IMG/VR virus record: IMGVR_UViG_3300036770_000877
Location: 1 to 64,000 of that record
Origin: a virus
Length of the DNA: 64,000 bases
Direction: 5' to 3' (one strand)
Shown here: positions 1-64,000 of the stretch, in pieces
Layout of the letters: the number at the start of each line of letters is the position of its first letter
Numbering within the stretch: the stretch's first letter is position 1
The notes under the pieces: model-generated
The model's input: only the letters and a program-made list of their open reading frames with translations
Databases searched by the model: none
Told to the model about the DNA's origin: nothing
Program-made: the position numbers and the translations under genes

Positions 1-613
1 TTGAAGTCCAATGAGATGGGACAGTAATAGTTCCAGTAAACTTAACTATAAAATCCTCATACCTACCACACACTGGTGGCTGCATTGAATTTGAATTCCA
101 TACTCCACTACATATAACTGCGTCTGGAATTGCTACCCCTCCAAATCCCCTTGTGAGGTAGTAGACTGTATATTGTAATCCTGAGCTACCAGAATTTTGA
201 ACTGCTGATTGTGTTGTTTGAACATTTAGGTTGGCTATGTCCAGGTCATCTTGTGCATCATTTTTATCTTGCAATGCTGTTGCTACTATGGGTGTTTGAC
301 TATCTACTGCTGATTGTGCTGCATCCTTTTCTTGTAATGCTGTGGCTTCTGCTGTTACTGCTGCATCATATTGCATGTCTGCTGTATCTTTAGCCAGCTT
401 TGCAGCTACTGCAGCATCATACTTGCTCTCTGCAATATCAATTAATTCTTGAGTTTCTACCTTATCTGAAAGGTTATTTATCTTGGAATTTAGATCCGCA
501 ATTTCTTGCGCCGCTACAGAAATAGGGTCATCGGCACTGGCTTCTCCCATAAAAAGCCAGCCAAAAGCCAGAAAACACGCTAGTGTTATGCGGTATAGTC
601 TATTAATTTCCAA
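1..613 (-). CDS. Secreted coiled-coil protein with signal peptide (C-terminus beyond window)
   Basis: The reading frame runs off the low-coordinate edge, so only the first 204 residues are present. I start it at TTG (613), which gives a textbook export signal: a short basic N-region, a hydrophobic core of about 14 residues and a cleavage site ending in ASA before DDP (about residue 27). The next in-frame start is an ATG at 550, which would remove most of this signal. Residues 30-125 are Ala/Gln/Asp-rich with heptad-like spacing (coiled coil). From about 130 the sequence changes to a beta-type domain with Cys residues and an FTG-x-I-x-VP pattern reminiscent of the start of PA14-like sugar-binding domains. 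A Sec-exported phage protein may act on the host surface or be a lysis accessory. Function is not established. GGGAG lies almost against the TTG, so the exact start is uncertain. Confidence 0.7.
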   Translation of the reverse strand, partial: MEINRLYRITLACFLAFGWLFMGEASADDPISVAAQEIADLNSKINNLSDKVETQELIDIAESKYDAAVAAKLAKDTADMQYDAAVTAEATALQEKDAAQSAVDSQTPIVATALQDKNDAQDDLDIANLNVQTTQSAVQNSGSSGLQYTVYYLTRGFGGVAIPDAVICSGVWNSNSMQPPVCGRYEDFIVKFTGTITVPSHWTS

Positions 614-620
614 TCTCCCA

Positions 621-648
621 TGTCAGAATGTCTGACAATTTAATTATA
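621..648 (-). promoter_or_regulatory. Promoter -10 box with overlapping 17-bp perfect palindrome
   Basis: On the minus strand TATAAT lies at 648-643. Five bases later comes TGTCAGA-CAT-TCTGACA (637-621), a perfect 7-bp inverted repeat just before the GGGAG of the secreted-protein gene. The -35 region is weak. The palindrome sits where the transcription start would be, so it could be an operator or a 5' hairpin of the mRNA. There is no U-tract, so it does not look like a terminator. Confidence 0.5.
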
Positions 649-662
649 CAGGAGAATGAATA

Positions 663-2456
663 CTAAATAACTTCCATATTCTCTAGAGCCTCAGCTAATT
701 CCTGCGGCATTCTTCTAGGTGGCCTAATTAAATTATCAATTCTATTTTTTTCTTCTTCAAGATAGTTGTCTCTTACTAATTCACCGTAAGTATGTATCTC
801 AACTTCCCTGTTTTTCTCCCGCTTTGAATGAACAATAGCATTATAAATTGATCCACAAACAGCATCCGCCAAGTCTTTGGATCCTTTTCTAGGGTGGTCA
901 ACCTTATCTCTCATAATACGAAGTTGTAGCAATTCATCAATAAGTAAGTCAATTCGTGGACCCTTAACTCTTTCTTCCGCCACTATCATCGCCATATCTT
1001 CATAGTGCTTCTTAGCAACAGATAGCAACTCTGTGTTCATTCCATATCCTCGCAACTGTTGCATCATGTCATGTGAGTTCCAACGGTCAAATGTGGTTAG
1101 CTTTATATTGAATCCACGTTGTCTTAAAGAAAGTATGTAGTCTTTAACATCAGTAAAGTCTACGCTTTTTGATGCAGTAGGTGTCCAAAATCTTACTGCA
1201 TCTACTACAACTACAGGTGCCGACTGAGCGTACTCATTTCCTACTTTCATGTTTACCCACTTCTCAACATGAGCCAAAGATACTGCACAATGGTCATGCT
1301 TTTGTGCAAGGTCTACGTGTATAAAATATTCCTTGTCATCTATTGGCTTAAACCATTCTGCAAACCTGCCAGATGAATCTACAGCTAGGTTGGGGTTATT
1401 AAATCCTGTTTCTATCTTTTCTCTAGACTTAAAGAAAGCGTCTACTGCATCTGGGGGCATGCAAGCATATCTAGATAAAGAGTCTTCTGGGCTCTTATAA
1501 AAGTCAATTTTAAAATCTTCTATGGTTCTTGTAGGGTTAATCTCCCATGTAGGTCTTTTCAATGCAAATACCTTGGGAACTTTATATGCAACTATGTGGT
1601 CTTCTTCCCACTGGATGCTAAACTTATTTCCTGGCTCTTCTTCTGGAAGGTCTGGGTTTAATATAAACTCATGTGTTTTTATTACCGTCTCTTTACTTGC
1701 GATAGACTCTTCATACTTCTGCTGAATAAAGTCATTCTTAAAACGGGGAAATGAGAGTAGGATTAGCTTACCAAAGTCTGGGAAACGTGATGTAAGAGAT
1801 GCACGGTACATATCATAGATAGACTGAGCAGTCTTAGCTTGATCGTGTCCCGTTGTATTTTCTAGGGCGAAGCCTGAAATCTCATCGAGAACAACTACAA
1901 TTACGTTATAACCTTCCCAGGCTTCTCTTTCTGAGTGGCCTGAGTGAACTGTAATACTCTTATCAAATTCAATAGATCCAGCTTTAGGATTATACTTACC
2001 AACAAACCATGGCGACTTTTCAATTCTTTGCTTAAATCCCTTAAAGAAAACGTTGTTAGCCTGCTGTGCGTTAATAGCAATATTAAGAATGTCTATAGCA
2101 TCTCCAGGTGGTTTTCCATAATATACCGCTGGATCCTTTAGACATAGGAGAAGATATGTAATATATGCTGCTGCAATTGTTGATGTATAGTCCTTACCAG
2201 AACCTTTACCTAATTGAAAGATAACTTCATTACAAGTTTGCTTCCATCTTTTTTCACCCTCTTCTTCACCCAACCACCTTATCAATGTATCTTTTTTATA
2301 CACCTGAGTCATTGCTTTGATCATGGTGTATTGATATGTAGATAGTGGTGGCAAACCAAGATAGTTTGTAGATGTAACAAACTCTTCAATAGTTACTGGC
2401 TGTTCTTCAAACTCATCGCCGTCTAGTACATCTAAAAAATCTTTAAAGTCAGCCAT
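663..2456 (-). CDS. terL: Terminase large subunit
   Basis: This is the motor ATPase and nuclease that packages phage DNA through the portal. The 597-residue protein has a Walker A loop GKGSGKD at 83-89, a Walker B strand VVVLDE at 187-192, and a C-terminal RNase H-like nuclease whose acidic residues appear as D382 (HVDLAQ), D457 (TFDRW) and D531 (LADAV). Length and domain order fit the family. It overlaps the end of the preceding gene by 8 nt, as expected for a small/large terminase pair. Unlike in most siphoviruses it is not next to portal, which lies about 38 kb away; it closes the replication module instead. Confidence 0.95.
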   Translation of the reverse strand: MADFKDFLDVLDGDEFEEQPVTIEEFVTSTNYLGLPPLSTYQYTMIKAMTQVYKKDTLIRWLGEEEGEKRWKQTCNEVIFQLGKGSGKDYTSTIAAAYITYLLLCLKDPAVYYGKPPGDAIDILNIAINAQQANNVFFKGFKQRIEKSPWFVGKYNPKAGSIEFDKSITVHSGHSEREAWEGYNVIVVVLDEISGFALENTTGHDQAKTAQSIYDMYRASLTSRFPDFGKLILLSFPRFKNDFIQQKYEESIASKETVIKTHEFILNPDLPEEEPGNKFSIQWEEDHIVAYKVPKVFALKRPTWEINPTRTIEDFKIDFYKSPEDSLSRYACMPPDAVDAFFKSREKIETGFNNPNLAVDSSGRFAEWFKPIDDKEYFIHVDLAQKHDHCAVSLAHVEKWVNMKVGNEYAQSAPVVVVDAVRFWTPTASKSVDFTDVKDYILSLRQRGFNIKLTTFDRWNSHDMMQQLRGYGMNTELLSVAKKHYEDMAMIVAEERVKGPRIDLLIDELLQLRIMRDKVDHPRKGSKDLADAVCGSIYNAIVHSKREKNREVEIHTYGELVRDNYLEEEKNRIDNLIRPPRRMPQELAEALENMEVI

Positions 2457-2976
2457 TGTTTACTTGAACAACCTCGACTGGCTCTACTACGCCAGATATG
2501 CGAGAAAGTCTTTGCTTAACTTCTCTCTGACACTTGTCACACTTAGATGTAACATCACGAAGAATTCCCATTAAAACTTCTTGCTTTTCTTCTGCTTCAG
2601 CAATTCTAGAGCCCATTTCTGTATTGTCAAGGAGTCCTGCCTTCTGCAGCATCTCCATCTGCTTACCTTGTATTTCAGCTACAAGCTTGATGGCTCCTAC
2701 TTTGGTCCTATAGTCTGCGGCTAAATCTGCTTGCTCTACTGTCTCCCACGCTTTATTTATAAGCATGCTGTAATGTTGATCTGATGCAGTTAATGCTTCT
2801 CTTGCACGTTCCTGAATAGTCTTATCATTTTGTGCGTAAGACTTCCACTCTTCTAAAGTTCTTACAACATCAGCTCTCTTTAGTTCGAGCTCTTTAGCTA
2901 TCTGGGCTGGGTTATAACCCTTTAAGCTCATCTCTACAACCTTGTTCATCTGGTCAAAAGGTTTTTCTAGTTCCAT
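2449..2976 (-). CDS. Probable terminase small subunit
   Basis: The 175-residue protein has an N-terminal helix-turn-helix-like segment at about 15-45 (SLKGYNPAQIAKEL...), then long charged helices, and a single Cys pair CDKC near 143-146. HTH followed by oligomerising helices is the usual build of small terminases, which bind the packaging site and regulate TerL. The call rests on this architecture plus the 8-nt overlap with terL; I recognise no specific family signature. A GGGAG Shine-Dalgarno precedes the ATG. An alternative is a generic HTH regulator. Confidence 0.65.
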   Translation of the reverse strand: MELEKPFDQMNKVVEMSLKGYNPAQIAKELELKRADVVRTLEEWKSYAQNDKTIQERAREALTASDQHYSMLINKAWETVEQADLAADYRTKVGAIKLVAEIQGKQMEMLQKAGLLDNTEMGSRIAEAEEKQEVLMGILRDVTSKCDKCQREVKQRLSRISGVVEPVEVVQVNNG

Positions 2977-3161
2977 TATTTACTCCCGTGATCTGTCTTA
3001 TAAAATCCAGAACCTTTAAATTGAATTCCAGGAACTCCATATACTCTTTTCATAGTGTCGCCACATTGCTCACACTCTACTGGTGTTTCTGGATCTTTAA
3101 ATCCACGAACAACATCTTTTATATTTTTGCAAGTTTGGCAAATATATTCATATGTTGGCAT
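2976..3161 (-). CDS. FmdB-type zinc ribbon protein
   Basis: A 61-residue protein beginning MPTYEYIC with two CxxC knuckles (C8/C11 and C30/C33), then GSGFYKTD near the C-terminus. This combination is characteristic of the FmdB/CxxC-CxxC putative regulatory family, known across bacteria and common in actinobacterial phages without a defined role. It follows a second, related ribbon gene through a TAATG stop/start overlap, so the two are translationally coupled. Confidence 0.85.
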   Translation of the reverse strand: MPTYEYICQTCKNIKDVVRGFKDPETPVECEQCGDTMKRVYGVPGIQFKGSGFYKTDHGSK

Positions 3162-3412
3162 TAATCTGGCCTCACATCCCAGTTTTCATAATGTTCTTTC
3201 CAGGTATCTGTTTCATAAAAGTCCATCTGACTTGAAATAAAATCATCACCCTCTGGCAATCTTTTCTGAGTACGAGTACCCTGAATACCATACCACCTAA
3301 CAAGCTTTTCTCCGCAGGTGTCGCAGTTGTATCCTGGATCTTCTTCCTTTATACTTCTAAAATGAGTATATTGCACTTTACATTTCTTACACTCATATTG
3401 ATAAGATGGCAT
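3161..3412 (-). CDS. FmdB-like zinc ribbon protein, divergent paralogue
   Basis: An 83-residue protein starting MPSYQYEC with C8/C11 and C30/C33 in exactly the same spacing as its downstream neighbour, pointing to a tandem duplication. It lacks the GSGFYKTD ending and instead has a basic linker (GTRTQKRLP) and an acidic, aromatic tail. It probably binds DNA or protein. The start overlaps the 3' end of the kinase gene by 20 nt. Confidence 0.75.
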   Translation of the reverse strand: MPSYQYECKKCKVQYTHFRSIKEEDPGYNCDTCGEKLVRWYGIQGTRTQKRLPEGDDFISSQMDFYETDTWKEHYENWDVRPD

Positions 3413-3947
3413 TATAACTCCTCATAACAGAAAAAATTTCTTTTTCTAAATCCTGTATGCTAGACTCATTAGATATCACTCTATCAAATTTGTACTCGTC
3501 CATTGCAGATTCAGATGCATGGGCATTAATAGGCTTATTATCATTTCTATTAATTCTCCAAACTTCCCCGCCATTTGCCTTAATAAAGTTAGCTTCATTT
3601 GGAAATCTTACATCTGTAATAACAAAATTCTTATATATCTCTTCTTCTTTAATTTGCTTGAATACTTGCTTTACCCAGAAGTCTTCTCCAAACATTTCTC
3701 TTCCAACTTCTGTGCCAAATACCTGAAGAAGTCTACGAACCTCTGTATTGGCTTTTGTTGGCTCCCAGCCAATCTCTCTTACGCTTCCAGAAATTCTTTG
3801 ACCATTACTAAGGATAGGGTCAAGTTTAATTATTGCTTTCCTAATATTATCTGCAAACGCAAGTCTCTTAAACCCATAATTCATTATTAATATTTCTGCA
3901 ATTGTATCTTTACCCGAACGGGCATAGCCACTAAGTCCAATAATCAT
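3393..3947 (-). CDS. Deoxynucleoside monophosphate kinase-like P-loop kinase
   Basis: The 184-residue protein opens with MIIGLSGYARSGKDT, a P-loop whose Asp after the Lys is typical of phage dNMP kinases of the T4 gene 1 type and of dephospho-CoA kinase-like folds. DVRFPNEA at about 116-123 matches the conserved DVRFxNE motif of phage dNMP kinases. It would convert dNMPs to dNDPs, feeding precursors released from host DNA into phage replication. It is coupled to the methyltransferase gene by an ATGA overlap (3947/3944). Confidence 0.8.
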   Translation of the reverse strand: MIIGLSGYARSGKDTIAEILIMNYGFKRLAFADNIRKAIIKLDPILSNGQRISGSVREIGWEPTKANTEVRRLLQVFGTEVGREMFGEDFWVKQVFKQIKEEEIYKNFVITDVRFPNEANFIKANGGEVWRINRNDNKPINAHASESAMDEYKFDRVISNESSIQDLEKEIFSVMRSYNAILSI

Positions 3948-4762
3948 TTCTTATCCTTTACCAATGTCAGGTGAACACTAGTCCACTTATATGTTCCATT
4001 ATCTAATTTAATATGTGGATGAGCAACCTTCTGATATTCTCTATCATGGATTGATCTTTCAAAGTCTATGAACTCCGTATCATCTATATCTTCGTCCAGA
4101 TAATCTACACAAGTCCATTCTATACCATCAAGCCACACTTTGTCTAGTCGATTTTTATCAAATAGCTGGACATTTGCAAACCCGTCGCCTTCTCCAGATA
4201 TCTTATATTCTGTAGAAATTGCTGCTACCCCTCCTGGCTTTAACACACGATAGGCTTCCTCGATTGCCTTTCTGATAGCTTTCTCATCGCCAAAATGCTC
4301 TAAGGAACTGCAACTAAATACTGCATCAAAAGAGTTGTCTTCATAGGGAAGGTCTGTTCCATCAACATGTTGCCATACCACACGCTTATGATTGTAGTTA
4401 TTGCTCATGTAAGGCCTAGCATCTACTAATAATTCTTTCTCGTACCAGTGTTGCCAAGATCCACCGTCAAGGTAGATGTCGGTTGCAAATACACGCTTTG
4501 CCACATTAGAAAGCATAGATATTGTTTCTTCTTTAGCAACACCAATGCCCAAAATTTCTGCATCTGGGTTAGACGTAATGCCCATCTTTTCAAATGAGAC
4601 CATAGCCATAGCTATCTCCCAAGTCTTTCTATTCTTGAGCTCGACTCCATCCATGGCTTGCGGGAACTGCTTTGTTCCTAAATAATTATACTTCTCACAC
4701 ACAGACTTAAAGAACGGATCATCAAAGTCTTTTATATTAGCAACCTTGCTAAGCTTTATCAT
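3944..4762 (-). CDS. SAM-dependent methyltransferase, class I
   Basis: A 272-residue Rossmann methyltransferase. Motif I is degenerate (EILGIGVAKEE, about 69-79). Acidic motif II is ATDIYLDGG, post-I is DNSFDAVFSCSSLEHFG, and motif III is RVLKPGGVAAISTEY. These match the Methyltransf_11 type that acts on small molecules, lipids or sugars more than on DNA; no DNA-methylase catalytic motif such as DPPY is present. Substrate unknown. Its start overlaps the stop of the small HTH gene (ATGA). It could modify a surface glycan or a nucleotide. Confidence 0.8.
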   Translation of the reverse strand: MIKLSKVANIKDFDDPFFKSVCEKYNYLGTKQFPQAMDGVELKNRKTWEIAMAMVSFEKMGITSNPDAEILGIGVAKEETISMLSNVAKRVFATDIYLDGGSWQHWYEKELLVDARPYMSNNYNHKRVVWQHVDGTDLPYEDNSFDAVFSCSSLEHFGDEKAIRKAIEEAYRVLKPGGVAAISTEYKISGEGDGFANVQLFDKNRLDKVWLDGIEWTCVDYLDEDIDDTEFIDFERSIHDREYQKVAHPHIKLDNGTYKWTSVHLTLVKDKK

Positions 4763-4914
4763 AGTTTCCTCTGGTTTTTAATAAGGCCATACTTTTCAAG
4801 GTATCTCTGGATTGTCATATGGCTACATCCAGCCTCTTTAGCAATTTCAATAATGGTTTTTCTTTGGACTACATATCTTCTATATAGCCAATCTTTAGAT
4901 TCGTATAGTTTCAT
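4759..4914 (-). CDS. Small helix-turn-helix protein
   Basis: A 51-residue ORF starting MKLYESKDWL. It is essentially one HTH unit: KTIIEIAKEAGCSHMTIQRY (about 19-38) reads as a resolvase/homeodomain-like HTH with the Gly of the turn and a recognition helix. ATGA overlaps at both ends (4914/4911 with the RuvC-like gene, 4762/4759 with the methyltransferase gene) are strong evidence that it is translated. Likely a DNA-binding regulator or a small accessory of the resolvase. Confidence 0.8.
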   Translation of the reverse strand: MKLYESKDWLYRRYVVQRKTIIEIAKEAGCSHMTIQRYLEKYGLIKNQRKL

Positions 4915-5477
4915 CGTGATGTTAGGTTATTGTAGGCATAGTAGGCGATACCAATTGCATCCCCCACATCATTATCTTCTAGATGAATGTTAAACTTATC
5001 ATTCACAAAGTCTAATGTCCTCTGTTTCCTAGTCTCCCTTATTTTATTTGAATACCAAGTATCTGACTTACCTGGAAATTCTAGTCTAAGCTTAGCTTTA
5101 TCTTCTTTCTTAAATGTTTTATTACCAATATAGTTTTGCCATGTAGTAGGTATTACGGTCACCACCTTAGTCCCGTCGTTCATAAGCTGGCTAATAATTG
5201 ATCCATAAACATAAGACAATTTAATTACAACATCTGGTGACTGCACAAATACAGCTCCTTCAATTGCAATATAGTCTGACCTTAAATGCTTCTTCATAGC
5301 CATTACCTTTTTACGGGCATCATAAATTTTTTCATAAATATCATTACCACGAATGTCTATCTTTCCATGCATAGCAAGCTTTCCATCATCAATGATAGCA
5401 AATGCTACAGAGTTTGTAGAAGCATCTATACCAATTACCCTGTGTGCTTTAGGCTTGATTAGATCCGCTAATCCCAT
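4911..5477 (-). CDS. RuvC-like Holliday junction resolvase
   Basis: The 188-residue protein has an RNase H-fold RuvC layout: VIGIDASTNS with D18, YIAIEGA with E73, and DNDVGDAIGIAYYA with D170 and D173, supplying the four acidic metal ligands. PTTWQNYIG between them corresponds to the Pro-x-x-Trp region common in phage RuvC-like enzymes. Role: cleaving Holliday and other branched junctions so that replicated DNA can be packaged. GGAG stands 8 nt before the ATG. It overlaps the zinc-finger gene by 29 nt. Confidence 0.88.
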   Translation of the reverse strand: MGLADLIKPKAHRVIGIDASTNSVAFAIIDDGKLAMHGKIDIRGNDIYEKIYDARKKVMAMKKHLRSDYIAIEGAVFVQSPDVVIKLSYVYGSIISQLMNDGTKVVTVIPTTWQNYIGNKTFKKEDKAKLRLEFPGKSDTWYSNKIRETRKQRTLDFVNDKFNIHLEDNDVGDAIGIAYYAYNNLTSR

Positions 5478-5763
5478 TTAACATCTCCAGCAACTCTTTA
5501 CGCTGCTTATCCTCATCATTCTTATCGCATGTAACACATACGGTCCCATAGTTATATCTACTTAGCTTAGTCTTGCATATAGCACAATGTCTAACTGATC
5601 CAAGCTTGATGGCTCTTCTCTCGTAGTACCGCTCCATTGTTCTTTTGTTTGTCGCAAGCCTGCAACATTCATCTGAGCAATACTTTTGATTATGTGTAGC
5701 CTTTACAAACTCCTGATTACACTCATCGTAGGCACATATTAAAGTTTCAGGACTGGTATTAAT
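5449..5763 (-). CDS. Double zinc-finger protein, probable ATT start
   Basis: From the first ATG (5637) this would be only 62 residues, with one CxxC/CxxC ribbon (C60/C63 and C76/C79 in full-length numbering). The frame stays open for 42 codons upstream and encodes another Cys cluster, C10, C15, C29, C33 and C34 (ICAYDEC, HNQKYCSDECC), a pattern expected of a real zinc finger. No ATG, GTG or TTG exists in that extension. The best start is ATT at 5763, about 10 nt after a GGAGG inside the end of the Cas4-like gene. Likely a DNA-binding protein. The coding extension is well supported; the exact start codon is inferred. Confidence 0.65.
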   Translation of the reverse strand: MNTSPETLICAYDECNQEFVKATHNQKYCSDECCRLATNKRTMERYYERRAIKLGSVRHCAICKTKLSRYNYGTVCVTCDKNDEDKQRKELLEMLNGISGSNQA

Positions 5764-6506
5764 TTTTCAGTATCCTCCATATCAAAACATGTATTTTTGA
5801 CTGGGCAATCCTGACAGATCTTATTATTCTTTCTAAATGGCCTAGCTGGTAGATCTCTATCCTCCCAAGCCTTGCGTGTCTCACGCATCCAGTCATAACA
5901 CATATCAAGAAATTCTCTATTTGCAGCATTCATCTTTACTGGAATAACTAGCATCTGCTGGTTATCCTTGTTCTCATAGAGCAAGAATCCCTCTTCAGCC
6001 CCTCGCACATCCATGTAAATTAGGATCTGAAGTCTATGGTTATCTGAAGGCTTCATTGAGTTCTGTCTAAATAAGAATGCGTTGTCGCTGGTAGTCTTAA
6101 TTTCTCCAACTACTTCCTGACCTTCCCAATCTAGAATTACGTCAGCAAATCCCTTGATCGGTGGATCTTCTTTAACAATCTCTTGCTCAATAAACTTGAC
6201 TGTTCCTGTAGACTTAAATATCTCCTGAATTCTTTCATGTGCTGCAGTTCCGTTAGACATGTTAGCAATTGCTATAGCATCAAATGAATTAATAAACTCA
6301 GTTCCATCAAATGCAATGTACCAGTATCTTGCACAGTTTCCGTGCCCATATCCAATAGTAGAAGGAGAAAACGTAGTCTTCTTCATGAATTTTGGATTAT
6401 TGCTGCTACCAATATACCCATCTGTTAACATTTTTGCTAACTTCTCTGGGTCAAAATTTCCTGTGTTCTTCTTAAACTTTAAATTACTTACTAAATCTCT
6501 AGCCAT
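5739..6506 (-). CDS. Cas4/RecB-like PD-(D/E)XK exonuclease
   Basis: A 255-residue nuclease. Catalytic residues: H90 (GTAAHERIQ), D122 (GFADVIL), E135 and K137 (GEIKTT), and Q160 (RLQILIY). Four cysteines, C58 near the N-terminus and C231, C234, C240 near the C-terminus, match the 4Fe-4S cluster of Cas4/AddB-type nucleases. There is no cas1, cas2 or array nearby, so this is the stand-alone phage form, likely trimming DNA ends for RecA-mediated recombination or degrading host DNA. Its ATG at 6506 directly abuts the stop of the preceding gene. Confidence 0.88.
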   Translation of the reverse strand: MARDLVSNLKFKKNTGNFDPEKLAKMLTDGYIGSSNNPKFMKKTTFSPSTIGYGHGNCARYWYIAFDGTEFINSFDAIAIANMSNGTAAHERIQEIFKSTGTVKFIEQEIVKEDPPIKGFADVILDWEGQEVVGEIKTTSDNAFLFRQNSMKPSDNHRLQILIYMDVRGAEEGFLLYENKDNQQMLVIPVKMNAANREFLDMCYDWMRETRKAWEDRDLPARPFRKNNKICQDCPVKNTCFDMEDTEKLIPVLKL

Positions 6507-6820
6507 TATTTAACACCATATTTAAGAGCGGCTACAAGCTTGTCGATAGAATCGGCAACCGTGTAATACACGTTCTTCTTTTTGCTGGCGACTTCTCCTT
6601 TTTCCATAGTTGTATAATATCTAGCCAATATAGAAAGCTTGGCTGATATTGCCTGCAACTTAATTATTAGCACCGATGCCGCTGCTGGCGGAATATCTGG
6701 TTTTGTTACTACCTTAATTATAGCATCTAAAGCAGCGTCTAGTTCTGGGTCCTTCATAAACTCTTTTAGATCATTAAACTCAGTTACTTCGCTAATCTTT
6801 TCTAGTATGTTCTCGCTCAT
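6506..6820 (-). CDS. Conserved hypothetical helical protein
   Basis: A longer in-frame start exists at 6856, but I start at the ATG at 6820 (MSENILEKI): it follows an AGAGGATG Shine-Dalgarno-like stretch and overlaps the XapX stop by ATGA. The resulting 104-residue protein is predicted to be all-helical and acidic at the N-terminus, with a Pro-Ala turn (PDIPPAAAS) and a basic patch (ASKKKNVYY). No family is recognised. Its place between RecA, RuvC and Cas4-like genes suggests an accessory role in recombination or replication. Confidence 0.7.
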   Translation of the reverse strand: MSENILEKISEVTEFNDLKEFMKDPELDAALDAIIKVVTKPDIPPAAASVLIIKLQAISAKLSILARYYTTMEKGEVASKKKNVYYTVADSIDKLVAALKYGVK

Positions 6821-6975
6821 GCAAACATCCTCTGCACAATAGCGTATCCTATCCAAAGACCTACAATACCCATTAGACCAGCAAATACTGGTGGTGCTGG
6901 GATAGGAAGTTTGAATATACTAAACACTCCTCCAACTACGATACCCGTTACGGTTGTTAAGATTAATTCTCTCAT
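6817..6975 (-). CDS. XapX-domain small membrane protein
   Basis: A 52-residue ORF with two hydrophobic segments (about 4-22 and 28-48) separated by KLPIPAPPVFAG. The LPxPAPP turn followed by a Gly-rich second helix (GIVGLWIGY) is the signature of the XapX/DUF1427 family of mini membrane proteins, whose function is unknown. ATGA overlaps on both sides (6975/6972 and 6820/6817) show it is translated within the operon. It is an odd resident of a DNA-metabolism cluster. Confidence 0.85.
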   Translation of the reverse strand: MRELILTTVTGIVVGGVFSIFKLPIPAPPVFAGLMGIVGLWIGYAIVQRMFA

Positions 6976-7277
6976 TTGTGATTGTCCTCCCAATATGTTA
7001 TGAGTTCTTCAAGCATGGCCCACTCTACTATTCCTAGCCTAACCTTAGAATCTTCTCCAATAATAATCTTTAGGCATGGGTGCATGTTTCTATTTACTGC
7101 AAATGTATCTGTGCATATCTTTGCCCAGATATCTTTATTTAATGTGAAAGAAGATTTAGCTTCTTTATAATCTACTACAAATGAGTACCACTTGGCATCG
7201 CCTTTCTGGTACTTTCCCCGCCCAGAATTTTTCTGTGCTTTTGCCCCATCTCTTTTTATCTCTCCACGCTCAGACAT
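6972..7277 (-). CDS. Hypothetical protein
   Basis: The frame is open from 7319, but the ATG at 7277 (MSERGEIKRD) follows GCGAGGATGTA and shares TAATG with the stop of the upstream zinc protein, so I prefer it (101 residues). The N-terminus is basic and disordered (KRDGAKAQKNSGRGKYQKG); residues 30-101 look like a compact alpha/beta fold ending in acidic and aromatic residues. No family recognised. Its location beside recA suggests a nucleic-acid-related role, which is inference only. Confidence 0.7.
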   Translation of the reverse strand: MSERGEIKRDGAKAQKNSGRGKYQKGDAKWYSFVVDYKEAKSSFTLNKDIWAKICTDTFAVNRNMHPCLKIIIGEDSKVRLGIVEWAMLEELITYWEDNHK

Positions 7278-7462
7278 TACATCCTCGCTTTCGAAGTATG
7301 ATCTTGAGAACACTTCCATTCTAGCTCGCCAGTTCTTTCATCCCAAAAAGCTTTTTTGACAACCTCGTCACAATCATTACAACTAAAAGACCCATCTACG
7401 GAAACTTTATATGCTGCTCCAGATGGATTCTTTTTTAGCATAAAGTCCTCAAGCCTTGGCAT
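7277..7462 (-). CDS. Small zinc-binding protein
   Basis: A 61-residue protein with C28/C31 (SCNDCDE) and C51/H55 (KCSQDH), a plausible CCCH zinc site on a small beta-ribbon, preceded by a basic N-terminus. It overlaps the 3' end of recA by 14 nt. One of at least six stand-alone zinc-ribbon genes in the window. Function unknown. Confidence 0.7.
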   Translation of the reverse strand: MPRLEDFMLKKNPSGAAYKVSVDGSFSCNDCDEVVKKAFWDERTGELEWKCSQDHTSKARM

Positions 7463-8450
7463 ATATCTCAGCCTTTAACTTATCAACTACATCTGGGTTA
7501 TCTCTAAGGTATTGTACTGCCTTAGCACGACCCTGGAATCGCTCTTCGTTGACTGTATACCATGCTCCGCCCTTTTCAATGATGCCGAATTGTTCTGCAA
7601 CATCAAGGACCTCGCCAACCTGATCTACTCCTAAATTCTCGCCCTGAAAGTAGAAGTCATATTGTCCCGAAAGATTAGGGGGGCCGAGTTTGTTGTAATC
7701 AATAATCCAGTTAACTGGTCTTCCGACTCTTTGCTCGATAATCTTGTCGCCAACTTTAATACCAGCTTTAATAGCATTTGCTTCAGCTTCAGACGACCAG
7801 AGCTTAATGACAGTGGAAGAGAAGAACTTGACAGCCATTCCGCCTGTGGGGATGTGCGAAGCATGCATAGATCCAAACTGATTTCGTTGTTGTGAGATGA
7901 GAACAAGTAATGTGTTCTTGTTTGCGTAGTTGAGCATTTTGACTGCATGTGTCATATCCTTTGCTTCTGCACCAATCTGTTTGGTGTCTTCTAATTTCTT
8001 TAGCTCAGTGCTATCTTTTTCAAAGTAAATTGCTGGAAGCAACGCAGAGATAGAATCAACAACAATGATGTCTACTCCTGCTTCCATAAGTTGTGTAGCA
8101 ACATCAACCATGTCGTTGATAGTTTTTGCTGGAGAGTATATTAAGTCGTTTGAATTAACTCCAAGTTTTTCTGCCCAATCAGTTGAGTAAGAAGCCTCTG
8201 CATCAATCCAAGCACAAGTCTTTCCTTCTTTCTGTGCTTCTGCAATCATCTGTAGACAAAACGATGACTTACCTGCTGACTTATTTCCCCAAACTAATAT
8301 CTGTCGTCCGTGACCCAGGCCGCCCTTGAGTGCCATGTTTAGACCGATGCTTGGTGTTTTTTGTTTTGGTGTTTCCACCTCTAGTGCCGTCTGAACTCTT
8401 TGTCTTGTTTTTGGGTCCAGCTTTGACATTATTTCTGTAACTACGCTCAT
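7449..8450 (-). CDS. recA: RecA-like recombinase
   Basis: A 333-residue strand-exchange ATPase. Walker A is GNKSAGKS at 55-62, Walker B is VDIIVVDS at about 126-133, and LLVLISQQRNQFG with the following Gly-Gly region corresponds to the L1/L2 DNA-binding loops. WIDAEASYSTDWAEKLG matches the conserved RecA segment after Walker A. It would drive homologous recombination and repair during phage replication, together with the RuvC-like and Cas4-like enzymes downstream. AAGAGAG stands 5 nt before the ATG. The start lies inside the 3' part of another open frame (see 8281). Confidence 0.92.
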   Translation of the reverse strand: MSVVTEIMSKLDPKTRQRVQTALEVETPKQKTPSIGLNMALKGGLGHGRQILVWGNKSAGKSSFCLQMIAEAQKEGKTCAWIDAEASYSTDWAEKLGVNSNDLIYSPAKTINDMVDVATQLMEAGVDIIVVDSISALLPAIYFEKDSTELKKLEDTKQIGAEAKDMTHAVKMLNYANKNTLLVLISQQRNQFGSMHASHIPTGGMAVKFFSSTVIKLWSSEAEANAIKAGIKVGDKIIEQRVGRPVNWIIDYNKLGPPNLSGQYDFYFQGENLGVDQVGEVLDVAEQFGIIEKGGAWYTVNEERFQGRAKAVQYLRDNPDVVDKLKAEIYAKA

Positions 8451-8604
8451 AAAAACTCTCTTCTAATTGTGAGGCAAATGCCTTCATGTCCTTGCTACGC
8501 ATTGTTGCAAGTTTTCTAATGATATTAAGTATGTCCTCTTCTTGTCCAGATTTTAGGACAAGGATCACTTCGTTATTGGTTCCGAATAAGAAGTAACCAT
8601 TCAT
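8281..8604 (-). CDS. Hypothetical protein overlapping recA; apparently leaderless
   Basis: The first 51 residues (MNGYFLFGTNNEV...) fill the only gap between the MazG-like gene and recA and look protein-like: a short beta unit and two amphipathic helices. The frame then continues 170 nt into recA as a basic, low-complexity tail (KNKTKSSDG...), an unusually long overlap. The ATG has no Shine-Dalgarno and is 8 nt after TATAAT. Either a genuine overlapping gene or a shorter gene with a sequencing or assembly indel near its end. No family recognised. Confidence 0.45.
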   Translation of the reverse strand: MNGYFLFGTNNEVILVLKSGQEEDILNIIRKLATMRSKDMKAFASQLEESFYERSYRNNVKAGPKNKTKSSDGTRGGNTKTKNTKHRSKHGTQGRPGSRTTDISLGK

Positions 8605-8641
8605 TTTATACTATTATATCATTAAAACTTGTTTCCGTGAA
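8605..8641 (-). promoter_or_regulatory. Promoter for leaderless ORF and recA
   Basis: On the minus strand TATAAT is at 8618-8613, with TTCACG (4 of 6 matches to TTGACA) 17 bp upstream at 8641-8636. The ATG of the next ORF begins at 8604, so an mRNA starting 6-8 nt after the -10 box would have almost no 5' leader. Confidence 0.5.
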
Positions 8642-8942
8642 GTGCTGGCCTTTCCATATTCTTCATAATCTTTTTATCCAAAATAAAGTCCAGAGAGTCT
8701 TTGATCTGCCCTGTATTTATCATTGCTTGATAAAGATCAACTAATCTAATAATGATATCAGCCATCTCCTCAACAACCTTTTCCCCACCTTGATCTTTTC
8801 TTATTGCTTCTAAAACTTCTGTAACTTCAGAATGAACTAGGGCAAGCTTGTTTCCAATTTTGTCATATGTAACTTCACCCTCCCAAAATCCTTTATTCTT
8901 CGCTATCAGATGTACTCGTCTCGCCATCAGGTCTAGACTCAT
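8622..8942 (-). CDS. MazG-like nucleotide pyrophosphohydrolase
   Basis: A 106-residue all-alpha NTP pyrophosphatase. The metal-binding pattern of the MazG/dUTPase-like superfamily is visible: HSEVTEVLEAIRK (EVxE, about 37-49) and, further on, VVEEMADIIIRLVDLY (ExxD). It would hydrolyse NTPs or dNTPs, or alter ppGpp levels, as proposed for phage MazG proteins. AAGGAG lies 7 nt before the ATG, which supports this start despite a 50-nt overlap with the preceding gene. Confidence 0.85.
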   Translation of the reverse strand: MSLDLMARRVHLIAKNKGFWEGEVTYDKIGNKLALVHSEVTEVLEAIRKDQGGEKVVEEMADIIIRLVDLYQAMINTGQIKDSLDFILDKKIMKNMERPALHGNKF

Positions 8943-9129
8943 TTTGATCTCCTTCTACTAATGAAATAATAAATGTTTTTTCTTCTTCATTTACTTCTAT
9001 GAATAAGCTTTTCTTATCTAACTCAGGCGACATATAATCCTCTATCTTAACAGAGACATTACCATTGCTTTGAATTGATGCAAGTAGCAGTCTTACTAGA
9101 TTGATTTCCAATCCCTCTTCTTGTGTCAT
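8893..9129 (-). CDS. Small acidic hypothetical protein
   Basis: A 78-residue protein: an N-terminal helix (LEINLVRLLLASIQ), a small beta region (NVSVKIED, FIEVNEEEKTFIISLV) and an acidic, Ser/Thr-rich disordered tail that overlaps the MazG-like gene. Its ATG overlaps the stop of dnaE (ATGA), so it is translationally coupled to the polymerase. No family recognised. An acidic tail next to replication genes would fit a polymerase or SSB partner, but nothing in the sequence proves it. Confidence 0.65.
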   Translation of the reverse strand: MTQEEGLEINLVRLLLASIQSNGNVSVKIEDYMSPELDKKSLFIEVNEEEKTFIISLVEGDQNESRPDGETSTSDSEE

Positions 9130-12100
9130 TTTATATCCTTAACTACGATGGTTCCATCGTCTGTATTTGTAAAGGTTAGTTCAACCTTTAGCCCTGGCTT
9201 CATTTTTCCCAGAGCTCTTGCATACCCATGAGGGAACACAATAGATCTAATTAATTTCTTATTGGCATCAGTTACAATAGTATGTGCCATCATTTTTCCA
9301 GCCTTAGTCTTATAATTAGTAAAATCAATTACATAATAGTTATCATCCTTTAAATCAAACTTAGTTGAGTACAAGTAATTGACAAATGGGTCCGACCTGT
9401 CTTCTTTTACAACCTTTTCAATCTCAACAAATCTATGTATTCGATTATCCCCTACAAGAAAGAAATACATCTGTCCTGTTTCAATCTTAGTGGTTTCGCT
9501 ATCAAATACTCCGACTGATGCTGTCTCATCAACAATTTCTACACGAGACCATCCAGTTCCACGCTTAATAGACTTTACCATAGCCATAAATACAAATGTT
9601 CCTAGCTCAGAGAAGTCATCTAGGACACTTACTTGAGATTTAATATGTGGAGTAATACCGCTAATATCAAACTTAGGTATATTTAGATACTCATATAGAC
9701 TATCTTTCTCCCGCCCAGTTCTAGGGTTATCGTCAAATGCTGCGCCACCAATTGCATTAAGGGCGTCTATAGCACGGCTATTGATACCGCTATTTTTTGC
9801 ACCAGACTTTGATTTGAGATCAGCGTAGTTCTTGTACGGTCTATTGGCTATAATTTTTTTGCCAATATTTTCCGAAATATATTTTACATTTGCTAATCCA
9901 AACCTAATTGCATCCCCCTGTATACTAAAGTCTAAGTCAGACTCATTTACATGTGGAAGCAAAATTTTAATACCCAAACGCTTAGCTTCAATCAGGTAAT
10001 CAGTACGAGCATCTTTGTCGCCCTCGTTCTTTAGCATGGCGAACATAAACTCAGTCGGATAGTAAAGTTTTAACCAAGCAGTCCAATATGAAAGCAGAGA
10101 ATAAGCAACAGCGTGGGAACGGTTAAAAGAGTAACCAGCATGAGCTTCGAAAGAATGCCATAAGCCTTCTGCCGCCTCTTTTGATATATGTCGGCTTGCA
10201 CCAGCAACAAACTTCTCACGGAACTGATCAAACTCCTTCGCATCTTTCTTCTTACCAATAATCTTGCGTACCTTATCAGCCTCTGCCCATGACATGCCAC
10301 CAAGGTGTACGCAAGCCTGCATAACTTGCTCTTGATAAATAATAACACCGTATGTGTTCTGTGTAAACTCTTTCATGATTGGGTGGATATATGACACATC
10401 CTCATGCAGGTTTTTACGATTAATATAATTTGCACCTACTGTATTCATCGCTCCTGGACGAACAAGGGCGTTGGATGCTGCCAAATCTTCGAACTCGCTG
10501 ACACCCATTTTTATAAGTAGGTTTGTATAAGGTGTTGCTTCAGCCTGAAACACACCTTTAGTAAATCCTTGAGAAAGCATGTTATATACTTTCTTGTCAT
10601 CTAATTCTAATTCAGAAAGAACAATGCTTTTGCCATGTCTCTTTTGAACCATTTGTAATGTATCTGAAATAACAGAAAGTGTTTTTAGCCCAAGTACGTC
10701 GAGCTTAATTAGACCAATATCAGCAACTGTATCCATGTCGTATGCAACAACTGGAACACGTCCGCTAACCTTATCGCTAGGATCTGTACGAGTTTCAATG
10801 GGTGCATAGTTATTTAATTCTTTCTTTGCAACAACTACACCCGCAGCATGCATTCCAACTGAGCGAATACGGCCACGAAGTTCACGAGCAAGCTTAAGCA
10901 CCTCTGGATACTTCTGTCTAAACCACTTTGTATTATCTGATTCTTCAAAGTCTTCGAATGTATCTACAACCTTAAGAGCTTTATTTACTTCTCCTAATGG
11001 AACCATGAATACACGAGCAGCATCACGAACAACACCCTTATCTTTAAAGTATGTGAAAGTTGAGATAGATGCTACGTTTTTAAACTTCTTGCGTATGTAA
11101 TCTTTTACTTCTCCACGACGACGGTCTTCAAAGTCTGTGTCAATATCTGGAAAGTCATTACGCTCTTCATTAATAAATCGGAAGAACAGTAGGTCATACT
11201 TAATAGGATCAACCTCAGTAATTCCTAGCAAGTAACATACTAGGGATCCTGCAGCCGAACCACGACCTGGACCAACCTTAATGTTTTGAGACTTAGCCCA
11301 GTTAATCATGTCTGAGATAACTAAGAAGTACGGGGAGAAGTCTTTCTTACTAATAACTTCTAACTCTTCTTCTAGTCTTAGCTCATAAATATCATTACCC
11401 AACCAGCTAGAAGTTAGCTTCATATCTTCTAATGCCTTCCAGCAGATATCTCTAACTGTCTTGTCTGGGTCTTCCTTTGGGCGTGGAAGAATATTCAAAT
11501 CTTGTAAAAATTCATACTCTTGTATAGAGTTGGCAATTTCCATTGTATTGTCATAAATGTCTGTGCGTGTTATACCTTGTGCATGCATCTGCACTTCAAT
11601 TTCTTCTCTAGACATTACGTATACGTCTAGTTCCTCAAAACTAATCTTACGATCTGGGTATAGATAGTTATATCGCTCAAAGATGTTATCTATCTGACGA
11701 GACTTTTCGAAGTCCGCCTCTTTGTTAGCCTTTGGAGATGTAGAAAGAATAAGCATTGCTTCTTCCAACGCTCTCTCTTCTTTGGTTGAGAAGTGGCAGT
11801 CACCAGTAACAATAGGCTTAATACCAACTTCGTCTGCCAACTCTAATAGGAACTTATTAAGTTCAACTGGATTGTGTGGCTGAATCTCCATGTAAAAGTT
11901 ATCGCCAAATGTAGTCTTAAACCATTTGGCAAGCATCTTGGCTTCGTTAATCTCTCCACGCTCATGCGCTTTAGAGATAAGTCCATTCATACATCCAGAA
12001 AGAATAATGAGTCCTTCTTTGTACTCCGCCAAAATCTCACGGTCAATGCGTGGCTTGTGATAGTAGCCTTCTGTCCACGCTATCTCAGAAAGCTTATTTA

Positions 12101-12416
12101 AATTCTTTAGGCCTTGCTTGTTTTGGGCAAGTAGTATGATGTGGTTGAAAATTGATGTGTTGTCGTCACGCTTACTAGTATCTCGCTTATCGAATCTATC
12201 GGTTGCCGAGATATAAGCTTCAATACCTAGTATTGGCTTGATCCCCGTTTCCATTGCAGCTTTCTGCATATCTCTGTGACCAGATAATGTTCCATGATCT
12301 GTGATTGCAATTGCTGTTTGACCTAGATTTTTTGCAGCATTCATTAACTCTAATGGTGTATTTAAACCATCCATTACGGAATACTGTGAGTGCACATGCA
12401 AATGTGTGAAATTCAA
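9126..12416 (-). CDS. dnaE: DNA polymerase III alpha subunit (DnaE type)
   Basis: A 1,096-residue replicative polymerase. The PHP domain (about 1-210) keeps its metal ligands: HLHVH, ITDHG, GIEAY, NHIILLA, LSGC and GDCHF. The C-family palm shows GPGRGSAAGS at 383-392 and PDIDTDF at 423-429 with catalytic D424 and D426; the third Asp is in IKLDVLGLKTL. A helix-hairpin-helix and an OB-type domain follow. Because the PHP site looks intact, as in actinobacterial DnaE1, it may proofread itself; no DnaQ-like exonuclease is seen. AAAGG about 10 nt before the ATG lies in a hairpin-forming leader. Confidence 0.95.
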   Translation of the reverse strand: MNFTHLHVHSQYSVMDGLNTPLELMNAAKNLGQTAIAITDHGTLSGHRDMQKAAMETGIKPILGIEAYISATDRFDKRDTSKRDDNTSIFNHIILLAQNKQGLKNLNKLSEIAWTEGYYHKPRIDREILAEYKEGLIILSGCMNGLISKAHERGEINEAKMLAKWFKTTFGDNFYMEIQPHNPVELNKFLLELADEVGIKPIVTGDCHFSTKEERALEEAMLILSTSPKANKEADFEKSRQIDNIFERYNYLYPDRKISFEELDVYVMSREEIEVQMHAQGITRTDIYDNTMEIANSIQEYEFLQDLNILPRPKEDPDKTVRDICWKALEDMKLTSSWLGNDIYELRLEEELEVISKKDFSPYFLVISDMINWAKSQNIKVGPGRGSAAGSLVCYLLGITEVDPIKYDLLFFRFINEERNDFPDIDTDFEDRRRGEVKDYIRKKFKNVASISTFTYFKDKGVVRDAARVFMVPLGEVNKALKVVDTFEDFEESDNTKWFRQKYPEVLKLARELRGRIRSVGMHAAGVVVAKKELNNYAPIETRTDPSDKVSGRVPVVAYDMDTVADIGLIKLDVLGLKTLSVISDTLQMVQKRHGKSIVLSELELDDKKVYNMLSQGFTKGVFQAEATPYTNLLIKMGVSEFEDLAASNALVRPGAMNTVGANYINRKNLHEDVSYIHPIMKEFTQNTYGVIIYQEQVMQACVHLGGMSWAEADKVRKIIGKKKDAKEFDQFREKFVAGASRHISKEAAEGLWHSFEAHAGYSFNRSHAVAYSLLSYWTAWLKLYYPTEFMFAMLKNEGDKDARTDYLIEAKRLGIKILLPHVNESDLDFSIQGDAIRFGLANVKYISENIGKKIIANRPYKNYADLKSKSGAKNSGINSRAIDALNAIGGAAFDDNPRTGREKDSLYEYLNIPKFDISGITPHIKSQVSVLDDFSELGTFVFMAMVKSIKRGTGWSRVEIVDETASVGVFDSETTKIETGQMYFFLVGDNRIHRFVEIEKVVKEDRSDPFVNYLYSTKFDLKDDNYYVIDFTNYKTKAGKMMAHTIVTDANKKLIRSIVFPHGYARALGKMKPGLKVELTFTNTDDGTIVVKDIK

Positions 12417-12423
12417 AATCTAA

Positions 12424-12441
12424 CCTTTCTACTTGGAAAGG
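12424..12441 (-). promoter_or_regulatory. Alternative hairpin covering the dnaE ribosome binding site
   Basis: In the mRNA, CCTTTC (12441-12436) can pair with GAAAGG (12429-12424), loop CAAGTA, masking the AAAGG that precedes the dnaE ATG. It competes with the GC-rich hairpin only for its last two bases, so both could form in sequence. A translational brake on polymerase synthesis is inferred. Confidence 0.4.
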
Positions 12442-12461
12442 TGGGGGGCGAACCCCCCACC
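12440..12461 (-). terminator. GC-rich hairpin with TTCG loop between ssb and dnaE
   Basis: On the minus strand a perfect 9-bp stem GGTGGGGGG / CCCCCCACC encloses a TTCG tetraloop and is followed by TTTCC. This is a very stable RNA hairpin placed 5 nt after the ssb stop. The weak U-tract suggests partial termination, or a barrier to mRNA decay, that would keep ssb transcripts more abundant than dnaE transcripts. Confidence 0.75.
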
Positions 12462-12466
12462 AACTA

Positions 12467-13138
12467 CTACCACTCTACGTTGCTTGATGAACCTTCAGAT
12501 GACTCTGATGACTCTTCTGTTTCGCCAAACATATAGAACTTCTCTTGCTCTTCAACAGAGAGTTCCTTAACCGCTACCTTTTCCAATTCATAAAGTTCAT
12601 ACTTTGATGCATCGAACTTCTCCTTATCTTGGCCAAGGGAGATTGCGACATATTCTGTAGAAGTACCTGTACCGCTACGCTTTAGACGCCATGTTAGGTT
12701 TGAGATGCTGCCCATTTCGCCAGCATACTCGATGAGTGTTGGGGTAATTGACTTACCACTTGTTCCTTGTGAAAGAATTGCGACATAAGGATCTTCCTTA
12801 CCGTCGTCAACTAAAACATTGATGTATAGACGTGAGCGAGCTTTCCAGCCTGCCTTATAGTCTTTACGATGTTGGTCACAACCAAAGCAACGACCCTGAT
12901 CATCTGATGTGCATAGGGCTTTTGATTTATAATTCTTTGGATTTGTGTGTTCGGCTGCGATAAAACCTAGTCCAGCCTTTTCGTTATAATCTGGTGAATC
13001 TGGATCCAACTCTTGCAGGAATCGAATCTTTACGCTTTCGCCGTCTGCTAGCTTTACCCAACGAGCTTTTGAACCCTCTGAGTCGCTTGGCTTATCAAGT
13101 ACGGCATTGATGCTTTTTAGTCCTTTGACAATTGCCAT
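12467..13138 (-). CDS. ssb: Single-stranded DNA-binding protein, T4 gp32-like
   Basis: A 223-residue protein with the gp32 plan: a basic N-terminal part, a zinc-binding OB core with C76, C84, C87 and H90 (LCTSDDQGRCFGCDQH), and a strongly acidic Ser/Glu-rich C-terminus (GETEESSESSEG) ending in NVEW. The tail normally recruits replication proteins. It would coat ssDNA for the helicase, primase and polymerase encoded on both sides. AAAAGGAAAC precedes the ATG. It has its own promoter and is followed by a strong hairpin, consistent with high, independent expression. Confidence 0.85.
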   Translation of the reverse strand: MAIVKGLKSINAVLDKPSDSEGSKARWVKLADGESVKIRFLQELDPDSPDYNEKAGLGFIAAEHTNPKNYKSKALCTSDDQGRCFGCDQHRKDYKAGWKARSRLYINVLVDDGKEDPYVAILSQGTSGKSITPTLIEYAGEMGSISNLTWRLKRSGTGTSTEYVAISLGQDKEKFDASKYELYELEKVAVKELSVEEQEKFYMFGETEESSESSEGSSSNVEW

Positions 13139-13191
13139 TTTTATATGTTTCCTTTTCTGATATTTGAGTCTATAAATGACTCTGTATTTCT

Positions 13192-13220
13192 ATTATACAC
13201 CATCTTAGTAGATTTCCCAA
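13192..13220 (-). promoter_or_regulatory. Sigma-70-like promoter for ssb
   Basis: TTGGGA (13220-13215), a 17-bp spacer and TATAAT (13197-13192) precede ssb by about 55 nt. The leader contains a small inverted repeat GAGTC-N7-GACTC (13166-13182). The -35 box lies in the last codons of the primase gene. Confidence 0.65.
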
Positions 13221-14230
13221 GAGGCATATTCATAATTTGGTACTGCTTTTTCAATGCATTGTTTTATTTCTGCATCCGTCATGTCACCAATATCTTTAGC
13301 TCCATGTGGATACACAACTTGATAATCATAACTAGCCCATAATATATCTTTATTCTTAAGTCTATTAGCGATTGAATTGCCTAGGTCCCGCCCAGGATTC
13401 TTTCCATTATGAGTAGCCTTATCATCAAAATCTGTAGCAATAATGATCTTAGTAAAGTATTTATTTAATAATTCATAATTTGTAGGGCTCAAGTGCCCAC
13501 CTAGTGTAGCTACAACGTTTGGGTATCCAGCCTGATGAATACGCATAGCATCAAATGACGCTTCCGTAATAATAACAGTTGAAGATAAACGCTTAGCTCT
13601 ATGAACGTTAAACAAAGTCTTGGTCTTTGGCAATCCAGTAGAGTTCTTAAACTTTTTTTCTTTTACTCCACGACCAACAATACCTATTGCCATTCCGTCT
13701 GGAGAATGAACTGGAACTGTAACCATATCCATATTCTTTGAGTAACCAACCTGAAAGTATGTAATTGTATCGTCATTGAATCCACGAGAGTGCATGTATT
13801 CACGGCCCTCTTGTAATTCATTCATTTCTTTCCAAAGTTTGTCCAAGATGAGCGGATCAAATTGGACAAACTCTGGTTTCTCTTCTAGTACTTCGATGAT
13901 CTGTTCATCGAAATCTTGTAATGAGTCTGTTACACATTTAGATATAAGCCGAAGAGATTCAAACTCATTTCTTTTAGTAACAGTTTTAACTAGCTCAACT
14001 AATGAGCCGCTAGAACCACATGATGGGTTAAAACATAAGAATAATCCAGTAGTCTTAGATACTGAAAGGCTTGGTGTATTTTTATTACCGTGAATTGGGC
14101 ATAGGCATAGAAAATCGTTACCTGTCTCAGAAACTAGCGAGACAGAGACTGCCTTGAGGACTTTTTTAATTTGCCGTTCGGTATACTGCGTTGAAGCATC
14201 TTTCCGTTGGAGCAACCCTCTATTTGCCAT
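13205..14230 (-). CDS. dnaG: DnaG-like primase
   Basis: A 341-residue primase. The N-terminal zinc site is C44/H47 (CPIHG) and C66/C71 (CFNPSC), the CHC2 type. A Toprim domain follows: VIITEASFDAMR (catalytic Glu) and IIIATDFDDKATHNGKNPGRDLG (DxD). The C-terminal helicase-binding domain of cellular DnaG is absent, as usual in phage forms. It makes RNA primers for the DnaE polymerase and works with the DnaB-like helicase encoded just upstream. The ATG lies 97 nt inside the preceding ORF. Confidence 0.92.
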   Translation of the reverse strand: MANRGLLQRKDASTQYTERQIKKVLKAVSVSLVSETGNDFLCLCPIHGNKNTPSLSVSKTTGLFLCFNPSCGSSGSLVELVKTVTKRNEFESLRLISKCVTDSLQDFDEQIIEVLEEKPEFVQFDPLILDKLWKEMNELQEGREYMHSRGFNDDTITYFQVGYSKNMDMVTVPVHSPDGMAIGIVGRGVKEKKFKNSTGLPKTKTLFNVHRAKRLSSTVIITEASFDAMRIHQAGYPNVVATLGGHLSPTNYELLNKYFTKIIIATDFDDKATHNGKNPGRDLGNSIANRLKNKDILWASYDYQVVYPHGAKDIGDMTDAEIKQCIEKAVPNYEYASWEIY

Positions 14231-14463
14231 GCTTTAGCCTTTCCTACATAAACACCGTGCATTGTGAGCACAAATGACCATATGTTCTCGTCGTTATTAT
14301 ATGATACCGAAAAAGCTGGGTCTATGTCAAGGACTTGTACATAGCCGTCTCCACGCATGGACTGTATGAGCATTTTCTCATATTGATATCTGAGACGGAT
14401 CATGTCCGAATCATCTCTAAATATTCCATCAATCTGGAATCTCTTTATTCTTTTGTGGGTCAA
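14134..14463 (-). CDS. Hypothetical protein between helicase and primase genes
   Basis: A 109-residue ORF that starts with TTG (MTHKRIKRF) soon after the helicase stop, with AGG 9 nt upstream. Residues 10-80 look like an alpha/beta fold (DGYVQVLDIDPAFSVSY, WSFVLTMHGVYVG). The final 30 residues, overlapping the primase start, are basic and low-complexity. No family recognised. Position between the helicase and primase genes suggests a replisome accessory. Confidence 0.6.
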   Translation of the reverse strand: MTHKRIKRFQIDGIFRDDSDMIRLRYQYEKMLIQSMRGDGYVQVLDIDPAFSVSYNNDENIWSFVLTMHGVYVGKAKAWQIEGCSNGKMLQRSIPNGKLKKSSRQSLSR

Positions 14464-14476
14464 ACTGTATGCCTAT

Positions 14477-15691
14477 CTACTCGTACAGTTCTTTAATTAT
14501 ACCCCTATCGATATCCCAGTCCAAAAAGAAGCTAAAGTCTCTGCCGTGACGGTTCTTTCTTGAAACCACCTCAATCATGTTAGTGTCTGGGTGGCGGTGA
14601 ACAGCCATAGCTATATCAGCATCATATTCAATTGCTTTTGACCACGCAACTTGGCTCATCATAGGAGGAGCATCGTGATCGGAAATATCATCCGCTGTTG
14701 CTGCAGTAATGTCAATTACAGGGATGTTATTGGTTACCGCAAGTAGTTTAAACTCACGGGAAATGTTTCGGTTACGCTCAACTTCAGAGTTAGAACGCTT
14801 GTTATCATTGAACAACTGATGATAGTCCAGAATAACCAAGTCTGGTCTATGTTGGTCAATCTTACCTTGAACCGTGGCTGGAGTAACCTCATTGGTGCCT
14901 TCGTTCGATACTAATATAAACCCACGTTTATCTTTAAATGATTTATCCGCCCAAGAACTGAAGTCGTCTAGATTTATATCACCCTTCTGCAGTTGACTTG
15001 CTCTGAATAAACCAGATCCTAGCATCGTATAAATACGGTCACGCATATTCTCTGGAGACATCTCCAAAGATATAATCATTGGCTTAAAGCCTTGTTCCCA
15101 AGCCTTACAAGCCAGATATGAGGTCATCCATGTTTTACCACGGCCTGGCCAACCAATAACGACCATAAGGTGCCCAGGAGCCATTCCAGTAGGGTATGCA
15201 GCATCTATTGCCTTAAACCCTGTAGGAATACCTGGAGAGCCACCCATGGCCAATGAGCGGTCTCTAACAGATAGATAGTGGTCTGTTGCTGCTTGAATAT
15301 CTGTAATATCCAAGTCTCTTACGTTATTGGTAAACTTACTTAATCCTGCTAACTGCATTTGCATTTGCTGCAGAACTCTTGCTGGAGCATTTTCCTTAAG
15401 AGAGCTTCCAGAGTTTAATAAAATAGTCTTAATCTTATTGCCAAGAAACTCGGACTTCATCTGCTCTAGATAAAATCCAGTTTCAGCAGATGTATCTACA
15501 GGATCAAAGTCTCTAAACTTATCCTGTAGAACACCTACATCAGGTACCGACCTAAACTTATAATAATAAGATTTTAACCCTTCCCAAACATCTTTATGGG
15601 ACTGAAAAACTTCATCTACGTTATCTGCAAGGAGAACACTAATGTCCTTGTTTTTGCATACTGCACTAATTACTGACGCTTCGGTGTTCAT
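14477..15691 (-). CDS. dnaB: Replicative DNA helicase, DnaB-like
   Basis: A 404-residue RecA-fold ring helicase. The N-terminal helical domain (1-125) is followed by the motor: Walker A GWPGRGKT at 180-187, the conserved ISLEMS at 207-212, Walker B PDLVILDYHQL with D289, then an arginine-rich C-terminal region (VVSRKNRHGRDFS). It unwinds DNA 5' to 3' ahead of the polymerase. It overlaps the upstream 117-residue gene by 26 nt, and GGAGAAGG directly precedes its ATG. Confidence 0.92.
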   Translation of the reverse strand: MNTEASVISAVCKNKDISVLLADNVDEVFQSHKDVWEGLKSYYYKFRSVPDVGVLQDKFRDFDPVDTSAETGFYLEQMKSEFLGNKIKTILLNSGSSLKENAPARVLQQMQMQLAGLSKFTNNVRDLDITDIQAATDHYLSVRDRSLAMGGSPGIPTGFKAIDAAYPTGMAPGHLMVVIGWPGRGKTWMTSYLACKAWEQGFKPMIISLEMSPENMRDRIYTMLGSGLFRASQLQKGDINLDDFSSWADKSFKDKRGFILVSNEGTNEVTPATVQGKIDQHRPDLVILDYHQLFNDNKRSNSEVERNRNISREFKLLAVTNNIPVIDITAATADDISDHDAPPMMSQVAWSKAIEYDADIAMAVHRHPDTNMIEVVSRKNRHGRDFSFFLDWDIDRGIIKELYE

Positions 15692-16019
15692 CCTTCTCCA
15701 TTTCTTGAACCATATCTCTGGTTAACTCTCTGAGCTTTTTGCGGTGCTCATCGTCTTCCGCCCTCTGCTCCATAATTTTGTTCATTACGTCAAAGTTATT
15801 AAAGAACCACATTATGGGGTGCCCATTCTTACTTGTCTTAAAATAATATTCAAGGAGCTCTTTGGCCCTGCTAAACCCTACAGAATCAATAACATCCTGC
15901 ATTCCCCACTTTTCTCTGTATCGATTGACAATAGGCCTTTTACCATACTTGTCCATATAAAGAGTCTCATATAATGAGATTAATGTGTATGAAAGCTTAG
16001 GATCAGTTTTTGCTGCCAT
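15666..16019 (-). CDS. Hypothetical protein, possible helicase loader
   Basis: A 117-residue, mostly helical, charged protein. RPIVNRYREKWGMQDVID and GHPIMWFFNNFDVM are striking aromatic-rich motifs. Short helical proteins encoded immediately before a DnaB-like gene are often helicase loaders in phages; the 26-nt overlap with the helicase gene fits that idea, but I see no AAA+ or gp59 signature. GAGGA precedes the ATG. The function is inference from position. Confidence 0.6.
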   Translation of the reverse strand: MAAKTDPKLSYTLISLYETLYMDKYGKRPIVNRYREKWGMQDVIDSVGFSRAKELLEYYFKTSKNGHPIMWFFNNFDVMNKIMEQRAEDDEHRKKLRELTRDMVQEMEKDEHRSVSN

Positions 16020-16215
16020 TTAGTTCCTCAGCTATTTCAGAAGACTTCTCTGTTAATTTATCTTCTACAAACTTATATACACGATCTGTTGCTTCATTAA
16101 CAGACTCGCCTTTTCTGACATAATCTTGTATTCCAATATCTACACGAAGACTCTCAAAGTTGCCGAGGTTCTTAGTAAAACCCAATGTGACTGTAACCTT
16201 AGTGTCTTCAGTCAT
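16003..16215 (-). CDS. Small hypothetical protein
   Basis: The frame is open from 16257, but AAGGAGA with ideal spacing stands before the ATG at 16215 (MTEDTKVTV), giving 70 residues. It has a beta hairpin (KVTVTLGFTKNLGNFESLRVD) and a C-terminal helix (ESVNEATDRVYKFVEDKL). The pattern GFTKNLGNFESLRVD recalls small conserved proteins in the early regions of many phages, of unknown role. It overlaps both neighbours. Confidence 0.7.
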   Translation of the reverse strand: MTEDTKVTVTLGFTKNLGNFESLRVDIGIQDYVRKGESVNEATDRVYKFVEDKLTEKSSEIAEELNGSKN

Positions 16216-16489
16216 TATCTTCTCCTTCTTGTTGAACTGCAAATCCAAGTGTAGCACGTTTCTTAGGTGGTTGTCCAGAGTCCATCATGTCTCCTAATTC
16301 CATCCAGCCTTTAGCTACAGTAAGCATTCCTTCAATATTTCTTGAGTTAACAGCAACCTCCCCAGCTTCTTCTAAATAAATTGCTGCTCTAGAAAAAGCA
16401 AGATCGGTGTTTAGTCTGACGTCCATCATCTCTTCTTGCTCTACTGGCTGCTTCTTTTTTCTTTTAGGTGCGGCTTTTTTAGTTGTCAT
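16208..16489 (-). CDS. Hypothetical protein with basic N-terminus
   Basis: A 93-residue protein. The first 15 residues are highly basic (KKAAPKRKKKQP), the middle is helical and acidic (RAAIYLEEAGEVAVNSRN), and the C-terminus is acidic. The basic arm suggests nucleic acid contact. No family recognised. It is separated from the upstream HTH gene by only 3 nt. Confidence 0.65.
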   Translation of the reverse strand: MTTKKAAPKRKKKQPVEQEEMMDVRLNTDLAFSRAAIYLEEAGEVAVNSRNIEGMLTVAKGWMELGDMMDSGQPPKKRATLGFAVQQEGEDND

Positions 16490-16492
16490 TTG

Positions 16493-17008
16493 TTACCACT
16501 CTGGTTGCTTCCATACTGGTATATAATCTCCATCTTCAGTTTGTTGATAAAGAATAGTTTCATTTTTGATCTTAGCCCTCAGCTCTTGTTTTGTAGGAAC
16601 ATCTTTAGAAGTAATTAGACCATCTTTTCTAGGCCTACCACGATGAAGTGTAGAAAGAAAATCTCTTACATCCATAACATCATCTTCTGATAAAAAGTAT
16701 TTCACAGGTTTACGCTTTTCGTCAAGAGTATAGGACATCTGTGGTCTTTTAACATGACCCTCTTCAATATACTCTAAAATACGATTACGATGTCTATTTA
16801 ATAAATCAGCAGTTTCATTAATGGTGTATGCATGCTGAAGACTTTTCTTAGCATCACTCCACGAATATCCCACACGCTTACTTTGGTTATAATTCCAAGC
16901 AGTCATCATATCTGATGATCTGTTAACATGAAGCTTCTTGTGAAGCTCCCCGTTTAGGAAAAAGTACCGTAAGCCTGTGCTCTTTCTGCTTCTTTTCTCA
17001 GTAGCCAT
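16493..17008 (-). CDS. Helix-turn-helix DNA-binding protein
   Basis: A 171-residue basic protein. Residues 60-85 (HAYTINETADLLNRHRNRILEYIEEGH) read as a MerR/excisionase-type winged HTH: a T-x-x-E-x-A-x-L-L pattern followed by a recognition helix. A second basic segment (LHRGRPRKDG) contains an AT-hook-like GRPRK. It is probably a transcriptional regulator or architectural protein for the early genes. It overlaps the upstream zinc ribbon gene by 55 nt. Confidence 0.7.
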   Translation of the reverse strand: MATEKRSRKSTGLRYFFLNGELHKKLHVNRSSDMMTAWNYNQSKRVGYSWSDAKKSLQHAYTINETADLLNRHRNRILEYIEEGHVKRPQMSYTLDEKRKPVKYFLSEDDVMDVRDFLSTLHRGRPRKDGLITSKDVPTKQELRAKIKNETILYQQTEDGDYIPVWKQPEW

Positions 17009-17142
17009 AAAGCGAACTTACTCCCTTGTTTGTGAAAAACCCAACGCTTAGCGCACATCAAACAATATAACTCTAGGTGGTCATATTGAGAGAATACTCT
17101 ATCAATAAAAACTCTTCCGCCCTTACATCGTTTGCATGTCAT
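16954..17142 (-). CDS. Small zinc ribbon protein
   Basis: A 62-residue protein from the ATG at 17142, which shares TGATG with the stop of the phosphoesterase gene; a GTG one codon earlier is also possible. C3/C6 (CKRC) and C27/C30 (CLMC) form a zinc ribbon, followed by a basic and aromatic helix (FALWLLRKEAERAQ). Likely nucleic-acid binding. Function unknown. Confidence 0.7.
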   Translation of the reverse strand: MTCKRCKGGRVFIDRVFSQYDHLELYCLMCAKRWVFHKQGSKFALWLLRKEAERAQAYGTFS

Positions 17143-17942
17143 CACAGCTTAAATACCTTACCATCTACTACACAAGAGTAGTCTGGTGCCACATGAATCA
17201 TTTGAACATGTGGGTAATCATTTACGATATGTGCTATCGCAAAACCCTTTTGCCAATCATGGTGCTGTGTATATTTCATACCTGGCCCCTTTTCATCGCA
17301 CATATGTCCGATTTCGTAGCCACGTAATGTTTCTCCATCTCCATTATTTCTTAACTCATAAGTAACTAAATGAGATGCAATTCTGTGTGAATGTCCACGG
17401 ATCAATGAGACCTGTAGATCTTCCATATCTTTTCTTACCGAACCTGTAGATGCAATTGAAATTCCATGGTGAACATGTATATCCCCAAAGCGTCGCTTAG
17501 GTAACTCATTATAATAAATGTATTCATATCCCAAAGAATCTAAGGACCATAACGATTCTGGCGTTACATCCTTTGCATAGTCTGGAAGCTTTTTGTCTAT
17601 GTAATCAAAAATTCTAATATCGTGATTTCCAAGTGCTGAAAATAACTGTGCTTCTGGAAGCATCTCACGAGTCCGTGCATAAAAATCTCTTGCACCCTTG
17701 GCCTCATGTCGCATCATTGGAACAATTAGATCTGCGCTATCTGTCTTATGTAAATTTAAAAACTCTGCTGATCGGCCTTCTGTATATTTACTGTAGCATG
17801 CTTGATCATCTGTATCTCCAAGATAGTCAACTACGTCTGGCTTAAACCATTTCATGACCTTGAACCAAAGCTCAATCATTTTGTCATCTTGGTATGGGAA
17901 CTGCTGGTCGGATGAAAGCATCCACTTTAAATCATTGCTCAT
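17142..17942 (-). CDS. Calcineurin-like metallophosphoesterase
   Basis: A 266-residue phosphoesterase. It has YLGDTDD (GD at 42-43), ALGNHD (105-108), HVHHG (H159) and RGHSHR (183-187), the standard ordered motifs of dinuclear-metal phosphatases and nucleases. The first motif, usually DxH, is D12-Q-Q14, so one metal ligand appears replaced. The substrate could be nucleotides, DNA ends or phosphoproteins. It is the first gene after a good promoter, with GAAAGGC before the ATG. Confidence 0.82.
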   Translation of the reverse strand: MSNDLKWMLSSDQQFPYQDDKMIELWFKVMKWFKPDVVDYLGDTDDQACYSKYTEGRSAEFLNLHKTDSADLIVPMMRHEAKGARDFYARTREMLPEAQLFSALGNHDIRIFDYIDKKLPDYAKDVTPESLWSLDSLGYEYIYYNELPKRRFGDIHVHHGISIASTGSVRKDMEDLQVSLIRGHSHRIASHLVTYELRNNGDGETLRGYEIGHMCDEKGPGMKYTQHHDWQKGFAIAHIVNDYPHVQMIHVAPDYSCVVDGKVFKL

Positions 17943-17969
17943 TAAAAGCCTTTCTCGCTCTTATATACT

Positions 17970-17999
17970 ATTCTACTAGTGCCCTGAGTATTCTGTCAA
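17970..17999 (-). promoter_or_regulatory. Sigma-70-like promoter for the early/replication genes
   Basis: TTGACA, a perfect -35 box, lies at 17999-17994, followed by an 18-bp spacer and TAGAAT (5 of 6) at 17975-17970. Thirty bases later the metallophosphoesterase ATG begins the long replication gene run. The -35 box overlaps the end of the HNH gene. Confidence 0.75.
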
Positions 18000-18259
18000 G
18001 CACTTTTATGGGCATATCTATGTTCTTTTTCAGTACATGGAAAAAGATTGTTTAAACTATTATTCTCTGTATCTTCATCTATATGATGAATTGTTTCCCA
18101 ATCATTTAATACTCTTCCTAAGCTTTTCTCTACTACAAGGCGGTGTTCATAGTACCACCCGCCATCAAATGACTTAGGATGCTCTGGGACCCAGATCACA
18201 ATGTATTTATTTAGTTTTTTAGTTTTACGTTTAGCCCAATTAGAAATTGGTCTATACAT
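17996..18259 (-). CDS. HNH endonuclease
   Basis: An 87-residue HNH nuclease: YYEHRLVVEKSLGR (E38/H39), then IHHIDEDTENNSLNNL with H58, H59, D61 and the Asn pair, then FPCTEKEH. This is the compact form typical of free-standing phage HNH genes, which behave as homing elements or, less often, assist packaging. It sits exactly at the junction between the tail module and the early module. There is no strong Shine-Dalgarno before the ATG. Confidence 0.85.
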   Translation of the reverse strand: MYRPISNWAKRKTKKLNKYIVIWVPEHPKSFDGGWYYEHRLVVEKSLGRVLNDWETIHHIDEDTENNSLNNLFPCTEKEHRYAHKSA

Positions 18260-18260
18260 A

Positions 18261-18860
18261 TCAATATGTTACTTCAACCCGAATTGTTGCGGTGAAGTAT
18301 AGCCTGAAATAAGGAGATGTATTAATTTGCTGAGGAGCATTTACTCCAGCTTTATAATCAGTATCTTTATTTGGAGTATAGGAAATTACTTTTCCAGAAG
18401 CCTTTACACCAGTCATTTTTGCTCCGTTAGCAGAATGTCTTGTAGATGGATCTAGCTTTTTGTGGTGCATCAAACTTCCTATGCTTACAGTTAAAATTGT
18501 AAATCCCTTTACTGGTTTCTTTGTAACAGATTCAACCATAGCCTGAGTAACTTCAAATGATTGAGACTGCCCAGTCTTTCTGAAGTCCGCTGATTTTGTT
18601 ATATCTAATGTTATCTGCTCTGTTGACTTTTGGCTTCCGCTTCCATCTGATCCATCTGGATTGTTTCCAGATACATTTGGTGTGCCAGACGTATTGCCCG
18701 TTGCCCCGCTTACTGTTACTACGGGGGCCTGAACAGCAGGAAGTCTATATATCTGAGCAATCTGTGATGCCAAGAAGTTAACATTTTGAATAAGCTTATT
18801 AAGCGTATTAATGTCGATAGGCTCTCCTGGCTCAAACGGCTTCAGGTAATTAATAGTCAA
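18261..18860 (-). CDS. Hypothetical tail-module protein
   Basis: A 199-residue protein starting with TTG, which overlaps the upstream stop (TTGA) and follows GGGGAG by 8 nt. The N-terminal 45 residues are helical (DINTLNKLIQNVNFLASQ), a trimerisation-like start common in virion spikes. Then comes a Gly/Ser/Thr/Asn-rich linker and a beta-rich C-terminal domain (ITLDITKSADF, FRLYFTATIRVEV). It is probably a minor virion protein attached to the tail tip. No family recognised. Confidence 0.6.
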   Translation of the reverse strand: MTINYLKPFEPGEPIDINTLNKLIQNVNFLASQIAQIYRLPAVQAPVVTVSGATGNTSGTPNVSGNNPDGSDGSGSQKSTEQITLDITKSADFRKTGQSQSFEVTQAMVESVTKKPVKGFTILTVSIGSLMHHKKLDPSTRHSANGAKMTGVKASGKVISYTPNKDTDYKAGVNAPQQINTSPYFRLYFTATIRVEVTY

Positions 18861-19276
18861 TTTATAGGCTCCCCATTTTTATGTAAATCAGCTTCTTTAG
18901 CACTTACCTCAATAATATATTCAGGATCTACGCCAAACTTGGTAAAGAAATCTGGTGTAGTTATATGCTGTTTCATACCGTTTACCACTAAATATATTTT
19001 ACCATTTGATACGTCCTTGATCACACTGCCGTCCCTAAAGGCTAGAACGCCCCCTAGGACGATCTTTGACAGTGACTCTGGACTTCCATACCAAACTTTA
19101 AATCCCCAGCTCTTTACAGCCCTTTCGGAGATAATCCTATACTTTTTATTATTCTTAATAAAATAAGTATTCGTACCATCAAATACCGCTACGCCGCTTG
19201 GATATACGGTGGGCACTAAGGGTGGGTTTATTAAGTTAGTCTCTGGTCTCTTTTTCTTCCACATTGCTTTTTTCAT
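18857..19276 (-). CDS. Hypothetical protein with two beta repeats
   Basis: A 139-residue protein with a basic N-terminus and two copies of a beta motif. One is at about 28-60 (SGVAVFDGTNTYFIKNNKKYRI). The second is at about 83-115 (DGSVIKDVSNGKIYLVVNGM followed by KQHI). Each is followed by a helix beginning with Ser or Thr. This resembles repeat units of secreted bacterial surface proteins. In a tail module it may be a small decoration or receptor-contact protein. Function not established. Confidence 0.6.
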   Translation of the reverse strand: MKKAMWKKKRPETNLINPPLVPTVYPSGVAVFDGTNTYFIKNNKKYRIISERAVKSWGFKVWYGSPESLSKIVLGGVLAFRDGSVIKDVSNGKIYLVVNGMKQHITTPDFFTKFGVDPEYIIEVSAKEADLHKNGEPIN

Positions 19277-19400
19277 TAACTAGTTGAGTAATCTCTGCAC
19301 GATATACAGCAATCTGGGTCTCATAATTTGAGACAATTTCTCCAATTCTCTGTTGGAGGGCTTGTATAACAAGCTCAAGTTTCTTTGGTTGTTCTTCCAT
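19236..19400 (-). CDS. Small coiled-coil protein
   Basis: A 54-residue ORF (MEEQPKKLEL) with a strong AAAGGAGA Shine-Dalgarno 6 nt before the ATG. The whole protein is a charged heptad-patterned helix (LELVIQALQQRIGEIVSNYE). It overlaps the downstream gene by 41 nt. Proteins of this type can be tail-fibre chaperones or regulators. No family recognised. Confidence 0.7.
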   Translation of the reverse strand: MEEQPKKLELVIQALQQRIGEIVSNYETQIAVYRAEITQLVNEKSNVEEKETRD

Positions 19401-19430
19401 TTATTTCTCCTTTGTTTCAGTATATCATTA

Positions 19431-19631
19431 TTAGGAAGGATTGTCTAGACCATGTATGCGATTATATTCTTCAATGGTCAGCTCTTCGTCCGTAGCGACC
19501 TCTGGCCTGGTCCAGCTTGTCTGAAGCTCTGATCCGCATGTATCACAGTCAGCAATAGCTATATCTTTATCCAATGATTTAGGATGAAGTATTTTATCGT
19601 CTATGCAAATTGCACAAAAGAAATTTATCAT
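19431..19631 (-). CDS. Small zinc ribbon protein in tail module
   Basis: A 66-residue protein with C6/C9 (FCAIC) and C29/C32 (DCDTC), then an acidic tail (ATDEELTIEEYNRIHG). Its ATG follows the tail-spike stop directly (TAATG-type overlap at 19631). A zinc ribbon here is unexpected for a virion protein; it may be a late regulator or an assembly factor. Function unknown. Confidence 0.65.
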   Translation of the reverse strand: MINFFCAICIDDKILHPKSLDKDIAIADCDTCGSELQTSWTRPEVATDEELTIEEYNRIHGLDNPS

Positions 19632-22438
19632 TATGCGTTCTCCAATGTTTCTATTCTAGTCTTAAGATCTGATATCTCCTGCTTCATATCTCTAACAATA
19701 GGTATGAGAAGGTGAGATAACTCGTGAACATCTAAAAGCTGAGTTGGTCTGCCATACATATCTCTCTGAACAAAATATCCAAGTCCCGCTTCCTCTAGGT
19801 CTTCGGCTATTAGACCCATTCCGTGTGACCCACGGATTTCTTCTAAAACCTCTTCGTCATTTTTATAAACGAAGAATGCTGGTGTTATATCCAATATTCT
19901 TTCATAGTAATGCTTTGGCATGTATGTAATATTGTCCTTAAATCTTCTTGAAGACGTAGGACCAATTAAACTTGTAGTATATTCTAGGTTTACAGCTCTT
20001 ACAGTATTGCTTACCTCAAAAGCTCTGGCCATTCTCGTAGTATCAATAGATGCTCTAAATACGTTATCTTTTGTATTAATAACCATTCTAGCATTTGTTG
20101 TAGTGTATGAGTTACCAATTCTTAGGCCATAGTAATTGTTTGAATAGCTATAATCGTCGTCCCAGCCCAAAGCAATTTTATTTCCAAACATGATTCTTGG
20201 CCTGTTTGCTGTTTTAGCCTCTATATCTGTAACACCAGTAATTGTAAATCCTGCAATTGATCCAGAGTCTGCGGTTATAGATCCAGAGATTGTAGCAGAT
20301 GAAGCAGTTAAAACACCACCAGATGTTACAGAAAATGTTCCGTTACCATTATTAATAGCACGACCAGTAAGTGTTCCAGATGTAATATTATCTGCATTAA
20401 TTGTTCCAGCATAAACATAGGTAGAAACAACGTTATCTGCTAAAACTGTTCCAGTTGTTAATATTCCTCCATCAATTGTAGTTGCATTTGTAGTATTATT
20501 AATCTTTTTAATAATTTCAGATTTACTAAATGTTGATGCTGGTAAGGCGTTGTTGGCTGTATTTAATGCTGTTGTGGCATTTGTGTTAGCAGTATTAGCA
20601 GTGTTTACTGCAGTAGAAGCATTTGATGCAGCGTTATTTGCTGTTGTTTCAACTGCTGATAATGCTGATGTTGTAGCAGCATTTCCGCCTACTACGTTTA
20701 AAGTTCCAGTTATTGTAACAGATCCATTAGCCCCTACGCTAAAGTTTGGACCCATATATAGCTGTCCATTTGAATAAAGACCAATAGTCACACCATTTTG
20801 ATTTTGTGTTGTAATAGATGACGGACCAATTGTCCACCCACCTATTTGACCGCCATCAATTTTTACTTGTCCAGTATTTGAAAATAATGAGAATAAGGCA
20901 GTTCCACCAGTTGTAGAGTTATATCCAAAAATACCGCCGCTAACAATATCTACACGGCCACCAGTACCCGTTGCTCGAACTGTTCCACCATTTAATATAA
21001 GATCTGCACCAGAATTAATATTTATATTTGCAGAAAATGTAGAACCCTGTGTTACATTTAGAGATCCCTTTACCGTAAGAGCATTTCCATCCCAGCTTAA
21101 TTGATCTTTAAGACTAAACTTTCCAAGAGCATCAAAGTAGAAAGGTGTATTAGCATTATTGTACGTTCCAGTTCCATAGTATATTGCTGGTAATGCAGCA
21201 GTACCATCTATAGTAATTTTATTTACACCAGAATCATCTCCTACAAAAAGCTTTCCTACGATACCTGTATTTGTTTTTAATCTATCTGCATCAATTGTAT
21301 TAGCCATTAGCTTATCTCCAACTATTGTAGTTGCAGCAATTAGGTCTCCAACAATTGTTCCGTTTTCAATTGATGCTTGGCCAGATATTTTTCCTGGAGT
21401 TGCAGATCCTGGAGTACTCCAAGTACCTGCGTTACCGCTAGCATCTATAGCCCTTACACGAACATAGTAAGTAGTTCCAGTTGTAAGACCAGTAAATGAT
21501 GCTACTGTTCCAGTTATAGTTCTGTCTTGTAATACTGAAGTAAATGCACTAGATGTGGCGAGCTGGAATTGATATGCTCCTCTTCCAAGGTCAACGTCGT
21601 TTTCGCTATTTCTATTCCAATAAGCAATAATATTATTAAATCCTGGAACTACTGATAGTCCCGTTGGTGCAGCAGGAACTGTTGTATCTCCAGGTATTGT
21701 TACTGAAACTGGTGGCGTAGGAACATATGCACTAGGATTACTTCCATCTGTAGCATTAATTTGAAAATAATATGTTTGCCCAGATCTTAAATTAGATATT
21801 CTTTTTGTTGTTTGTCCTTTTTCAAGGAAGTCGTACCCATCCCATACCGTTGCGCTTGTGCCATATCGTATATAGTATCCTAGTAGATCTGTTGATGATG
21901 ATCCCGTCCAGGACAACATTACGTACCCTGTAGATCCGCTTGAATCTGTAGTATCAGAAAAACCTTGTACGGTTAATCCAGATGGTGTTGCAGGAGGTGT
22001 TGTATCAACATCAATTACTCCAGCAGAAACTGAGTCTGATGCTTCTGAAAATGCCGAAACGTTTCCGCTTCTATCGACTCCAGTAAACTTAAATGTAAAT
22101 GGACCAGTAACTCCTTCTGGAGCTGAATATGTTATTCCTGTGTTTAAGGCTGCAATAGATCCAAATTTTGTGTATGCTCCACCTGTGGAAACATAAACAT
22201 CAACTCTGTTAAAGTCAATCGGTGTTGAGTATAATGATTCTACCCACTTTACAAATACCCCGCCAATAACAGATGTGACGGTAGGCTTAGATGGAACTGG
22301 CGGTGGAGTTTGATCTCCAGTTACTGTGTAATTAAATGCTGCAGACCATTCACCAACTCTGCCATCATTAGCCTTTGCCCTAAACCTAAAACGCCATGTT
22401 CCTGGTGTTAAAGCAGATATTTTTTTCTTATACGCCAT
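19631..22438 (-). CDS. Tail spike/fibre with Fn3 repeats and C-terminal S74 chaperone
   Basis: A 935-residue tail protein. The N-terminal 350 residues hold about three and a half fibronectin type III domains, each with a PxxPxxL/V start and a TYYVRVRAID-type strand. A fibre region follows (350-830) with Thr/Asn/Ala-rich helical repeats (NAASNASTAVNTANTA) and beta stretches. The last ~100 residues are a Peptidase S74 intramolecular chaperone: SSRRFKDNI supplies the Ser/Lys pair and HGMGLIAEDLEE and LDVHELSHLLIPIV follow, ending in a coiled coil. S74 domains trimerise fibres and cut themselves off. It probably recognises the host surface. Confidence 0.88.
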   Translation of the reverse strand: MAYKKKISALTPGTWRFRFRAKANDGRVGEWSAAFNYTVTGDQTPPPVPSKPTVTSVIGGVFVKWVESLYSTPIDFNRVDVYVSTGGAYTKFGSIAALNTGITYSAPEGVTGPFTFKFTGVDRSGNVSAFSEASDSVSAGVIDVDTTPPATPSGLTVQGFSDTTDSSGSTGYVMLSWTGSSSTDLLGYYIRYGTSATVWDGYDFLEKGQTTKRISNLRSGQTYYFQINATDGSNPSAYVPTPPVSVTIPGDTTVPAAPTGLSVVPGFNNIIAYWNRNSENDVDLGRGAYQFQLATSSAFTSVLQDRTITGTVASFTGLTTGTTYYVRVRAIDASGNAGTWSTPGSATPGKISGQASIENGTIVGDLIAATTIVGDKLMANTIDADRLKTNTGIVGKLFVGDDSGVNKITIDGTAALPAIYYGTGTYNNANTPFYFDALGKFSLKDQLSWDGNALTVKGSLNVTQGSTFSANININSGADLILNGGTVRATGTGGRVDIVSGGIFGYNSTTGGTALFSLFSNTGQVKIDGGQIGGWTIGPSSITTQNQNGVTIGLYSNGQLYMGPNFSVGANGSVTITGTLNVVGGNAATTSALSAVETTANNAASNASTAVNTANTANTNATTALNTANNALPASTFSKSEIIKKINNTTNATTIDGGILTTGTVLADNVVSTYVYAGTINADNITSGTLTGRAINNGNGTFSVTSGGVLTASSATISGSITADSGSIAGFTITGVTDIEAKTANRPRIMFGNKIALGWDDDYSYSNNYYGLRIGNSYTTTNARMVINTKDNVFRASIDTTRMARAFEVSNTVRAVNLEYTTSLIGPTSSRRFKDNITYMPKHYYERILDITPAFFVYKNDEEVLEEIRGSHGMGLIAEDLEEAGLGYFVQRDMYGRPTQLLDVHELSHLLIPIVRDMKQEISDLKTRIETLENA

Positions 22439-23394
22439 TAAATATTAAACCCCAGTCTATACTCAACATCAAATGGGACACCGCCTTCAACTACTAGCGG
22501 TGTTGTTAATAATGATCTGCTAACTAAAACTGGCTTGTCAACATTTGAGTACTGATCAAATCTCATTGCATCCATGGTAACCGTTGTTTCCGATGCGCCA
22601 GAAGAAACTACTACTGATAACTCTTGTGTGTTTTCAATATTAGGATCTCCTACACGAGATAACTGTGCAAAATTTATTGTTACTATATTGTATCCAAGGG
22701 AAATGCTTGCTGATGGTATTGAATACTGGAAATAGTTTAAACTGTCTACTGCTAACTTAATTACTATTGAGTTTGGTACTGATCCAGACACATGAAATGC
22801 AACCTTAATTTTATCAGAAGATATTAAGTAGTCTAGCGGAGTAGCTCCATACCAAGTAGATTGTTTTACGGAAGAAGATGGAACTACAAACTCTAGCCCA
22901 GAATCTCCTACACGAAGCCTTGGAGTTCCCTCTAAATCATTTGAATGAAATGTTACTCCTGCAGAAGTTTCCCAAGATTCGTAGTCTGAATCGAAAGTAG
23001 CAAAAATTTCTTGATTGTCATTAATGTCATTTAGGTCAGACAGATTTACGCCACCAGTAGTTGATAAACCTGCTTCATATACTACACCTTTAAATGTAGA
23101 AGGAAGAGTAGTTCTAAATACTATCTGTGTGGGTGTCTGTGTATAGTCAACTGTTTTAAATTGAACTGGTGTTGGAAACATCTCAAATCCCACAAACTCA
23201 TCTGTTGCTAGTGGAGTAGAGTCTCCACAACCAAGCACTATTCTTGATCCGTACTCTGAGCTCTGCCTAGACAAATAATTGATGACCTGCTCTTTGCCAT
23301 TGTTAGTTACAATGTTTTTTGATCTGGCAACCTCAATCCCATTTTTGTAAAAAATGTATTCACCCTTAAGAGATTTTGATAAATTCAACGTCAT
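22438..23394 (-). CDS. Minor tail protein
   Basis: A 318-residue beta-rich protein. The N-terminus (LKGEYIFYKNGIEVARSKNIVTNNG, read as two short strands) looks like the attachment domain of many phage minor tail proteins. The C-terminal ~180 residues form a jelly-roll-like set of strands with short loops (IKVAFHVSGS, VTINFAQLSR, VTMDAMRFD), similar to carbohydrate-binding modules. It overlaps its neighbours by single bases to 29 nt within the tail-tip operon. Probably part of the tail tip or baseplate. Confidence 0.65.
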   Translation of the reverse strand: MTLNLSKSLKGEYIFYKNGIEVARSKNIVTNNGKEQVINYLSRQSSEYGSRIVLGCGDSTPLATDEFVGFEMFPTPVQFKTVDYTQTPTQIVFRTTLPSTFKGVVYEAGLSTTGGVNLSDLNDINDNQEIFATFDSDYESWETSAGVTFHSNDLEGTPRLRVGDSGLEFVVPSSSVKQSTWYGATPLDYLISSDKIKVAFHVSGSVPNSIVIKLAVDSLNYFQYSIPSASISLGYNIVTINFAQLSRVGDPNIENTQELSVVVSSGASETTVTMDAMRFDQYSNVDKPVLVSRSLLTTPLVVEGGVPFDVEYRLGFNI

Positions 23395-23755
23395 AGTCGT
23401 CAGCTCCTTTTACATCAGATATAATTGCAGTAACATTTGCAAGATACGTTCCGTCCCCAGTAAATGCTCCTTCTTGTTCAAAGAGTACGGAAGTTACGGC
23501 ACCTAGCTTTTCTTCTGCCTCTTCTCCATCATCTTCCTCTTCTTCAAACTCTCCAAACTTACCGTTCTTCTCGTAATCTTCTTTAGATACGGCTAATACG
23601 TTACCCTCTACGCCCTCAAACTCTATGGACAAATACCCAAATGGGTCTGTCTGCGATTTGCCGCCAACGATTTCTACGTCTAGGTCGTCTGGGGCAAATA
23701 GCTCCTCGTCGCTCTTTACGGTTCTATTGCCGTAGCTTATTTTTTTATTTGTCAT
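23366..23755 (-). CDS. Hypothetical acidic tail-module protein
   Basis: A 129-residue protein with a strongly acidic centre (FGEFEEEEDDGEEAEEK) flanked by beta strands; the C-terminal part (GDGTYLANVTAIISD) could be a small beta domain. It starts 4 nt before the stop of the 1,125-residue tail protein gene and overlaps the next gene by 29 nt. No family recognised. Acidity would fit a chaperone or a linker between tip proteins. Confidence 0.6.
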   Translation of the reverse strand: MTNKKISYGNRTVKSDEELFAPDDLDVEIVGGKSQTDPFGYLSIEFEGVEGNVLAVSKEDYEKNGKFGEFEEEEDDGEEAEEKLGAVTSVLFEQEGAFTGDGTYLANVTAIISDVKGADDYDVEFIKIS

Positions 23756-26700
23756 ATCACTTCCTGAAGTCTAATATTAGTAGATATTCCATCACTAAAA
23801 GATTGACTTATACTAGTAATTATAAAGGAATGTGAAGAATAAGACAAGCCTAAATCTGGATAAGATACATCTACGGTATCCCCTAGTTGAAGTAGGGGGT
23901 TAGTAAATATATCTACATCAAGAATAATAGGATCATTAGTCTTTCCTGATTTTACTATGGCTGAATTAGCCTTAATAAATTCTGCTATATCCTTAGCCTG
24001 TGATTCTGCCTGTATCCATTCGCTATCTATTTCAAACTTCGAGTCGTCCCCGCTTGATTTAGATACTGTAGTCTTATATTCTTTAGGCTCAAACTTTTTA
24101 AGTGTATATCCTAGTAGTTTAGGGTACCCTGCGGCGGCAGTTCCTGGGAATGAGCTAGATATATCTAGAGGCTCATTTGTTTCATTTACTGCAGCAATTT
24201 TTGCCCTAAATGAATTAGACTCTAGTATTGTAGCCCCATATTGAGATACAGATGCACCAGCAGCAATCTTAATTGGAGATCCTGGTGGTTGAGTATAATC
24301 AAATTCTGCAATTCTAATTTCTCTAATATGTGGGTAGAACTCATAGTAGTCATAGTCATTTTCAAGACTGTTCTTACTTGGAACCCCCATGCTGCCAGCT
24401 GCAATTACTTCAGTCATAAATCCACGTATGGAATCTGCAAAGAAGGATCCGTCCTGCAATGTTGATTCATCATTTGCTCCCCACGCTGCAAACTTTGAGA
24501 AGAAAGCTGTACTGTCTCCTCTAACAAAGCAACCAGCCATGGTAGTAGGAGCCAGTGGAGTCTTGTCCTCTACCTGCAACACTAATTGCCCCATTATGTA
24601 AAGATCAATCCAGTTAGTTCCACCATTCTTTATTCTTACAACTTGCATATCATAATTTTGTTTTTCTACAAATGACACACTGTCTTTGTAAATTGTCTCG
24701 GCGCCATCTCTTTTAGCTCGTCCAGCTGGTGCGTCAGTAGATCCTAATATCTGCATTGTTCCATCAGACTTAATCTTATAAATCATTATGCTTTTATTCT
24801 TATCAGCCTTTTTATAAGATAGGGTTGTATCCTCTAGACCCAATTCAATAAAGTATCCAGTTTTATTAGACTCATTAAAGTCAAAGAATATGCCGCCTAT
24901 GCTATCAACATCTCCAACTTTTTCTGTTGGCTGCTGCTTGATAAACATCATGTTTGCTTCAAATCTCTTGTAGTTGTTCTTTTTAAGATTTACTGATCCT
25001 AGTTGTATATAGCTTCTTCTTTCGTCCTGCTTTAATTTATCCAGGGAGCTTGCTCCTGAATCATTATCTGTACTTAGCTTTAAGGCTCTATTTCCAAGAT
25101 CAAACTTAGGTGATGCTAGATTTTTTACAGCTGCAGATCCACCAATTTTAAACTGCTTTAATGACCAATCTCCATTATCTACAGAAACTGGATTATGAGC
25201 TTTAGCAGTAGTCATAAACTGACCACGCTTGACATTTGTTAATTTGCCATTATGAATGATTAGATTAATTCCTGGATCTGAATTAATTAATGATTGATAC
25301 TCTTCCATAGTTGCAATATTTTTTAATTCTTCCCCACGTCCGTCGTTATATGTAATCTTAAATTGAGTAGCACCATAATAAATAATTTCTCCATTTAGAT
25401 AAAAATACCCAGATAGCATTGGTAGGCCAAACAGCATTTTATAGACAGGCTCGTTATTTTTTTCTAGTATCTGATACAACTCTGGCTTTTGAATGTCGAT
25501 CTCTGTTGCTGTAGCAGATATTGGGTATGCCAATGGTACTGCTCCCAAAACCCACGATTGGTCTGGAGCCCACAAAACAGTAGCATATGTAGAACCTCTA
25601 AACATAACAGATTCTTTAGACTTGCCAGAACTTGCAAGGTTGTAGGATGTTATAAGATCGTTTTGTGTCTCAAATGATCTTCTGGAATACTTTATAGTAA
25701 GTGACCCCACTCTTGGCTTTGCAGATTGATTTACGCTAATTATATTTGGAATCAATGTCCCGTCTTGGGCATACGTTAACTTTTGTTCAACAGTTGCTGA
25801 ATCTAGTACTGATTTTCTAGATTTAAATACTGGTCTACCGTATTCGTCAAAATATAGAACGCATTGGTGTGATATACATAGTTGCTGTAATGCTTCCCAG
25901 AATGTTTGTTCCTTATTCATCCAAAATACAGGTACGCTATCTTTATCATCAGCATTTGCATCCAATATTAATTCATTTAATCCCACCCCGTCAAATGCTA
26001 CACGCATAAGCTTATTTAGAGAATAGTTAAATCCAATAACCATGTCTGGGGCTTGAGTTTGTTGAAGAACTTTAGCCATATCATAACAATCTGCTGTAGC
26101 ACTATCGTTTGCTGATATTGACCATGAGTCAACAAATCCAGTAAATTGTGGTATATCTGTATTGTCTATAACTGAATATATCTTTACACCTACACGCTTA
26201 TCCATCATTCCATAGTATTTAGCATCCGTCTTTTCATAGCTGAAATTATTAAATGTATTATCAAATACAATTTCTGCTGAATTAGCACTTATTGTGCCAA
26301 CTGGCAATACTTCGTGATCTTCATATAAAGTTTTATTTATAGACCACGAAACAACATCTTCGCTAATATCTATCTCAAGTCTAGGAGAGATTTCTATAAT
26401 CTCAAGTGGTACATATCCAACATTTACTGATTCAACAAGAACTTTTATACCAGTAATAGTTTGTGTATTAGAGGAAATGCTTGGAGCAGTATGTCTTGTT
26501 GTGCTCCAGGATGTAGCACCACGATATAAAATTAATCCACCATTTGTAAGTGGGGTTGTAGATGAGAATGATTCTACCCATGCATTATTTATTCTTAAAT
26601 AAACCTTGTATGATTGTGGTGTAGAATGAAATGTCTCAAACTTTAATACTATCTTATTTATCTTTATATCTCTATCATAAATAGCATAGATAGATTTATT

Positions 26701-27129
26701 TACTGCTGTTGAAGACTGTCCCTTACGTATATGAGCCCAATATTTATATCCGTCATCTTTAGATACAAAGTAGTTTCTTGCTGCTCCATTTTGATTATAT
26801 GTAGTATTACCAGAAGTAGATCCAGCAATTGCCTTTACAATTCCGCCAACCTTCTGACCATTATGAACAGCATACTCGCTAGGTCTAACTAGGCTTACTA
26901 CTGATGTTAGTGGATACAAAGACTCATAGTACTTGTTATAGACCGAAGAAGTCTCTATAACCTTTAGGTCAGAAGTGTCATTGTCCCACTCATAAAGCTT
27001 GACATCATCTATACCCATCTCATTAATTCCTGCTGAAACATTGTAATTCCACTCAAGCCATACCTTCTGTGATGGCTCTAGGTTATGAGACGTATCTATC
27101 TTAGTTTTGATTGCTGGGAAGTTTAACAT
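23752..27129 (-). CDS. Large minor tail protein (tail hub/tip)
   Basis: A 1,125-residue protein encoded directly after the tape measure and a 151-residue tail gene, the usual place for the tail hub. The N-terminal third contains beta-rich domains (IDISEDVVSWSINKTLYED begins a conserved baseplate-hub-like segment). Residues ~690-890 look like a concanavalin/LamG-type jelly roll inserted in the chain (FEANMMFIKQQ ... GGIFFDFNESNKTGYFIELG). The C-terminus (LLQLGDTVDVSYPDLGLSYS) resembles hub domains. Role: closing the tail tube and binding the host. Assignment rests on size, order and fold impression. Confidence 0.75.
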   Translation of the reverse strand: MLNFPAIKTKIDTSHNLEPSQKVWLEWNYNVSAGINEMGIDDVKLYEWDNDTSDLKVIETSSVYNKYYESLYPLTSVVSLVRPSEYAVHNGQKVGGIVKAIAGSTSGNTTYNQNGAARNYFVSKDDGYKYWAHIRKGQSSTAVNKSIYAIYDRDIKINKIVLKFETFHSTPQSYKVYLRINNAWVESFSSTTPLTNGGLILYRGATSWSTTRHTAPSISSNTQTITGIKVLVESVNVGYVPLEIIEISPRLEIDISEDVVSWSINKTLYEDHEVLPVGTISANSAEIVFDNTFNNFSYEKTDAKYYGMMDKRVGVKIYSVIDNTDIPQFTGFVDSWSISANDSATADCYDMAKVLQQTQAPDMVIGFNYSLNKLMRVAFDGVGLNELILDANADDKDSVPVFWMNKEQTFWEALQQLCISHQCVLYFDEYGRPVFKSRKSVLDSATVEQKLTYAQDGTLIPNIISVNQSAKPRVGSLTIKYSRRSFETQNDLITSYNLASSGKSKESVMFRGSTYATVLWAPDQSWVLGAVPLAYPISATATEIDIQKPELYQILEKNNEPVYKMLFGLPMLSGYFYLNGEIIYYGATQFKITYNDGRGEELKNIATMEEYQSLINSDPGINLIIHNGKLTNVKRGQFMTTAKAHNPVSVDNGDWSLKQFKIGGSAAVKNLASPKFDLGNRALKLSTDNDSGASSLDKLKQDERRSYIQLGSVNLKKNNYKRFEANMMFIKQQPTEKVGDVDSIGGIFFDFNESNKTGYFIELGLEDTTLSYKKADKNKSIMIYKIKSDGTMQILGSTDAPAGRAKRDGAETIYKDSVSFVEKQNYDMQVVRIKNGGTNWIDLYIMGQLVLQVEDKTPLAPTTMAGCFVRGDSTAFFSKFAAWGANDESTLQDGSFFADSIRGFMTEVIAAGSMGVPSKNSLENDYDYYEFYPHIREIRIAEFDYTQPPGSPIKIAAGASVSQYGATILESNSFRAKIAAVNETNEPLDISSSFPGTAAAGYPKLLGYTLKKFEPKEYKTTVSKSSGDDSKFEIDSEWIQAESQAKDIAEFIKANSAIVKSGKTNDPIILDVDIFTNPLLQLGDTVDVSYPDLGLSYSSHSFIITSISQSFSDGISTNIRLQEVI

Positions 27130-27584
27130 TAAACCTCCTCTAATGATATGTTCATATTCATCCGTATGTATGGTGTAGTCGCACTTGGATTACGCTTGAC
27201 TATATCAAACGAGCATGATGAGAAATTAACTAAAAACTCCTGAAACGCATCAGTACCAGTTGTACTGAATTTTTGTACTATCTTAATGTAGAAAGGTTGC
27301 TTATTGTTCTTATAGAACTCATATATCTGACTTGCACCCCAACCACCGTCAACAGTATATGTTGATGTGTTTGGCACATCTTCCCAAGAAATATTAAACG
27401 TGTGCTTTTGCGCTATTACATTTTTACGCATTGTTCCATTTGCAGTTCTTTGTGATGTAGATATTTCATCAATTCCTACGCCCAAAGGTCTACGGTTATG
27501 ATCGGTTATCTTTGTGTATGAAGTAGCCCCAACTCCCTTTACATAAATAAGGGAATCTTTAAGTCCATTTACTACCCAACTCAT
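27129..27584 (-). CDS. Minor tail protein (possible distal tail protein)
   Basis: A 151-residue beta protein encoded between the tape measure and the hub-like protein, coupled to both by 1- to 4-nt overlaps. HTFNISWEDVPNTS and FYIKIVQKFST are typical beta strands; IRMNMNISLEEV ends the protein. Order and size suggest the first tip ring after the tube (Dit-like role), but no diagnostic motif was seen. Confidence 0.65.
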   Translation of the reverse strand: MSWVVNGLKDSLIYVKGVGATSYTKITDHNRRPLGVGIDEISTSQRTANGTMRKNVIAQKHTFNISWEDVPNTSTYTVDGGWGASQIYEFYKNNKQPFYIKIVQKFSTTGTDAFQEFLVNFSSCSFDIVKRNPSATTPYIRMNMNISLEEV

Positions 27585-30500
27585 ATACTCAATCTCCTAT
27601 CATCAGTAGTTCTCTTGATTGCTGCACCAAGGTCTTTCTTAATTTTAGCAATAATTTCTTCTGGAGAGCAACCTGGATCAGTTATATTAATCTCATTAAT
27701 GTTAACTCTTACATCCCCCTCATTATAAGGACCAGCATTACGCATATTCTCAAATGCTCTTGGGTCAAGAGTTCTGTTATTAATCTTCTCCATGTTTGCT
27801 ACGCCGTATTTTGCTACCGCTCTGGCATTCATCATAAACTCTTTATTAGATGCAGCAACATTAATACTATCAGATACACTATTTCCTGCTCCAGTTATAT
27901 AGCCTCCACCATAATAACCACGTATCTTTCCACCCATCCATTTCTTATCTTGCCTAATAAGATCATTTTGAGTTTTATCATATCTATACTTTTCTCCAAA
28001 TATAGTCACAATCTCATTAGCTTCAAATGACTCTCCACGACCTGCTAGATATCCTAAAATTTTCTTCTTTTGATCAGCAGAAAGAGCAGTAGCTACTCCT
28101 TCGCTCTTGGTTCCTCTTCCATTATCAGCACTTGTAATTCCAACTGCAGCTGCCGTAGTAGTTATATCTCTTGGGCTCTTAGAAGTTCCTGGTCCACCAA
28201 TAATTCCACCTACGTTTGCTAAATCAGCTTCTAGCTGTCTAAATGAAGCCTTTAGTGTTTCCATTGCTTTAGTTAGGGCATCTCCAGAAAGAACTCCCTT
28301 AAACTTGGATTCAAAATTTCTAAACGCTTCGCTTTCTGTAAATTCTTTAAATGAAACTGTTACCTTTCCGTCTTTTTGGAATCCTCCCAAGACAGTCTTT
28401 ATAGCATCATCAATATTCTTTTCCATTTCTTTTGCTTTATTGGCAACGTTTCCAACTGCTCCCGCCCCAGCACTATCCAGCGCCTTGAGCTTGTCTTGCA
28501 GAGCTTTCTTCTTATCGTCTCTAGCAATTTCTTTTTCAGTCTGTGCCTTTTCTTGCAAGAATCTTGCAGACTCTGCTTGCATTTCTAGCTGAGCTCTTAA
28601 TGCTCCTTCCATATCTCCAGAGCTTAGTGCTCCAAGATAGTCTAGGGCTAGACTTCTACGCTTTTCTTCATACTTAAGCTGTAGCTCCTTAATCTTATTG
28701 ATATTCTTTTCTTTGCGCTCAATTTCTTCAAGAGCATCTAGTTGTGCCTGTATTGCTTTCTTGGCAGCATCGTTATTTGCGCTTGAAGAACCGCCAGCAA
28801 ACATTCCCTGAAGAGATGCGGCAAGGTCTGCCTTAGCTTTATCTAATGCCTGATTTGCTTGATATAGCTCAAAGTAAGCACGTATTCTCATTCCATCAAA
28901 ATCTTTAATTGCTTCTAGGCTAGGGATTATTCCTTCAATACGCATCTTTAGAGCCAGCATTTGAGCTTCTGCATCTACTCCATTACTCTTTAATCCATCG
29001 AGTACCGTCTTGTCTGTTCTAGTCAATCCAGATATTGAATTAGCAACTCCATCCACAGCATCCTGAGTTATAAGTCCAGAATCAGCAACATCTTTCATTG
29101 CTTGTGCGAATGTCTCTGCATCTGAATTAGCCATAGCATTATTAATTGCTTCTATAGCTTGTTTTGTAGCAGTTCCACTTAAAGCAGCGTTTCTTTGTGC
29201 GGAGTCTAGCTTTAAATAAGCATTTTGTAAATCAGTTAGATACTTAGCTTGATCTGGGGCAAATCCACTTACAGAAGTACCATTGATTGCCATACGCTTA
29301 GCCATTTCTGGATCTAAGCCAACTGCTGATGCCCCGCCTAATAATGACTGGAATTCAGAACCAGCAAGTACGTCGTTACCCCTGATTCTTTCTAGGTTTC
29401 TCTTAAGTGCTCCAGATTGTGATAAGCCAGACTCTCCAGTAAGAAGCATCTTAAGATCTGTTGCGAATCCTTCTTTACCTGCGGCCTTTAGAATAGCAGC
29501 CATCATTTGCTTAGCAGTTTCTTCAGAAACTCCAGCAGCAATATAACTTAGATATTGGCTTAGGAAATCATCTTGAACTTCTTTAAAACTATCCGCACCC
29601 TTTGTTTTTTCACGTAGTGCTCCTGTCGATGTAGAGGTTGCTGCTTCTAAAGCTGCTGCTGCCAATACTTCTAATGCACTTGCTGCTTCTTGAGATTTAC
29701 CAGTTACTTGTGTTAACTGTATATCTCCAATAGTCTTCAAGCTTAATCCTGCTGCTTTTGCATACTCTTTATCAATTTGATACTGCTTAATACTTAATGC
29801 TTGAATGTCTGCAAGCTTCTTAAAATGATCTATTGTTAACTTTATAACAGGAATTAATGCTCCGAGGGCTGCTCCAACTGCCATTCCTGGTCCGCCGAAC
29901 ATCATACCCATAGATGCACCCATCATTGCTCCGCCAGCAATATTTCCTGCAGCACCAGTTTGTGGAACCATAGAAGTGGCCATGCCTAGACCCATCATAG
30001 CCATAGATGATCCAAGACCTGCTCTTCCAGTAAAGATTCCTCTCATGCCATTCTTTGCTCGACCCAACAAACCAACCTTTGCGGCTGGACTATCGGCTGC
30101 TAAAGTAGATATACCAGCATTCTCAATGTTAATTATTTCTTGAATCTCTTTAACTTTTTCCTGTTCAAGTTGTGACTTCTTGGCTCTTAACTCCGCAATC
30201 TTAGCTTTTATCTGTGGATTCTTTACTGCATCTTCAGACAATACTCTACCTGACTCAGTTATAACCTGAACAACTCCATCTACCATCTTAACGGTAGCAG
30301 TACCCAATGATTTAGTTCCAGTTTTTACTTTTATCTCTTCAGCATTCATAACTGCATCAATTTGTGCCGATGCTTGAGCTATTGCCAAAGATAGTCTTCC
30401 TGTTCTTTCTACAGTTGTTGCTGCTGCATTCTTTAAGACACCGCCTTGCATAGCTGCAACCTCTCTCTTTGTTGCCTCAATAACTGCAGCGTCTGCACCG

Positions 30501-33145
30501 TTATCTTCAAATGCTCTTAATATGCTTGCGTTTGTTTCAGATATAACATCATCATAACTAGTTCCAATTCTTTCTCTAGCTAGTTGTGCTGCGGCTCTAG
30601 CTGCTGCGGCAGGGTCTTGAGTTGCTGCAAATTCTTTAGTCCAGGCATCTTTCATTTGATTTGCAAACTTTTCGCCTTCTACTGCGCTTACTTTATAAGC
30701 ATCATTAATTGCAGTCATGTTTGCAACATGTGTTGCCTGTATCTTTGCATACTCTTCGCTTGTCTGGAAAACTTGCTCTATACCAACATCATACTTACCA
30801 GGATCTCTCATTGCAGCACCCATAATTTTTTGTGCTTCTTTGTTTGTTCCTCTAGCAGCGATATCTCCTAGCATGGCTCTCTTTTGCTCTAAAGTTGTTC
30901 CAGGAGCAACAATTGTATTTGGCATGCTCTCTGCAAATGCGCCTTGAATCTGTGCTGCTATGCTATCTGCTGGAACAGCAATAACTGGAGCATTTAGTGC
31001 TTCTAGTGGATTATTTATATTACCAACTGTTGCTGTTTTTCTTCCGCCAGAAACTCCAGATACCTTTACTAGCTCTTCATCTGTTAATCCTATATCACCC
31101 ATAATTGCTCTACGTCTAGCTCTATTTAATAAGTGTGATCTTTCTATTCCAGTAGGCCTTACACCGCTTCCTGTTCCAAATTCTGGTTGGGGCAAGAATC
31201 TTGATCCACCAAATCCTGGGGCTACTTCTGCGCCAGCAGCATATGTATTTTGTAGCTCTACTAATTCTCTCATTCTAGAAATAAGATTTTGTATTTGCAT
31301 TGCAGCAGCTTTTGCTGCATCTGCTTCGCTATACATAGCGTTAGCAGCTTTATCTCCAGATAGCTTTACAGCCATCATTTGTTCATCTAATAATTCAAAC
31401 TTTTTAGTGCTTGTAAATAGTCTGCCTAAGAAGCCTATTGATTTAACAACGTATCCTATAAAGTTTAAGAATACACCAGAAAGCATGATAAGAGGTCCAG
31501 CAAGTCCTACTATGGCTCCTATAATTGTTAGTACTGTTTTTGCACCGTCTGGAAGATTATTAAATCCTTCCATTAATTTATTTACTACGCCAATTACCTT
31601 TGAGAATATTCCTAAGAATCCTTCTCCAGCTAAAGCTAAATTAGCTTTTAATGTTTCCATTTGTCTTGCAAACTTACCTGATGCTGACTCGGTAAGTGTT
31701 GTTAATTCTCGATCAGCAATTGCTGCTAGGTCTGCTGTTGATGCCCCCATTAATTCCATAACTTGCAATGTCTGACTTCCAGATTTTCCTAGATTGTCAA
31801 ACAGCGCAGACATACGAGCAAACTGGAATTTGCCAAACATCTGCTCAATTGCTTGTGCTCTAGCCAATGGGTTTAGTTGATTTAAGGCATCCTTTAATGC
31901 TGAAACAGTTCCAACTAAATCTCCCGCATTATTATTTACTATGCTCAAAACATCTATGCCAAAGCTGTTCATTAAATCTCTAGTTTTTTCTGTTGGATTA
32001 ATTATAGATGCAAGACCAGACTTCAATGCGTTTGCAGACTCAGAAGCATTAATTCCTCCTTCACGCATAGCTGTAAGGAACAATGCTAAATCTTTAACGT
32101 CTCCTCCAAGTTGTCTTACTACTGGACCAGCTTTTGGAATTGCTGTTACTAAGTCATTAAGGCTTGTTGAAGTTTGGTTTTCAACTGCGTTAAGGAAGTT
32201 AATAGATTCTGCTAATTCTTTTGTATTTAAATTAAAAGCACTTTGTAATGATAGAGTTGCAGACATAGCCTCTTGTCTATCTACTTCGCCAAGGATTGCT
32301 AGACGTGTTGTTTCTGCTACTGACTCTAATAGTTCGTTACCAGTTTTACCAGTTGCAGCAATATCAGCAGCCAAACCTATGGTTTCGTTTGCTGCTGCTC
32401 CAAGAGAAGCTGCTAGTTCTTTTGCAAGACCAGCTGTCTGTGTTTTAATTCTTTCAATTTCTGTTGTTGTTGCTCCACCAATATCACCATAAACCTTTGC
32501 CAAACGTGTGAGTTGTTTATCTGTTTCACGGAATGCATTTGATGCTGTTGCTGCAAAAATAGTTAAAGGTACTGTTAAACCTACTGTTAACTGACGGCCA
32601 GCCCACTGGGTATTTTTACCTAAGTTAATAAGCTCTGTAGAAACACCTTGAATGGATCTTCCAATAATTTTGAACTGCTCTGCACGTAGAGCTTTCATTG
32701 TTGATGGGTCAAGTCTATCTAGACCTGTGGGTGTTGACAAAACGTTTCTAGCTTCACCCTGTGGACCAACCGTCGTTGTTAATATAGATCTCTGCAATTT
32801 GACCTGCTCTTCAGCAAGTCTTCTGATCATTCCTCTTTGGCCCCGAACTTGTAAATTAAATTCTCGGAAATAATCTTTTAGCTTCAATCTACCTTGGTCT
32901 AAGTGCCGACCAAATTCTCTTGTTTCATTTGCTACGTCTACGAATGTCGAAGACCATAGACGGGTGTTACGCATACCCTCAATAAATTGGTTATTTAAAT
33001 TATTTAATGAGGCATATGAAGCAGACCCAAGCCCATTAAGTTGTGTTTGAAGCGTAGCAATTTCTGCGTTTGCACGACGAACTTCCCCGATTAAATCGGA
33101 AAAGTTGGCATTCGCATTAAAGCTAATTACAACTTGTTGGGCCAT
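27581..33145 (-). CDS. Tape measure protein (TP901 type)
   Basis: At 1,854 residues this is the longest gene in the window. It starts with coiled coils, then holds a TP901-type tape measure core at about 190-480 (FRETDKQLTRLAKVYGDI; AILGEVDRQEAMSATL; MREGGINASESANALKSGL). Hydrophobic segments follow at about 530-575 and a Gly/Met/Ala-rich one at about 1050-1110 (GGAMMGASMGMMFGG), as expected for the part that enters the membrane. At about 0.15 nm per residue it would set a tail near 0.28 micrometre. No lysozyme or peptidase motif was noticed. Confidence 0.93.
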   Translation of the reverse strand: MAQQVVISFNANANFSDLIGEVRRANAEIATLQTQLNGLGSASYASLNNLNNQFIEGMRNTRLWSSTFVDVANETREFGRHLDQGRLKLKDYFREFNLQVRGQRGMIRRLAEEQVKLQRSILTTTVGPQGEARNVLSTPTGLDRLDPSTMKALRAEQFKIIGRSIQGVSTELINLGKNTQWAGRQLTVGLTVPLTIFAATASNAFRETDKQLTRLAKVYGDIGGATTTEIERIKTQTAGLAKELAASLGAAANETIGLAADIAATGKTGNELLESVAETTRLAILGEVDRQEAMSATLSLQSAFNLNTKELAESINFLNAVENQTSTSLNDLVTAIPKAGPVVRQLGGDVKDLALFLTAMREGGINASESANALKSGLASIINPTEKTRDLMNSFGIDVLSIVNNNAGDLVGTVSALKDALNQLNPLARAQAIEQMFGKFQFARMSALFDNLGKSGSQTLQVMELMGASTADLAAIADRELTTLTESASGKFARQMETLKANLALAGEGFLGIFSKVIGVVNKLMEGFNNLPDGAKTVLTIIGAIVGLAGPLIMLSGVFLNFIGYVVKSIGFLGRLFTSTKKFELLDEQMMAVKLSGDKAANAMYSEADAAKAAAMQIQNLISRMRELVELQNTYAAGAEVAPGFGGSRFLPQPEFGTGSGVRPTGIERSHLLNRARRRAIMGDIGLTDEELVKVSGVSGGRKTATVGNINNPLEALNAPVIAVPADSIAAQIQGAFAESMPNTIVAPGTTLEQKRAMLGDIAARGTNKEAQKIMGAAMRDPGKYDVGIEQVFQTSEEYAKIQATHVANMTAINDAYKVSAVEGEKFANQMKDAWTKEFAATQDPAAAARAAAQLARERIGTSYDDVISETNASILRAFEDNGADAAVIEATKREVAAMQGGVLKNAAATTVERTGRLSLAIAQASAQIDAVMNAEEIKVKTGTKSLGTATVKMVDGVVQVITESGRVLSEDAVKNPQIKAKIAELRAKKSQLEQEKVKEIQEIINIENAGISTLAADSPAAKVGLLGRAKNGMRGIFTGRAGLGSSMAMMGLGMATSMVPQTGAAGNIAGGAMMGASMGMMFGGPGMAVGAALGALIPVIKLTIDHFKKLADIQALSIKQYQIDKEYAKAAGLSLKTIGDIQLTQVTGKSQEAASALEVLAAAALEAATSTSTGALREKTKGADSFKEVQDDFLSQYLSYIAAGVSEETAKQMMAAILKAAGKEGFATDLKMLLTGESGLSQSGALKRNLERIRGNDVLAGSEFQSLLGGASAVGLDPEMAKRMAINGTSVSGFAPDQAKYLTDLQNAYLKLDSAQRNAALSGTATKQAIEAINNAMANSDAETFAQAMKDVADSGLITQDAVDGVANSISGLTRTDKTVLDGLKSNGVDAEAQMLALKMRIEGIIPSLEAIKDFDGMRIRAYFELYQANQALDKAKADLAASLQGMFAGGSSSANNDAAKKAIQAQLDALEEIERKEKNINKIKELQLKYEEKRRSLALDYLGALSSGDMEGALRAQLEMQAESARFLQEKAQTEKEIARDDKKKALQDKLKALDSAGAGAVGNVANKAKEMEKNIDDAIKTVLGGFQKDGKVTVSFKEFTESEAFRNFESKFKGVLSGDALTKAMETLKASFRQLEADLANVGGIIGGPGTSKSPRDITTTAAAVGITSADNGRGTKSEGVATALSADQKKKILGYLAGRGESFEANEIVTIFGEKYRYDKTQNDLIRQDKKWMGGKIRGYYGGGYITGAGNSVSDSINVAASNKEFMMNARAVAKYGVANMEKINNRTLDPRAFENMRNAGPYNEGDVRVNINEINITDPGCSPEEIIAKIKKDLGAAIKRTTDDRRLSI

Positions 33146-33171
33146 ATGCTAATTATCCCAGATTTTCGATC

Positions 33172-33887
33172 CTAGTTCGCCCTAGCATCCCACTCTTCGT
33201 ACATTAAACCTTGGCCTACGCCAAAGCCTTCTTGTCTTGCAAGTGCACCCTTAAGGTTTGCTACGTCGTTTGTTGCAGGATCGTCTCCTAGTGCTTCCCT
33301 CCTAATGTCTTCAAATGTCTTGGCACCTGAAGAATTATTTTCATCTAAGTCTACCCCTTGAAGGGCAGCAAAGAATTTCTTATCTTCGTAGTCTTTTTTA
33401 TTTGCCTCTTCAAGAGTGTAAATAAGTTCGACTAGAGAAATACTCTCTTCTAATTCTTCGTAGTTTTTCCAAATACCAAGAAGGAAAGCTTGTTTTTCTA
33501 AGGCAGCGAGATCAAGATTCTCCCATGTGGTGGAAGACTTGGTTTTATTTGTTAGTTGGTCCCACTCATCTTGGCCGCTGCCGCTATTAAATTTGGGTCG
33601 CCTAGCTTAATACCTCCGCAGACCTCCATAATTTTCCAAATAGTCGGAACGTCTAGAGCTTCTTCTAGAGCATCTTTATTGTCTGCCAATTCTGGCAAGC
33701 TTTTTCTCAAAGCGATAGCGCTAGCCTCTAGAAAAATATCTATTGCTTCGTCTTCATCTTTTACTGTATCTAATTTTGTAACGACCTTCATAAATTCTTT
33801 TAGTCGTTTAATTGGCAGCGGTTTTAATGTTACCTTTCTGCCGTCCTGTAGTTCTACTTCTACAATATCGTATAGCTGGGTAGCCAA
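33172..33887 (-). CDS. Tail assembly chaperone, frameshifted G-T product
   Basis: The 111-residue ORF is joined to a second frame by a -1 ribosomal slip at 33597-33588. After codon 100, reading resumes at 33588 (NSGSGQDEWDQL...) and continues 138 residues to TAG at 33172, for a 238-residue product. The extension is acidic and helical (WKNYEELEESISLVELIYTL) and ends in MYEEWDARAN. It has no plausible independent start near its 5' end and lies just upstream of the tape measure gene, exactly as in lambda G/GT. The product chaperones the tape measure during tail assembly. Confidence 0.88.
33552..33887 (-). CDS. Tail assembly chaperone, short G product
   Basis: A 111-residue protein (MATQLYDIVEVEL) with an N-terminal beta unit (VELQDGRKVTLKPLPIKRL) and helical C-terminal part, the usual shape of the G chaperone. 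AGGAGGTCAC precedes the ATG. Without frameshifting it ends at TAA (33552) with KMSGTN. The ratio of this form to the frameshifted form is normally fixed by the slippery site. Confidence 0.85.
   Translation of the reverse strand: MATQLYDIVEVELQDGRKVTLKPLPIKRLKEFMKVVTKLDTVKDEDEAIDIFLEASAIALRKSLPELADNKDALEEALDVPTIWKIMEVCGGIKLGDPNLIAAAAKMSGTN
33588..33597 (-). other. Programmed -1 frameshift site CCCAAATTTA
   Basis: The minus strand reads CCCAAATTTA with zero-frame codons CCA AAT TTA. It contains two overlapping heptamers of the X-XXY-YYZ type, C-CCA-AAT and A-AAT-TTA, both in the correct phase. Slipping at either one enters the same -1 frame. A G/C-rich stretch (AGCGGCAGCGGCC) follows 2 nt later and could help pause ribosomes. 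Confidence 0.85.
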
Positions 33888-33941
33888 AGTGACCTCCTAA
33901 ATAGTCTTAATTATTATAGCAATAATAATATAAAAAGACAA

Positions 33942-33967
33942 GACCCCCACCATTTCTGGAGGGGGTC
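33942..33967 (-). terminator. Rho-independent terminator after major tail protein
   Basis: On the minus strand GACCCCC pairs with GGGGGTC around an 11-12 base loop with extra internal pairing (CCA/TGG), followed by TTGTCTTTTT. It lies 20 nt after the major tail protein stop, a standard place to limit read-through after a very highly expressed gene. Confidence 0.85.
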
Positions 33968-33986
33968 GAGCCAATTTTGGTTAAAT

Positions 33987-34658
33987 TTAGCCGATCAAGC
34001 GATCAACGATTCTTCCATATGTGTCGGAATAGCGTGGGTCACCCAAGAGACGGAATGTCACTGGGAAAACTGTAGCTTCGTTACGACGCAATGAGTGTGT
34101 TGAAGATTCAACGGAAAGAACACGACGAGCATAGTAAATACGCTCACGGTCTCCACCTGTTGCGGTGGTTGGTGCGTTTCCAACTGCGATGAATTGACGC
34201 TCTGTTGGCTCTTCGTTAAGAGCACCTACTGAGAGATCAAGACGGGAGTCAGCTACGCTGTCATAAGACTTAAGATTAGATTCCTTTTCACCAAAGACCA
34301 CCATAAGGTTACGAAGTGTACCTTCTGTAAGAGTTGTACGAAGCATAACACGCTGTGAAGACTTGAAGAGCTTCGCAACGTCGAGCTGCTGGTCAACTTC
34401 TACTTCACCGTATGTTGGTTCATACATAACTTCAAGACCTTCGGATGTAAATCCTACGTCTTTCCATTTTGTTGAGTCCAAAACCTTACCTGATCCTAGG
34501 TTAGCATCGCTAACATATGAACCTGTTGGTTGTGGGCTAACTGCGAATGGATCTAGACCGTCCTGATATGAGTCAGACCAGTCTGGCGATGTTGAGTCCT
34601 TTGCAGAAATAAAAATTCTTGCTGCACCGATAATAATATTACGAACGTTTGTTGCCAT
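33987..34658 (-). CDS. Major tail protein
   Basis: A 223-residue protein (MATNVRNIIIGAARIFIS). The start IxxGxxxxFIS, a TSEGLEVMYEPTYGEVEVDQQLD segment (in two strands) and an RNEATVFPVTFRLLGDP ending are typical of siphoviral tail-tube proteins. A very strong AGGAGGAGGTGA ribosome site and a terminator directly after the gene fit the highest-expressed tail component. It is encoded between the connector genes and the tail chaperones. Confidence 0.88.
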   Translation of the reverse strand: MATNVRNIIIGAARIFISAKDSTSPDWSDSYQDGLDPFAVSPQPTGSYVSDANLGSGKVLDSTKWKDVGFTSEGLEVMYEPTYGEVEVDQQLDVAKLFKSSQRVMLRTTLTEGTLRNLMVVFGEKESNLKSYDSVADSRLDLSVGALNEEPTERQFIAVGNAPTTATGGDRERIYYARRVLSVESSTHSLRRNEATVFPVTFRLLGDPRYSDTYGRIVDRLIG

Positions 34659-34742
34659 TTATTTAATTTCACCTCCTCCTTTTTATAGGATATAAAGTTT
34701 TGCGGCATTTCCTCAAATCCAATAATACTTGAACTGGGGTTA

Positions 34743-35261
34743 TTAGGCAAATCTTCCTTCCGTATTTAAATTCCTTGTGTAGGCGTAGACTATTGATATG
34801 TCTGCCTCCAGGCGACCAGCCAATTCGTCGGCTGGATCTGGAGAGTTTGCCTCTGTCAGGGAAAAGTATTTATATCTAAAAGGGCTTGTGGGATTTACCG
34901 ACTTTACGTAGGTATTCACATTAGCCGCTGATTCATCAAATCTTCTAAATAGGTCTAGCATGATATTCATGATTTCTATTACCTTATCGAAGTCTGGAGC
35001 ATATATCTTAAATGTTAGTCTTTCTTTACATATAACCCACTCTACATCATATGACATTGTGTCAAAATCATAAACTAGGTAAGGAGCTTCTGGATTTGAT
35101 ATTAAATTCTTTGTTTCATCTTCTTGTGTTGGAAATATAGGCATCAATCTTTTTCCGCCAACTATTGGATAGTCTATTTCTGAAAGCGCACCGTTATCTT
35201 TTAGTTCTTTCCAAAGTATTCCTATAACATCAGATATCGCTGTTTTAGTATAATCAGCCAT
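34743..35261 (-). CDS. Tail completion/tail terminator-like protein
   Basis: A 172-residue alpha/beta protein (MADYTKTAISDVIGILWKEL) encoded directly before the major tail protein, where siphoviruses place the tail terminator or completion gene. It has a central beta region (YLVYDFDTMSYDVEWVICKE) and a helix (IEIMNIMLDLFRRFDESA). The assignment is by position and shape; no diagnostic motif. It overlaps the preceding gene by 8 nt. Confidence 0.65.
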   Translation of the reverse strand: MADYTKTAISDVIGILWKELKDNGALSEIDYPIVGGKRLMPIFPTQEDETKNLISNPEAPYLVYDFDTMSYDVEWVICKERLTFKIYAPDFDKVIEIMNIMLDLFRRFDESAANVNTYVKSVNPTSPFRYKYFSLTEANSPDPADELAGRLEADISIVYAYTRNLNTEGRFA

Positions 35262-36003
35262 TTGTTACCTCGTCTGCATATTGATATGCTCTTGTTACTT
35301 GTCTAATATGTTTAGATACATTTGATTCTGCTATACGCTTAAATGATCCAGTAGAAGATTTTCCAGATACAGATGATGGCATTTCTCTACCCGCCAAAGC
35401 CTGGGCTGCTTCTATTCTTCCAATTATTCCAGATTCTTGTATATCAACTAACAGTCTTGAACTTGCTAAAAATCTATTTAATGTTTTTCTATAGGATCCC
35501 TTAACTTGTTTTCCTCCAGGAGTTTTTACAGTTACATATTTTCCTCTAGGAATAAATACTGGGTCTCCATCTTTTGAATAAAAATGTAATGCCTGAGCGT
35601 TCCTAGCAGTAATTCTTACGGGTTGTCCTTTTTCCATAACCTCAGCTTTAAATGTAAATTTGCTTCTTCTTGATCCATATTTGTTTGGTGAAAATGTTTT
35701 TGATGGTCTAAATTCAGATGATAGAACAATAGATCCAGATTTATATACTCCGTCTATTTTCCACAGTCTTCCCAACGTTTTACCTGTTTGATTCCATTCA
35801 TATACATGGTGCAACGATCTTGGGCTTAAACGTGCTTCCGAATCTATAAATTTACCTAAAGATACTTTAGCAATAGTTGTTATAGCCTGACCAATTTCTT
35901 TATCTACATCAAATGAGCGTGTGGCGGTAGCAACACCTTCAACATATGCCCCCACGTTTCTCATGGCATCCAAAGCATTAGAGTCAATCTTAAGAGAAGG
36001 CAC
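35254..36003 (-). CDS. Head-tail joining protein (HK97 gp10-like position)
   Basis: The frame is open from an ATG at 36036 (47-nt overlap), but that ATG lacks a ribosome site. GTG at 36003 follows AGAGGAG and leaves only a 14-nt overlap, so I prefer it (249 residues). The protein is basic, with a helical N-terminus and strands around QPVRITARNAQALHF and GDPVFIPRGKYVTVKT. By order, connector, head closure, this gene, tail terminator, it corresponds to gp10/neck proteins. The choice of start is uncertain. Confidence 0.6.
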   Translation of the reverse strand: MPSLKIDSNALDAMRNVGAYVEGVATATRSFDVDKEIGQAITTIAKVSLGKFIDSEARLSPRSLHHVYEWNQTGKTLGRLWKIDGVYKSGSIVLSSEFRPSKTFSPNKYGSRRSKFTFKAEVMEKGQPVRITARNAQALHFYSKDGDPVFIPRGKYVTVKTPGGKQVKGSYRKTLNRFLASSRLLVDIQESGIIGRIEAAQALAGREMPSSVSGKSSTGSFKRIAESNVSKHIRQVTRAYQYADEVTNG

Positions 36004-36418
36004 CTTGAATGTCGCTCCTCTGAAGAGTATTCTCATACTCTAGTATTTGACCAAATCCATCCAGTATCGGTGTAGATCCCACAATGTTAAATATTGTAGC
36101 TGGACTGTTTAAAACTTCTGCCTCTTCCCATAAAACATTACCCTGCAAATCTTTAATGTTACTTATCTTAGCGTTTCTTGGTAACTTATCAAGTGTCATA
36201 ACCTTGATAATTTCTTCAATCACATATCTTGAATCTACTGTTTTATCGTTTGACGGAGTTCTTACTCCAGATGAAATAATTGATTTAGCAAGGCACGGAA
36301 CGGTTTCTGCGTATATCCACTGTCTTTTAACTTGACCTGTTCCTGTCTGGGCAATTTGAACACGATAAATATCCATTGTCATGGCATATTTAGCCTCTAC
36401 TGAATATGACCCAATCAT
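35990..36418 (-). CDS. Head closure protein-like
   Basis: A 142-residue mostly beta protein (MIGSYSVEAKYAMTMDIYRV). MDIYRVQIAQTGTGQVKRQW is the opening typical of SPP1 gp16/HK97 gp7-type head-closure (stopper) proteins. It starts one base into the stop of the adaptor gene. It should sit between the head-tail adaptor and the tail terminator and stop DNA leaking after packaging. Confidence 0.65.
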   Translation of the reverse strand: MIGSYSVEAKYAMTMDIYRVQIAQTGTGQVKRQWIYAETVPCLAKSIISSGVRTPSNDKTVDSRYVIEEIIKVMTLDKLPRNAKISNIKDLQGNVLWEEAEVLNSPATIFNIVGSTPILDGFGQILEYENTLQRSDIQGAFS

Positions 36419-37350
36419 TAGATCACCGCCATGTTTGTAGACTTAAACTCATCTAGGAGTTTGTCTGCGTAGAAGTTACCTGTCCCCCTGAAAGCTAGTT
36501 TAGAAAATTCCATATCTGTATCGCCATAAGATACGTTTTGTACAAATCTGGCTCTCCAAATATTATCTTTACCAAAATAGTCTTTCATCAACATGACCAT
36601 TGCCTGTTGAACTTTTTCTGGCACGAACTTCCATCCGAATACACCAGTAATCTCATATCTGTAACCATTGTAAAAATTACCACGAAGTGGATAAACAATG
36701 TCCAGCTTGCCGCCTTCATTGATATCATCTCCAATAGAAACAATTCTCAAGGAGTGGTTGGTATCTGTGATCTCCACGGGAAAATTAAAGCTGTTGGTAT
36801 TTGCTACTGTATCAATAACAGTTTTACCATTCTCTTTAATAGAAGTGTAGGAAATAATTCTTTCCCCCAAATAAAGAACGTCGGCGTCTTGGCCATACGC
36901 ATTTATTGTCTTTGTATATTTTCCAAACTTTACCCCAGTGTAGTTTTCTACCATAAAACGAGCAAACTTCTCTGCCTGTTGCATCTCGTGAAAATGAATA
37001 TAGTTATTATCTCCCTCTTCACGACCCGCATGCAATCTTGTATAAGCCTCAGAAATAGAAATATATGGAGTTATAACAGAATAGTAGTTTGTAGAAGTCA
37101 TTGGATTTCCATCAATAGAGTAGCTCCAGACAGCCTTTAGGGTCTTGTCTGTCATCACATAGTTGTCTAGAATCCTAAATGAATAGTGACCTTCATCATT
37201 TATTTCAGGGTTAGCAAATCCACTGATGATTAAAACATCAGTATCCCCATCATATATTGATACTGTTGGATTTGAATCCGCTAATCTTAACTCATCCTCT
37301 TCATATACATCAAGGTATATGTCTTGGGTGAGACCTGTGTATAACTCCAT
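36418..37350 (-). CDS. Head-tail adaptor with N-terminal Ig-like domain
   Basis: A 310-residue protein. The first ~95 residues look like an Ig-like beta domain (DELRLADSNPTVSIYDGDT, AVWSYSIDGNPMTSTNYYSV). Then ITPYISISEAYTRLH opens a helical adaptor-like part (MQQAEKFARFMVENYTGVKFG), typical of connector proteins that bind under the portal. The C-terminal part is beta-rich and ends near GTGNFYADKLLDEFK. Position after the capsid gene supports this. Fusion of a beta domain to an adaptor is less common. Confidence 0.65.
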   Translation of the reverse strand: MELYTGLTQDIYLDVYEEDELRLADSNPTVSIYDGDTDVLIISGFANPEINDEGHYSFRILDNYVMTDKTLKAVWSYSIDGNPMTSTNYYSVITPYISISEAYTRLHAGREEGDNNYIHFHEMQQAEKFARFMVENYTGVKFGKYTKTINAYGQDADVLYLGERIISYTSIKENGKTVIDTVANTNSFNFPVEITDTNHSLRIVSIGDDINEGGKLDIVYPLRGNFYNGYRYEITGVFGWKFVPEKVQQAMVMLMKDYFGKDNIWRARFVQNVSYGDTDMEFSKLAFRGTGNFYADKLLDEFKSTNMAVI

Positions 37351-37357
37351 TAATTAA

Positions 37358-37756
37358 TTAGGAGTAAAACTCCTGTACCTCCTTGGGAGTGGCAAGTCTG
37401 AAACCTTCCTGTGTGTCAAAAATCTCCTGTGCGTCCTTCTCGGACATTACGATAAATGGATTTTCTTTTGTAAATGTAAACTCATTTACATCATATCTTG
37501 GATTCATTCTTTCCATCTTTACTAAGACTTGTCCACCTTTAAGCTCTGTTAGTGGCTTTGATCCCGTTGTTTTTCTTGGTTCTAAATCTGCTTCTGCTTT
37601 TTCTGCATTATTAAAACTATTATACATTTCGTAGCTTACGCCCTCTTCTGCGAGTAGGGCAACTAGGTCTGCCTTATTTTTGGCTGACTGGTGGTCTACC
37701 GCAAAATCTTCTGCGACCTTTCGAAGCTCTTCAAGCTTCATATTACTAAAAGACAT
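37358..37756 (-). CDS. Hypothetical head-module protein with SAP/Rho-N-like domain
   Basis: A 132-residue protein. Residues 5-40 (MKLEELRKVAEDFAVDHQ then KNKADLVALLAEEGVS) form a helix-extended-helix similar to SAP or Rho N-terminal domains, which bind nucleic acid. The C-terminal part (GGQVLVKMERMNPRYDV) is a small beta unit. Similar small genes are common between capsid and connector genes in actinobacterial phages. It may contact packaged DNA; this is inference. Confidence 0.65.
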   Translation of the reverse strand: MSFSNMKLEELRKVAEDFAVDHQSAKNKADLVALLAEEGVSYEMYNSFNNAEKAEADLEPRKTTGSKPLTELKGGQVLVKMERMNPRYDVNEFTFTKENPFIVMSEKDAQEIFDTQEGFRLATPKEVQEFYS

Positions 37757-37802
37757 TTATTCTCCTCTCAGTCTTTTCCTTCTAATTATAGCACCCATAT
37801 GA

Positions 37803-37837
37803 CTAAAGGGGAACCCCTTTTTGGAGTTCCCCTTTAG
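37803..37837 (-). terminator. Terminator hairpin after major capsid gene
   Basis: A perfect 12-bp inverted repeat CTAAAGGGGAAC / GTTCCCCTTTAG with an 11-base loop lies 23 nt after the capsid stop. On the transcribed strand there is no U-tract, so it resembles the U-less hairpins described for actinobacteria, or an mRNA-stabilising hairpin. Confidence 0.75.
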
Positions 37838-37859
37838 ACTATTTAGTTTTTAAAGGTTG

Positions 37860-38846
37860 TTAGGCATTAACTTTTACGTTCTTGACCACAACGAAAGCCT
37901 CTGGATTTTCAATTGCACATCCTGTTCTTACGAACATTGTGTATTCAATTGTATCCTTCTTTGGCTTGAATTCACGGTAAACCTGGATTTCACGCTTGAC
38001 ACCAACAACAAAGTTGTTAGCAAATGTCAAGTGGATATCTCCATGGTCACCTGTAGCACCTGAGTAATCTCCGTCTTGAGTCTCATCGATTAGAGGAACC
38101 TCAACGACTGGAATACCAAATGCGAATGGAATTACTCCACCTGGCGCACCTGCTGGTCCGTTTGGATTTCCACGAAGAATTGACGATGCAATGTCTTCTG
38201 GAGTTCCACCGTTACCAATGGTTGTCAAGTTATAGAGATAATCCTGCACAAGGTTTGAACCTGTAAAGAAACGTAGTTCATTACGACGTTGCTTGTACTT
38301 ACGTGGCATAGCCTTGATTGCATTGTTGAATACTGCCTTGCTGATGTTTGCACCGCCTGCGTTTACAACGTTAGCTGATTCAAGTGCAAGTGCACGGAAT
38401 CCCTTAAACGCTGACATTAGGCCTGAACCAGTTCCAACGCCGTTGATCAAAAGATCTTCGATGTCGTTACCAGCCTGAGTTGCCATAAGACGTGCAATGT
38501 GATCTTCGAGATCTGCACCTTCGATGTTATCTTCTAGTGCTTCGCTTGAAAGTTCCCAGTCAAGACGTAGTTTCTTTGTGGTAAGAGAAATCTTGGAGAA
38601 TGTAACTGCTGCATTAGCACCTGTTTGGGTAGCTTCTGTAGCAACTGTCATCAATCTAGTACCAACACCTACCTTATCAATGTCGGCAGTGTTAGAACGC
38701 ATACGAACTGTTCTGGCTGCACGGGCAAGGATTGTAGCATCAAACATGTAATCAATGAAACGGTTTGCCTGCTCTGTGTTTAGAAGACCACCATTTGCTG
38801 ATCCAACGTTAGTTGTGTCTACTACTTTTTGTAGAATATCGCTCAT
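37860..38846 (-). CDS. Major capsid protein, HK97 fold
   Basis: A 328-residue protein started at the ATG at 38846 (MSDILQKVV), because the GTG at 38861 is part of the GGAGGTGA ribosome site. The layout fits HK97-type capsids of the short, separately-scaffolded kind: N-arm (LNTEQANRFIDYMFDATIL), E-loop strand region (LSSEALEDNIEGADLEDHI), spine and A-domain, and a C-terminal strand (DTIEYTMFVRTGCAIENP). Strong ribosome site, flanking hairpin and place after the protease support it. Confidence 0.92.
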   Translation of the reverse strand: MSDILQKVVDTTNVGSANGGLLNTEQANRFIDYMFDATILARAARTVRMRSNTADIDKVGVGTRLMTVATEATQTGANAAVTFSKISLTTKKLRLDWELSSEALEDNIEGADLEDHIARLMATQAGNDIEDLLINGVGTGSGLMSAFKGFRALALESANVVNAGGANISKAVFNNAIKAMPRKYKQRRNELRFFTGSNLVQDYLYNLTTIGNGGTPEDIASSILRGNPNGPAGAPGGVIPFAFGIPVVEVPLIDETQDGDYSGATGDHGDIHLTFANNFVVGVKREIQVYREFKPKKDTIEYTMFVRTGCAIENPEAFVVVKNVKVNA

Positions 38847-38879
38847 TTTTTTATTTTTCACCTCCGTTATTTTTATAGA

Positions 38880-40190
38880 TTAGATGTTGCGGACGCTGAG
38901 GAAATGCCCGCCCCACTTACTTGTTGTTTTTTGTATTGTTACATCTGACCCGTCCAGATCAGAAGACTTGCGAATCGCAGTATCTTTCTCTACTCCGTCG
39001 ACCCTCTTTTCGACGCCTGAGATAGTTGACTTAATGTTATTGACAACCTCTGCGAGTTCATTATATTTATTGGTTACTTCAGCAATTTTCTGATCAACCT
39101 GTGTAGCAAGGCTTGATACTGCTTCCGCAGTAGCGGTCTTGCTAATTTCTGTTGAGATAAAGCTCTTCATTTCATCAAACATTTTTGCAAAGTCAGTCTC
39201 TTCAACTTCAACTTCGGAAATGTCTGCGGCTTCCTCAACAGCAGCAGGAGCTTCTTCGGCTTCTGCTTTCGGTGCCTCTTCGGTTGCTGGTGCTTCTGGA
39301 GCATCAGCTGACTTGGCGAGGTCCGTTTCTGTGACTTCTTCAACTTGAGCAACTTGCTCAGTTGTAGTCTCTTCAACGGTGTTTGTTGTATCTTCTGCCA
39401 CAGTAACACCTCCTTCTGTGTTTTGATTTGTTTCAACCTGTTTTGCAAAATCAGGTTGTACCTTAGACTGCTTGTATGCGTCAAGGATTCTTTCGATTTC
39501 TGCAGACTTATTTGTATCTGCTGTTTCTACCCAACCGATCATTTCAAGATTCTTATTTGTGGTTGGTGATGTAAATTCTGATTCTGTTGACAAATAAACT
39601 TCGTCTGTATCTTTATCGTAAAAAACATTTTCTACTTGAACTTCTGTTGCAATTCCTTTTAATACAGTTCCATCAATTGTCTTTTCAATAGAAACAATGT
39701 TTGATAATTGGTTTGCTGGATTGTCTACCAATGAAAGCTCTGTTAGATCATACTCTTTAATTACACGAATTGATTTTTCTAGTGTTGGATTATATTCATC
39801 AACGGCTTTTGTAATGTTCCCGCCGATTGAGAAACCTGATAGTGTGCCATCAAGAACTTTTTCCCAAGTATCTTGTGCGCCCTTTGATACATAAGCATTA
39901 ACAAATACTCCGCTGTATTCTTTTCCTGATGACTTGTCAAATAATTTTTCTTTACGGAAAGATACCATCTTACCTACTGCAAGAGGCTGGTGCATTTCAC
40001 GAATATTCCCACGGAATCTTTCGAATGCTTTAGCAGAAGCGTCTGAAGAAACAATGTCTCCATGCTGATCAATATTGTCTAGTGTGGCGAATCCTGATAC
40101 AATTCTTTTTTCCCTATCGATTTTTGCGATAGGCATCGATAGGCGGAGAGTGTCTCCGTCAGAATGCCAGTTTGCCTTTTTTATTTCCAT
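38880..40190 (-). CDS. Capsid maturation protease fused to scaffold-like domain
   Basis: A 436-residue protein. Residues 1-165 match the phage prohead serine protease fold of the XkdF kind: H67 (REMHQPL), S121 (SGFSIGG) and an acidic residue in LTELSLVDNPANQ (E151/D156). Residues ~250-435 are an Ala/Glu/Pro/Val-rich, acidic and then coiled-coil region (EAPKAEAEEAPAAVEEAA, VDQKIAEVTNKYNELAEVV) typical of scaffolds. One protein thus likely provides both scaffold and protease. No Shine-Dalgarno; the ATG is 10 nt after a -10-like box. Confidence 0.85.
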   Translation of the reverse strand: MEIKKANWHSDGDTLRLSMPIAKIDREKRIVSGFATLDNIDQHGDIVSSDASAKAFERFRGNIREMHQPLAVGKMVSFRKEKLFDKSSGKEYSGVFVNAYVSKGAQDTWEKVLDGTLSGFSIGGNITKAVDEYNPTLEKSIRVIKEYDLTELSLVDNPANQLSNIVSIEKTIDGTVLKGIATEVQVENVFYDKDTDEVYLSTESEFTSPTTNKNLEMIGWVETADTNKSAEIERILDAYKQSKVQPDFAKQVETNQNTEGGVTVAEDTTNTVEETTTEQVAQVEEVTETDLAKSADAPEAPATEEAPKAEAEEAPAAVEEAADISEVEVEETDFAKMFDEMKSFISTEISKTATAEAVSSLATQVDQKIAEVTNKYNELAEVVNNIKSTISGVEKRVDGVEKDTAIRKSSDLDGSDVTIQKTTSKWGGHFLSVRNI

Positions 40191-40200
40191 AGCAACACTA

Positions 40201-40229
40201 ATTTTATCAACTATTTGTTAGTAATGCAA
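40201..40229 (-). promoter_or_regulatory. Candidate promoter for head genes, near-leaderless
   Basis: TAAAAT (40206-40201) with a 17-bp spacer to TTGCAT (40229-40224). The protease ATG starts at 40190, so the mRNA leader would be only a few bases, and no ribosome binding site is present. Confidence 0.45.
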
Positions 40230-40231
40230 AA

Positions 40232-41803
40232 TCAGGGCGTAATTCGACCTTCACCTTGAGGATTTCTTGCTTCACCGTTAGAGTCAGAAGCATTTGCTGT
40301 TCTCTCTTGATCTCTTCTTCGGTTTCCAGTTCCCCTCGCAGTTTGGTCAGAAGCCTGCTGTCCTGTTAGGACAACTGGCTCATCGCCGCCTGGTAAACCA
40401 GGCATTCCGAGTCTTGCACGAACTTCATTAGGCACAATGGTCTTCATTCGTAGGTATCTCTCATCAATCTTAGACTGGGTGTCTTCGTCTGTGAGTGTAA
40501 GTTCATTAAACTTTAAAACAAAAGCATCTGTAAATTCTGCAATTAGACGATTTAATTTCTTTTCTAAATTTCTTTGGGCTGGTCTAGCAACCTGCTCTTT
40601 AAATGTCTTATCTGCATCTTTAGCTGCTGCAAGAGAGACGCCCTCTGGCAGACCCAGTTTTGATATTGGGGTTCTATGTGCAATTAAAATTTCATCTCTA
40701 TTTGATTGACGATATTTGTTGAATGATGAATCTTGTACGTCCGCCTCAACAGCTTCCATCTTAAACTCAACCTTATTTCCTTCATCGTCTGCTGGAAGAG
40801 GAATATAAATTGATCTATGGTTCTTGCCCTTTAGATTGGTCTGGAAGAACTCAAGCAATTTGCGTTCTGCTTCACGGCTAAGAGTTGCACCCTTTACTGT
40901 AATTATATATCTTGGGACAGCTTTATTCTCAAAATAATCTAAATTAAATCTTGAAGCAAATTCATCTCCCGCTAGGGCAGTCTTTGCTGGAATAATATCT
41001 GGCACACCATAGTATCCATTTGTTGGTGTGTACTTCTTAATGTGAATAACTTCATTAGGACGAGCATCGTCTCCAATTGGATTAGGTGTCGAATCATCTT
41101 GAAAATTACGGAAGAATACTACCTTATTTCCGATTACCTGAACAAATCCATCTCTGTCCTTACGAACACGCATGGATGTTGCTGGAATATGTCCAACGAA
41201 ACCAATCTCTCCATTTACTTTTCGGCCAACTTCGATATAACCATTGCCAGTTGCTTCGAAATCTAGGTATACCTTTGTTAGTGTCTCTGTAAATGTATCC
41301 TCTTGGTTCATTGACTCAAGTAGGTCGTACAGGTCTTCTCTCATCCGCTCTAACTTAGCACGGAATCTTTGTAGGCTTTCTGGAGTATCAGAAAGATCTG
41401 CAATCTTTTCTTTCGTTGCACGAGTGTGCGAAAAATCATATCCCAAGCCAACAATATTTGCTGCCTTAGCATTACATGCCGCAAAGTGTGGCGATGATAC
41501 TTCGTAAATCTTAGCTAGATAATCTAGGTTGTATGGTGGAGTAATAACATCAAGGATGTCGTAACCCATAAGTATTTCTTGCTCATACTTTTTAGACCTT
41601 GCTTGTCCGTCTGCACCCTGTTGGAACTTCTGGATTAATCTTGTGTTCTTTCTTTTAAAGTTAGGAGAGAATCCACGATATTTAGATAGGTCCTCTGCCT
41701 TTACATAAAACGGATCTGACTCTTCTGCTGGTCTTTCTGTAAAGAAGTCTCCAGACAATACCGCAGATACTTCGTTTAAATTATCTTCTATTGCGTCTGA
41801 CAT
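40232..41803 (-). CDS. Portal protein
   Basis: A 523-residue protein of the PBSX/HK97 portal group: MGYDILDVITPPYNLDYL near residue 80-97, ACNAKAANIVGLGYDF, the wing region with TYTxL-like and RDEILIAHRTPISKLGLPEG (stem/clip), then a disordered Gly/Gln/Asn-rich tail. It forms the dodecameric ring through which the terminase pumps DNA. It begins with a 1-nt overlap to the preceding gene and is followed by the protease, the standard head order. Confidence 0.92.
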   Translation of the reverse strand: MSDAIEDNLNEVSAVLSGDFFTERPAEESDPFYVKAEDLSKYRGFSPNFKRKNTRLIQKFQQGADGQARSKKYEQEILMGYDILDVITPPYNLDYLAKIYEVSSPHFAACNAKAANIVGLGYDFSHTRATKEKIADLSDTPESLQRFRAKLERMREDLYDLLESMNQEDTFTETLTKVYLDFEATGNGYIEVGRKVNGEIGFVGHIPATSMRVRKDRDGFVQVIGNKVVFFRNFQDDSTPNPIGDDARPNEVIHIKKYTPTNGYYGVPDIIPAKTALAGDEFASRFNLDYFENKAVPRYIITVKGATLSREAERKLLEFFQTNLKGKNHRSIYIPLPADDEGNKVEFKMEAVEADVQDSSFNKYRQSNRDEILIAHRTPISKLGLPEGVSLAAAKDADKTFKEQVARPAQRNLEKKLNRLIAEFTDAFVLKFNELTLTDEDTQSKIDERYLRMKTIVPNEVRARLGMPGLPGGDEPVVLTGQQASDQTARGTGNRRRDQERTANASDSNGEARNPQGEGRITP

Positions 41804-42132
41804 TAGTCGTTCCTCAAATTCTTTAGGCTATCTTTGTACTCACCAATATCCAGTGGATCTGGTGTTAGTCCCCACTTCAACCTCTGTTGCTGTTCTTCAT
41901 ACTCTTCATCGTTAATCTTTCTTTGTCCCGACAAAAATACTGCTTGGCCTGTTTGAATGCCATAACCTTTGATAGCTTCGGTAAGAGCGTTAATTCTATT
42001 TTGGTCTCCCTTAAATGCAGAAACTGATAAATAGTTTCCATTATCATCGCCTACCCAGCGTCCGTCTGGCATTTGCCACACATAAACCCCTAATCGGGTT
42101 TCTTCAACAATAGATGTTTTAATTGATTTCAT
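41803..42132 (-). CDS. Hypothetical protein upstream of portal
   Basis: A 109-residue protein (MKSIKTSIVEETRLGVYVW) with a beta unit (GVYVWQMPDGRWVGDDNGNYLSV when read across two strands) and a helical C-terminal part rich in Gln/Glu. A 1-nt overlap with the portal gene suggests linked function. No family recognised. The ATG is 6 nt after a TATCAT box and has no ribosome site. Confidence 0.65.
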   Translation of the reverse strand: MKSIKTSIVEETRLGVYVWQMPDGRWVGDDNGNYLSVSAFKGDQNRINALTEAIKGYGIQTGQAVFLSGQRKINDEEYEEQQQRLKWGLTPDPLDIGEYKDSLKNLRND

Positions 42133-42138
42133 ATAGTA

Positions 42139-42144
42139 ATGATA
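42139..42144 (-). promoter_or_regulatory. -10-like box giving leaderless start
   Basis: TATCAT (42144-42139) is followed by six bases and the ATG at 42132. No Shine-Dalgarno is present in the 60-nt gap. The -35 region is poor. It may start the head gene operon. Confidence 0.4.
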
Positions 42145-42192
42145 CCATCTTTTATTGCAAATAGCCAGAGTTTGTAATAGAATATGCCAAAA

Positions 42193-44637
42193 CTATGCTC
42201 TTTGCCAGGCAACTAGGTACGGAGTAAGGCCATAATCAATTATATTAAACGCAATTTGTTCCTCGCCCAAGCTTTCTTGGGGAGACCCTACAAGAACCTC
42301 ATACTCTGTTTCGGCATCAAACTGATCTAGGGTATATGCGGCCATAGCAAATAAGCCAAGAGTAATGTCCGTCTGATTTGCTCCCGCATCATCTGAACCC
42401 ACATATATATTAGATCCAGCATTAATCTTTGAAGTCGACGTTAATACAACATGTACCCAATCGTTTATCATAGCTTGATTGTTAAATGATTCTTGTCCAT
42501 TTACATACATCTTAGAAAATCCTGAATGCTGCCAAGAAGTCCCGTCCCAGTATAAAGATTTTGAGCCAGACTCCAAAATGTACGTATTTGCCACTAAAGG
42601 TACATTTATCTTAAATACCATGGAAATAGACTTAGTTCCGTTAAATCCTCCAGAATCATAATTACTTGATTGAGACGGGATTGTTAAATATGAATCTCCA
42701 GATAATCTAATACCAGACTGATCTAGTCTATCTAATACTTCGACATCATCATCAAATATAATCGCATCATCGATATTTACTATTGTTGCAGATTCATTTG
42801 TATTATCTGAAACCACCCGCTTCATTCCTTGGGTATATGCATATAGACCAATGTTTGACAAGATTGGCAGATCGTCTTCGGAGTCATTAGTAAATAATGT
42901 AGCTTTTATATTATATTCCGTTACCTGATTTGCAGGGTTATCTACCAGAGTAGGCATAGAAGCCATTCTAGGCCATTGTAAGCCGTTATTATAGGTAACT
43001 GATACATTTGATGAGGAAGTTGTATAAAAGGCCAGAGAACCGCTGTAATCGACAGCAGGCAATGTTATAAGGCCTTCTATCTTTCCATATTGAGACCATT
43101 TAAGATTGTTATTCATCTTGAGAATGAATGTTGCTTCTTCATTATATAATGTGTAATCAGTTAAGCTTTCATTCTGAATTCCTGATTTAATTGCTATCCA
43201 AGTTACTGGACATACGGCATATAGGTCATTTACTTTTCCTACATATAAATCTGTTATTGTTTGCAAGTAGTCTACGGATGTAAATATGCTTGATCCATTT
43301 AGGTATACATTAAGAGAGCCTACTTTATTTTCTATTAGGATCTCATTCCATCCCGCCGCAGGGCTTGTTGTAGTTGTAGTATCAATACCGTTTAGACTAA
43401 AAACAAAATCATCTGAGGCATCTACTCTAATATTAAAACTCTGGCTTGACTGAAAATTATACATCGATACTAGACCTTTTTCTGGTGCTAGTGGATTATG
43501 ATAAAAGCTTAGAGATACTGCTGTACCACTTTCTGCCAATCTTATAACTGTTGATAAATCAAGGTAGGCCCCAGCCCCCAGGGACAAGCAGTTTCTGGCA
43601 TCTACTACAGAATGAGTTTCAGTACCACCAGATACCGTAGCGTGTGATATGTATCTTAAAGATACTTGATTATTTGAATTAACAAGAGCGTTATCAAAAT
43701 CAAATCCTGTCCAATTATTGGCGAACTTATAGGCTAGCAGGCAGTCTTTATTACTTGGTTCATAGTAAACCTGAGAGTTTGCATTATAGTATCTGTCTTT
43801 AAGAATTGTTTTTCTTGATAAGTTCATGTGCTCTGCTGCACGAACATAATCTAATACATATCCATATAGAGCAACTGCGTCAACTGTTATGTCGTAATTA
43901 TCAGATCCATAAGTTCTCATGGCTCCTGGGTTTTGGCTAAACTGAAATATTTCAGATAAATCTGCAGATGATTTTGTTGATACATTTACTCCATTTACAA
44001 TTAAAGATATTCCATTAGATGAATAGTTGGCAACAATGTGATATCTCCTCTTCCAGTCTGGAACCTGATAAGAAACATAATAATTTATTAGTGGGTCTGG
44101 CCTAAAATAAATCTTGTTCTTATAAACATAAACTCCATAAGGAGCTAATACTGTTGCATTTAATATTTGATCATATGTCTCAAATGCAGCTAAGACATCT
44201 GAGTATGTGTCGTAGTCGTCAATTAAATCTGTATATGTCTGTATCAAAGAGTTTTCTGATGTTTGTAAGCTGGCTTTGTTTCCAAACAATACAATTTCTT
44301 CAGAGATAGAAAGAGAGTCTTCATTTAATTTAAAATAAAGCTCTACGCTAAATGATTGATTGCTTTTTCCTTTTGTCCATAGGCTACCGTCAATCCATGA
44401 CTGTCCCGACCCTGAAGCACCTGGTATTGGATAATAAATGCTAGCAGTAGAATCTGTTAGCCTAGTACCATAAATACCATTGGCTACCAATGGTATTGCT
44501 TCATCGAATATCGATCCAGTATATGCGCCATTAGAACCACTGCCTGTGGCCTCTCTAGCTATACCAGTCGTAACGTCGTCATCTAAAGGCCAAAAAGACA
44601 GCGGGTTCTGAGATATAATTACTTCTCTGTAACCCAT
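42193..44637 (-). CDS. LamG/concanavalin-like tail adhesin
   Basis: An 814-residue beta protein opening YREVIISQNPLSFWPLDDD, the typical first strand of LamG/concanavalin A-like domains (LxFWPLDD, then AREATGSGSNG and a conserved SVELYFKLNED strand). At least three jelly-roll-like units appear: 1-280, ~310-500 (VSLSFYHNPLAPEKGLVSM) and ~640-790 (SISMVFKINVPLVANTYIL). Such domains bind sugars on the cell surface. It is the last gene of the adhesin region, before the head genes. Shine-Dalgarno AGTAGGGA. Confidence 0.78.
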   Translation of the reverse strand: MGYREVIISQNPLSFWPLDDDVTTGIAREATGSGSNGAYTGSIFDEAIPLVANGIYGTRLTDSTASIYYPIPGASGSGQSWIDGSLWTKGKSNQSFSVELYFKLNEDSLSISEEIVLFGNKASLQTSENSLIQTYTDLIDDYDTYSDVLAAFETYDQILNATVLAPYGVYVYKNKIYFRPDPLINYYVSYQVPDWKRRYHIVANYSSNGISLIVNGVNVSTKSSADLSEIFQFSQNPGAMRTYGSDNYDITVDAVALYGYVLDYVRAAEHMNLSRKTILKDRYYNANSQVYYEPSNKDCLLAYKFANNWTGFDFDNALVNSNNQVSLRYISHATVSGGTETHSVVDARNCLSLGAGAYLDLSTVIRLAESGTAVSLSFYHNPLAPEKGLVSMYNFQSSQSFNIRVDASDDFVFSLNGIDTTTTTSPAAGWNEILIENKVGSLNVYLNGSSIFTSVDYLQTITDLYVGKVNDLYAVCPVTWIAIKSGIQNESLTDYTLYNEEATFILKMNNNLKWSQYGKIEGLITLPAVDYSGSLAFYTTSSSNVSVTYNNGLQWPRMASMPTLVDNPANQVTEYNIKATLFTNDSEDDLPILSNIGLYAYTQGMKRVVSDNTNESATIVNIDDAIIFDDDVEVLDRLDQSGIRLSGDSYLTIPSQSSNYDSGGFNGTKSISMVFKINVPLVANTYILESGSKSLYWDGTSWQHSGFSKMYVNGQESFNNQAMINDWVHVVLTSTSKINAGSNIYVGSDDAGANQTDITLGLFAMAAYTLDQFDAETEYEVLVGSPQESLGEEQIAFNIIDYGLTPYLVAWQRA

Positions 44638-44651
44638 AATATTCCCTACTA

Positions 44652-44855
44652 CTAAGCTAGAACAGCTGTTATTTGAGCTTGCTTTTCTGCAATTGAAGCA
44701 TTGAGCTCAGCAATCTTATCTGAGTCAGGAGATGTCTTTGCATTTTCTGCAATTTTTTCTACCTCAAGTGCGTACATCTGGTATTCAAGACTTCTTGCAG
44801 CCGCCTCTTGGATAGCTGTTTTTTCGTCTTCAGTTAGTTTTGTGTATGTTGGCAT
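44652..44855 (-). CDS. Small coiled-coil protein
   Basis: A 67-residue acidic, wholly helical protein (KLTEDEKTAIQEAAARSLEY ... IAELNASIAEKQAQI). A strong AAAGGAGG site and a good promoter directly upstream indicate that it is well expressed. It may be a fibre assembly helper. No family recognised. Confidence 0.7.
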   Translation of the reverse strand: MPTYTKLTEDEKTAIQEAAARSLEYQMYALEVEKIAENAKTSPDSDKIAELNASIAEKQAQITAVLA

Positions 44856-44871
44856 TTTTCCTCCTTTCCAA

Positions 44872-44900
44872 ATTATATCAGTATATTATAAATCTGACAA
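44872..44900 (-). promoter_or_regulatory. Sigma-70-like promoter
   Basis: TTGTCA (44900-44895, 5 of 6), a 17-bp spacer and TATAAT (44877-44872). It is placed to start transcription 5-8 nt before the ribosome site of the small coiled-coil gene and then the LamG-like adhesin. Confidence 0.7.
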
Positions 44901-45065
44901 TAGGTCTTGGCACACCTGCTTTTTTAATATAGCATCGTCCAATATTAACCTATTTGATTCTTTATCAGGGCCAACCTCATCTGCATATGGGGTAAGCCTT
45001 TCTATTAAATCTTCTAGTCTCTGTATTTCAGATAACAAGAATTCTGTTTTATCGCTTATGTTCAT
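44886..45065 (-). CDS. Small coiled-coil protein
   Basis: The ATG at 45065 shares TAATG with the stop of the Fn3 adhesin, giving 59 residues (MNISDKTEFLL). The protein is helical and acidic (FLLSEIQRLEDLIERLTPY), with one Cys near its end. It resembles in type, not sequence, the 67-residue neighbour. Possibly a fibre chaperone. No family recognised. Confidence 0.65.
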   Translation of the reverse strand: MNISDKTEFLLSEIQRLEDLIERLTPYADEVGPDKESNRLILDDAILKKQVCQDLLSDL

Positions 45066-47101
45066 TATAGCCACGCAGTATAACTTGAGTAGGAAGAGTT
45101 TCCTGCAGAGTTAGTTGCTCTTGCCCTCCATCTAGCATAAGAATAAGTTGAGCTATTTCTTGTAACTGTTTTTGTTCCGCTTCCGCTTACGCTACCAGAA
45201 GCAGAAGCTTCAACGGTAGAGGTATTGGAATCAGAAAGTTGTAGATCCCAGTCATAACCAGTTGGTGTTCCACCAGAACCCTGGTTAATTGTAAGAGTCC
45301 AAGTATAGTATCCGTTTATGTATCCATCATAATTATTTGACACCGACGGTACCCCAGGAGTTGTAACTGCAGATGTTGTAGATGCAGTAGCTGGACCAGA
45401 CCAAGCGGAAGTTCCCCCTGGACCAACTGATCTAACCCAAACATACCATGTTGTTCCAGATGCTAAACCACTAATTGTTTTAGATGTACCAGTTTGATTA
45501 AAATCTACATAACTTCCTGGATTATAGTTGGTGCTATTATAGTAAATATCATATGAAGTAGTATTAGCCATTGCATTCCAAGATGCCGTTATTGAAGATG
45601 TTCCTCCAGAAGATGCACTTAGTCCAGTAGGAGCGCTTGGTGCTGGTACTGGATATGTTCCAGAACTTGTTCCAGTTCCGCTAGTAGCATCAGACAAACT
45701 AAGGCTACTTGATCCAGATAGTGTTCCAGCTAACGAGGCCCCCGTTGTATAAGCAGTAACTGAAGAAACAGATATATTAGTTCCAGCAAGTGTCAGGGAG
45801 TTTCCATTCACCTGTTGACTTCCAGAAGATCCATCTGCAACATAACTAACAATATAATAAGAAGCTCCACTAGAACTTGTCCAAGATATCGTTGCCTGCT
45901 TATTTGTATTTACTGCATAAACTCCTACAGAGTAACTGCTACCTGGTGTTGCTCCCCAGTTATCATTTGTAACATATCTAGCATTAGATCTGTATCCTTC
46001 TGAACCGCCGCTGATATAAGAAAAATAATAACTAGCATTAGATGTAGCATTCCAGGTATAACTAACGTTGTTTGAGGCAAATGTTAGTCCAGAAACTGAT
46101 GGTGTACCAGGAGTTGCTGTAGCATTTGATATGCTATAAGTAAAAGCACTTAATGTTGTAATTGTTGCAGTTGAGCTATAAGTATATCCAGATCTTTTAT
46201 CTGAAGTTGCTACAGAATACTGTACTGCGTAACCTTGATAATTTGTCGATCTTGGTGCAATTGTATAAAAAGTTGTAGACGAGTTAGCGTTGGTATAAAT
46301 TTCCGTTATTGTTTGACCAACTGAATACCCAGATGCCGAAACAGTTTTCCAAGGGGATCCCGATCCAAAAGTACCAACCCAAATTTCATATGAAGAAGCT
46401 CCAGCTACATGCTGCCACTGAATAATAACCTGCCTGTTTGAATTAACAGATCTAATACCTACTTGAACATTTCCAGCCGTACCAGTTCCAGAATATGTTC
46501 TATTTATTTGATCAAAGCTAGATATAGAACCGTTAGTTGTAGTATATTCATAAGCGGTTGTATTTGCGGTTGCTGACCATGATCCAGAGTAGGTACCCGT
46601 CCCAGTACTAATGCTTACAGAACTTGGAGAGCTTGGTGTAATTGTATAATCATAAACTGTTGCGGATGCAAGATATGGCAACTCTATAACTGATGTAGAA
46701 ACTGTAATAGGTGTTTGACCTCTACTGTTTGTTGCTGTTATGGTTACTGAAATAACTGTTTCAACATCATCTGATGTAGTTGTATACGTTTGAGATGTTG
46801 CACCAGATATATTTGCGCCATTTCTTTTCCATTGATAAGAGTATGAAGTTGGATTATATGCATCTTCATTTCTCCAAGTACCGCTACTAATTGAATAAGT
46901 TGATCCTAGTCTTCCTATAGAACCAACTGTAGCCACTATAGATGGGTATACAATTATGGATGGGTATTCTGGATAATTAATCTTCCATGAAGATCCATTC
47001 CAAATCCATCCTCTTACGGCTTTTTTAAATGTAGAATTGTTATAAACATTTAATTTTATTGCTTGCTTAAAATCTGAACCATTGTATATTTTTAAAGCCA
47101 T
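45065..47101 (-). CDS. Adhesin with Ig/Fn3 repeats
   Basis: A 678-residue protein. Its N-terminus (MALKIYNGSDFKQAIKLNVY ... VRGWIWNGSSWK) contains the WxWNGSxW motif often seen at the attachment end of phage fibres. After it come Ig-like and fibronectin-like domains rich in Ser/Thr/Tyr/Gly (WKRNGANISGATSQTYTTT, TGLSASSGGTSSITASWNAM). The C-terminus is also Fn3-like (YARWRARATNSAGNSSYS). Probably a flexible surface-binding fibre. Confidence 0.72.
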   Translation of the reverse strand: MALKIYNGSDFKQAIKLNVYNNSTFKKAVRGWIWNGSSWKINYPEYPSIIVYPSIVATVGSIGRLGSTYSISSGTWRNEDAYNPTSYSYQWKRNGANISGATSQTYTTTSDDVETVISVTITATNSRGQTPITVSTSVIELPYLASATVYDYTITPSSPSSVSISTGTGTYSGSWSATANTTAYEYTTTNGSISSFDQINRTYSGTGTAGNVQVGIRSVNSNRQVIIQWQHVAGASSYEIWVGTFGSGSPWKTVSASGYSVGQTITEIYTNANSSTTFYTIAPRSTNYQGYAVQYSVATSDKRSGYTYSSTATITTLSAFTYSISNATATPGTPSVSGLTFASNNVSYTWNATSNASYYFSYISGGSEGYRSNARYVTNDNWGATPGSSYSVGVYAVNTNKQATISWTSSSGASYYIVSYVADGSSGSQQVNGNSLTLAGTNISVSSVTAYTTGASLAGTLSGSSSLSLSDATSGTGTSSGTYPVPAPSAPTGLSASSGGTSSITASWNAMANTTSYDIYYNSTNYNPGSYVDFNQTGTSKTISGLASGTTWYVWVRSVGPGGTSAWSGPATASTTSAVTTPGVPSVSNNYDGYINGYYTWTLTINQGSGGTPTGYDWDLQLSDSNTSTVEASASGSVSGSGTKTVTRNSSTYSYARWRARATNSAGNSSYSSYTAWL

Positions 47102-47103
47102 GG

Positions 47104-48999
47104 TTAAGCCTCATGCTGTATATATATGTCGCCAGCAACTAGATTAGAAACTGGTTGTGTTCCACTGCTATTATAATAAACCTTATTAGCATTTCCAGGT
47201 GTTGTACCATTAGAGTATGCTGATGTTGTTATTTGTGCCCATGAAGCCGTGGTGCCATTTGTTGTAAGAAAATAACCAGAAAATCCAGATTGAGAAGGAA
47301 GATCACTTACCGTAGTAGATCCACCCAAAGTAACGTTAGTTCCATTAATTGTTATGTAGTTATATTCTAGTTCGCTATTTAATACACTTGCTGTGCTTGT
47401 CAATATACCCGATGAATTTGTTTTTACAAATCCAGATATTACAAGCGGGGTTGTTATTGAACCAGTAAATATTGGAGATTCTGATGGAGCACGAGTATCT
47501 ATTTGATCTTGTAAGTTGCTTTTAGCATTATCTAGATATGATATCTCTGTATCGGTAATATTTGCTACCGCATTTTGTAATTTTACCCATGTGCCACCGT
47601 GGGCAAAACTCATAGTCCCATCTTGATGAGAGTGTGCTAGTGCACCATGATATGTTGAAGCACTTGGAAACTCTGTCTGATTGTTGTAATAAAAAGGAAT
47701 TATATTTGAAACAGCTGGTGCTGTAATTGCCCCTGTATCAGATATAGTTACAAGAGAGTCTTGTAAAAGCTTACCAGTTGTAGCATCAAATCTTACTATT
47801 GCGTTATCTGTTGAAGAAGCTGGACCTACTACATCTCCTAAACCGCCGCCTGTTGATGTTACCGTTGCCCATGAAACGCTTGTTCCATCTGTAGTTAAAT
47901 ACTTACCAGAATTTCCTGTTTGTGATGGATAAACTCCGCTTAATGTTGCTCCAGTAAAATTAACACTTCCAGTAAATGTTGGGGAAGCTAGTGGTGCCTT
48001 TAAGTCTAAAGCAGACTGAGTAGCGGTAGATATTGGCTTGTTAGCATCTGATGTATTATCGACATTTGCTAACCCAACCATTCCTTTTGTAATACCAGAT
48101 ACCGTTCCTGTAAATGTTGGATTATTTAATGGGGCTTTTGCTGCCAAAGAGTTTGTTACGGTTGTGGCAAATGATGCGTCTCCGCCTAATGCGTCTGATA
48201 ATTCTTTTAATGTATCTAGGGCTGCTGGAGCAGAGTTTACAAGATTGGATATTGCTGTATCTGTATATATGTTTGCTGCTGATTGTGCTGCCGCCGCAGA
48301 TCCATCTGCGTCATACAGAATGTCTGCTTCTGATTGTGTTAAATATTGTGGATGTGGGTCTGCTGCTGCTAGGTGTCCAGAAAGATCTCCACCAGTAGCA
48401 CTAATTGTAATTGTGTCTGTAAGTGGATCTGTTGTAATTGTAACATTGCTTCCAGCGGTAAGATTAAGAGTGTCAACTGTAGAGTCTGCAGATACTGTAG
48501 TCTGACCTGAAACTGCTATGTTAGAAAATGTATTTGGAACTACTGTTCCTACTGCTGCAACGTTTGCCCATTTGGTTCCTGTTGCAGTTGTGGAGTCGGA
48601 AACCAAAACATAATCGTTGGTTCCTGGAGTAATAATAGAAACACCGCCAGCGGTACCAATTGGGATAGCTCCCTTTACTCCGCTAATTGCTGATGTATTT
48701 AAATAATCTGTATGGACATGTGATAACCCTGAATAAAGGGTGTCATGTGTATGTGTATTTTGAGAATATCCTGCAAGGTCTGACGTCTCTAGGTATTCTG
48801 TATGGGTATGTGTTGTATTTGCATAAACCCCCTCATGTGTGTGAGTGGTTGTAGCGTAAACGCCATTATGAGTGTGGGTAGTCTGTGAATAATTATTTAA
48901 ACTAGTATCTACTGCTTGTGCGAGTAATTGAATGTCCTGTGGGACATTTGGGTCATCAGACGAGGTGGGATATGGGAATCCCTTACTGGTATTTGGCAT
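47104..48999 (-). CDS. Tail fibre with HxH repeats and shared fibre module
   Basis: A 631-residue fibre. The N-terminus (GFPYPTSSDDPNVPQDIQLL) is a known fibre start. Residues 40-100 hold repeated THTH or SHVH motifs every ~12 residues (THTHNGVYATTTHTHEGVY), which in trimeric fibres bind metal ions along the axis. A module at ~230-300 (IYTDTAISNLVNSAPAALDT, LKELSDALGGDASFATTV) recurs in two other fibres here. The later NPTFTGTV, SPTFTGSV and SPIFTGSI segments are classic fibre repeats. Confidence 0.78.
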   Translation of the reverse strand: MPNTSKGFPYPTSSDDPNVPQDIQLLAQAVDTSLNNYSQTTHTHNGVYATTTHTHEGVYANTTHTHTEYLETSDLAGYSQNTHTHDTLYSGLSHVHTDYLNTSAISGVKGAIPIGTAGGVSIITPGTNDYVLVSDSTTATGTKWANVAAVGTVVPNTFSNIAVSGQTTVSADSTVDTLNLTAGSNVTITTDPLTDTITISATGGDLSGHLAAADPHPQYLTQSEADILYDADGSAAAAQSAANIYTDTAISNLVNSAPAALDTLKELSDALGGDASFATTVTNSLAAKAPLNNPTFTGTVSGITKGMVGLANVDNTSDANKPISTATQSALDLKAPLASPTFTGSVNFTGATLSGVYPSQTGNSGKYLTTDGTSVSWATVTSTGGGLGDVVGPASSTDNAIVRFDATTGKLLQDSLVTISDTGAITAPAVSNIIPFYYNNQTEFPSASTYHGALAHSHQDGTMSFAHGGTWVKLQNAVANITDTEISYLDNAKSNLQDQIDTRAPSESPIFTGSITTPLVISGFVKTNSSGILTSTASVLNSELEYNYITINGTNVTLGGSTTVSDLPSQSGFSGYFLTTNGTTASWAQITTSAYSNGTTPGNANKVYYNSSGTQPVSNLVAGDIYIQHEA

Positions 49000-49015
49000 T
49001 TATTCTCCTTGGTCT

Positions 49016-49030
49016 ATTATACCAATTATA
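49016..49030 (-). promoter_or_regulatory. Tandem -10 boxes before HxH fibre gene
   Basis: Two TATAAT hexamers, 49030-49025 and 49021-49016, lie 9 bp apart on the minus strand, followed by AAGGAGAA and the fibre ATG at 48999. The -35 regions are weak. Confidence 0.4.
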
Positions 49031-49041
49031 AGTGCTAAAGG

Positions 49042-50580
49042 CTAAGAAAAGCTTATTGTTCCTGAACCAGACGTAAATGATGTTACTTTATATCCAGCAA
49101 CTGCTGTAGATGTTGAATATGCTAATCCAGCAGAGACATTTATTGTCTTATCATTTGGATATTTAACAATCACTATACCAGAACCACCATTTCTACCATA
49201 GTTAGTTGTATCTGTTCCTCCGCCGCCACCAGAACCAGTATTAGATGATGCAGCTGTAGCAGTAGTACCTTCTTGCTGACCACCGCCTTGTCCTGCTCCA
49301 GCACCTCCAGGAGCTCCACCTCCTACGTGTCCACCTCCACCACCGCCTGCTGCGTATACTACAGATGATCCAGTAATTGTTGAAGTAAACCCACTTCCTC
49401 CAGCACCTCCACGAGCAGCGCTAGTTCCATTTAATCCTGCGCTACCTTTACCACCTCCACCGCCTGCTCCTGCTGCGCTTCCTATATAACCAGCTCCTCC
49501 AGAATTACCTTGACCAGATGTTCCAGCACCTCCAGAAGACCCCTGACATCCCGCACCACCACCTGAACCACCAGGTCTACCATTGTTATCGTGTGGACCT
49601 CCTCCACCACCACCAACTGTTGTTAAATTATGAAATACTGAACTCTCTCCGTCTGTTCCATAACCAATCGACCCAGTTCTACCAAGGCCTCCAGATCCAA
49701 CTGTTACTGTGTAAGACAATGAAGGTGTAATAGATGTTGATCCAGAAAGAAGACCTCCAGCTCCACCGCCTCCGCCGCCTTCTCTATATGCTCCATTACC
49801 CAATCCTCCTCCACCTCCACCTGCAACAACAAGATAATCTGTTGTAAATGGTTGTGGAACTATAGAGGTAATGCTAAATGTTCTTGATGTAGGTTGGTTC
49901 GACCCATCACTTGCATTAAGAGTAAATGTATATGTCGTATCTGAAGAAATGTCTGGCAATGTTCCAGATATAACTCCTGTTGATGAATTTAACGTTATTC
50001 CAGAAGGTAAGGTAGAGCCACTTGCTAGAGAATAGGTAATACTATTATTTTCTTCATCAGAAGCTGCGACTGAAACAGATATTGATGTTTGTTCATAAAA
50101 TGCACCTAAAGAACCACTTGATGTTGTCCAAATTGGTGAATCATTAACAGTAACTATATCATAGTAAACTCCATAAAGATTTGATGGATTTGTAACCTTA
50201 ATATCATAGGGTTCTTTATCTTTTGATAACGGTCCAAACTGGGCCTGTATTAACTGTGTGTTTGATACAGTTGTAGTAGTTGCAACATATTCCGTTCCGT
50301 CATTTCCTACCAAAGTTGCAACTGCTCCAGTAGCAAAAGCAGTTCCTGTTATGTTTAATGAGTTAACAGAATTTGTTTCAAGAACTGAGCCAGTGTACCC
50401 TACAACCCCTGGAGTTTCTGCAATTATATTTTGCCAACCATAAGTGGGCCCTGTATAAAGCTCAAGTCTTTGAAGCTCACCATTTGAATATAATTTTCCA
50501 ACCCCTGGATTTGCTGGACGACCAGCTGTATTACCATAGGGAATTCCTCCACCAGTAATATCTGAGAATTTAATTGTCAT
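49042..50580 (-). CDS. Ig-like plus glycine-rich tail adhesin (copy 1)
   Basis: The ATG at 50580 overlaps the upstream stop (ATGA) and is preferred to 50592; 512 residues. Layout: attachment-like segment (GGIPYGNTAGRPANPG), a TIG-like unit, a putative Ig (He_PIG) domain (LPSGITLNSSTGVISGTLP), then from ~255 a glycine-rich domain (DYLVVAGGGGGGLGNG ...) ending FTSGSGTISFS. The Gly-rich domain, with its GGGGxG and GGAG runs, is the type seen in phage adhesins that pack polyglycine helices and carry variable receptor-binding loops. Two paralogues follow upstream. Confidence 0.82.
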   Translation of the reverse strand: MTIKFSDITGGGIPYGNTAGRPANPGVGKLYSNGELQRLELYTGPTYGWQNIIAETPGVVGYTGSVLETNSVNSLNITGTAFATGAVATLVGNDGTEYVATTTTVSNTQLIQAQFGPLSKDKEPYDIKVTNPSNLYGVYYDIVTVNDSPIWTTSSGSLGAFYEQTSISVSVAASDEENNSITYSLASGSTLPSGITLNSSTGVISGTLPDISSDTTYTFTLNASDGSNQPTSRTFSITSIVPQPFTTDYLVVAGGGGGGLGNGAYREGGGGGGAGGLLSGSTSITPSLSYTVTVGSGGLGRTGSIGYGTDGESSVFHNLTTVGGGGGGPHDNNGRPGGSGGGAGCQGSSGGAGTSGQGNSGGAGYIGSAAGAGGGGGKGSAGLNGTSAARGGAGGSGFTSTITGSSVVYAAGGGGGGHVGGGAPGGAGAGQGGGQQEGTTATAASSNTGSGGGGGTDTTNYGRNGGSGIVIVKYPNDKTINVSAGLAYSTSTAVAGYKVTSFTSGSGTISFS

Positions 50581-50969
50581 CCTAGTCTCCATCCAAGAGT
50601 CGAACCAGTATATATTAATACCGCCGCTGCTTTATCTACGTCAATTATAGCATTTTCTGCTACCCCGTTAATATTTTTATTATTACGGTTAATAGTAATG
50701 TTATGTGTTCCCGCCGTTCCAGATGCATCAAAGATCTGAACTTCGTCTCCTAAAGAAGGGTTTAATGGAAGTGTAATAATTCTTTCAGATGAAGTGTCTA
50801 CAAAGTAGCGATAACCAACCTGGGCGGTTATATTAGAGGCTACGGTTGCAGAAACTTCTTTCTTTCTTTGAATAAGATCTGCTTGTGTTACATAATCTGG
50901 CGGAATAGCAGCCATTATACCTACATTTACCCATTCAGTTCCGCTCCACACTTTAATTGTTTTAGCCAT
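50577..50969 (-). CDS. Stand-alone fibre cap domain
   Basis: A 130-residue protein beginning with the TEWVNVG attachment motif and then a beta domain (YRYFVDTSSERIITLPL ... DEVQIFDASGTAGTHNITI ... LIYTGSTLGWRLG). The last ~90 residues match the C-terminal end of the 622-residue fibre (54351) at many positions: DEIQIVDASG, YNITVARNGNKING, LLYTGSTYGWKVG. It is therefore a detached copy of a fibre tip domain. Confidence 0.72.
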   Translation of the reverse strand: MAKTIKVWSGTEWVNVGIMAAIPPDYVTQADLIQRKKEVSATVASNITAQVGYRYFVDTSSERIITLPLNPSLGDEVQIFDASGTAGTHNITINRNNKNINGVAENAIIDVDKAAAVLIYTGSTLGWRLG

Positions 50970-52507
50970 TAGAATGTCACCGTTCCACTTCCTGCGGTAA
51001 ACTTGTAAACCTTATACCCAGGTCTACCAATAGTATCTAATGTATATGTTAATCCAGCACTAATACTTGAAATATTTAGATATGAATCTGGATATGCAAC
51101 AATAATCACTCCAGAGCCACCATTACCAGCTGGTGGCGCATCATCACCACGCATTGAACCTCCACCAGAACCTGTGTTGGCTGCACCACTAGTTGGAGTA
51201 CCTCCAGCATTTGCTCCATTTCCTCCAATACCAGACCCTCCAAGACCTATCGTTCCGTCTCCAGAACCACCGCCTCCGCCTCCATAGTAAAGAGTTGTTC
51301 CAGTAATAGAGCTGGCAATTCCAACACCTCCAGATGGAACGTTACCATTTCCGCCTGCTCCTCCACCGCCAGAAGAATTTTGAACTGTATATGAAACGCC
51401 AGGGTTATTTTGTGGAGATCCAGAAACTCCACCAGATCCAGTTGTTCCTGGTCCAGAGAATCCCCCTAAACCACCTCCTCCAGTAAATCCAAATGCTGAT
51501 GTTGGAAAACCATTTTGCTTGCTATTAGTTGCTGTAGATCCAACTCCACCAGCCCCCACTGTAAAAGTATATTGTGTTCCAGGTGTAACGGCAACTGTTC
51601 CTGTATAATAACCACCAGCTCCTCCTCCTGCTCCATAACAAGCACCAGGAGTTCCTTTAGCTCCAGAAGCACCTCCGCCTATTAAGAAATACTCTACGCT
51701 TGATGGAGCAACTACATTACTTACAACAACATTGAATGATCTAGATGAAGTATTAACTCCATCTGAAGCGGTAACAGTAAAAGAATAAGTTGTATCTGAT
51801 AAAATTTGAGGAGCTGTTCCAGTTAATAAACCAGTTGATGAGTTAATAGATATCCAAATAGGAAGATCAGATGATGAATAAATTATTGAGGTTCCATCTG
51901 GGTCTGTTGCAGAAACAGAAACGTTTAATTGTGTTCCTTCATAAATATTAGCAATATTTCCAGATGCTGTATTCCATATTGGAGTACCACCAGCGTCCAA
52001 AGAATTTTCTAATAAACCAAATTGTCCGTCTGGGTTTACAACTCTAATGTCATATGGTTCGTAGGCTACTGGTAAAACAGGTGTTGTCGCTGTTGCTGAA
52101 GTAACATCTATAAAAGTAGCAGTTGGAGAATTATATGAAATTAAATTTGTTCCAATAAATTGAACTGTTAATCCTGGTTTAAAATTTGAACCAGATATAG
52201 TAATCACTGTTCCAGATATTGCAGATGTTGTAGGCAATATGCTAGCAACTTGTGGAGCTGGATCTGTAGACACCTTTTCCCATCCTGCGACTCTATATGC
52301 AATTAAAGCATTCAATGTTGTGTCAAAGTATAAGTCGCCTATTGATGGTGATAAAGGTCTATTTAATGTTGTTCCACGCCCAACGTGTCCGTTTGCTGCC
52401 GTCGCATGTGTTGAAACTGCGGCGGATACAGCAGAAGAAACCTCAGCATCAGTAGCAATAGCTGTATTTGCTGATAGTATATTTGCTATATCTCTGGCTT
52501 TAGACAT
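50969..52507 (-). CDS. IPT/Ig-like plus glycine-rich tail adhesin (copy 2)
   Basis: A 512-residue paralogue of the neighbours. N-terminus with a short helix and VGRGTTLNRPLSPSIGDLYF, an IPT/TIG domain (ISGTVITISGSNFKPGLTV), an Ig-like domain (SINSSTGLLTGTAPQILSDT), then a glycine-rich domain (YFLIGGGASGAKGTPG ... GGSGVIIVAYPD) and a short end (GYKVYKFTAGSGTVTF). TAATG overlaps link it to both neighbours. Predicted receptor-binding role. Confidence 0.82.
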   Translation of the reverse strand: MSKARDIANILSANTAIATDAEVSSAVSAAVSTHATAANGHVGRGTTLNRPLSPSIGDLYFDTTLNALIAYRVAGWEKVSTDPAPQVASILPTTSAISGTVITISGSNFKPGLTVQFIGTNLISYNSPTATFIDVTSATATTPVLPVAYEPYDIRVVNPDGQFGLLENSLDAGGTPIWNTASGNIANIYEGTQLNVSVSATDPDGTSIIYSSSDLPIWISINSSTGLLTGTAPQILSDTTYSFTVTASDGVNTSSRSFNVVVSNVVAPSSVEYFLIGGGASGAKGTPGACYGAGGGAGGYYTGTVAVTPGTQYTFTVGAGGVGSTATNSKQNGFPTSAFGFTGGGGLGGFSGPGTTGSGGVSGSPQNNPGVSYTVQNSSGGGGAGGNGNVPSGGVGIASSITGTTLYYGGGGGGSGDGTIGLGGSGIGGNGANAGGTPTSGAANTGSGGGSMRGDDAPPAGNGGSGVIIVAYPDSYLNISSISAGLTYTLDTIGRPGYKVYKFTAGSGTVTF

Positions 52508-54351
52508 TATGCATTATTCAGGTATCTTACGATAACAATACCCGACCCTCCGTTTCCTCCAGTAGATCCAGTTGTATTTGTAAATCCTCCTCCGCCACCG
52601 CCAGTATTGGCAGCACCAGAAACTCCAGGCACTCCAGAACCATTTGATCCTGCACCACCACCGCCTTGACCTCCAGTGCTACCAGGATATGGAGATGTAT
52701 GAGCAGAACCGCCACCACCACCAGCAAACCAACCTGCAGCACCATATGTTGTACCAAAGTACGAGCTCATGTTTCTTCCTACACCACCATTACCATTTGA
52801 ACTTTGTGTTGTAGGTCCACCAGCTCCACCAGCTCCGCCTCCACCTGCTGAATAATAAGGAGGGCTTTGTGATGCACTACTTGGATCATCTCCTCCAGGA
52901 AATCCTTGACCAGGTGTATATCCACCACCTACGTAAGGACCGCTTGATGATTGAGTTCCTCCTGATCCGCTACCCCAAACATTTAGAGTTGTTGGTGGTT
53001 GCCAATCCCAACCATATGCACCTTGTCCTCCATTTGCAATAGAGACTCCAGTTATTGCTGGAGTTATGGATGTATTTTGACCATCCTTAGATGTTGATTG
53101 ATCTGAACCACCAGGTCTTGGAGTATATCCAGTGCCTCCCGCTCCTACTAAAACGCTATATGTTCCTGCTGGTGCTGTAATATTTTCGGCAAACATCAAG
53201 CCGCCAGCTCCACCGCCTGCTGCTCCACCAGCTCCGCCTCCTGCAATTAACATGTAGTCTGCTGAAACAGGTTTATTTATTTTAAGTGTTGAGGTTCCAG
53301 TTGTCGTAAAAACATGCATCTTATAGTTTCCAAAAGTTGTTATCGTTCCACCTTCCATTGCTGGACCTAAATAAAATATTCTATCTACATAGTTTCCACC
53401 AGTATCTATAGCTCTTACTGTTATTTCTGAAAATACTTCTTGAGATGGTGTTCCAGAAATAACGCCAGTTTCTTGATTTAAAGATAATCCACTAGGTAAA
53501 GTTCCATACACAATTGAATAATCAATATCTGTATTTTCAGTATCAGATGCTAATAATGTTGTAGAATAAGGAACTCCAGTAGAAATTACTGGCAGATTTG
53601 AATTTGTTTGCCATGATGGAGAAGATCCAGCAGTTATACTATTTGAAAGAATATGTAAATTAGATCCTGTAGGAGATGTTACTCCTGGATTTGTTACCTT
53701 TAAAGAATATGTTCCTGGTGCAAAGCTATCTGGTCTTACAAATGTAATTGATGTATTAGATACACGAGTAAATGATTTAGGTGTTATTTCATTATTATTT
53801 GAGTCTACTATTTTTAAATCTACGTTTAATGCAAAATTTCCACCAGTAATAGTTGCTGAATCATCTATATTTACTAAAGCTGTTGGTGTAACTGAAGATA
53901 AAAATGGTCCTGCGGTTGTTTGAGATGTAGTTGTATCTGCAGTAAATGTTGTTTTATAGCTAAATGAAAGCAGGTCTCCCTGTGACCCACCTATAACTAC
54001 TATTTTATTAAAGTTACCAGTAGCATTTAATGATGGGGACTTTGTGTATCCAACAACTGAGCCATCTCCTGAATATACATATATGTCGTAAGTAGCATCT
54101 CCAAGAGCTGAATTAATTGTGTAAGCTCCAGCAAAGTATTCTTTTGTAAATGTGGCAGTTGTAACTGACCCATTGAGAGTTACGTTAAAGTCATTTGCTC
54201 CTGTTGCTGGAAGCCATCCAGAAGATGTATAAATTTCTTGTACGCCGAGTGTACCATTATAAAATGTTTGGCCAATTGCTGGATTTGCAGGTCTATCTGA
54301 AGATGTACCAAAAGGTACCCCTCCAAGCGCAGATGTTCTAATATCGCTCAT
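52507..54351 (-). CDS. IPT/Ig-like plus glycine-rich tail adhesin (copy 3)
   Basis: The ATG at 54351 shares TAATG with the upstream stop and is chosen over 54366; 614 residues. It has the same order: GGVPFGTSSDRPANPAIGQ start, beta domains, IPT-like unit, Ig-like domain (LPSGLSLNQETGVISGTPS), then a glycine-rich domain from ~375 (DYMLIAGGGAGGAAGGGAGG) ending GGSGIVIVRYLNNA. The shared ending IVIVRY also appears in two further adhesins at 59166 and 63500. Confidence 0.82.
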   Translation of the reverse strand: MSDIRTSALGGVPFGTSSDRPANPAIGQTFYNGTLGVQEIYTSSGWLPATGANDFNVTLNGSVTTATFTKEYFAGAYTINSALGDATYDIYVYSGDGSVVGYTKSPSLNATGNFNKIVVIGGSQGDLLSFSYKTTFTADTTTSQTTAGPFLSSVTPTALVNIDDSATITGGNFALNVDLKIVDSNNNEITPKSFTRVSNTSITFVRPDSFAPGTYSLKVTNPGVTSPTGSNLHILSNSITAGSSPSWQTNSNLPVISTGVPYSTTLLASDTENTDIDYSIVYGTLPSGLSLNQETGVISGTPSQEVFSEITVRAIDTGGNYVDRIFYLGPAMEGGTITTFGNYKMHVFTTTGTSTLKINKPVSADYMLIAGGGAGGAAGGGAGGLMFAENITAPAGTYSVLVGAGGTGYTPRPGGSDQSTSKDGQNTSITPAITGVSIANGGQGAYGWDWQPPTTLNVWGSGSGGTQSSSGPYVGGGYTPGQGFPGGDDPSSASQSPPYYSAGGGGAGGAGGPTTQSSNGNGGVGRNMSSYFGTTYGAAGWFAGGGGGSAHTSPYPGSTGGQGGGGAGSNGSGVPGVSGAANTGGGGGGFTNTTGSTGGNGGSGIVIVRYLNNA

Positions 54352-56219
54352 TATCCAACCTTCCATCCATAGGTGCTACCAGTATAAAGTAATGTATACC
54401 AGCCACCATTATTGTCAATTATTAAATTGCCAGTCCCGCCATTTATTTTATTGCCGTTTCTAGCCACAGTTATATTATACGTTGAAGCGTTCCCAGAAGC
54501 ATCTACGATCTGAATCTCATCGTTTAGCGCAGGTGACGCAGGTAGCGTCAATGTAAGCGCAGAAGCCGATGTAACAAAATATCTCTTTTTAGCTACCAAG
54601 TTAGTGTTAGCAGATATTGATAATGGGGCTACTGAAGTATTGGCAGCAAGTAAGGCATCTGTTTCTGCCTGTGTATATGTATCTACTGCATTAAAATTAG
54701 TTACTGTAAGTACTTCAATTATATCCCCCGCCGTTGCGTCGGCAGTAAGAACAACTGTATGCTCTGTAGGTGTTGTATAGTCTGTAGTACGAATAAGCAG
54801 AATACCATTCATAAATACCTGCTCGTATCCAGGAATGAATGGAACAGTTGTAGTAAATGTATCTTGTTCTGCTACTGCTGTAAATACTTGACGACGTACT
54901 AGATTTGGATCAAATACGTCAACCTCATCATCTGAGTCAATCCATATCTGTCCTACTTCTGGAGATGTTGGAGCAGTTGTTTGATACAGGGCACCTGGTT
55001 GTGTAGATGCATCAATCTGATCAATAACGAATGCTGTTGTAGCAATTTGTGTAGTATCTGTTCCTACCGCTGCTGTCGGCGCTGTAGGTGTACCTGTAAA
55101 TGTAGGCGATGCTGATGGAGCCTTAGTTCCAAGAGCTGTTGTTACCGTGGCTGCAAATGATGCGTCATCATTAATAGCCGCTGCTAATTCATTTAAAGTA
55201 TCTAGTGTTGCAGGAGCTGCATCTACAATTGCAGCAGCCGCTGCTGAAGCAGCGTTATCTGCATAAGTCTTTGTAGCTAGGTCTGCGGTATTTGCAATAC
55301 CGTGAATATTAGTTGTGTCTGATTCATGTGATGATAAAGCAGATGCTGCAGCAGATTGTGCTGCTGCTGCTGATCCAGCGGGATCAAATAGGTTATCAAT
55401 AGTCTGATTAGTCCATAGCCCAGTAGTTGAGTTATATCTTAGTACCTGATTATTTTGCTTCCCGCTTATGTAGACATCATGAATTTCATCTAGCTCAAAC
55501 CCGTTTTGAACCTTTACAAAGATAGATCCTGTGTTTACTTGGGCTCTAGTTACAATACCTACAAATACTAAATGCTGTGGAGCATATGGCTTATTAGCCA
55601 AACCATAAATTACTGAACCTGGAGTAGATCCTAGCCATACTGGATCTCCTGGTTGAGCTGTTGAAGTATCAATGCCTTCAATAAGACCTTCGGTTACTAC
55701 CGTTCCAATTGCACCGTCTGCTACGGTATCTTCCATAATTCCAAAAGTTTTAGATGATGTTGATTCGGCAGAGTTTGAAGAAAGAACTACTCTAAGTTGA
55801 CCCGATGCTCCTACAGCCCCAGCTGCGGAAACTACCTGACCTTTATAAATAGTTGAACCAGTATTATTTACTACTTCTTGAGAAATTTTATTTGCAGTTC
55901 CACCAACACCAGTTAGTATTACTTGGTTTCCTACGTCGTCATATGTGGCGGTAAGGTTGACATGGTTTGCATGGTTAAAAAGGGCTGCCGAAGCATCCTG
56001 AGCCATTTCGTCTGTATATGTAGGAACAGTCTCTAATTGACGTACTCTATAGTCAAGGCTAGTGGTATTTGCCGAGTTGTTTATTCCAACCTTAGTCTCT
56101 AAGGCTTCAATGGCATCATTCGCATCCGCATGTTGCTGAGAGTGCGATGGAGCATCTAGTTCGTTTGTGCTGGCGGGATTTGTTAGGTTATCCAGCGAAG
56201 TCGGGAAATTGGTAGCCAT
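54351..56219 (-). CDS. Tail fibre with shared fibre module and cap domain
   Basis: A 622-residue fibre. The N-terminus (MATNFPTSLDNLTNP ... HSQQHADANDAIEALE) is a widespread phage fibre start with a coiled coil. A central region (PAPQHLVFVGIVTRAQVNTG, in part) and the module SAAAAQSAAASALSSH ... TLDTLNELAAAINDDASF recur elsewhere in the window. VRRQVFTAVAEQDTFTTTV and the C-terminal cap (DEIQIVDASGNASTYNITV) complete it. AGGAAGG lies before the ATG. Confidence 0.8.
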   Translation of the reverse strand: MATNFPTSLDNLTNPASTNELDAPSHSQQHADANDAIEALETKVGINNSANTTSLDYRVRQLETVPTYTDEMAQDASAALFNHANHVNLTATYDDVGNQVILTGVGGTANKISQEVVNNTGSTIYKGQVVSAAGAVGASGQLRVVLSSNSAESTSSKTFGIMEDTVADGAIGTVVTEGLIEGIDTSTAQPGDPVWLGSTPGSVIYGLANKPYAPQHLVFVGIVTRAQVNTGSIFVKVQNGFELDEIHDVYISGKQNNQVLRYNSTTGLWTNQTIDNLFDPAGSAAAAQSAAASALSSHESDTTNIHGIANTADLATKTYADNAASAAAAAIVDAAPATLDTLNELAAAINDDASFAATVTTALGTKAPSASPTFTGTPTAPTAAVGTDTTQIATTAFVIDQIDASTQPGALYQTTAPTSPEVGQIWIDSDDEVDVFDPNLVRRQVFTAVAEQDTFTTTVPFIPGYEQVFMNGILLIRTTDYTTPTEHTVVLTADATAGDIIEVLTVTNFNAVDTYTQAETDALLAANTSVAPLSISANTNLVAKKRYFVTSASALTLTLPASPALNDEIQIVDASGNASTYNITVARNGNKINGGTGNLIIDNNGGWYTLLYTGSTYGWKVG

Positions 56220-56227
56220 ACCTTCCT

Positions 56228-56233
56228 ATTATA
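56228..56233 (-). promoter_or_regulatory. -10-like box before fibre gene
   Basis: TATAAT (56233-56228) lies directly before the AGGAAGG ribosome site of the 622-residue fibre gene and after the stop of the membrane-protein gene. The -35 region is weak. It would restart transcription after the halogenase operon. Confidence 0.4.
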
Positions 56234-56243
56234 CCCCGAATAT

Positions 56244-56528
56244 CTACCAAAAGTGCTTTATGATAGCAGCTGAAGCCAAAATAGACCATCCTATATTAAA
56301 ATATATAATAGTAGGCAAAGTCTTGACTGTTGAAGTAAGTATCAAGGTCAAGCTTGATGCGAGAGCAAATATGTAAAGCCACCAAAACTGAACCCCGAAA
56401 AGAAGTCCAGGAAATATGATTGCAAGTTTTGTTGAGAATGCCCAGAACTCAATAATATTGGTTTTGTTCCAATATGACTTTTGTCCTAGTTGTTTTGTTA
56501 CTTCTACGATTTCTTTAGGCTTTATCAT
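56244..56528 (-). CDS. Three-helix membrane protein of the halogenase operon
   Basis: The ATG at 56528 overlaps the stop of the preceding gene (ATGA); 94 residues. After a short charged start come three hydrophobic segments, about 24-46 (FWAFSTKLAIIFPGLLFGVQ), 48-66 (LYIFALASSLTLILTS) and 73-90 (TIIYFNIGWSILASAAII). No family recognised. The tight coupling suggests that it works with the halogenase product, for example in transport or by anchoring a complex; this is inference. Confidence 0.7.
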   Translation of the reverse strand: MIKPKEIVEVTKQLGQKSYWNKTNIIEFWAFSTKLAIIFPGLLFGVQFWWLYIFALASSLTLILTSTVKTLPTIIYFNIGWSILASAAIIKHFW

Positions 56529-57229
56529 TCGTAGCTTTTCTTTGCCCAAGCATTGTCTCTATACCACCCTAAAATTTTTCTTACGGACTTACTAGATGCT
56601 TTCCAACCTTCTAAAATAATATCTTTACAGTATTCTGAGATCCACTTATCTCTTTTAAATGGAATAATCTGGAAAAGAGGTGTTCCCATTTCTATGATAC
56701 CGCTAAAATCTTCTTTTAAAAATATTGAATAGTTTCCTGGAAATAAAGGATATTTATCAGTATCTATAATTGCAGACAAACCATAGAATGGTAGGTCTGG
56801 TCTATTAAATGGTTGAGTTATAAGTATGCTATATCCTGGTGGTGTTTTTATATATAACGGATGGCTTAATGTATAGTGAACATCTGAATATCCAGCCATT
56901 TTTGGCATAAATCCAGATTGGGCGCTATCTCTAACTCCAATTATGTTATCTTCTTTTTCTTTCCATCTTATATTTTGAATCCCAGTATTTTCATCTTTTA
57001 TCACATAAAGATCTGCCCATAGCTCAAAAATATATCCAGAAATCATAGCGTCCGTAAATGGCATACAAACTTTAAAAGTTTTTTTAGCATTTAGCAAATT
57101 TTCGTCTGGCGTCCCCATGAATCTAGGAGTTTTTTTAAACCACTCTGGAAGATAAGACTTTGCTGGCTTTGGAAAAGATATATCCCAAAGCCTGTCTGAT
57201 AGAGCAAACTTTATTGTTTTATTTTTCAT
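56525..57229 (-). CDS. Unrecognised protein coupled to halogenase
   Basis: A 234-residue protein overlapping the halogenase gene by 11 nt. The N-terminus is basic and aromatic; the core is beta-rich with a striking run: HPLYIKTPPGYSILITQPFN, then LPFYGLSAIIDTDKYPLFPG, then MGTPLFQIIPFKRDKW. The pattern (KTPPGY, N-R-x-D-L-PF, IDTD, GTPxxQIIPFKR) recalls conserved hypothetical proteins of aquatic phages, possibly DUF6065-like, but I am not sure of the family. It could be a partner or substrate-binding protein of the halogenase. Confidence 0.7.
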   Translation of the reverse strand: MKNKTIKFALSDRLWDISFPKPAKSYLPEWFKKTPRFMGTPDENLLNAKKTFKVCMPFTDAMISGYIFELWADLYVIKDENTGIQNIRWKEKEDNIIGVRDSAQSGFMPKMAGYSDVHYTLSHPLYIKTPPGYSILITQPFNRPDLPFYGLSAIIDTDKYPLFPGNYSIFLKEDFSGIIEMGTPLFQIIPFKRDKWISEYCKDIILEGWKASSKSVRKILGWYRDNAWAKKSYE

Positions 57230-58808
57230 TATGGATATTTTCCTTTAGCCATTGATACATAGTTGGTGAAGCATCTGCTTCTTCCTGCCAAAGTTTACGG
57301 AATAGATCCCATGTCTTCCACGTATCTTTGCAGTATTCATAATAATCGATACCGTCATAGTGATGCCATCTTTCTACTGTATCTTTAGTAACAGGGAAAT
57401 AATTAAGTCCTGTAGCAATACAGTGGATTCCACCAACCCCGTCATATCTTTGACGATTAATGTGAATATCACCCATATCTTGGAATCCAATAACCATAGA
57501 TGGATTTAATTCTTGAAGATCTGGCTGGAATGTCTTATCTGTAATATCCTGCCAATATTTTGTATCTTGTCTATTTGAAAGAGCATAATGTTGAGCAACA
57601 AACTCCTTAAATCCAAGATACTGTCTACGTGTTGTCATATTATAAACATCACGATCTGTTTGTGTTACCGTTCCACGGCTTAATGTCTTTACTAGCTTAT
57701 CTAGAAACTCATGGACTGTAAATAGACCATTAGATTCTAGCGGCTCAATAAATCCAGCAGCAAATCCAATAGCAACAACATTCTTTACAAATGTGCGCTT
57801 ATGAATTCCCACCTTAAACTTAATATACCTGTATTCAAAATTATCTACATCACGATTTGGATCATGTATAGTCATCTTATCTGATCTTAAGTGATCCTTA
57901 AATTCCTGCAGAGCATCTTCCTTTGAGATGTACTTATCGCTAAATACATATCCTGTTCCGATACGTTCCCATGAAGGAATATTCCATACCCAGCCATTTT
58001 CAATGGCAATACAGTTAGTGTATGGCTCCATCTCTTTTTCCTTATCCGTATAAGGAATACGAGTAGCCCATGCGCTGTTATTTGGAAGCATATGCTCAAA
58101 ATCATCCCATGGCTCGTTCAATGCACCTTCGAGCAACATTGATTTAAATCCAGTACAGTCAATAAATAGATCTGCAGTTATCTTTTCTCCAGTAGTTAGA
58201 GTTACTGATTCAATTCCCGCATCATTTGTAGAAACCTCAGTTACTGTATCTGCTACTACTATAACTCCACGAGGAATACAGTAGTTATTCTTTAGCCACT
58301 GACCAAACTTAGTAGCGTCAAAGTGGTATGCGACATCTTGCTTAAAGTTAAAGTTACCCAACTTGCCCGATTCATTCCATGACAGCTTATTCTGTTCTGC
58401 CAAAGTAAGGGCGGGGAAGAAAGTGCGAGCATAATCTGCTACATCTAGATCTGGAAACTTAGCCTTCTTAACATACCAGTCATTAAGACCATTAACTGTT
58501 CCATCTAGGAATACCTTACCAAATGGGTAGTGGAATCCACCAGCATCCTTATTATAAAAATCTGTAAACTTAATAGACATCTTATATACAGCATCTGTTG
58601 CTGGCATAAAGTCTTTTTCATCAATACCAATCCAATTAGCCCATCCAGTAATCCCGCCTAATGTAGATTCTCCCACACCAATAATCGGATAATCTGGGGA
58701 TTCTATTACAACAATTTCCTTATCTGGAAATGCTCTAATCATGGAAGCGGCTGACATCCAGCCAGCTGACCCTCCACCAACAATAACAATCTTATTTAAA
58801 TTAATCAA
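57219..58808 (-). CDS. Flavin-dependent tryptophan-halogenase-like enzyme
   Basis: A 529-residue FAD enzyme starting with TTG (58808); no other start would keep the FAD motif. GGGSAG at 11-16 binds FAD and GVGEST is at 44-49. YKMSIKF contains K76, aligning with the catalytic Lys79 of PrnA (FKAAIKF). WVWNIP at 273-278 is the WxWxIP signature that separates halogenases from monooxygenases, and EPLES (355-359) matches the PrnA Glu346/Ser347 pair. It should make HOX from FADH2, O2 and halide to halogenate an aromatic substrate. No flavin reductase is seen in the window, so the host must supply FADH2. Phage halogenases are rare; one cyanophage example (VirX1) is known. Confidence 0.92.
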   Translation of the reverse strand: MINLNKIVIVGGGSAGWMSAASMIRAFPDKEIVVIESPDYPIIGVGESTLGGITGWANWIGIDEKDFMPATDAVYKMSIKFTDFYNKDAGGFHYPFGKVFLDGTVNGLNDWYVKKAKFPDLDVADYARTFFPALTLAEQNKLSWNESGKLGNFNFKQDVAYHFDATKFGQWLKNNYCIPRGVIVVADTVTEVSTNDAGIESVTLTTGEKITADLFIDCTGFKSMLLEGALNEPWDDFEHMLPNNSAWATRIPYTDKEKEMEPYTNCIAIENGWVWNIPSWERIGTGYVFSDKYISKEDALQEFKDHLRSDKMTIHDPNRDVDNFEYRYIKFKVGIHKRTFVKNVVAIGFAAGFIEPLESNGLFTVHEFLDKLVKTLSRGTVTQTDRDVYNMTTRRQYLGFKEFVAQHYALSNRQDTKYWQDITDKTFQPDLQELNPSMVIGFQDMGDIHINRQRYDGVGGIHCIATGLNYFPVTKDTVERWHHYDGIDYYEYCKDTWKTWDLFRKLWQEEADASPTMYQWLKENIHNEK

Positions 58809-58833
58809 TGATATACCTATCTCTAAAAAGACT

Positions 58834-58870
58834 AATGCCTCTACTTATAGGTTACTATAATAGAGGCATT
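58834..58870 (-). terminator. Terminator upstream of the halogenase operon
   Basis: On the minus strand AATGCCTCTA and TAGAGGCATT form a perfect 10-bp stem around a 17-base loop, followed by AGTCTTTTT. It lies 14 nt after the stop of the small acidic protein and 25 nt before the halogenase TTG, so it separates the halogenase genes from the adhesin transcript. Confidence 0.8.
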
Positions 58871-58884
58871 TTGTCAATGCTTTT

Positions 58885-59169
58885 TTATGAAAGCTTTATC
58901 CAAGCTGTGGTTTCTTCGTCCCAGCGATAAACTCCATCTTGAGGGGCTAATCCTGCTGGAGATTCCCACTCATAAGTTTCTTCATTAAATATCCAGGAAT
59001 TCCATGGTTTAATATCTATAAATTTATTGGACTCAAAATCATATGTTGATCCAATATGAGCATCTCTTGTTGACTCTGTTACTCTTACGTATCCAGCAGA
59101 GTTAAAAGATTCATCTCCAACAATTATATTAACTACTGTATTATTTATTACTTGTGCAAACTTAATCAT
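58885..59169 (-). CDS. Small acidic adhesin-associated protein (copy 1)
   Basis: A 94-residue protein (MIKFAQVINNTVVNIIVGDE). It has the layout of short proteins encoded next to fibres in many aquatic phages: an N-terminal beta unit with N-x-V-V-x-I-I-V, a YDFESNKFI strand, then PWNSWIFNEETYEWESP and a W-D-E-E-x-x-x-W-I ending. It is a paralogue of 63210 (PFDSWTLDEESFEWTPP). Each copy starts within the stop of a glycine-rich adhesin, so it probably assists adhesin folding or caps it. Confidence 0.72.
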   Translation of the reverse strand: MIKFAQVINNTVVNIIVGDESFNSAGYVRVTESTRDAHIGSTYDFESNKFIDIKPWNSWIFNEETYEWESPAGLAPQDGVYRWDEETTAWIKLS

Positions 59170-60254
59170 ACGATATAGTACCTCACTATCACTGCACCAG
59201 ACACTGCATTTTCAGTGCTTGAACCACCAGTTCCTCTTCCTCCAGCGCCATAATATCTTTCTGTAGCATATACTCCAGCTCTTCCAGGGCTATGCTGAGC
59301 TCCGCCGCCGCCAGATCCATAATATCTAGTTGTTCCTTCAATGTCTGAAGCATGCCCAGGTCCACCTGGCCAATCGCTATTAAATGAATTTCTTGTAAAT
59401 GCGCTTGGTGAACCAGCTGCGCCTGCTCCACCTACTCCATAATGATCTCCATTATTATGCTGAACATTGCCACCAGCAAAACCTCCGTGATGGGTTGGTG
59501 AGCCTGTAGTACCTAATCCAGTTCCTGCTGTTTGTGCTATTCCAGCTCCTCCAGTATATAATGATCCATTACTGTGCGCTCCAGCTCCGCCACCATTACC
59601 TCCAGCAATTCCGTTTTCATTATTACACCTTCCGCCGCCGCCGCCGAGAGCGTAAACATTTCCAAAATAAGTTGAGCCACCTACTTGCCCCGTACCAGAA
59701 CTAGAACCACCATATCCAACTGTAACTGAAGTGGTTCCCACTGCTTGGTATGCATTAAGCTTAACAACGTTTCCGCCACCTCCGCCGCCTCCATAGTGTG
59801 CTCCACCTCCGCCGCCTCCAACTAAAAGAACATTGATTAGTGGAAGTGCGTTATTAGGTAATACAAAGTTTCCTGATGATGAGATTACGGAAGGGAATGA
59901 AGCAATTGCTAGTTTACCTATAGATGGGTCTGCATCAAACGGGTTATTGTAAACAGATGTTGCCTTAACTTGCGCCTTATACAAAGAAATCATATCATTT
60001 GTGGGGGCAATTATATCAACTCTTGTAAATGAATGGCTAATGTAGGTAAGTTTATTTAATGCTGCTCCAGTACTTGTTCCAGCTCCAACAAAATATGCAT
60101 AACCATTTTCTTGGTTAGTTGAGTAAAGAGCATAGTACCCTGCTGAACCTCCTTGAGACCAAGAGCGATTGAAAGTTTCCATATGAACAGAAGCTATAAA
60201 ATTTAAATTTGCTTGGCCTCCGCCAGCTTGAGAAGGAAAACTGTTAATTGCCAT
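59166..60254 (-). CDS. Glycine-rich tail adhesin, cassette copy 1
   Basis: A 362-residue protein. The N-terminal ~135 residues are a beta domain (SQAGGGQANLNFIASVHMET ... PSIGKLAIASFPSVI). From ~140 a glycine-rich domain begins (LINVLLVGGGGGGAHYGGGG), with motifs GGNGGGAGAH, GLGTTGSPTHHGGFAGGN and the end SGAVIVRYYIV. The same motifs occur in the partial adhesin at 63500. Ends by ATGA overlap with the small acidic protein gene. Predicted receptor-binding protein. Confidence 0.82.
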   Translation of the reverse strand: MAINSFPSQAGGGQANLNFIASVHMETFNRSWSQGGSAGYYALYSTNQENGYAYFVGAGTSTGAALNKLTYISHSFTRVDIIAPTNDMISLYKAQVKATSVYNNPFDADPSIGKLAIASFPSVISSSGNFVLPNNALPLINVLLVGGGGGGAHYGGGGGGGNVVKLNAYQAVGTTSVTVGYGGSSSGTGQVGGSTYFGNVYALGGGGGRCNNENGIAGGNGGGAGAHSNGSLYTGGAGIAQTAGTGLGTTGSPTHHGGFAGGNVQHNNGDHYGVGGAGAAGSPSAFTRNSFNSDWPGGPGHASDIEGTTRYYGSGGGGAQHSPGRAGVYATERYYGAGGRGTGGSSTENAVSGAVIVRYYIV

Positions 60255-60586
60255 TAAACGTCAAGCTCCGCTCCAAAGACGTTGAATGATACTAGGCCAG
60301 ATGACGACTGAACTGTAACTACGTCATTTTGATTAAGTGTAATTCCAAGATTGAGCGATGTTGTTGAGTTTGAATTAACTTGAACATCATATGCTAGATA
60401 CATGTCGTCTGTTAATGTAGCTCCATCTGGGCGTACTGAAATTCTATATGTAGCAGAGTTTGCATCTCTATTCGCTACTGTAATACAGTTAATAATAGCG
60501 TCTTTTGTTCCGCTAACTGTGTAAATGTCCCAGCTAGTATTTGCTGCTGGTGACTTTTGTCCTAAAACCTTATATCTAATTGCCAT
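60254..60586 (-). CDS. Small virion protein, beta-rich
   Basis: A 110-residue beta protein (MAIRYKVLGQKSPAANTSWD) with regular strands (DAIINCITVANRDANSATYRISV ... read as three strands) and an ending FNVFGAELDV. Proteins of this pattern (GQxxPxAxTxxxLYTV-like start, then IxxIxxxN) are common beside fibres of marine phages. Probably a trimeric decoration or adaptor. It overlaps the next gene by a single base. Confidence 0.68.
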   Translation of the reverse strand: MAIRYKVLGQKSPAANTSWDIYTVSGTKDAIINCITVANRDANSATYRISVRPDGATLTDDMYLAYDVQVNSNSTTSLNLGITLNQNDVVTVQSSSGLVSFNVFGAELDV

Positions 60587-60590
60587 ATTT

Positions 60591-60953
60591 TTATATTCCT
60601 ACCGTAAAGAATGGATGTAGCGATGCTCCCGCTCCAGATACCTGGTTAATTGCGGAAACTCTTGCAGATTCAATATCAGCTAACGCAGTCGCCCTGTCTG
60701 AGTTAACATCTGACAAAGAGTTTACACGCTTTGTCTCTAATGAAGCTAAAGAAGTTGTTGTCTTTGTATCAAGTTCTGTGATCTTTGCTGCTGTGGCTGC
60801 TACGATGTCATTAACACCTAGTAGTCCTCCAAGTTCGCCTAGAGCCTTAGCCATGTAAATCATGTCTTGGGCGTTCATAGCCGTGCTTGAAATTGCGCTT
60901 GTCATTTCTGACTTTAGCGCATCAATTTGTGTTGATAAACTATCGTATGCCAT
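60591..60953 (-). CDS. Hypothetical coiled-coil fibre-region protein
   Basis: A 120-residue protein with long Ala/Ser/Thr-rich helices (LSTQIDALKSEMTSAISS ... ITELDTKTTTSLASLETK) and a short C-terminal beta end (HPFFTVGI). The heptad pattern suggests a trimeric coiled-coil rod. AAGG precedes the ATG. No family recognised. Confidence 0.65.
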   Translation of the reverse strand: MAYDSLSTQIDALKSEMTSAISSTAMNAQDMIYMAKALGELGGLLGVNDIVAATAAKITELDTKTTTSLASLETKRVNSLSDVNSDRATALADIESARVSAINQVSGAGASLHPFFTVGI

Positions 60954-60991
60954 TCATAATCACCAACCTTAGTATAGCACGAGTCATATTA

Positions 60992-61582
60992 TTAGATCCC
61001 CAATCCTAGCTCTAGGCTTGTTATTCTAGCATTAAAGCTATTTACTGTGGCTGTTAGGGAAGCTATTTGAGATGCTACCTCCGCCGCAAAGTTGGGGTTG
61101 TCGTTTAGAGCGTCTGACAGTTCGCTAAGCGTATTAAGAAGGGCTGGGGCAGCTCCTACAAGATTTGATATTGACGTGTCAGTATACGAGTTAGCAGAAG
61201 ACAGAGCGTTGGCTGCCGCTGAGGTTGCAAAAGTCTGGGTAGCCAGGAGAGCTGTATTGGCAATACCATGAACATTTGTAGTTACTGAGTTGTGGGTAGA
61301 TATATCTGAAGCCACTGATGAATTTGTAGCAAGAACTGCGGTGTCTGCAATTCCGTGGACATCTGTAGTATCATTATTATGAGCAGTAATTGCTGATGTT
61401 AAGTCTGAGGCTAGTAAGTTAGCATAATTTAAAATTCCCCAGGCTGAGGATCCATTACCAATCTTAAACTTATTTAATGTAGTATCAATTCCAATTTCCC
61501 CCGCTTGAAGAACTGGATTATAGGTAGTCCAATTTGCTGTAGTGTCTCTACGCAACTTAAAAGTAACATTCATTGTTGTCAT
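60992..61582 (-). CDS. Short tail fibre with shared fibre module
   Basis: A 196-residue fibre. The N-terminus (KLRRDTTANWTTYNPVLQAG followed by EIGIDT) is the well-known fibre segment found in phage hyaluronidase-like and T4-type fibres. Two HGIA(D/N)TA repeats follow, then the module SYTDTSISNLVGAAPALLNT and LSELSDALNDNPNF, shared with the fibres at 47104 and 54351, and a coiled coil. Starts by ATGA overlap. Confidence 0.78.
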   Translation of the reverse strand: MTTMNVTFKLRRDTTANWTTYNPVLQAGEIGIDTTLNKFKIGNGSSAWGILNYANLLASDLTSAITAHNNDTTDVHGIADTAVLATNSSVASDISTHNSVTTNVHGIANTALLATQTFATSAAANALSSANSYTDTSISNLVGAAPALLNTLSELSDALNDNPNFAAEVASQIASLTATVNSFNARITSLELGLGI

Positions 61583-61785
61583 GCTGGGTTTGCGTCCCCT
61601 CCGTCATAAGAGACCATTGATGCTAGTCCACCTGTAACTAAATCTCCATCATATGTATGAGTATGTTCAAATACTACTGCTGGATCTGTAAATAGTTCCC
61701 AAAAAACTCCAGTCCAACGCCATCTAATGCCGTTAGATTCATATGTTTGACCAACCGCAGGGCTGGATGGAAATATTGTAGCCAT
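61579..61785 (-). CDS. Small fibre attachment-like protein, leaderless
   Basis: A 68-residue protein from the ATG at 61785 (MATIFPSSPAVGQTYESNGI). FPSSPAVGQxYxxNGxxWRW resembles the start segments of the three Ig plus Gly-rich adhesins (RPANPAIGQTFYNG), so it seems a free copy of that attachment unit, followed by an HTHTYDG motif. The longer frame start at 61845 lies inside the upstream gene and is less likely. The ATG is 6 nt after TATAAT without a ribosome site. Confidence 0.65.
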   Translation of the reverse strand: MATIFPSSPAVGQTYESNGIRWRWTGVFWELFTDPAVVFEHTHTYDGDLVTGGLASMVSYDGGDANPA

Positions 61786-61791
61786 AAAACT

Positions 61792-61797
61792 ATTATA
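61792..61797 (-). promoter_or_regulatory. -10 box giving leaderless start
   Basis: TATAAT at 61797-61792, then six bases to the ATG at 61785; it also contains the stop codon of the kelch-like gene. The overlap with a stop codon means chance is possible, but the position repeats at other genes. Confidence 0.4.
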
Positions 61798-63196
61798 CCC
61801 TAACAGCGTATGAAGGAACAGTAATCTGTGATTGTGTTTGTGCAACTAAATAATAGTTGCTATTCTCTGTATAGTGTGCATATTGTGTTGCGCTTCCAGG
61901 TGTCTTTGCAACATTAAGAACTGGTGTTGGAGCCCAATACTGTGGTTTTTCAACTGGTGTTGGAAGGAATCCTGTAGCGATATAATCAGCCTTTGAATAC
62001 TTGTTATTAAACTTATCATACAAGTGTGTGGCATCTTCGTGGTATGTTCTACCATTCATGTGTCCGAGGGTAGTAAATGATGGTCCCTCTGAGAGCCCGA
62101 CGGTCTTAAAGTTCTTAATAGTTGTATATGAGTTAGTTGCTGGGTCGTAATATCCAAACCAGTAGTCAAATAAGACTCTTGATCCCTTATCTACTGCTGT
62201 ATAACGAGCACCTGAAATATAAACCTTACCCTGATAGGTAAAGATAAATGTTTCGTCTGCAGAAACTGACGGGAACCCATTCATCTTAGCAATTGGAGAC
62301 CATGTATTTGTAGTACCATTCCACTTATAGGCTAGATTTCCATAGTAATGAGATGTAGGAACATTTGATGTTTCTAAATAGTGCTGTCCAAATGTGTAGA
62401 CATTTCCGTCTCCAGGAGCAGCCATAAGAATATTCATTGTATTTAATGAGTCTGGGTATGCAGCCTTTGCTGTTTGAGTAAATGAATGTGTTGACATATC
62501 TTTTTCAATAAATGTTGTATACATTGTCTGGCTATGAGATTGAACTCCACCGCTTGAATTGTATACGCCGCCGCCAATGACATAAACTTTATTGTTTACA
62601 TAATCATGTGCAAATGAAGCACCACGATAGTTATTTGAATATAAATCTTGTGAAGCAAATGTTGAGCAGTTTACTACCTTACCAGCATAGTAAGCATTTG
62701 TAGATACATTATATGTAGGGTATGTCCATGCATAGTCAGTCCCGCCAACATTTCTTGTTGTAATAGTATTTGTTAGCTGAGTTGCTGGGGTTGTAGGAAT
62801 AGTAATGCTTGGTGTAGTATTAGTATTTGAACTAAGACCAGAAGCTACTGTAGCATTTGAGTTTGCTGGCCAGTAGATATAATCGCTATCGCTAACAAGA
62901 ATTATCTTTGCCCATTGCTTTGATGGGTTAAAGTTAAATGTAGTAGTTAGGTCTGGGTTTTCAAAAGACTCGTCAATTACGTTTCCGTCGCCATCTAAAA
63001 TATTAATATAGGCAACATTTGTAGGATTTGCTCCTGTAAATGTTAGGTTATAAATACCAGCATTTACAAGCATACCTACGTTAAGAATAAATATTCTTTG
63101 TTTGATTTGTGTTGATGTAGATGGGGCCTTAAACGTCAAAGTACCGCCTAGTGCGGGTAAGGAGTTTTTAGATACTAGATCTAAGGTTACTGCCAT
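61793..63196 (-). CDS. Kelch-like beta-propeller virion protein
   Basis: A 467-residue protein. Residues 1-115 are a beta domain (SLPALGGTLTFKAPS ... KQWAKIILVSDSDYIYW) of a kind often at the start of phage tail proteins. From ~170 come repeats typical of kelch propellers (NNKVYVIGGGVYNSSGG, GDGNVYTFGQHYLET, QGKVYISGARYTAV, MNGRTYHEDATHLYD). A propeller at the tail would bind sugars or proteins. AGGAGG lies before the ATG. Confidence 0.75.
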   Translation of the reverse strand: MAVTLDLVSKNSLPALGGTLTFKAPSTSTQIKQRIFILNVGMLVNAGIYNLTFTGANPTNVAYINILDGDGNVIDESFENPDLTTTFNFNPSKQWAKIILVSDSDYIYWPANSNATVASGLSSNTNTTPSITIPTTPATQLTNTITTRNVGGTDYAWTYPTYNVSTNAYYAGKVVNCSTFASQDLYSNNYRGASFAHDYVNNKVYVIGGGVYNSSGGVQSHSQTMYTTFIEKDMSTHSFTQTAKAAYPDSLNTMNILMAAPGDGNVYTFGQHYLETSNVPTSHYYGNLAYKWNGTTNTWSPIAKMNGFPSVSADETFIFTYQGKVYISGARYTAVDKGSRVLFDYWFGYYDPATNSYTTIKNFKTVGLSEGPSFTTLGHMNGRTYHEDATHLYDKFNNKYSKADYIATGFLPTPVEKPQYWAPTPVLNVAKTPGSATQYAHYTENSNYYLVAQTQSQITVPSYAVRV

Positions 63197-63209
63197 TTAT
63201 TTCCTCCTA

Positions 63210-63503
63210 TTAAGAAACTTCAAGCCAATCTTGTTCTTGTTCGCTCCAGGCCCATTTTCCACTAGCAGGCTTTTCTTTTGGTGGAGTCCATTCAAAAGAT
63301 TCTTCATCTAGAGTCCACGAATCAAATGGCCTGGATATAATAAACTTATTTTTTTCTTTAGAATAAAGTGATCCTGGTCCAGCCCATCCAGTTTCTTCTG
63401 TAACTTCAACATAGATTCCTTCTATCTCATCGATAAGAGATGGAACTGCTACTATTACTGATTCAACAATATTTTCTGAATTAATTTTTGCAAAGTTTTT
63501 CAT
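63210..63503 (-). CDS. Small acidic adhesin-associated protein (copy 2)
   Basis: A 97-residue paralogue of 58885. It shares N-x-V-x-x-V-I-V at the start, a YSKEKNKFI strand, PFDSWTLDEESFEWTPP and a W-S-E-Q-E-x-D-W ending. It starts by ATGA overlap with the adhesin stop, the same arrangement as copy 1, showing that the gene pair duplicated as a unit. Confidence 0.72.
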   Translation of the reverse strand: MKNFAKINSENIVESVIVAVPSLIDEIEGIYVEVTEETGWAGPGSLYSKEKNKFIISRPFDSWTLDEESFEWTPPKEKPASGKWAWSEQEQDWLEVS

Positions 63504-64000
63504 GGTATATAGTACCTCACTATAACAACTCCTTGATCTGATCTATAAGGATTATTATTTCCGCCGCCTGAATCATGACTATGTCCACCTGATCTTCCAC
63601 CAAATCCGTAACCAGAGAATCCTGCAGTGTATTGTTCTGATCCGCTTCCATTATGGTGACCAGCACCACGACCTCCACCAGCATAAGATAAGTTTGTTCC
63701 AGTTATGTCAGAGTTATGGGCTAGACCTCCATTGCCTCCGCTGCCGTCAGCACCATTTCCTCCAGCACCGCCTGCTCCACCGCCGCCGCCGCCTCTACTG
63801 TTATGACTATTTCCTCCAGTAGAATTTCCTCCAGCAAAACCTCCGTGATATACGGGAGAACCTGCTGTTCCTAAACCTGTTGATGAAGTTTGTGTTATTC
63901 CAGAACCACCAGAGAATTGGCTATTATGTGCACCTGCGCCACCACCATTTGCACCAGAATGACCATTTCCACCATGGTGATTTCCATAACCTCCACCTAA
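63500..64000 (-). CDS. Glycine-rich tail adhesin, cassette copy 2 (N-terminus beyond window)
   Basis: The frame is open from base 64000 to the TGA at 63500, so 166 C-terminal residues are present and the start is outside. It is almost wholly glycine-rich (NGGGAGAHNSQFSGG, GLGTAGSPVYHGGFAGGN, a seven-Gly run) and ends GVVIVRYYIP. It aligns by eye with the adhesin at 59166 over most of its length, including GTxGSPxxHGGFAGGN. Predicted receptor-binding domain. Confidence 0.85.
   Translation of the reverse strand, partial: LGGGYGNHHGGNGHSGANGGGAGAHNSQFSGGSGITQTSSTGLGTAGSPVYHGGFAGGNSTGGNSHNSRGGGGGGAGGAGGNGADGSGGNGGLAHNSDITGTNLSYAGGGRGAGHHNGSGSEQYTAGFSGYGFGGRSGGHSHDSGGGNNNPYRSDQGVVIVRYYIP

Follow-up and report, generated by a model that had tools for sequence, protein, structure and literature searches.

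Introduction

Flavin-dependent halogenases use FADH2, O2 and a halide to generate hypohalous acid, which a catalytic lysine delivers to an electron-rich aromatic ring. VirX1-type viral halogenases reportedly prefer iodide and have a broad substrate scope, and although a structure of VirX1 exists, we know of no established natural substrate for a viral halogenase. The active site of VirX1 is open (PMC8407142). Phage halogenases have been treated as auxiliary metabolic genes (PMC10452541; PMC2984593). The cyanophage prnA cluster (T4-GC 212) was listed alongside virion structural proteins, with 2OG oxygenases present in the same phages, and it was read as a host-like or metabolic gene rather than described as a conserved unit with a DUF6065-like or membrane protein (PMC3037559).

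Here, we analysed a halogenase gene and its neighbours in the first 64 kb (the window) of a 104,499-bp virus record. The closest solved relative of this halogenase is VirX1 of cyanophage Syn10 (6qgm), which has the same FAD, Lys, WxWxIP and EPLES core and aligns to residues 1-527 of the window enzyme (353.9 bits; ~38% identity in the Syn10 match). In Syn10, as in the window, genes similar to tail-fibre genes lie near and a gene of the same family as the 234-aa protein of the window (hereafter D6065) directly follows the halogenase: CPUG_00131 matches VirX1 over the stretch compared and the next gene, CPUG_00130, is a D6065 member (3e-36), so VirX1 itself has a D6065 neighbour. Unlike the window, the Syn10 locus yielded no gene for the 94-aa membrane protein (hereafter TM), and Syn10 has another halogenase besides VirX1, along with further genes that resemble syn9 2OG oxygenases. 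PrnA, RebH and PyrH share the FAD fold and the catalytic residues over residues ~1-433, but the C-terminal ~100 residues of the window halogenase do not align to them, and no natural-product pathway is found near the window gene.

Results

The window contains a tailed-phage gene set, recognised by gene order and family matches, that includes a long tape measure gene (27581-33145), a prohead protease and a portal. The portal shares ~60% identity with the portals of Muntaha and other Streptomyces phages, so that an actinobacterial host is likely. Family matches also revealed a block of tail-fibre-like, glycine-rich and LamG proteins, and the halogenase cassette is placed within this adhesin block, upstream of the portal. 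This agrees with an earlier note made from the sequence alone, which placed the operon among receptor-binding rather than metabolic genes: no biosynthetic or quinone genes adjoin the cassette, and the replication genes are far from it. A scan of genes in the record beyond the window picked out, among others, proteins resembling a class II ribonucleotide reductase and a CHAP endolysin, as well as a glycosyltransferase. The adhesins adjoining the cassette contain up to 8.1% Tyr, compared with 1.5-2.1% in the tape measure and the major head protein. A search of the cassette against the PADLOC defence models gave no match beyond a chance-level AbiEi hit (E 0.0046), and an anti-phage defence role was therefore rejected.

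Table 1. Features of the halogenase cassette and its immediate neighbours in the window
Feature	Position	Strand	Basis
Tail-fibre-like protein, directly downstream of the cassette	54351..56219	(-)	phrog_454 and other tail fibre families
TM: membrane protein, three long predicted helices, 94 aa	56244..56528	(-)	IMG/VR relatives, conserved alignment, halogenase linkage
D6065: phrog_7084/DUF6065-like, predicted dUTPase-like beta-clip fold, 234 aa	56525..57229	(-)	phrog_7084, AF2 model, Foldseek
Flavin-dependent halogenase (HAL), VirX1 type, 529 aa, TTG start	57219..58808	(-)	PF04820, phrog_2928, VirX1 6qgm
Hairpin 58834-58870, T-run 58825-58829, abutting TTGACA 58872-58877	58825..58877	(-)	folding, relatives
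Small Trp-rich protein, directly upstream of the cassette	58885..59169	(-)	phrog_7759 (function unassigned); 5 Trp in 94 aa

Three overlapping genes run on the minus strand from 58808 down to 56244 in the order HAL-D6065-TM. The first matched the PF04820 profile with 347.3 bits (curated cut-off 21) and phrog_2928 with 502 bits, and it is the only halogenase copy in the whole record. GGGSAG (residues 11-16), K76, WVWNIP (273-278) and EPLES (355-359) are all present, and the enzyme thus proved as complete as the earlier note had described it. K76, W273 and E355 are invariant across 196 relatives, and WxWxIP and EPLES are essentially fixed in the 116 relatives that are more than 45% identical. 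Together with pairwise dN/dS values of 0.04-0.13, these near-invariant catalytic residues indicate that the gene is not decaying and is under strong purifying selection; the disrupted FAD or Lys site that the note had named as a sign of decay was not found in the relatives. Tryptophan halogenases align to the enzyme only up to residue ~433-450, with no alignment over the C-terminal Trp-binding region, as judged by sequence alignment and not by a structural comparison of the Trp contacts.

The D6065 ORF overlaps the halogenase ORF by 11 nt. Its product had been called unrecognised, but it has relatives: it matched phrog_7084 with 120.7 bits and, although it scored 18.8 bits against DUF6065 (PF19541), under the cut-off of 26.6, that family was matched by 31 of 88 aligned relatives, so that homology to its members can be drawn through the alignment. 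An AlphaFold (AF2) model built from the 88-relative alignment (pLDDT 93.6) had dUTPases and dCTP deaminases as its top Foldseek matches in the PDB (E 5e-5, prob 1.00), with partial overlap, 8-20% identity and query-normalised TM scores of just 0.24-0.41 among the matches listed. Independently, the sequence profile weakly matched dUTPases over the GxxDxD...GxxxxQ strand pair. Asp156 and Asp158 of dUTPase motif III are retained; however, the motif III Tyr, the Arg of the GDRIAQ strand and the Gly-rich C-terminal motif are missing. An active dUTPase was rejected on these grounds, and we call D6065 a predicted beta-clip protein related to dUTPases, not a dUTPase.

Members of the D6065 family are also found elsewhere. 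A second phage family (c9) is distantly homologous to it (hhalign 93%). Many haloarchaeal tailed viruses carry relatives too, with no halogenase match there in this collection, and a D6065 gene lies near a ribonucleotide reductase in Halorubrum tailed phage 5 (L194:7908-8750), as it does in S-RIM4. The chromosomal homologues (L198-L276) are mostly from Alphaproteobacteria and have, by eye, TPR-like and ABC-transporter-like neighbours. Unlike phage members of phrog_7084/DUF6065, these bacterial genes never adjoined a halogenase, and their context gave no hint of a substrate.

For TM, a start at ATG 56528, which forms an ATGA overlap with the D6065 stop and gives 94 aa, is more plausible than TTG 56549. 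The model predicted three long helices and a short N-terminal one at low confidence (pLDDT 69.7), in line with the overlapping three-helix membrane protein proposed earlier, and an alignment of relatives was highly conserved. Foldseek with this model returned nothing below E 0.7 and a PDB profile search was empty. A host origin of TM was set aside, as degenerate patterns detected no relative in the genome_contigs collection. Elsewhere, TM adjoins a thyX-like gene in four loci (L172-L175, near 8000-9100) with no halogenase nearby, and a ribonucleotide reductase in L150-L163, where a halogenase is nearby in L150, L152 and L159.

In the gap that separates the halogenase from the tail gene upstream, a hairpin of -22.8 kcal/mol (z = -5.3; none of 200 shuffles as stable) is followed by CTTTTT, which bears out the terminator proposed to precede the operon. 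TTGACA lies on the upstream edge of this hairpin. The same layout was found upstream of the halogenase in L003-L007, with different stems, and in L021, with a near-identical stem; some of L003-L007 carry a clear TATAAT 18 nt after TTGACA, while the -10 of the window itself is weak (TAACCT). This constant layout with a changing stem is possibly a combined terminator and promoter. Downstream, a gap of 24 nt separates TM from the tail-fibre-like gene, leaving no room for the terminator of its own that an autonomous accessory unit (moron) would have. The arrangement suggests that hairpin and TTGACA stop or reduce upstream transcription and re-initiate it for the cassette, and that this transcription may read on into the adhesin gene, since those 24 nt alone lie between. 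The -10 box proposed earlier behind the operon consists of a TATAAT standing by itself (56228-56233); a promoter scan there found none, and promoter-like sites in the region were fewer than in shuffles, so this element is unsupported as a promoter.

IMG/VR was scanned with patterns, which gave 398 stretches with halogenase relatives and 352 with TM relatives. From each set, the 80 best entered the analysis, in which loci were collapsed to distinct ones and neighbours were counted within 5 kb. Among the TM loci (39 distinct from the best 80 of 352), a halogenase was present in 34/39 and D6065 in 25/39. The halogenase loci (53 distinct from the best 80 of 398) had TM in 19, D6065 in 24 and a 2OG-Fe(II) oxygenase in 31. 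At phage D6065 loci, a halogenase was found in 16/92 and an oxygenase in 31/92, whereas none of the 72 bacterial D6065 loci had a halogenase, TM or an oxygenase at this distance. Because every set was retrieved with its own gene, the retrieval does not by itself create the cross-associations; some contigs, however, occur in more than one set, the sets are biased towards relatives of the window proteins, and absences are partly contig ends. These counts show that the trio recurs and that the partners are conserved with the halogenase in related phages, whereas the earlier note had named unconserved neighbours as a refutation. They also led us to reject TM as a holin, because it is linked to the halogenase and not to lysis; the CHAP endolysin-like gene lies at 73103-73900 of the record, ~16.6 kb from TM.

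In phages that share neighbouring genes with the window, the orders HAL-TM-D6065 (L363), HAL-TM-D6065-D6065 (L362, L364), HAL-TM (L371) and oxygenase-HAL-TM (L390) were found. HAL-TM was kept in all six close relatives with contigs reaching the site (L387, L388, L390-L393), while the copy number and order of D6065 differed. In close relatives, HAL and TM thus form the stable pair, and the part that varies is D6065. A clean empty site was sought with L368, L370 and L376, where the flanks do not align and the adhesins are mosaic. In cyanophages, the gene directly after the halogenase is a D6065 member in syn9 (gp43, 7.5e-36), S-RIM44, S-CREM1 and P-TIM40. None of the cyanophage halogenase loci that were read contained TM; the membrane link thus does not extend to all phages with a halogenase.

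Larger assemblies were found in other phages. Compact islands of 12-14 kb in L102, L090 (2821-15063) and L031 contain 3-5 halogenases, 6-8 2OG-Fe(II) oxygenases and D6065 genes; L102:1301-15080 has 4 halogenases, 8 oxygenases and 3 D6065 genes within 14 kb, L031:1525-15736 has 5 halogenases and 6 oxygenases, and L059 has 11 oxygenases with one halogenase. The L090 island abuts a tail-sheath-like gene and that of L043 abuts tail-fibre-like genes (PHROG match), and the neighbours of the L102 island were judged by eye to be similar to those of L090 and L043. In addition, halogenase and oxygenase are fused in single ORFs of 656-658 aa (L039:10646-12622 and L041:8374-10344). The 2OG-Fe(II) oxygenase fold class includes known protein hydroxylases.

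A recognised structural gene was present within 8 kb in 44 of the 53 distinct halogenase loci (best 80 of 398), a figure that has no matched background. Among 16 annotated isolates, with Syn10 counted together with syn9, the halogenase adjoins tail-fibre, collagen-like or other virion genes in 11 (Sf-CH11, S-CREM1, S-RIM44, syn9, S-WAM1, P-RSM6, HTVC008M, CP21, P-SSM2, P-TIM40 and S-SZBM1) and stands elsewhere in S-B64, S-SSM7, Syn1, S-H38 and S-MbCM6. Some cyanophage halogenases stand with sugar-pathway or photosynthesis genes.

The small Trp-rich protein upstream of the cassette is related to a second one at 63210-63503; both are ~95 aa, belong to one sequence cluster and lie in the tail region. 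Its family was found near 14/53 halogenases and 4/76 halogenase-free D6065 loci, which is suggestive, and cyanophage gp40-like proteins have no detectable homology to it. It was not adopted as the specific substrate and stands as a candidate only.

Discussion

Taken together, the conserved motifs, the selection signal and the recurring neighbours make it very probable that the window encodes a functional halogenase with conserved partners. We tentatively favour, at somewhat less than even confidence, a late-region oxidative tailoring cassette whose target would be Tyr or Trp in adhesins of the phage itself or in a small tail protein. The halogenase would be produced alongside the adhesins as virions assemble, FADH2 would come from a reductase that is presumably of host origin, and Lys76 would pass hypohalous acid to an aromatic ring of these proteins. 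D6065 may bind or present the substrate, and TM may tether the complex to the membrane. The larger islands, with several halogenases and many 2OG-Fe(II) oxygenases, would then serve as sets of enzymes for the chemical diversification of tail fibres; that such dedicated islands modify and diversify the phages' own fibres, with the window trio as a minimal membrane-associated version, is possible but less likely than not. The place of the cassette, the association of halogenases with oxygenases, the fusions and the open active site reported for VirX1 all point to a large target that is expressed late, which is why adhesin aromatics are our first choice. From the intact and constrained active site, the place in the adhesin block, the structural genes within 8 kb, the oxygenases and the Tyr-rich adhesins we infer the same, although a Tyr-rich composition may be common in fibres. 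Against it, a membrane partner is not explained by the modification of soluble virion proteins, and in five isolates the halogenase stands away from virion genes. The constant membrane partner keeps a membrane or host-surface molecule a serious rival: the cassette may halogenate a quinone, carotenoid, retinal or envelope component, with TM as dock or carrier, and so alter membrane function, block superinfection or aid release. This is a possibility that we take seriously without expecting it. The near-constant, strongly conserved TM, the steadiness of HAL-TM while D6065 varies, and the cyanophage halogenases that stand with sugar-pathway or photosynthesis genes point to it, but no biosynthetic or quinone genes accompany the window cassette and the cyanophage loci read do without TM.

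The adhesin target also has to be weighed against published work that gives cyanophage prnA a role in metabolism or antibiotic protection (PMC10452541; PMC2984593), according to which a classical auxiliary metabolic gene would halogenate free tryptophan or another soluble aromatic metabolite to give a bioactive compound during infection. We consider this unlikely: pathway genes are absent nearby, several halogenase copies per island are hard to explain, and free Trp is a doubtful substrate given that the enzyme aligns to VirX1 over its full length, with a C-terminus that does not align to the tryptophan halogenases, and given the open VirX1 active site. Even less probable is a nucleotide-linked role, in which D6065 would bind a nucleotide-like ligand and the halogenase act on nucleotides or DNA; the fold match to dUTPases and dCTP deaminases, the ribonucleotide reductases near D6065 in a halovirus and S-RIM4, and the thyX-like and ribonucleotide reductase genes beside TM are consistent with it, but D6065 lacks the Tyr, the Arg and the Gly-rich motif named above, and replication genes lie at a distance from the window cassette. 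A functionless passenger in the course of being lost would fit the varying copy number and order of D6065, yet it is very improbable: the active site is intact in all relatives examined and HAL-TM persists in the close ones, so that the selection signal largely refutes it.

The enzyme class and viral halogenases were already known, and the conserved partners, the fusions and the islands appear to be new: a limited search of open-licence literature found no description of the D6065 or TM partner, of fusions or of multi-halogenase islands, and nothing on point for phage fibre hydroxylation or freshwater actinophage halogenases. The D6065 family, the near-constant TM in one group, the fusions and the repeated location among tail genes narrow the search for the substrate of viral halogenases, and the target becomes testable. 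If tail fibres are indeed modified, this would be, to our knowledge, the first example of a phage enzyme that halogenates proteins of the virion. Should virion proteins carry halogens or hydroxyl groups, sequence alone would miss a layer of receptor binding.
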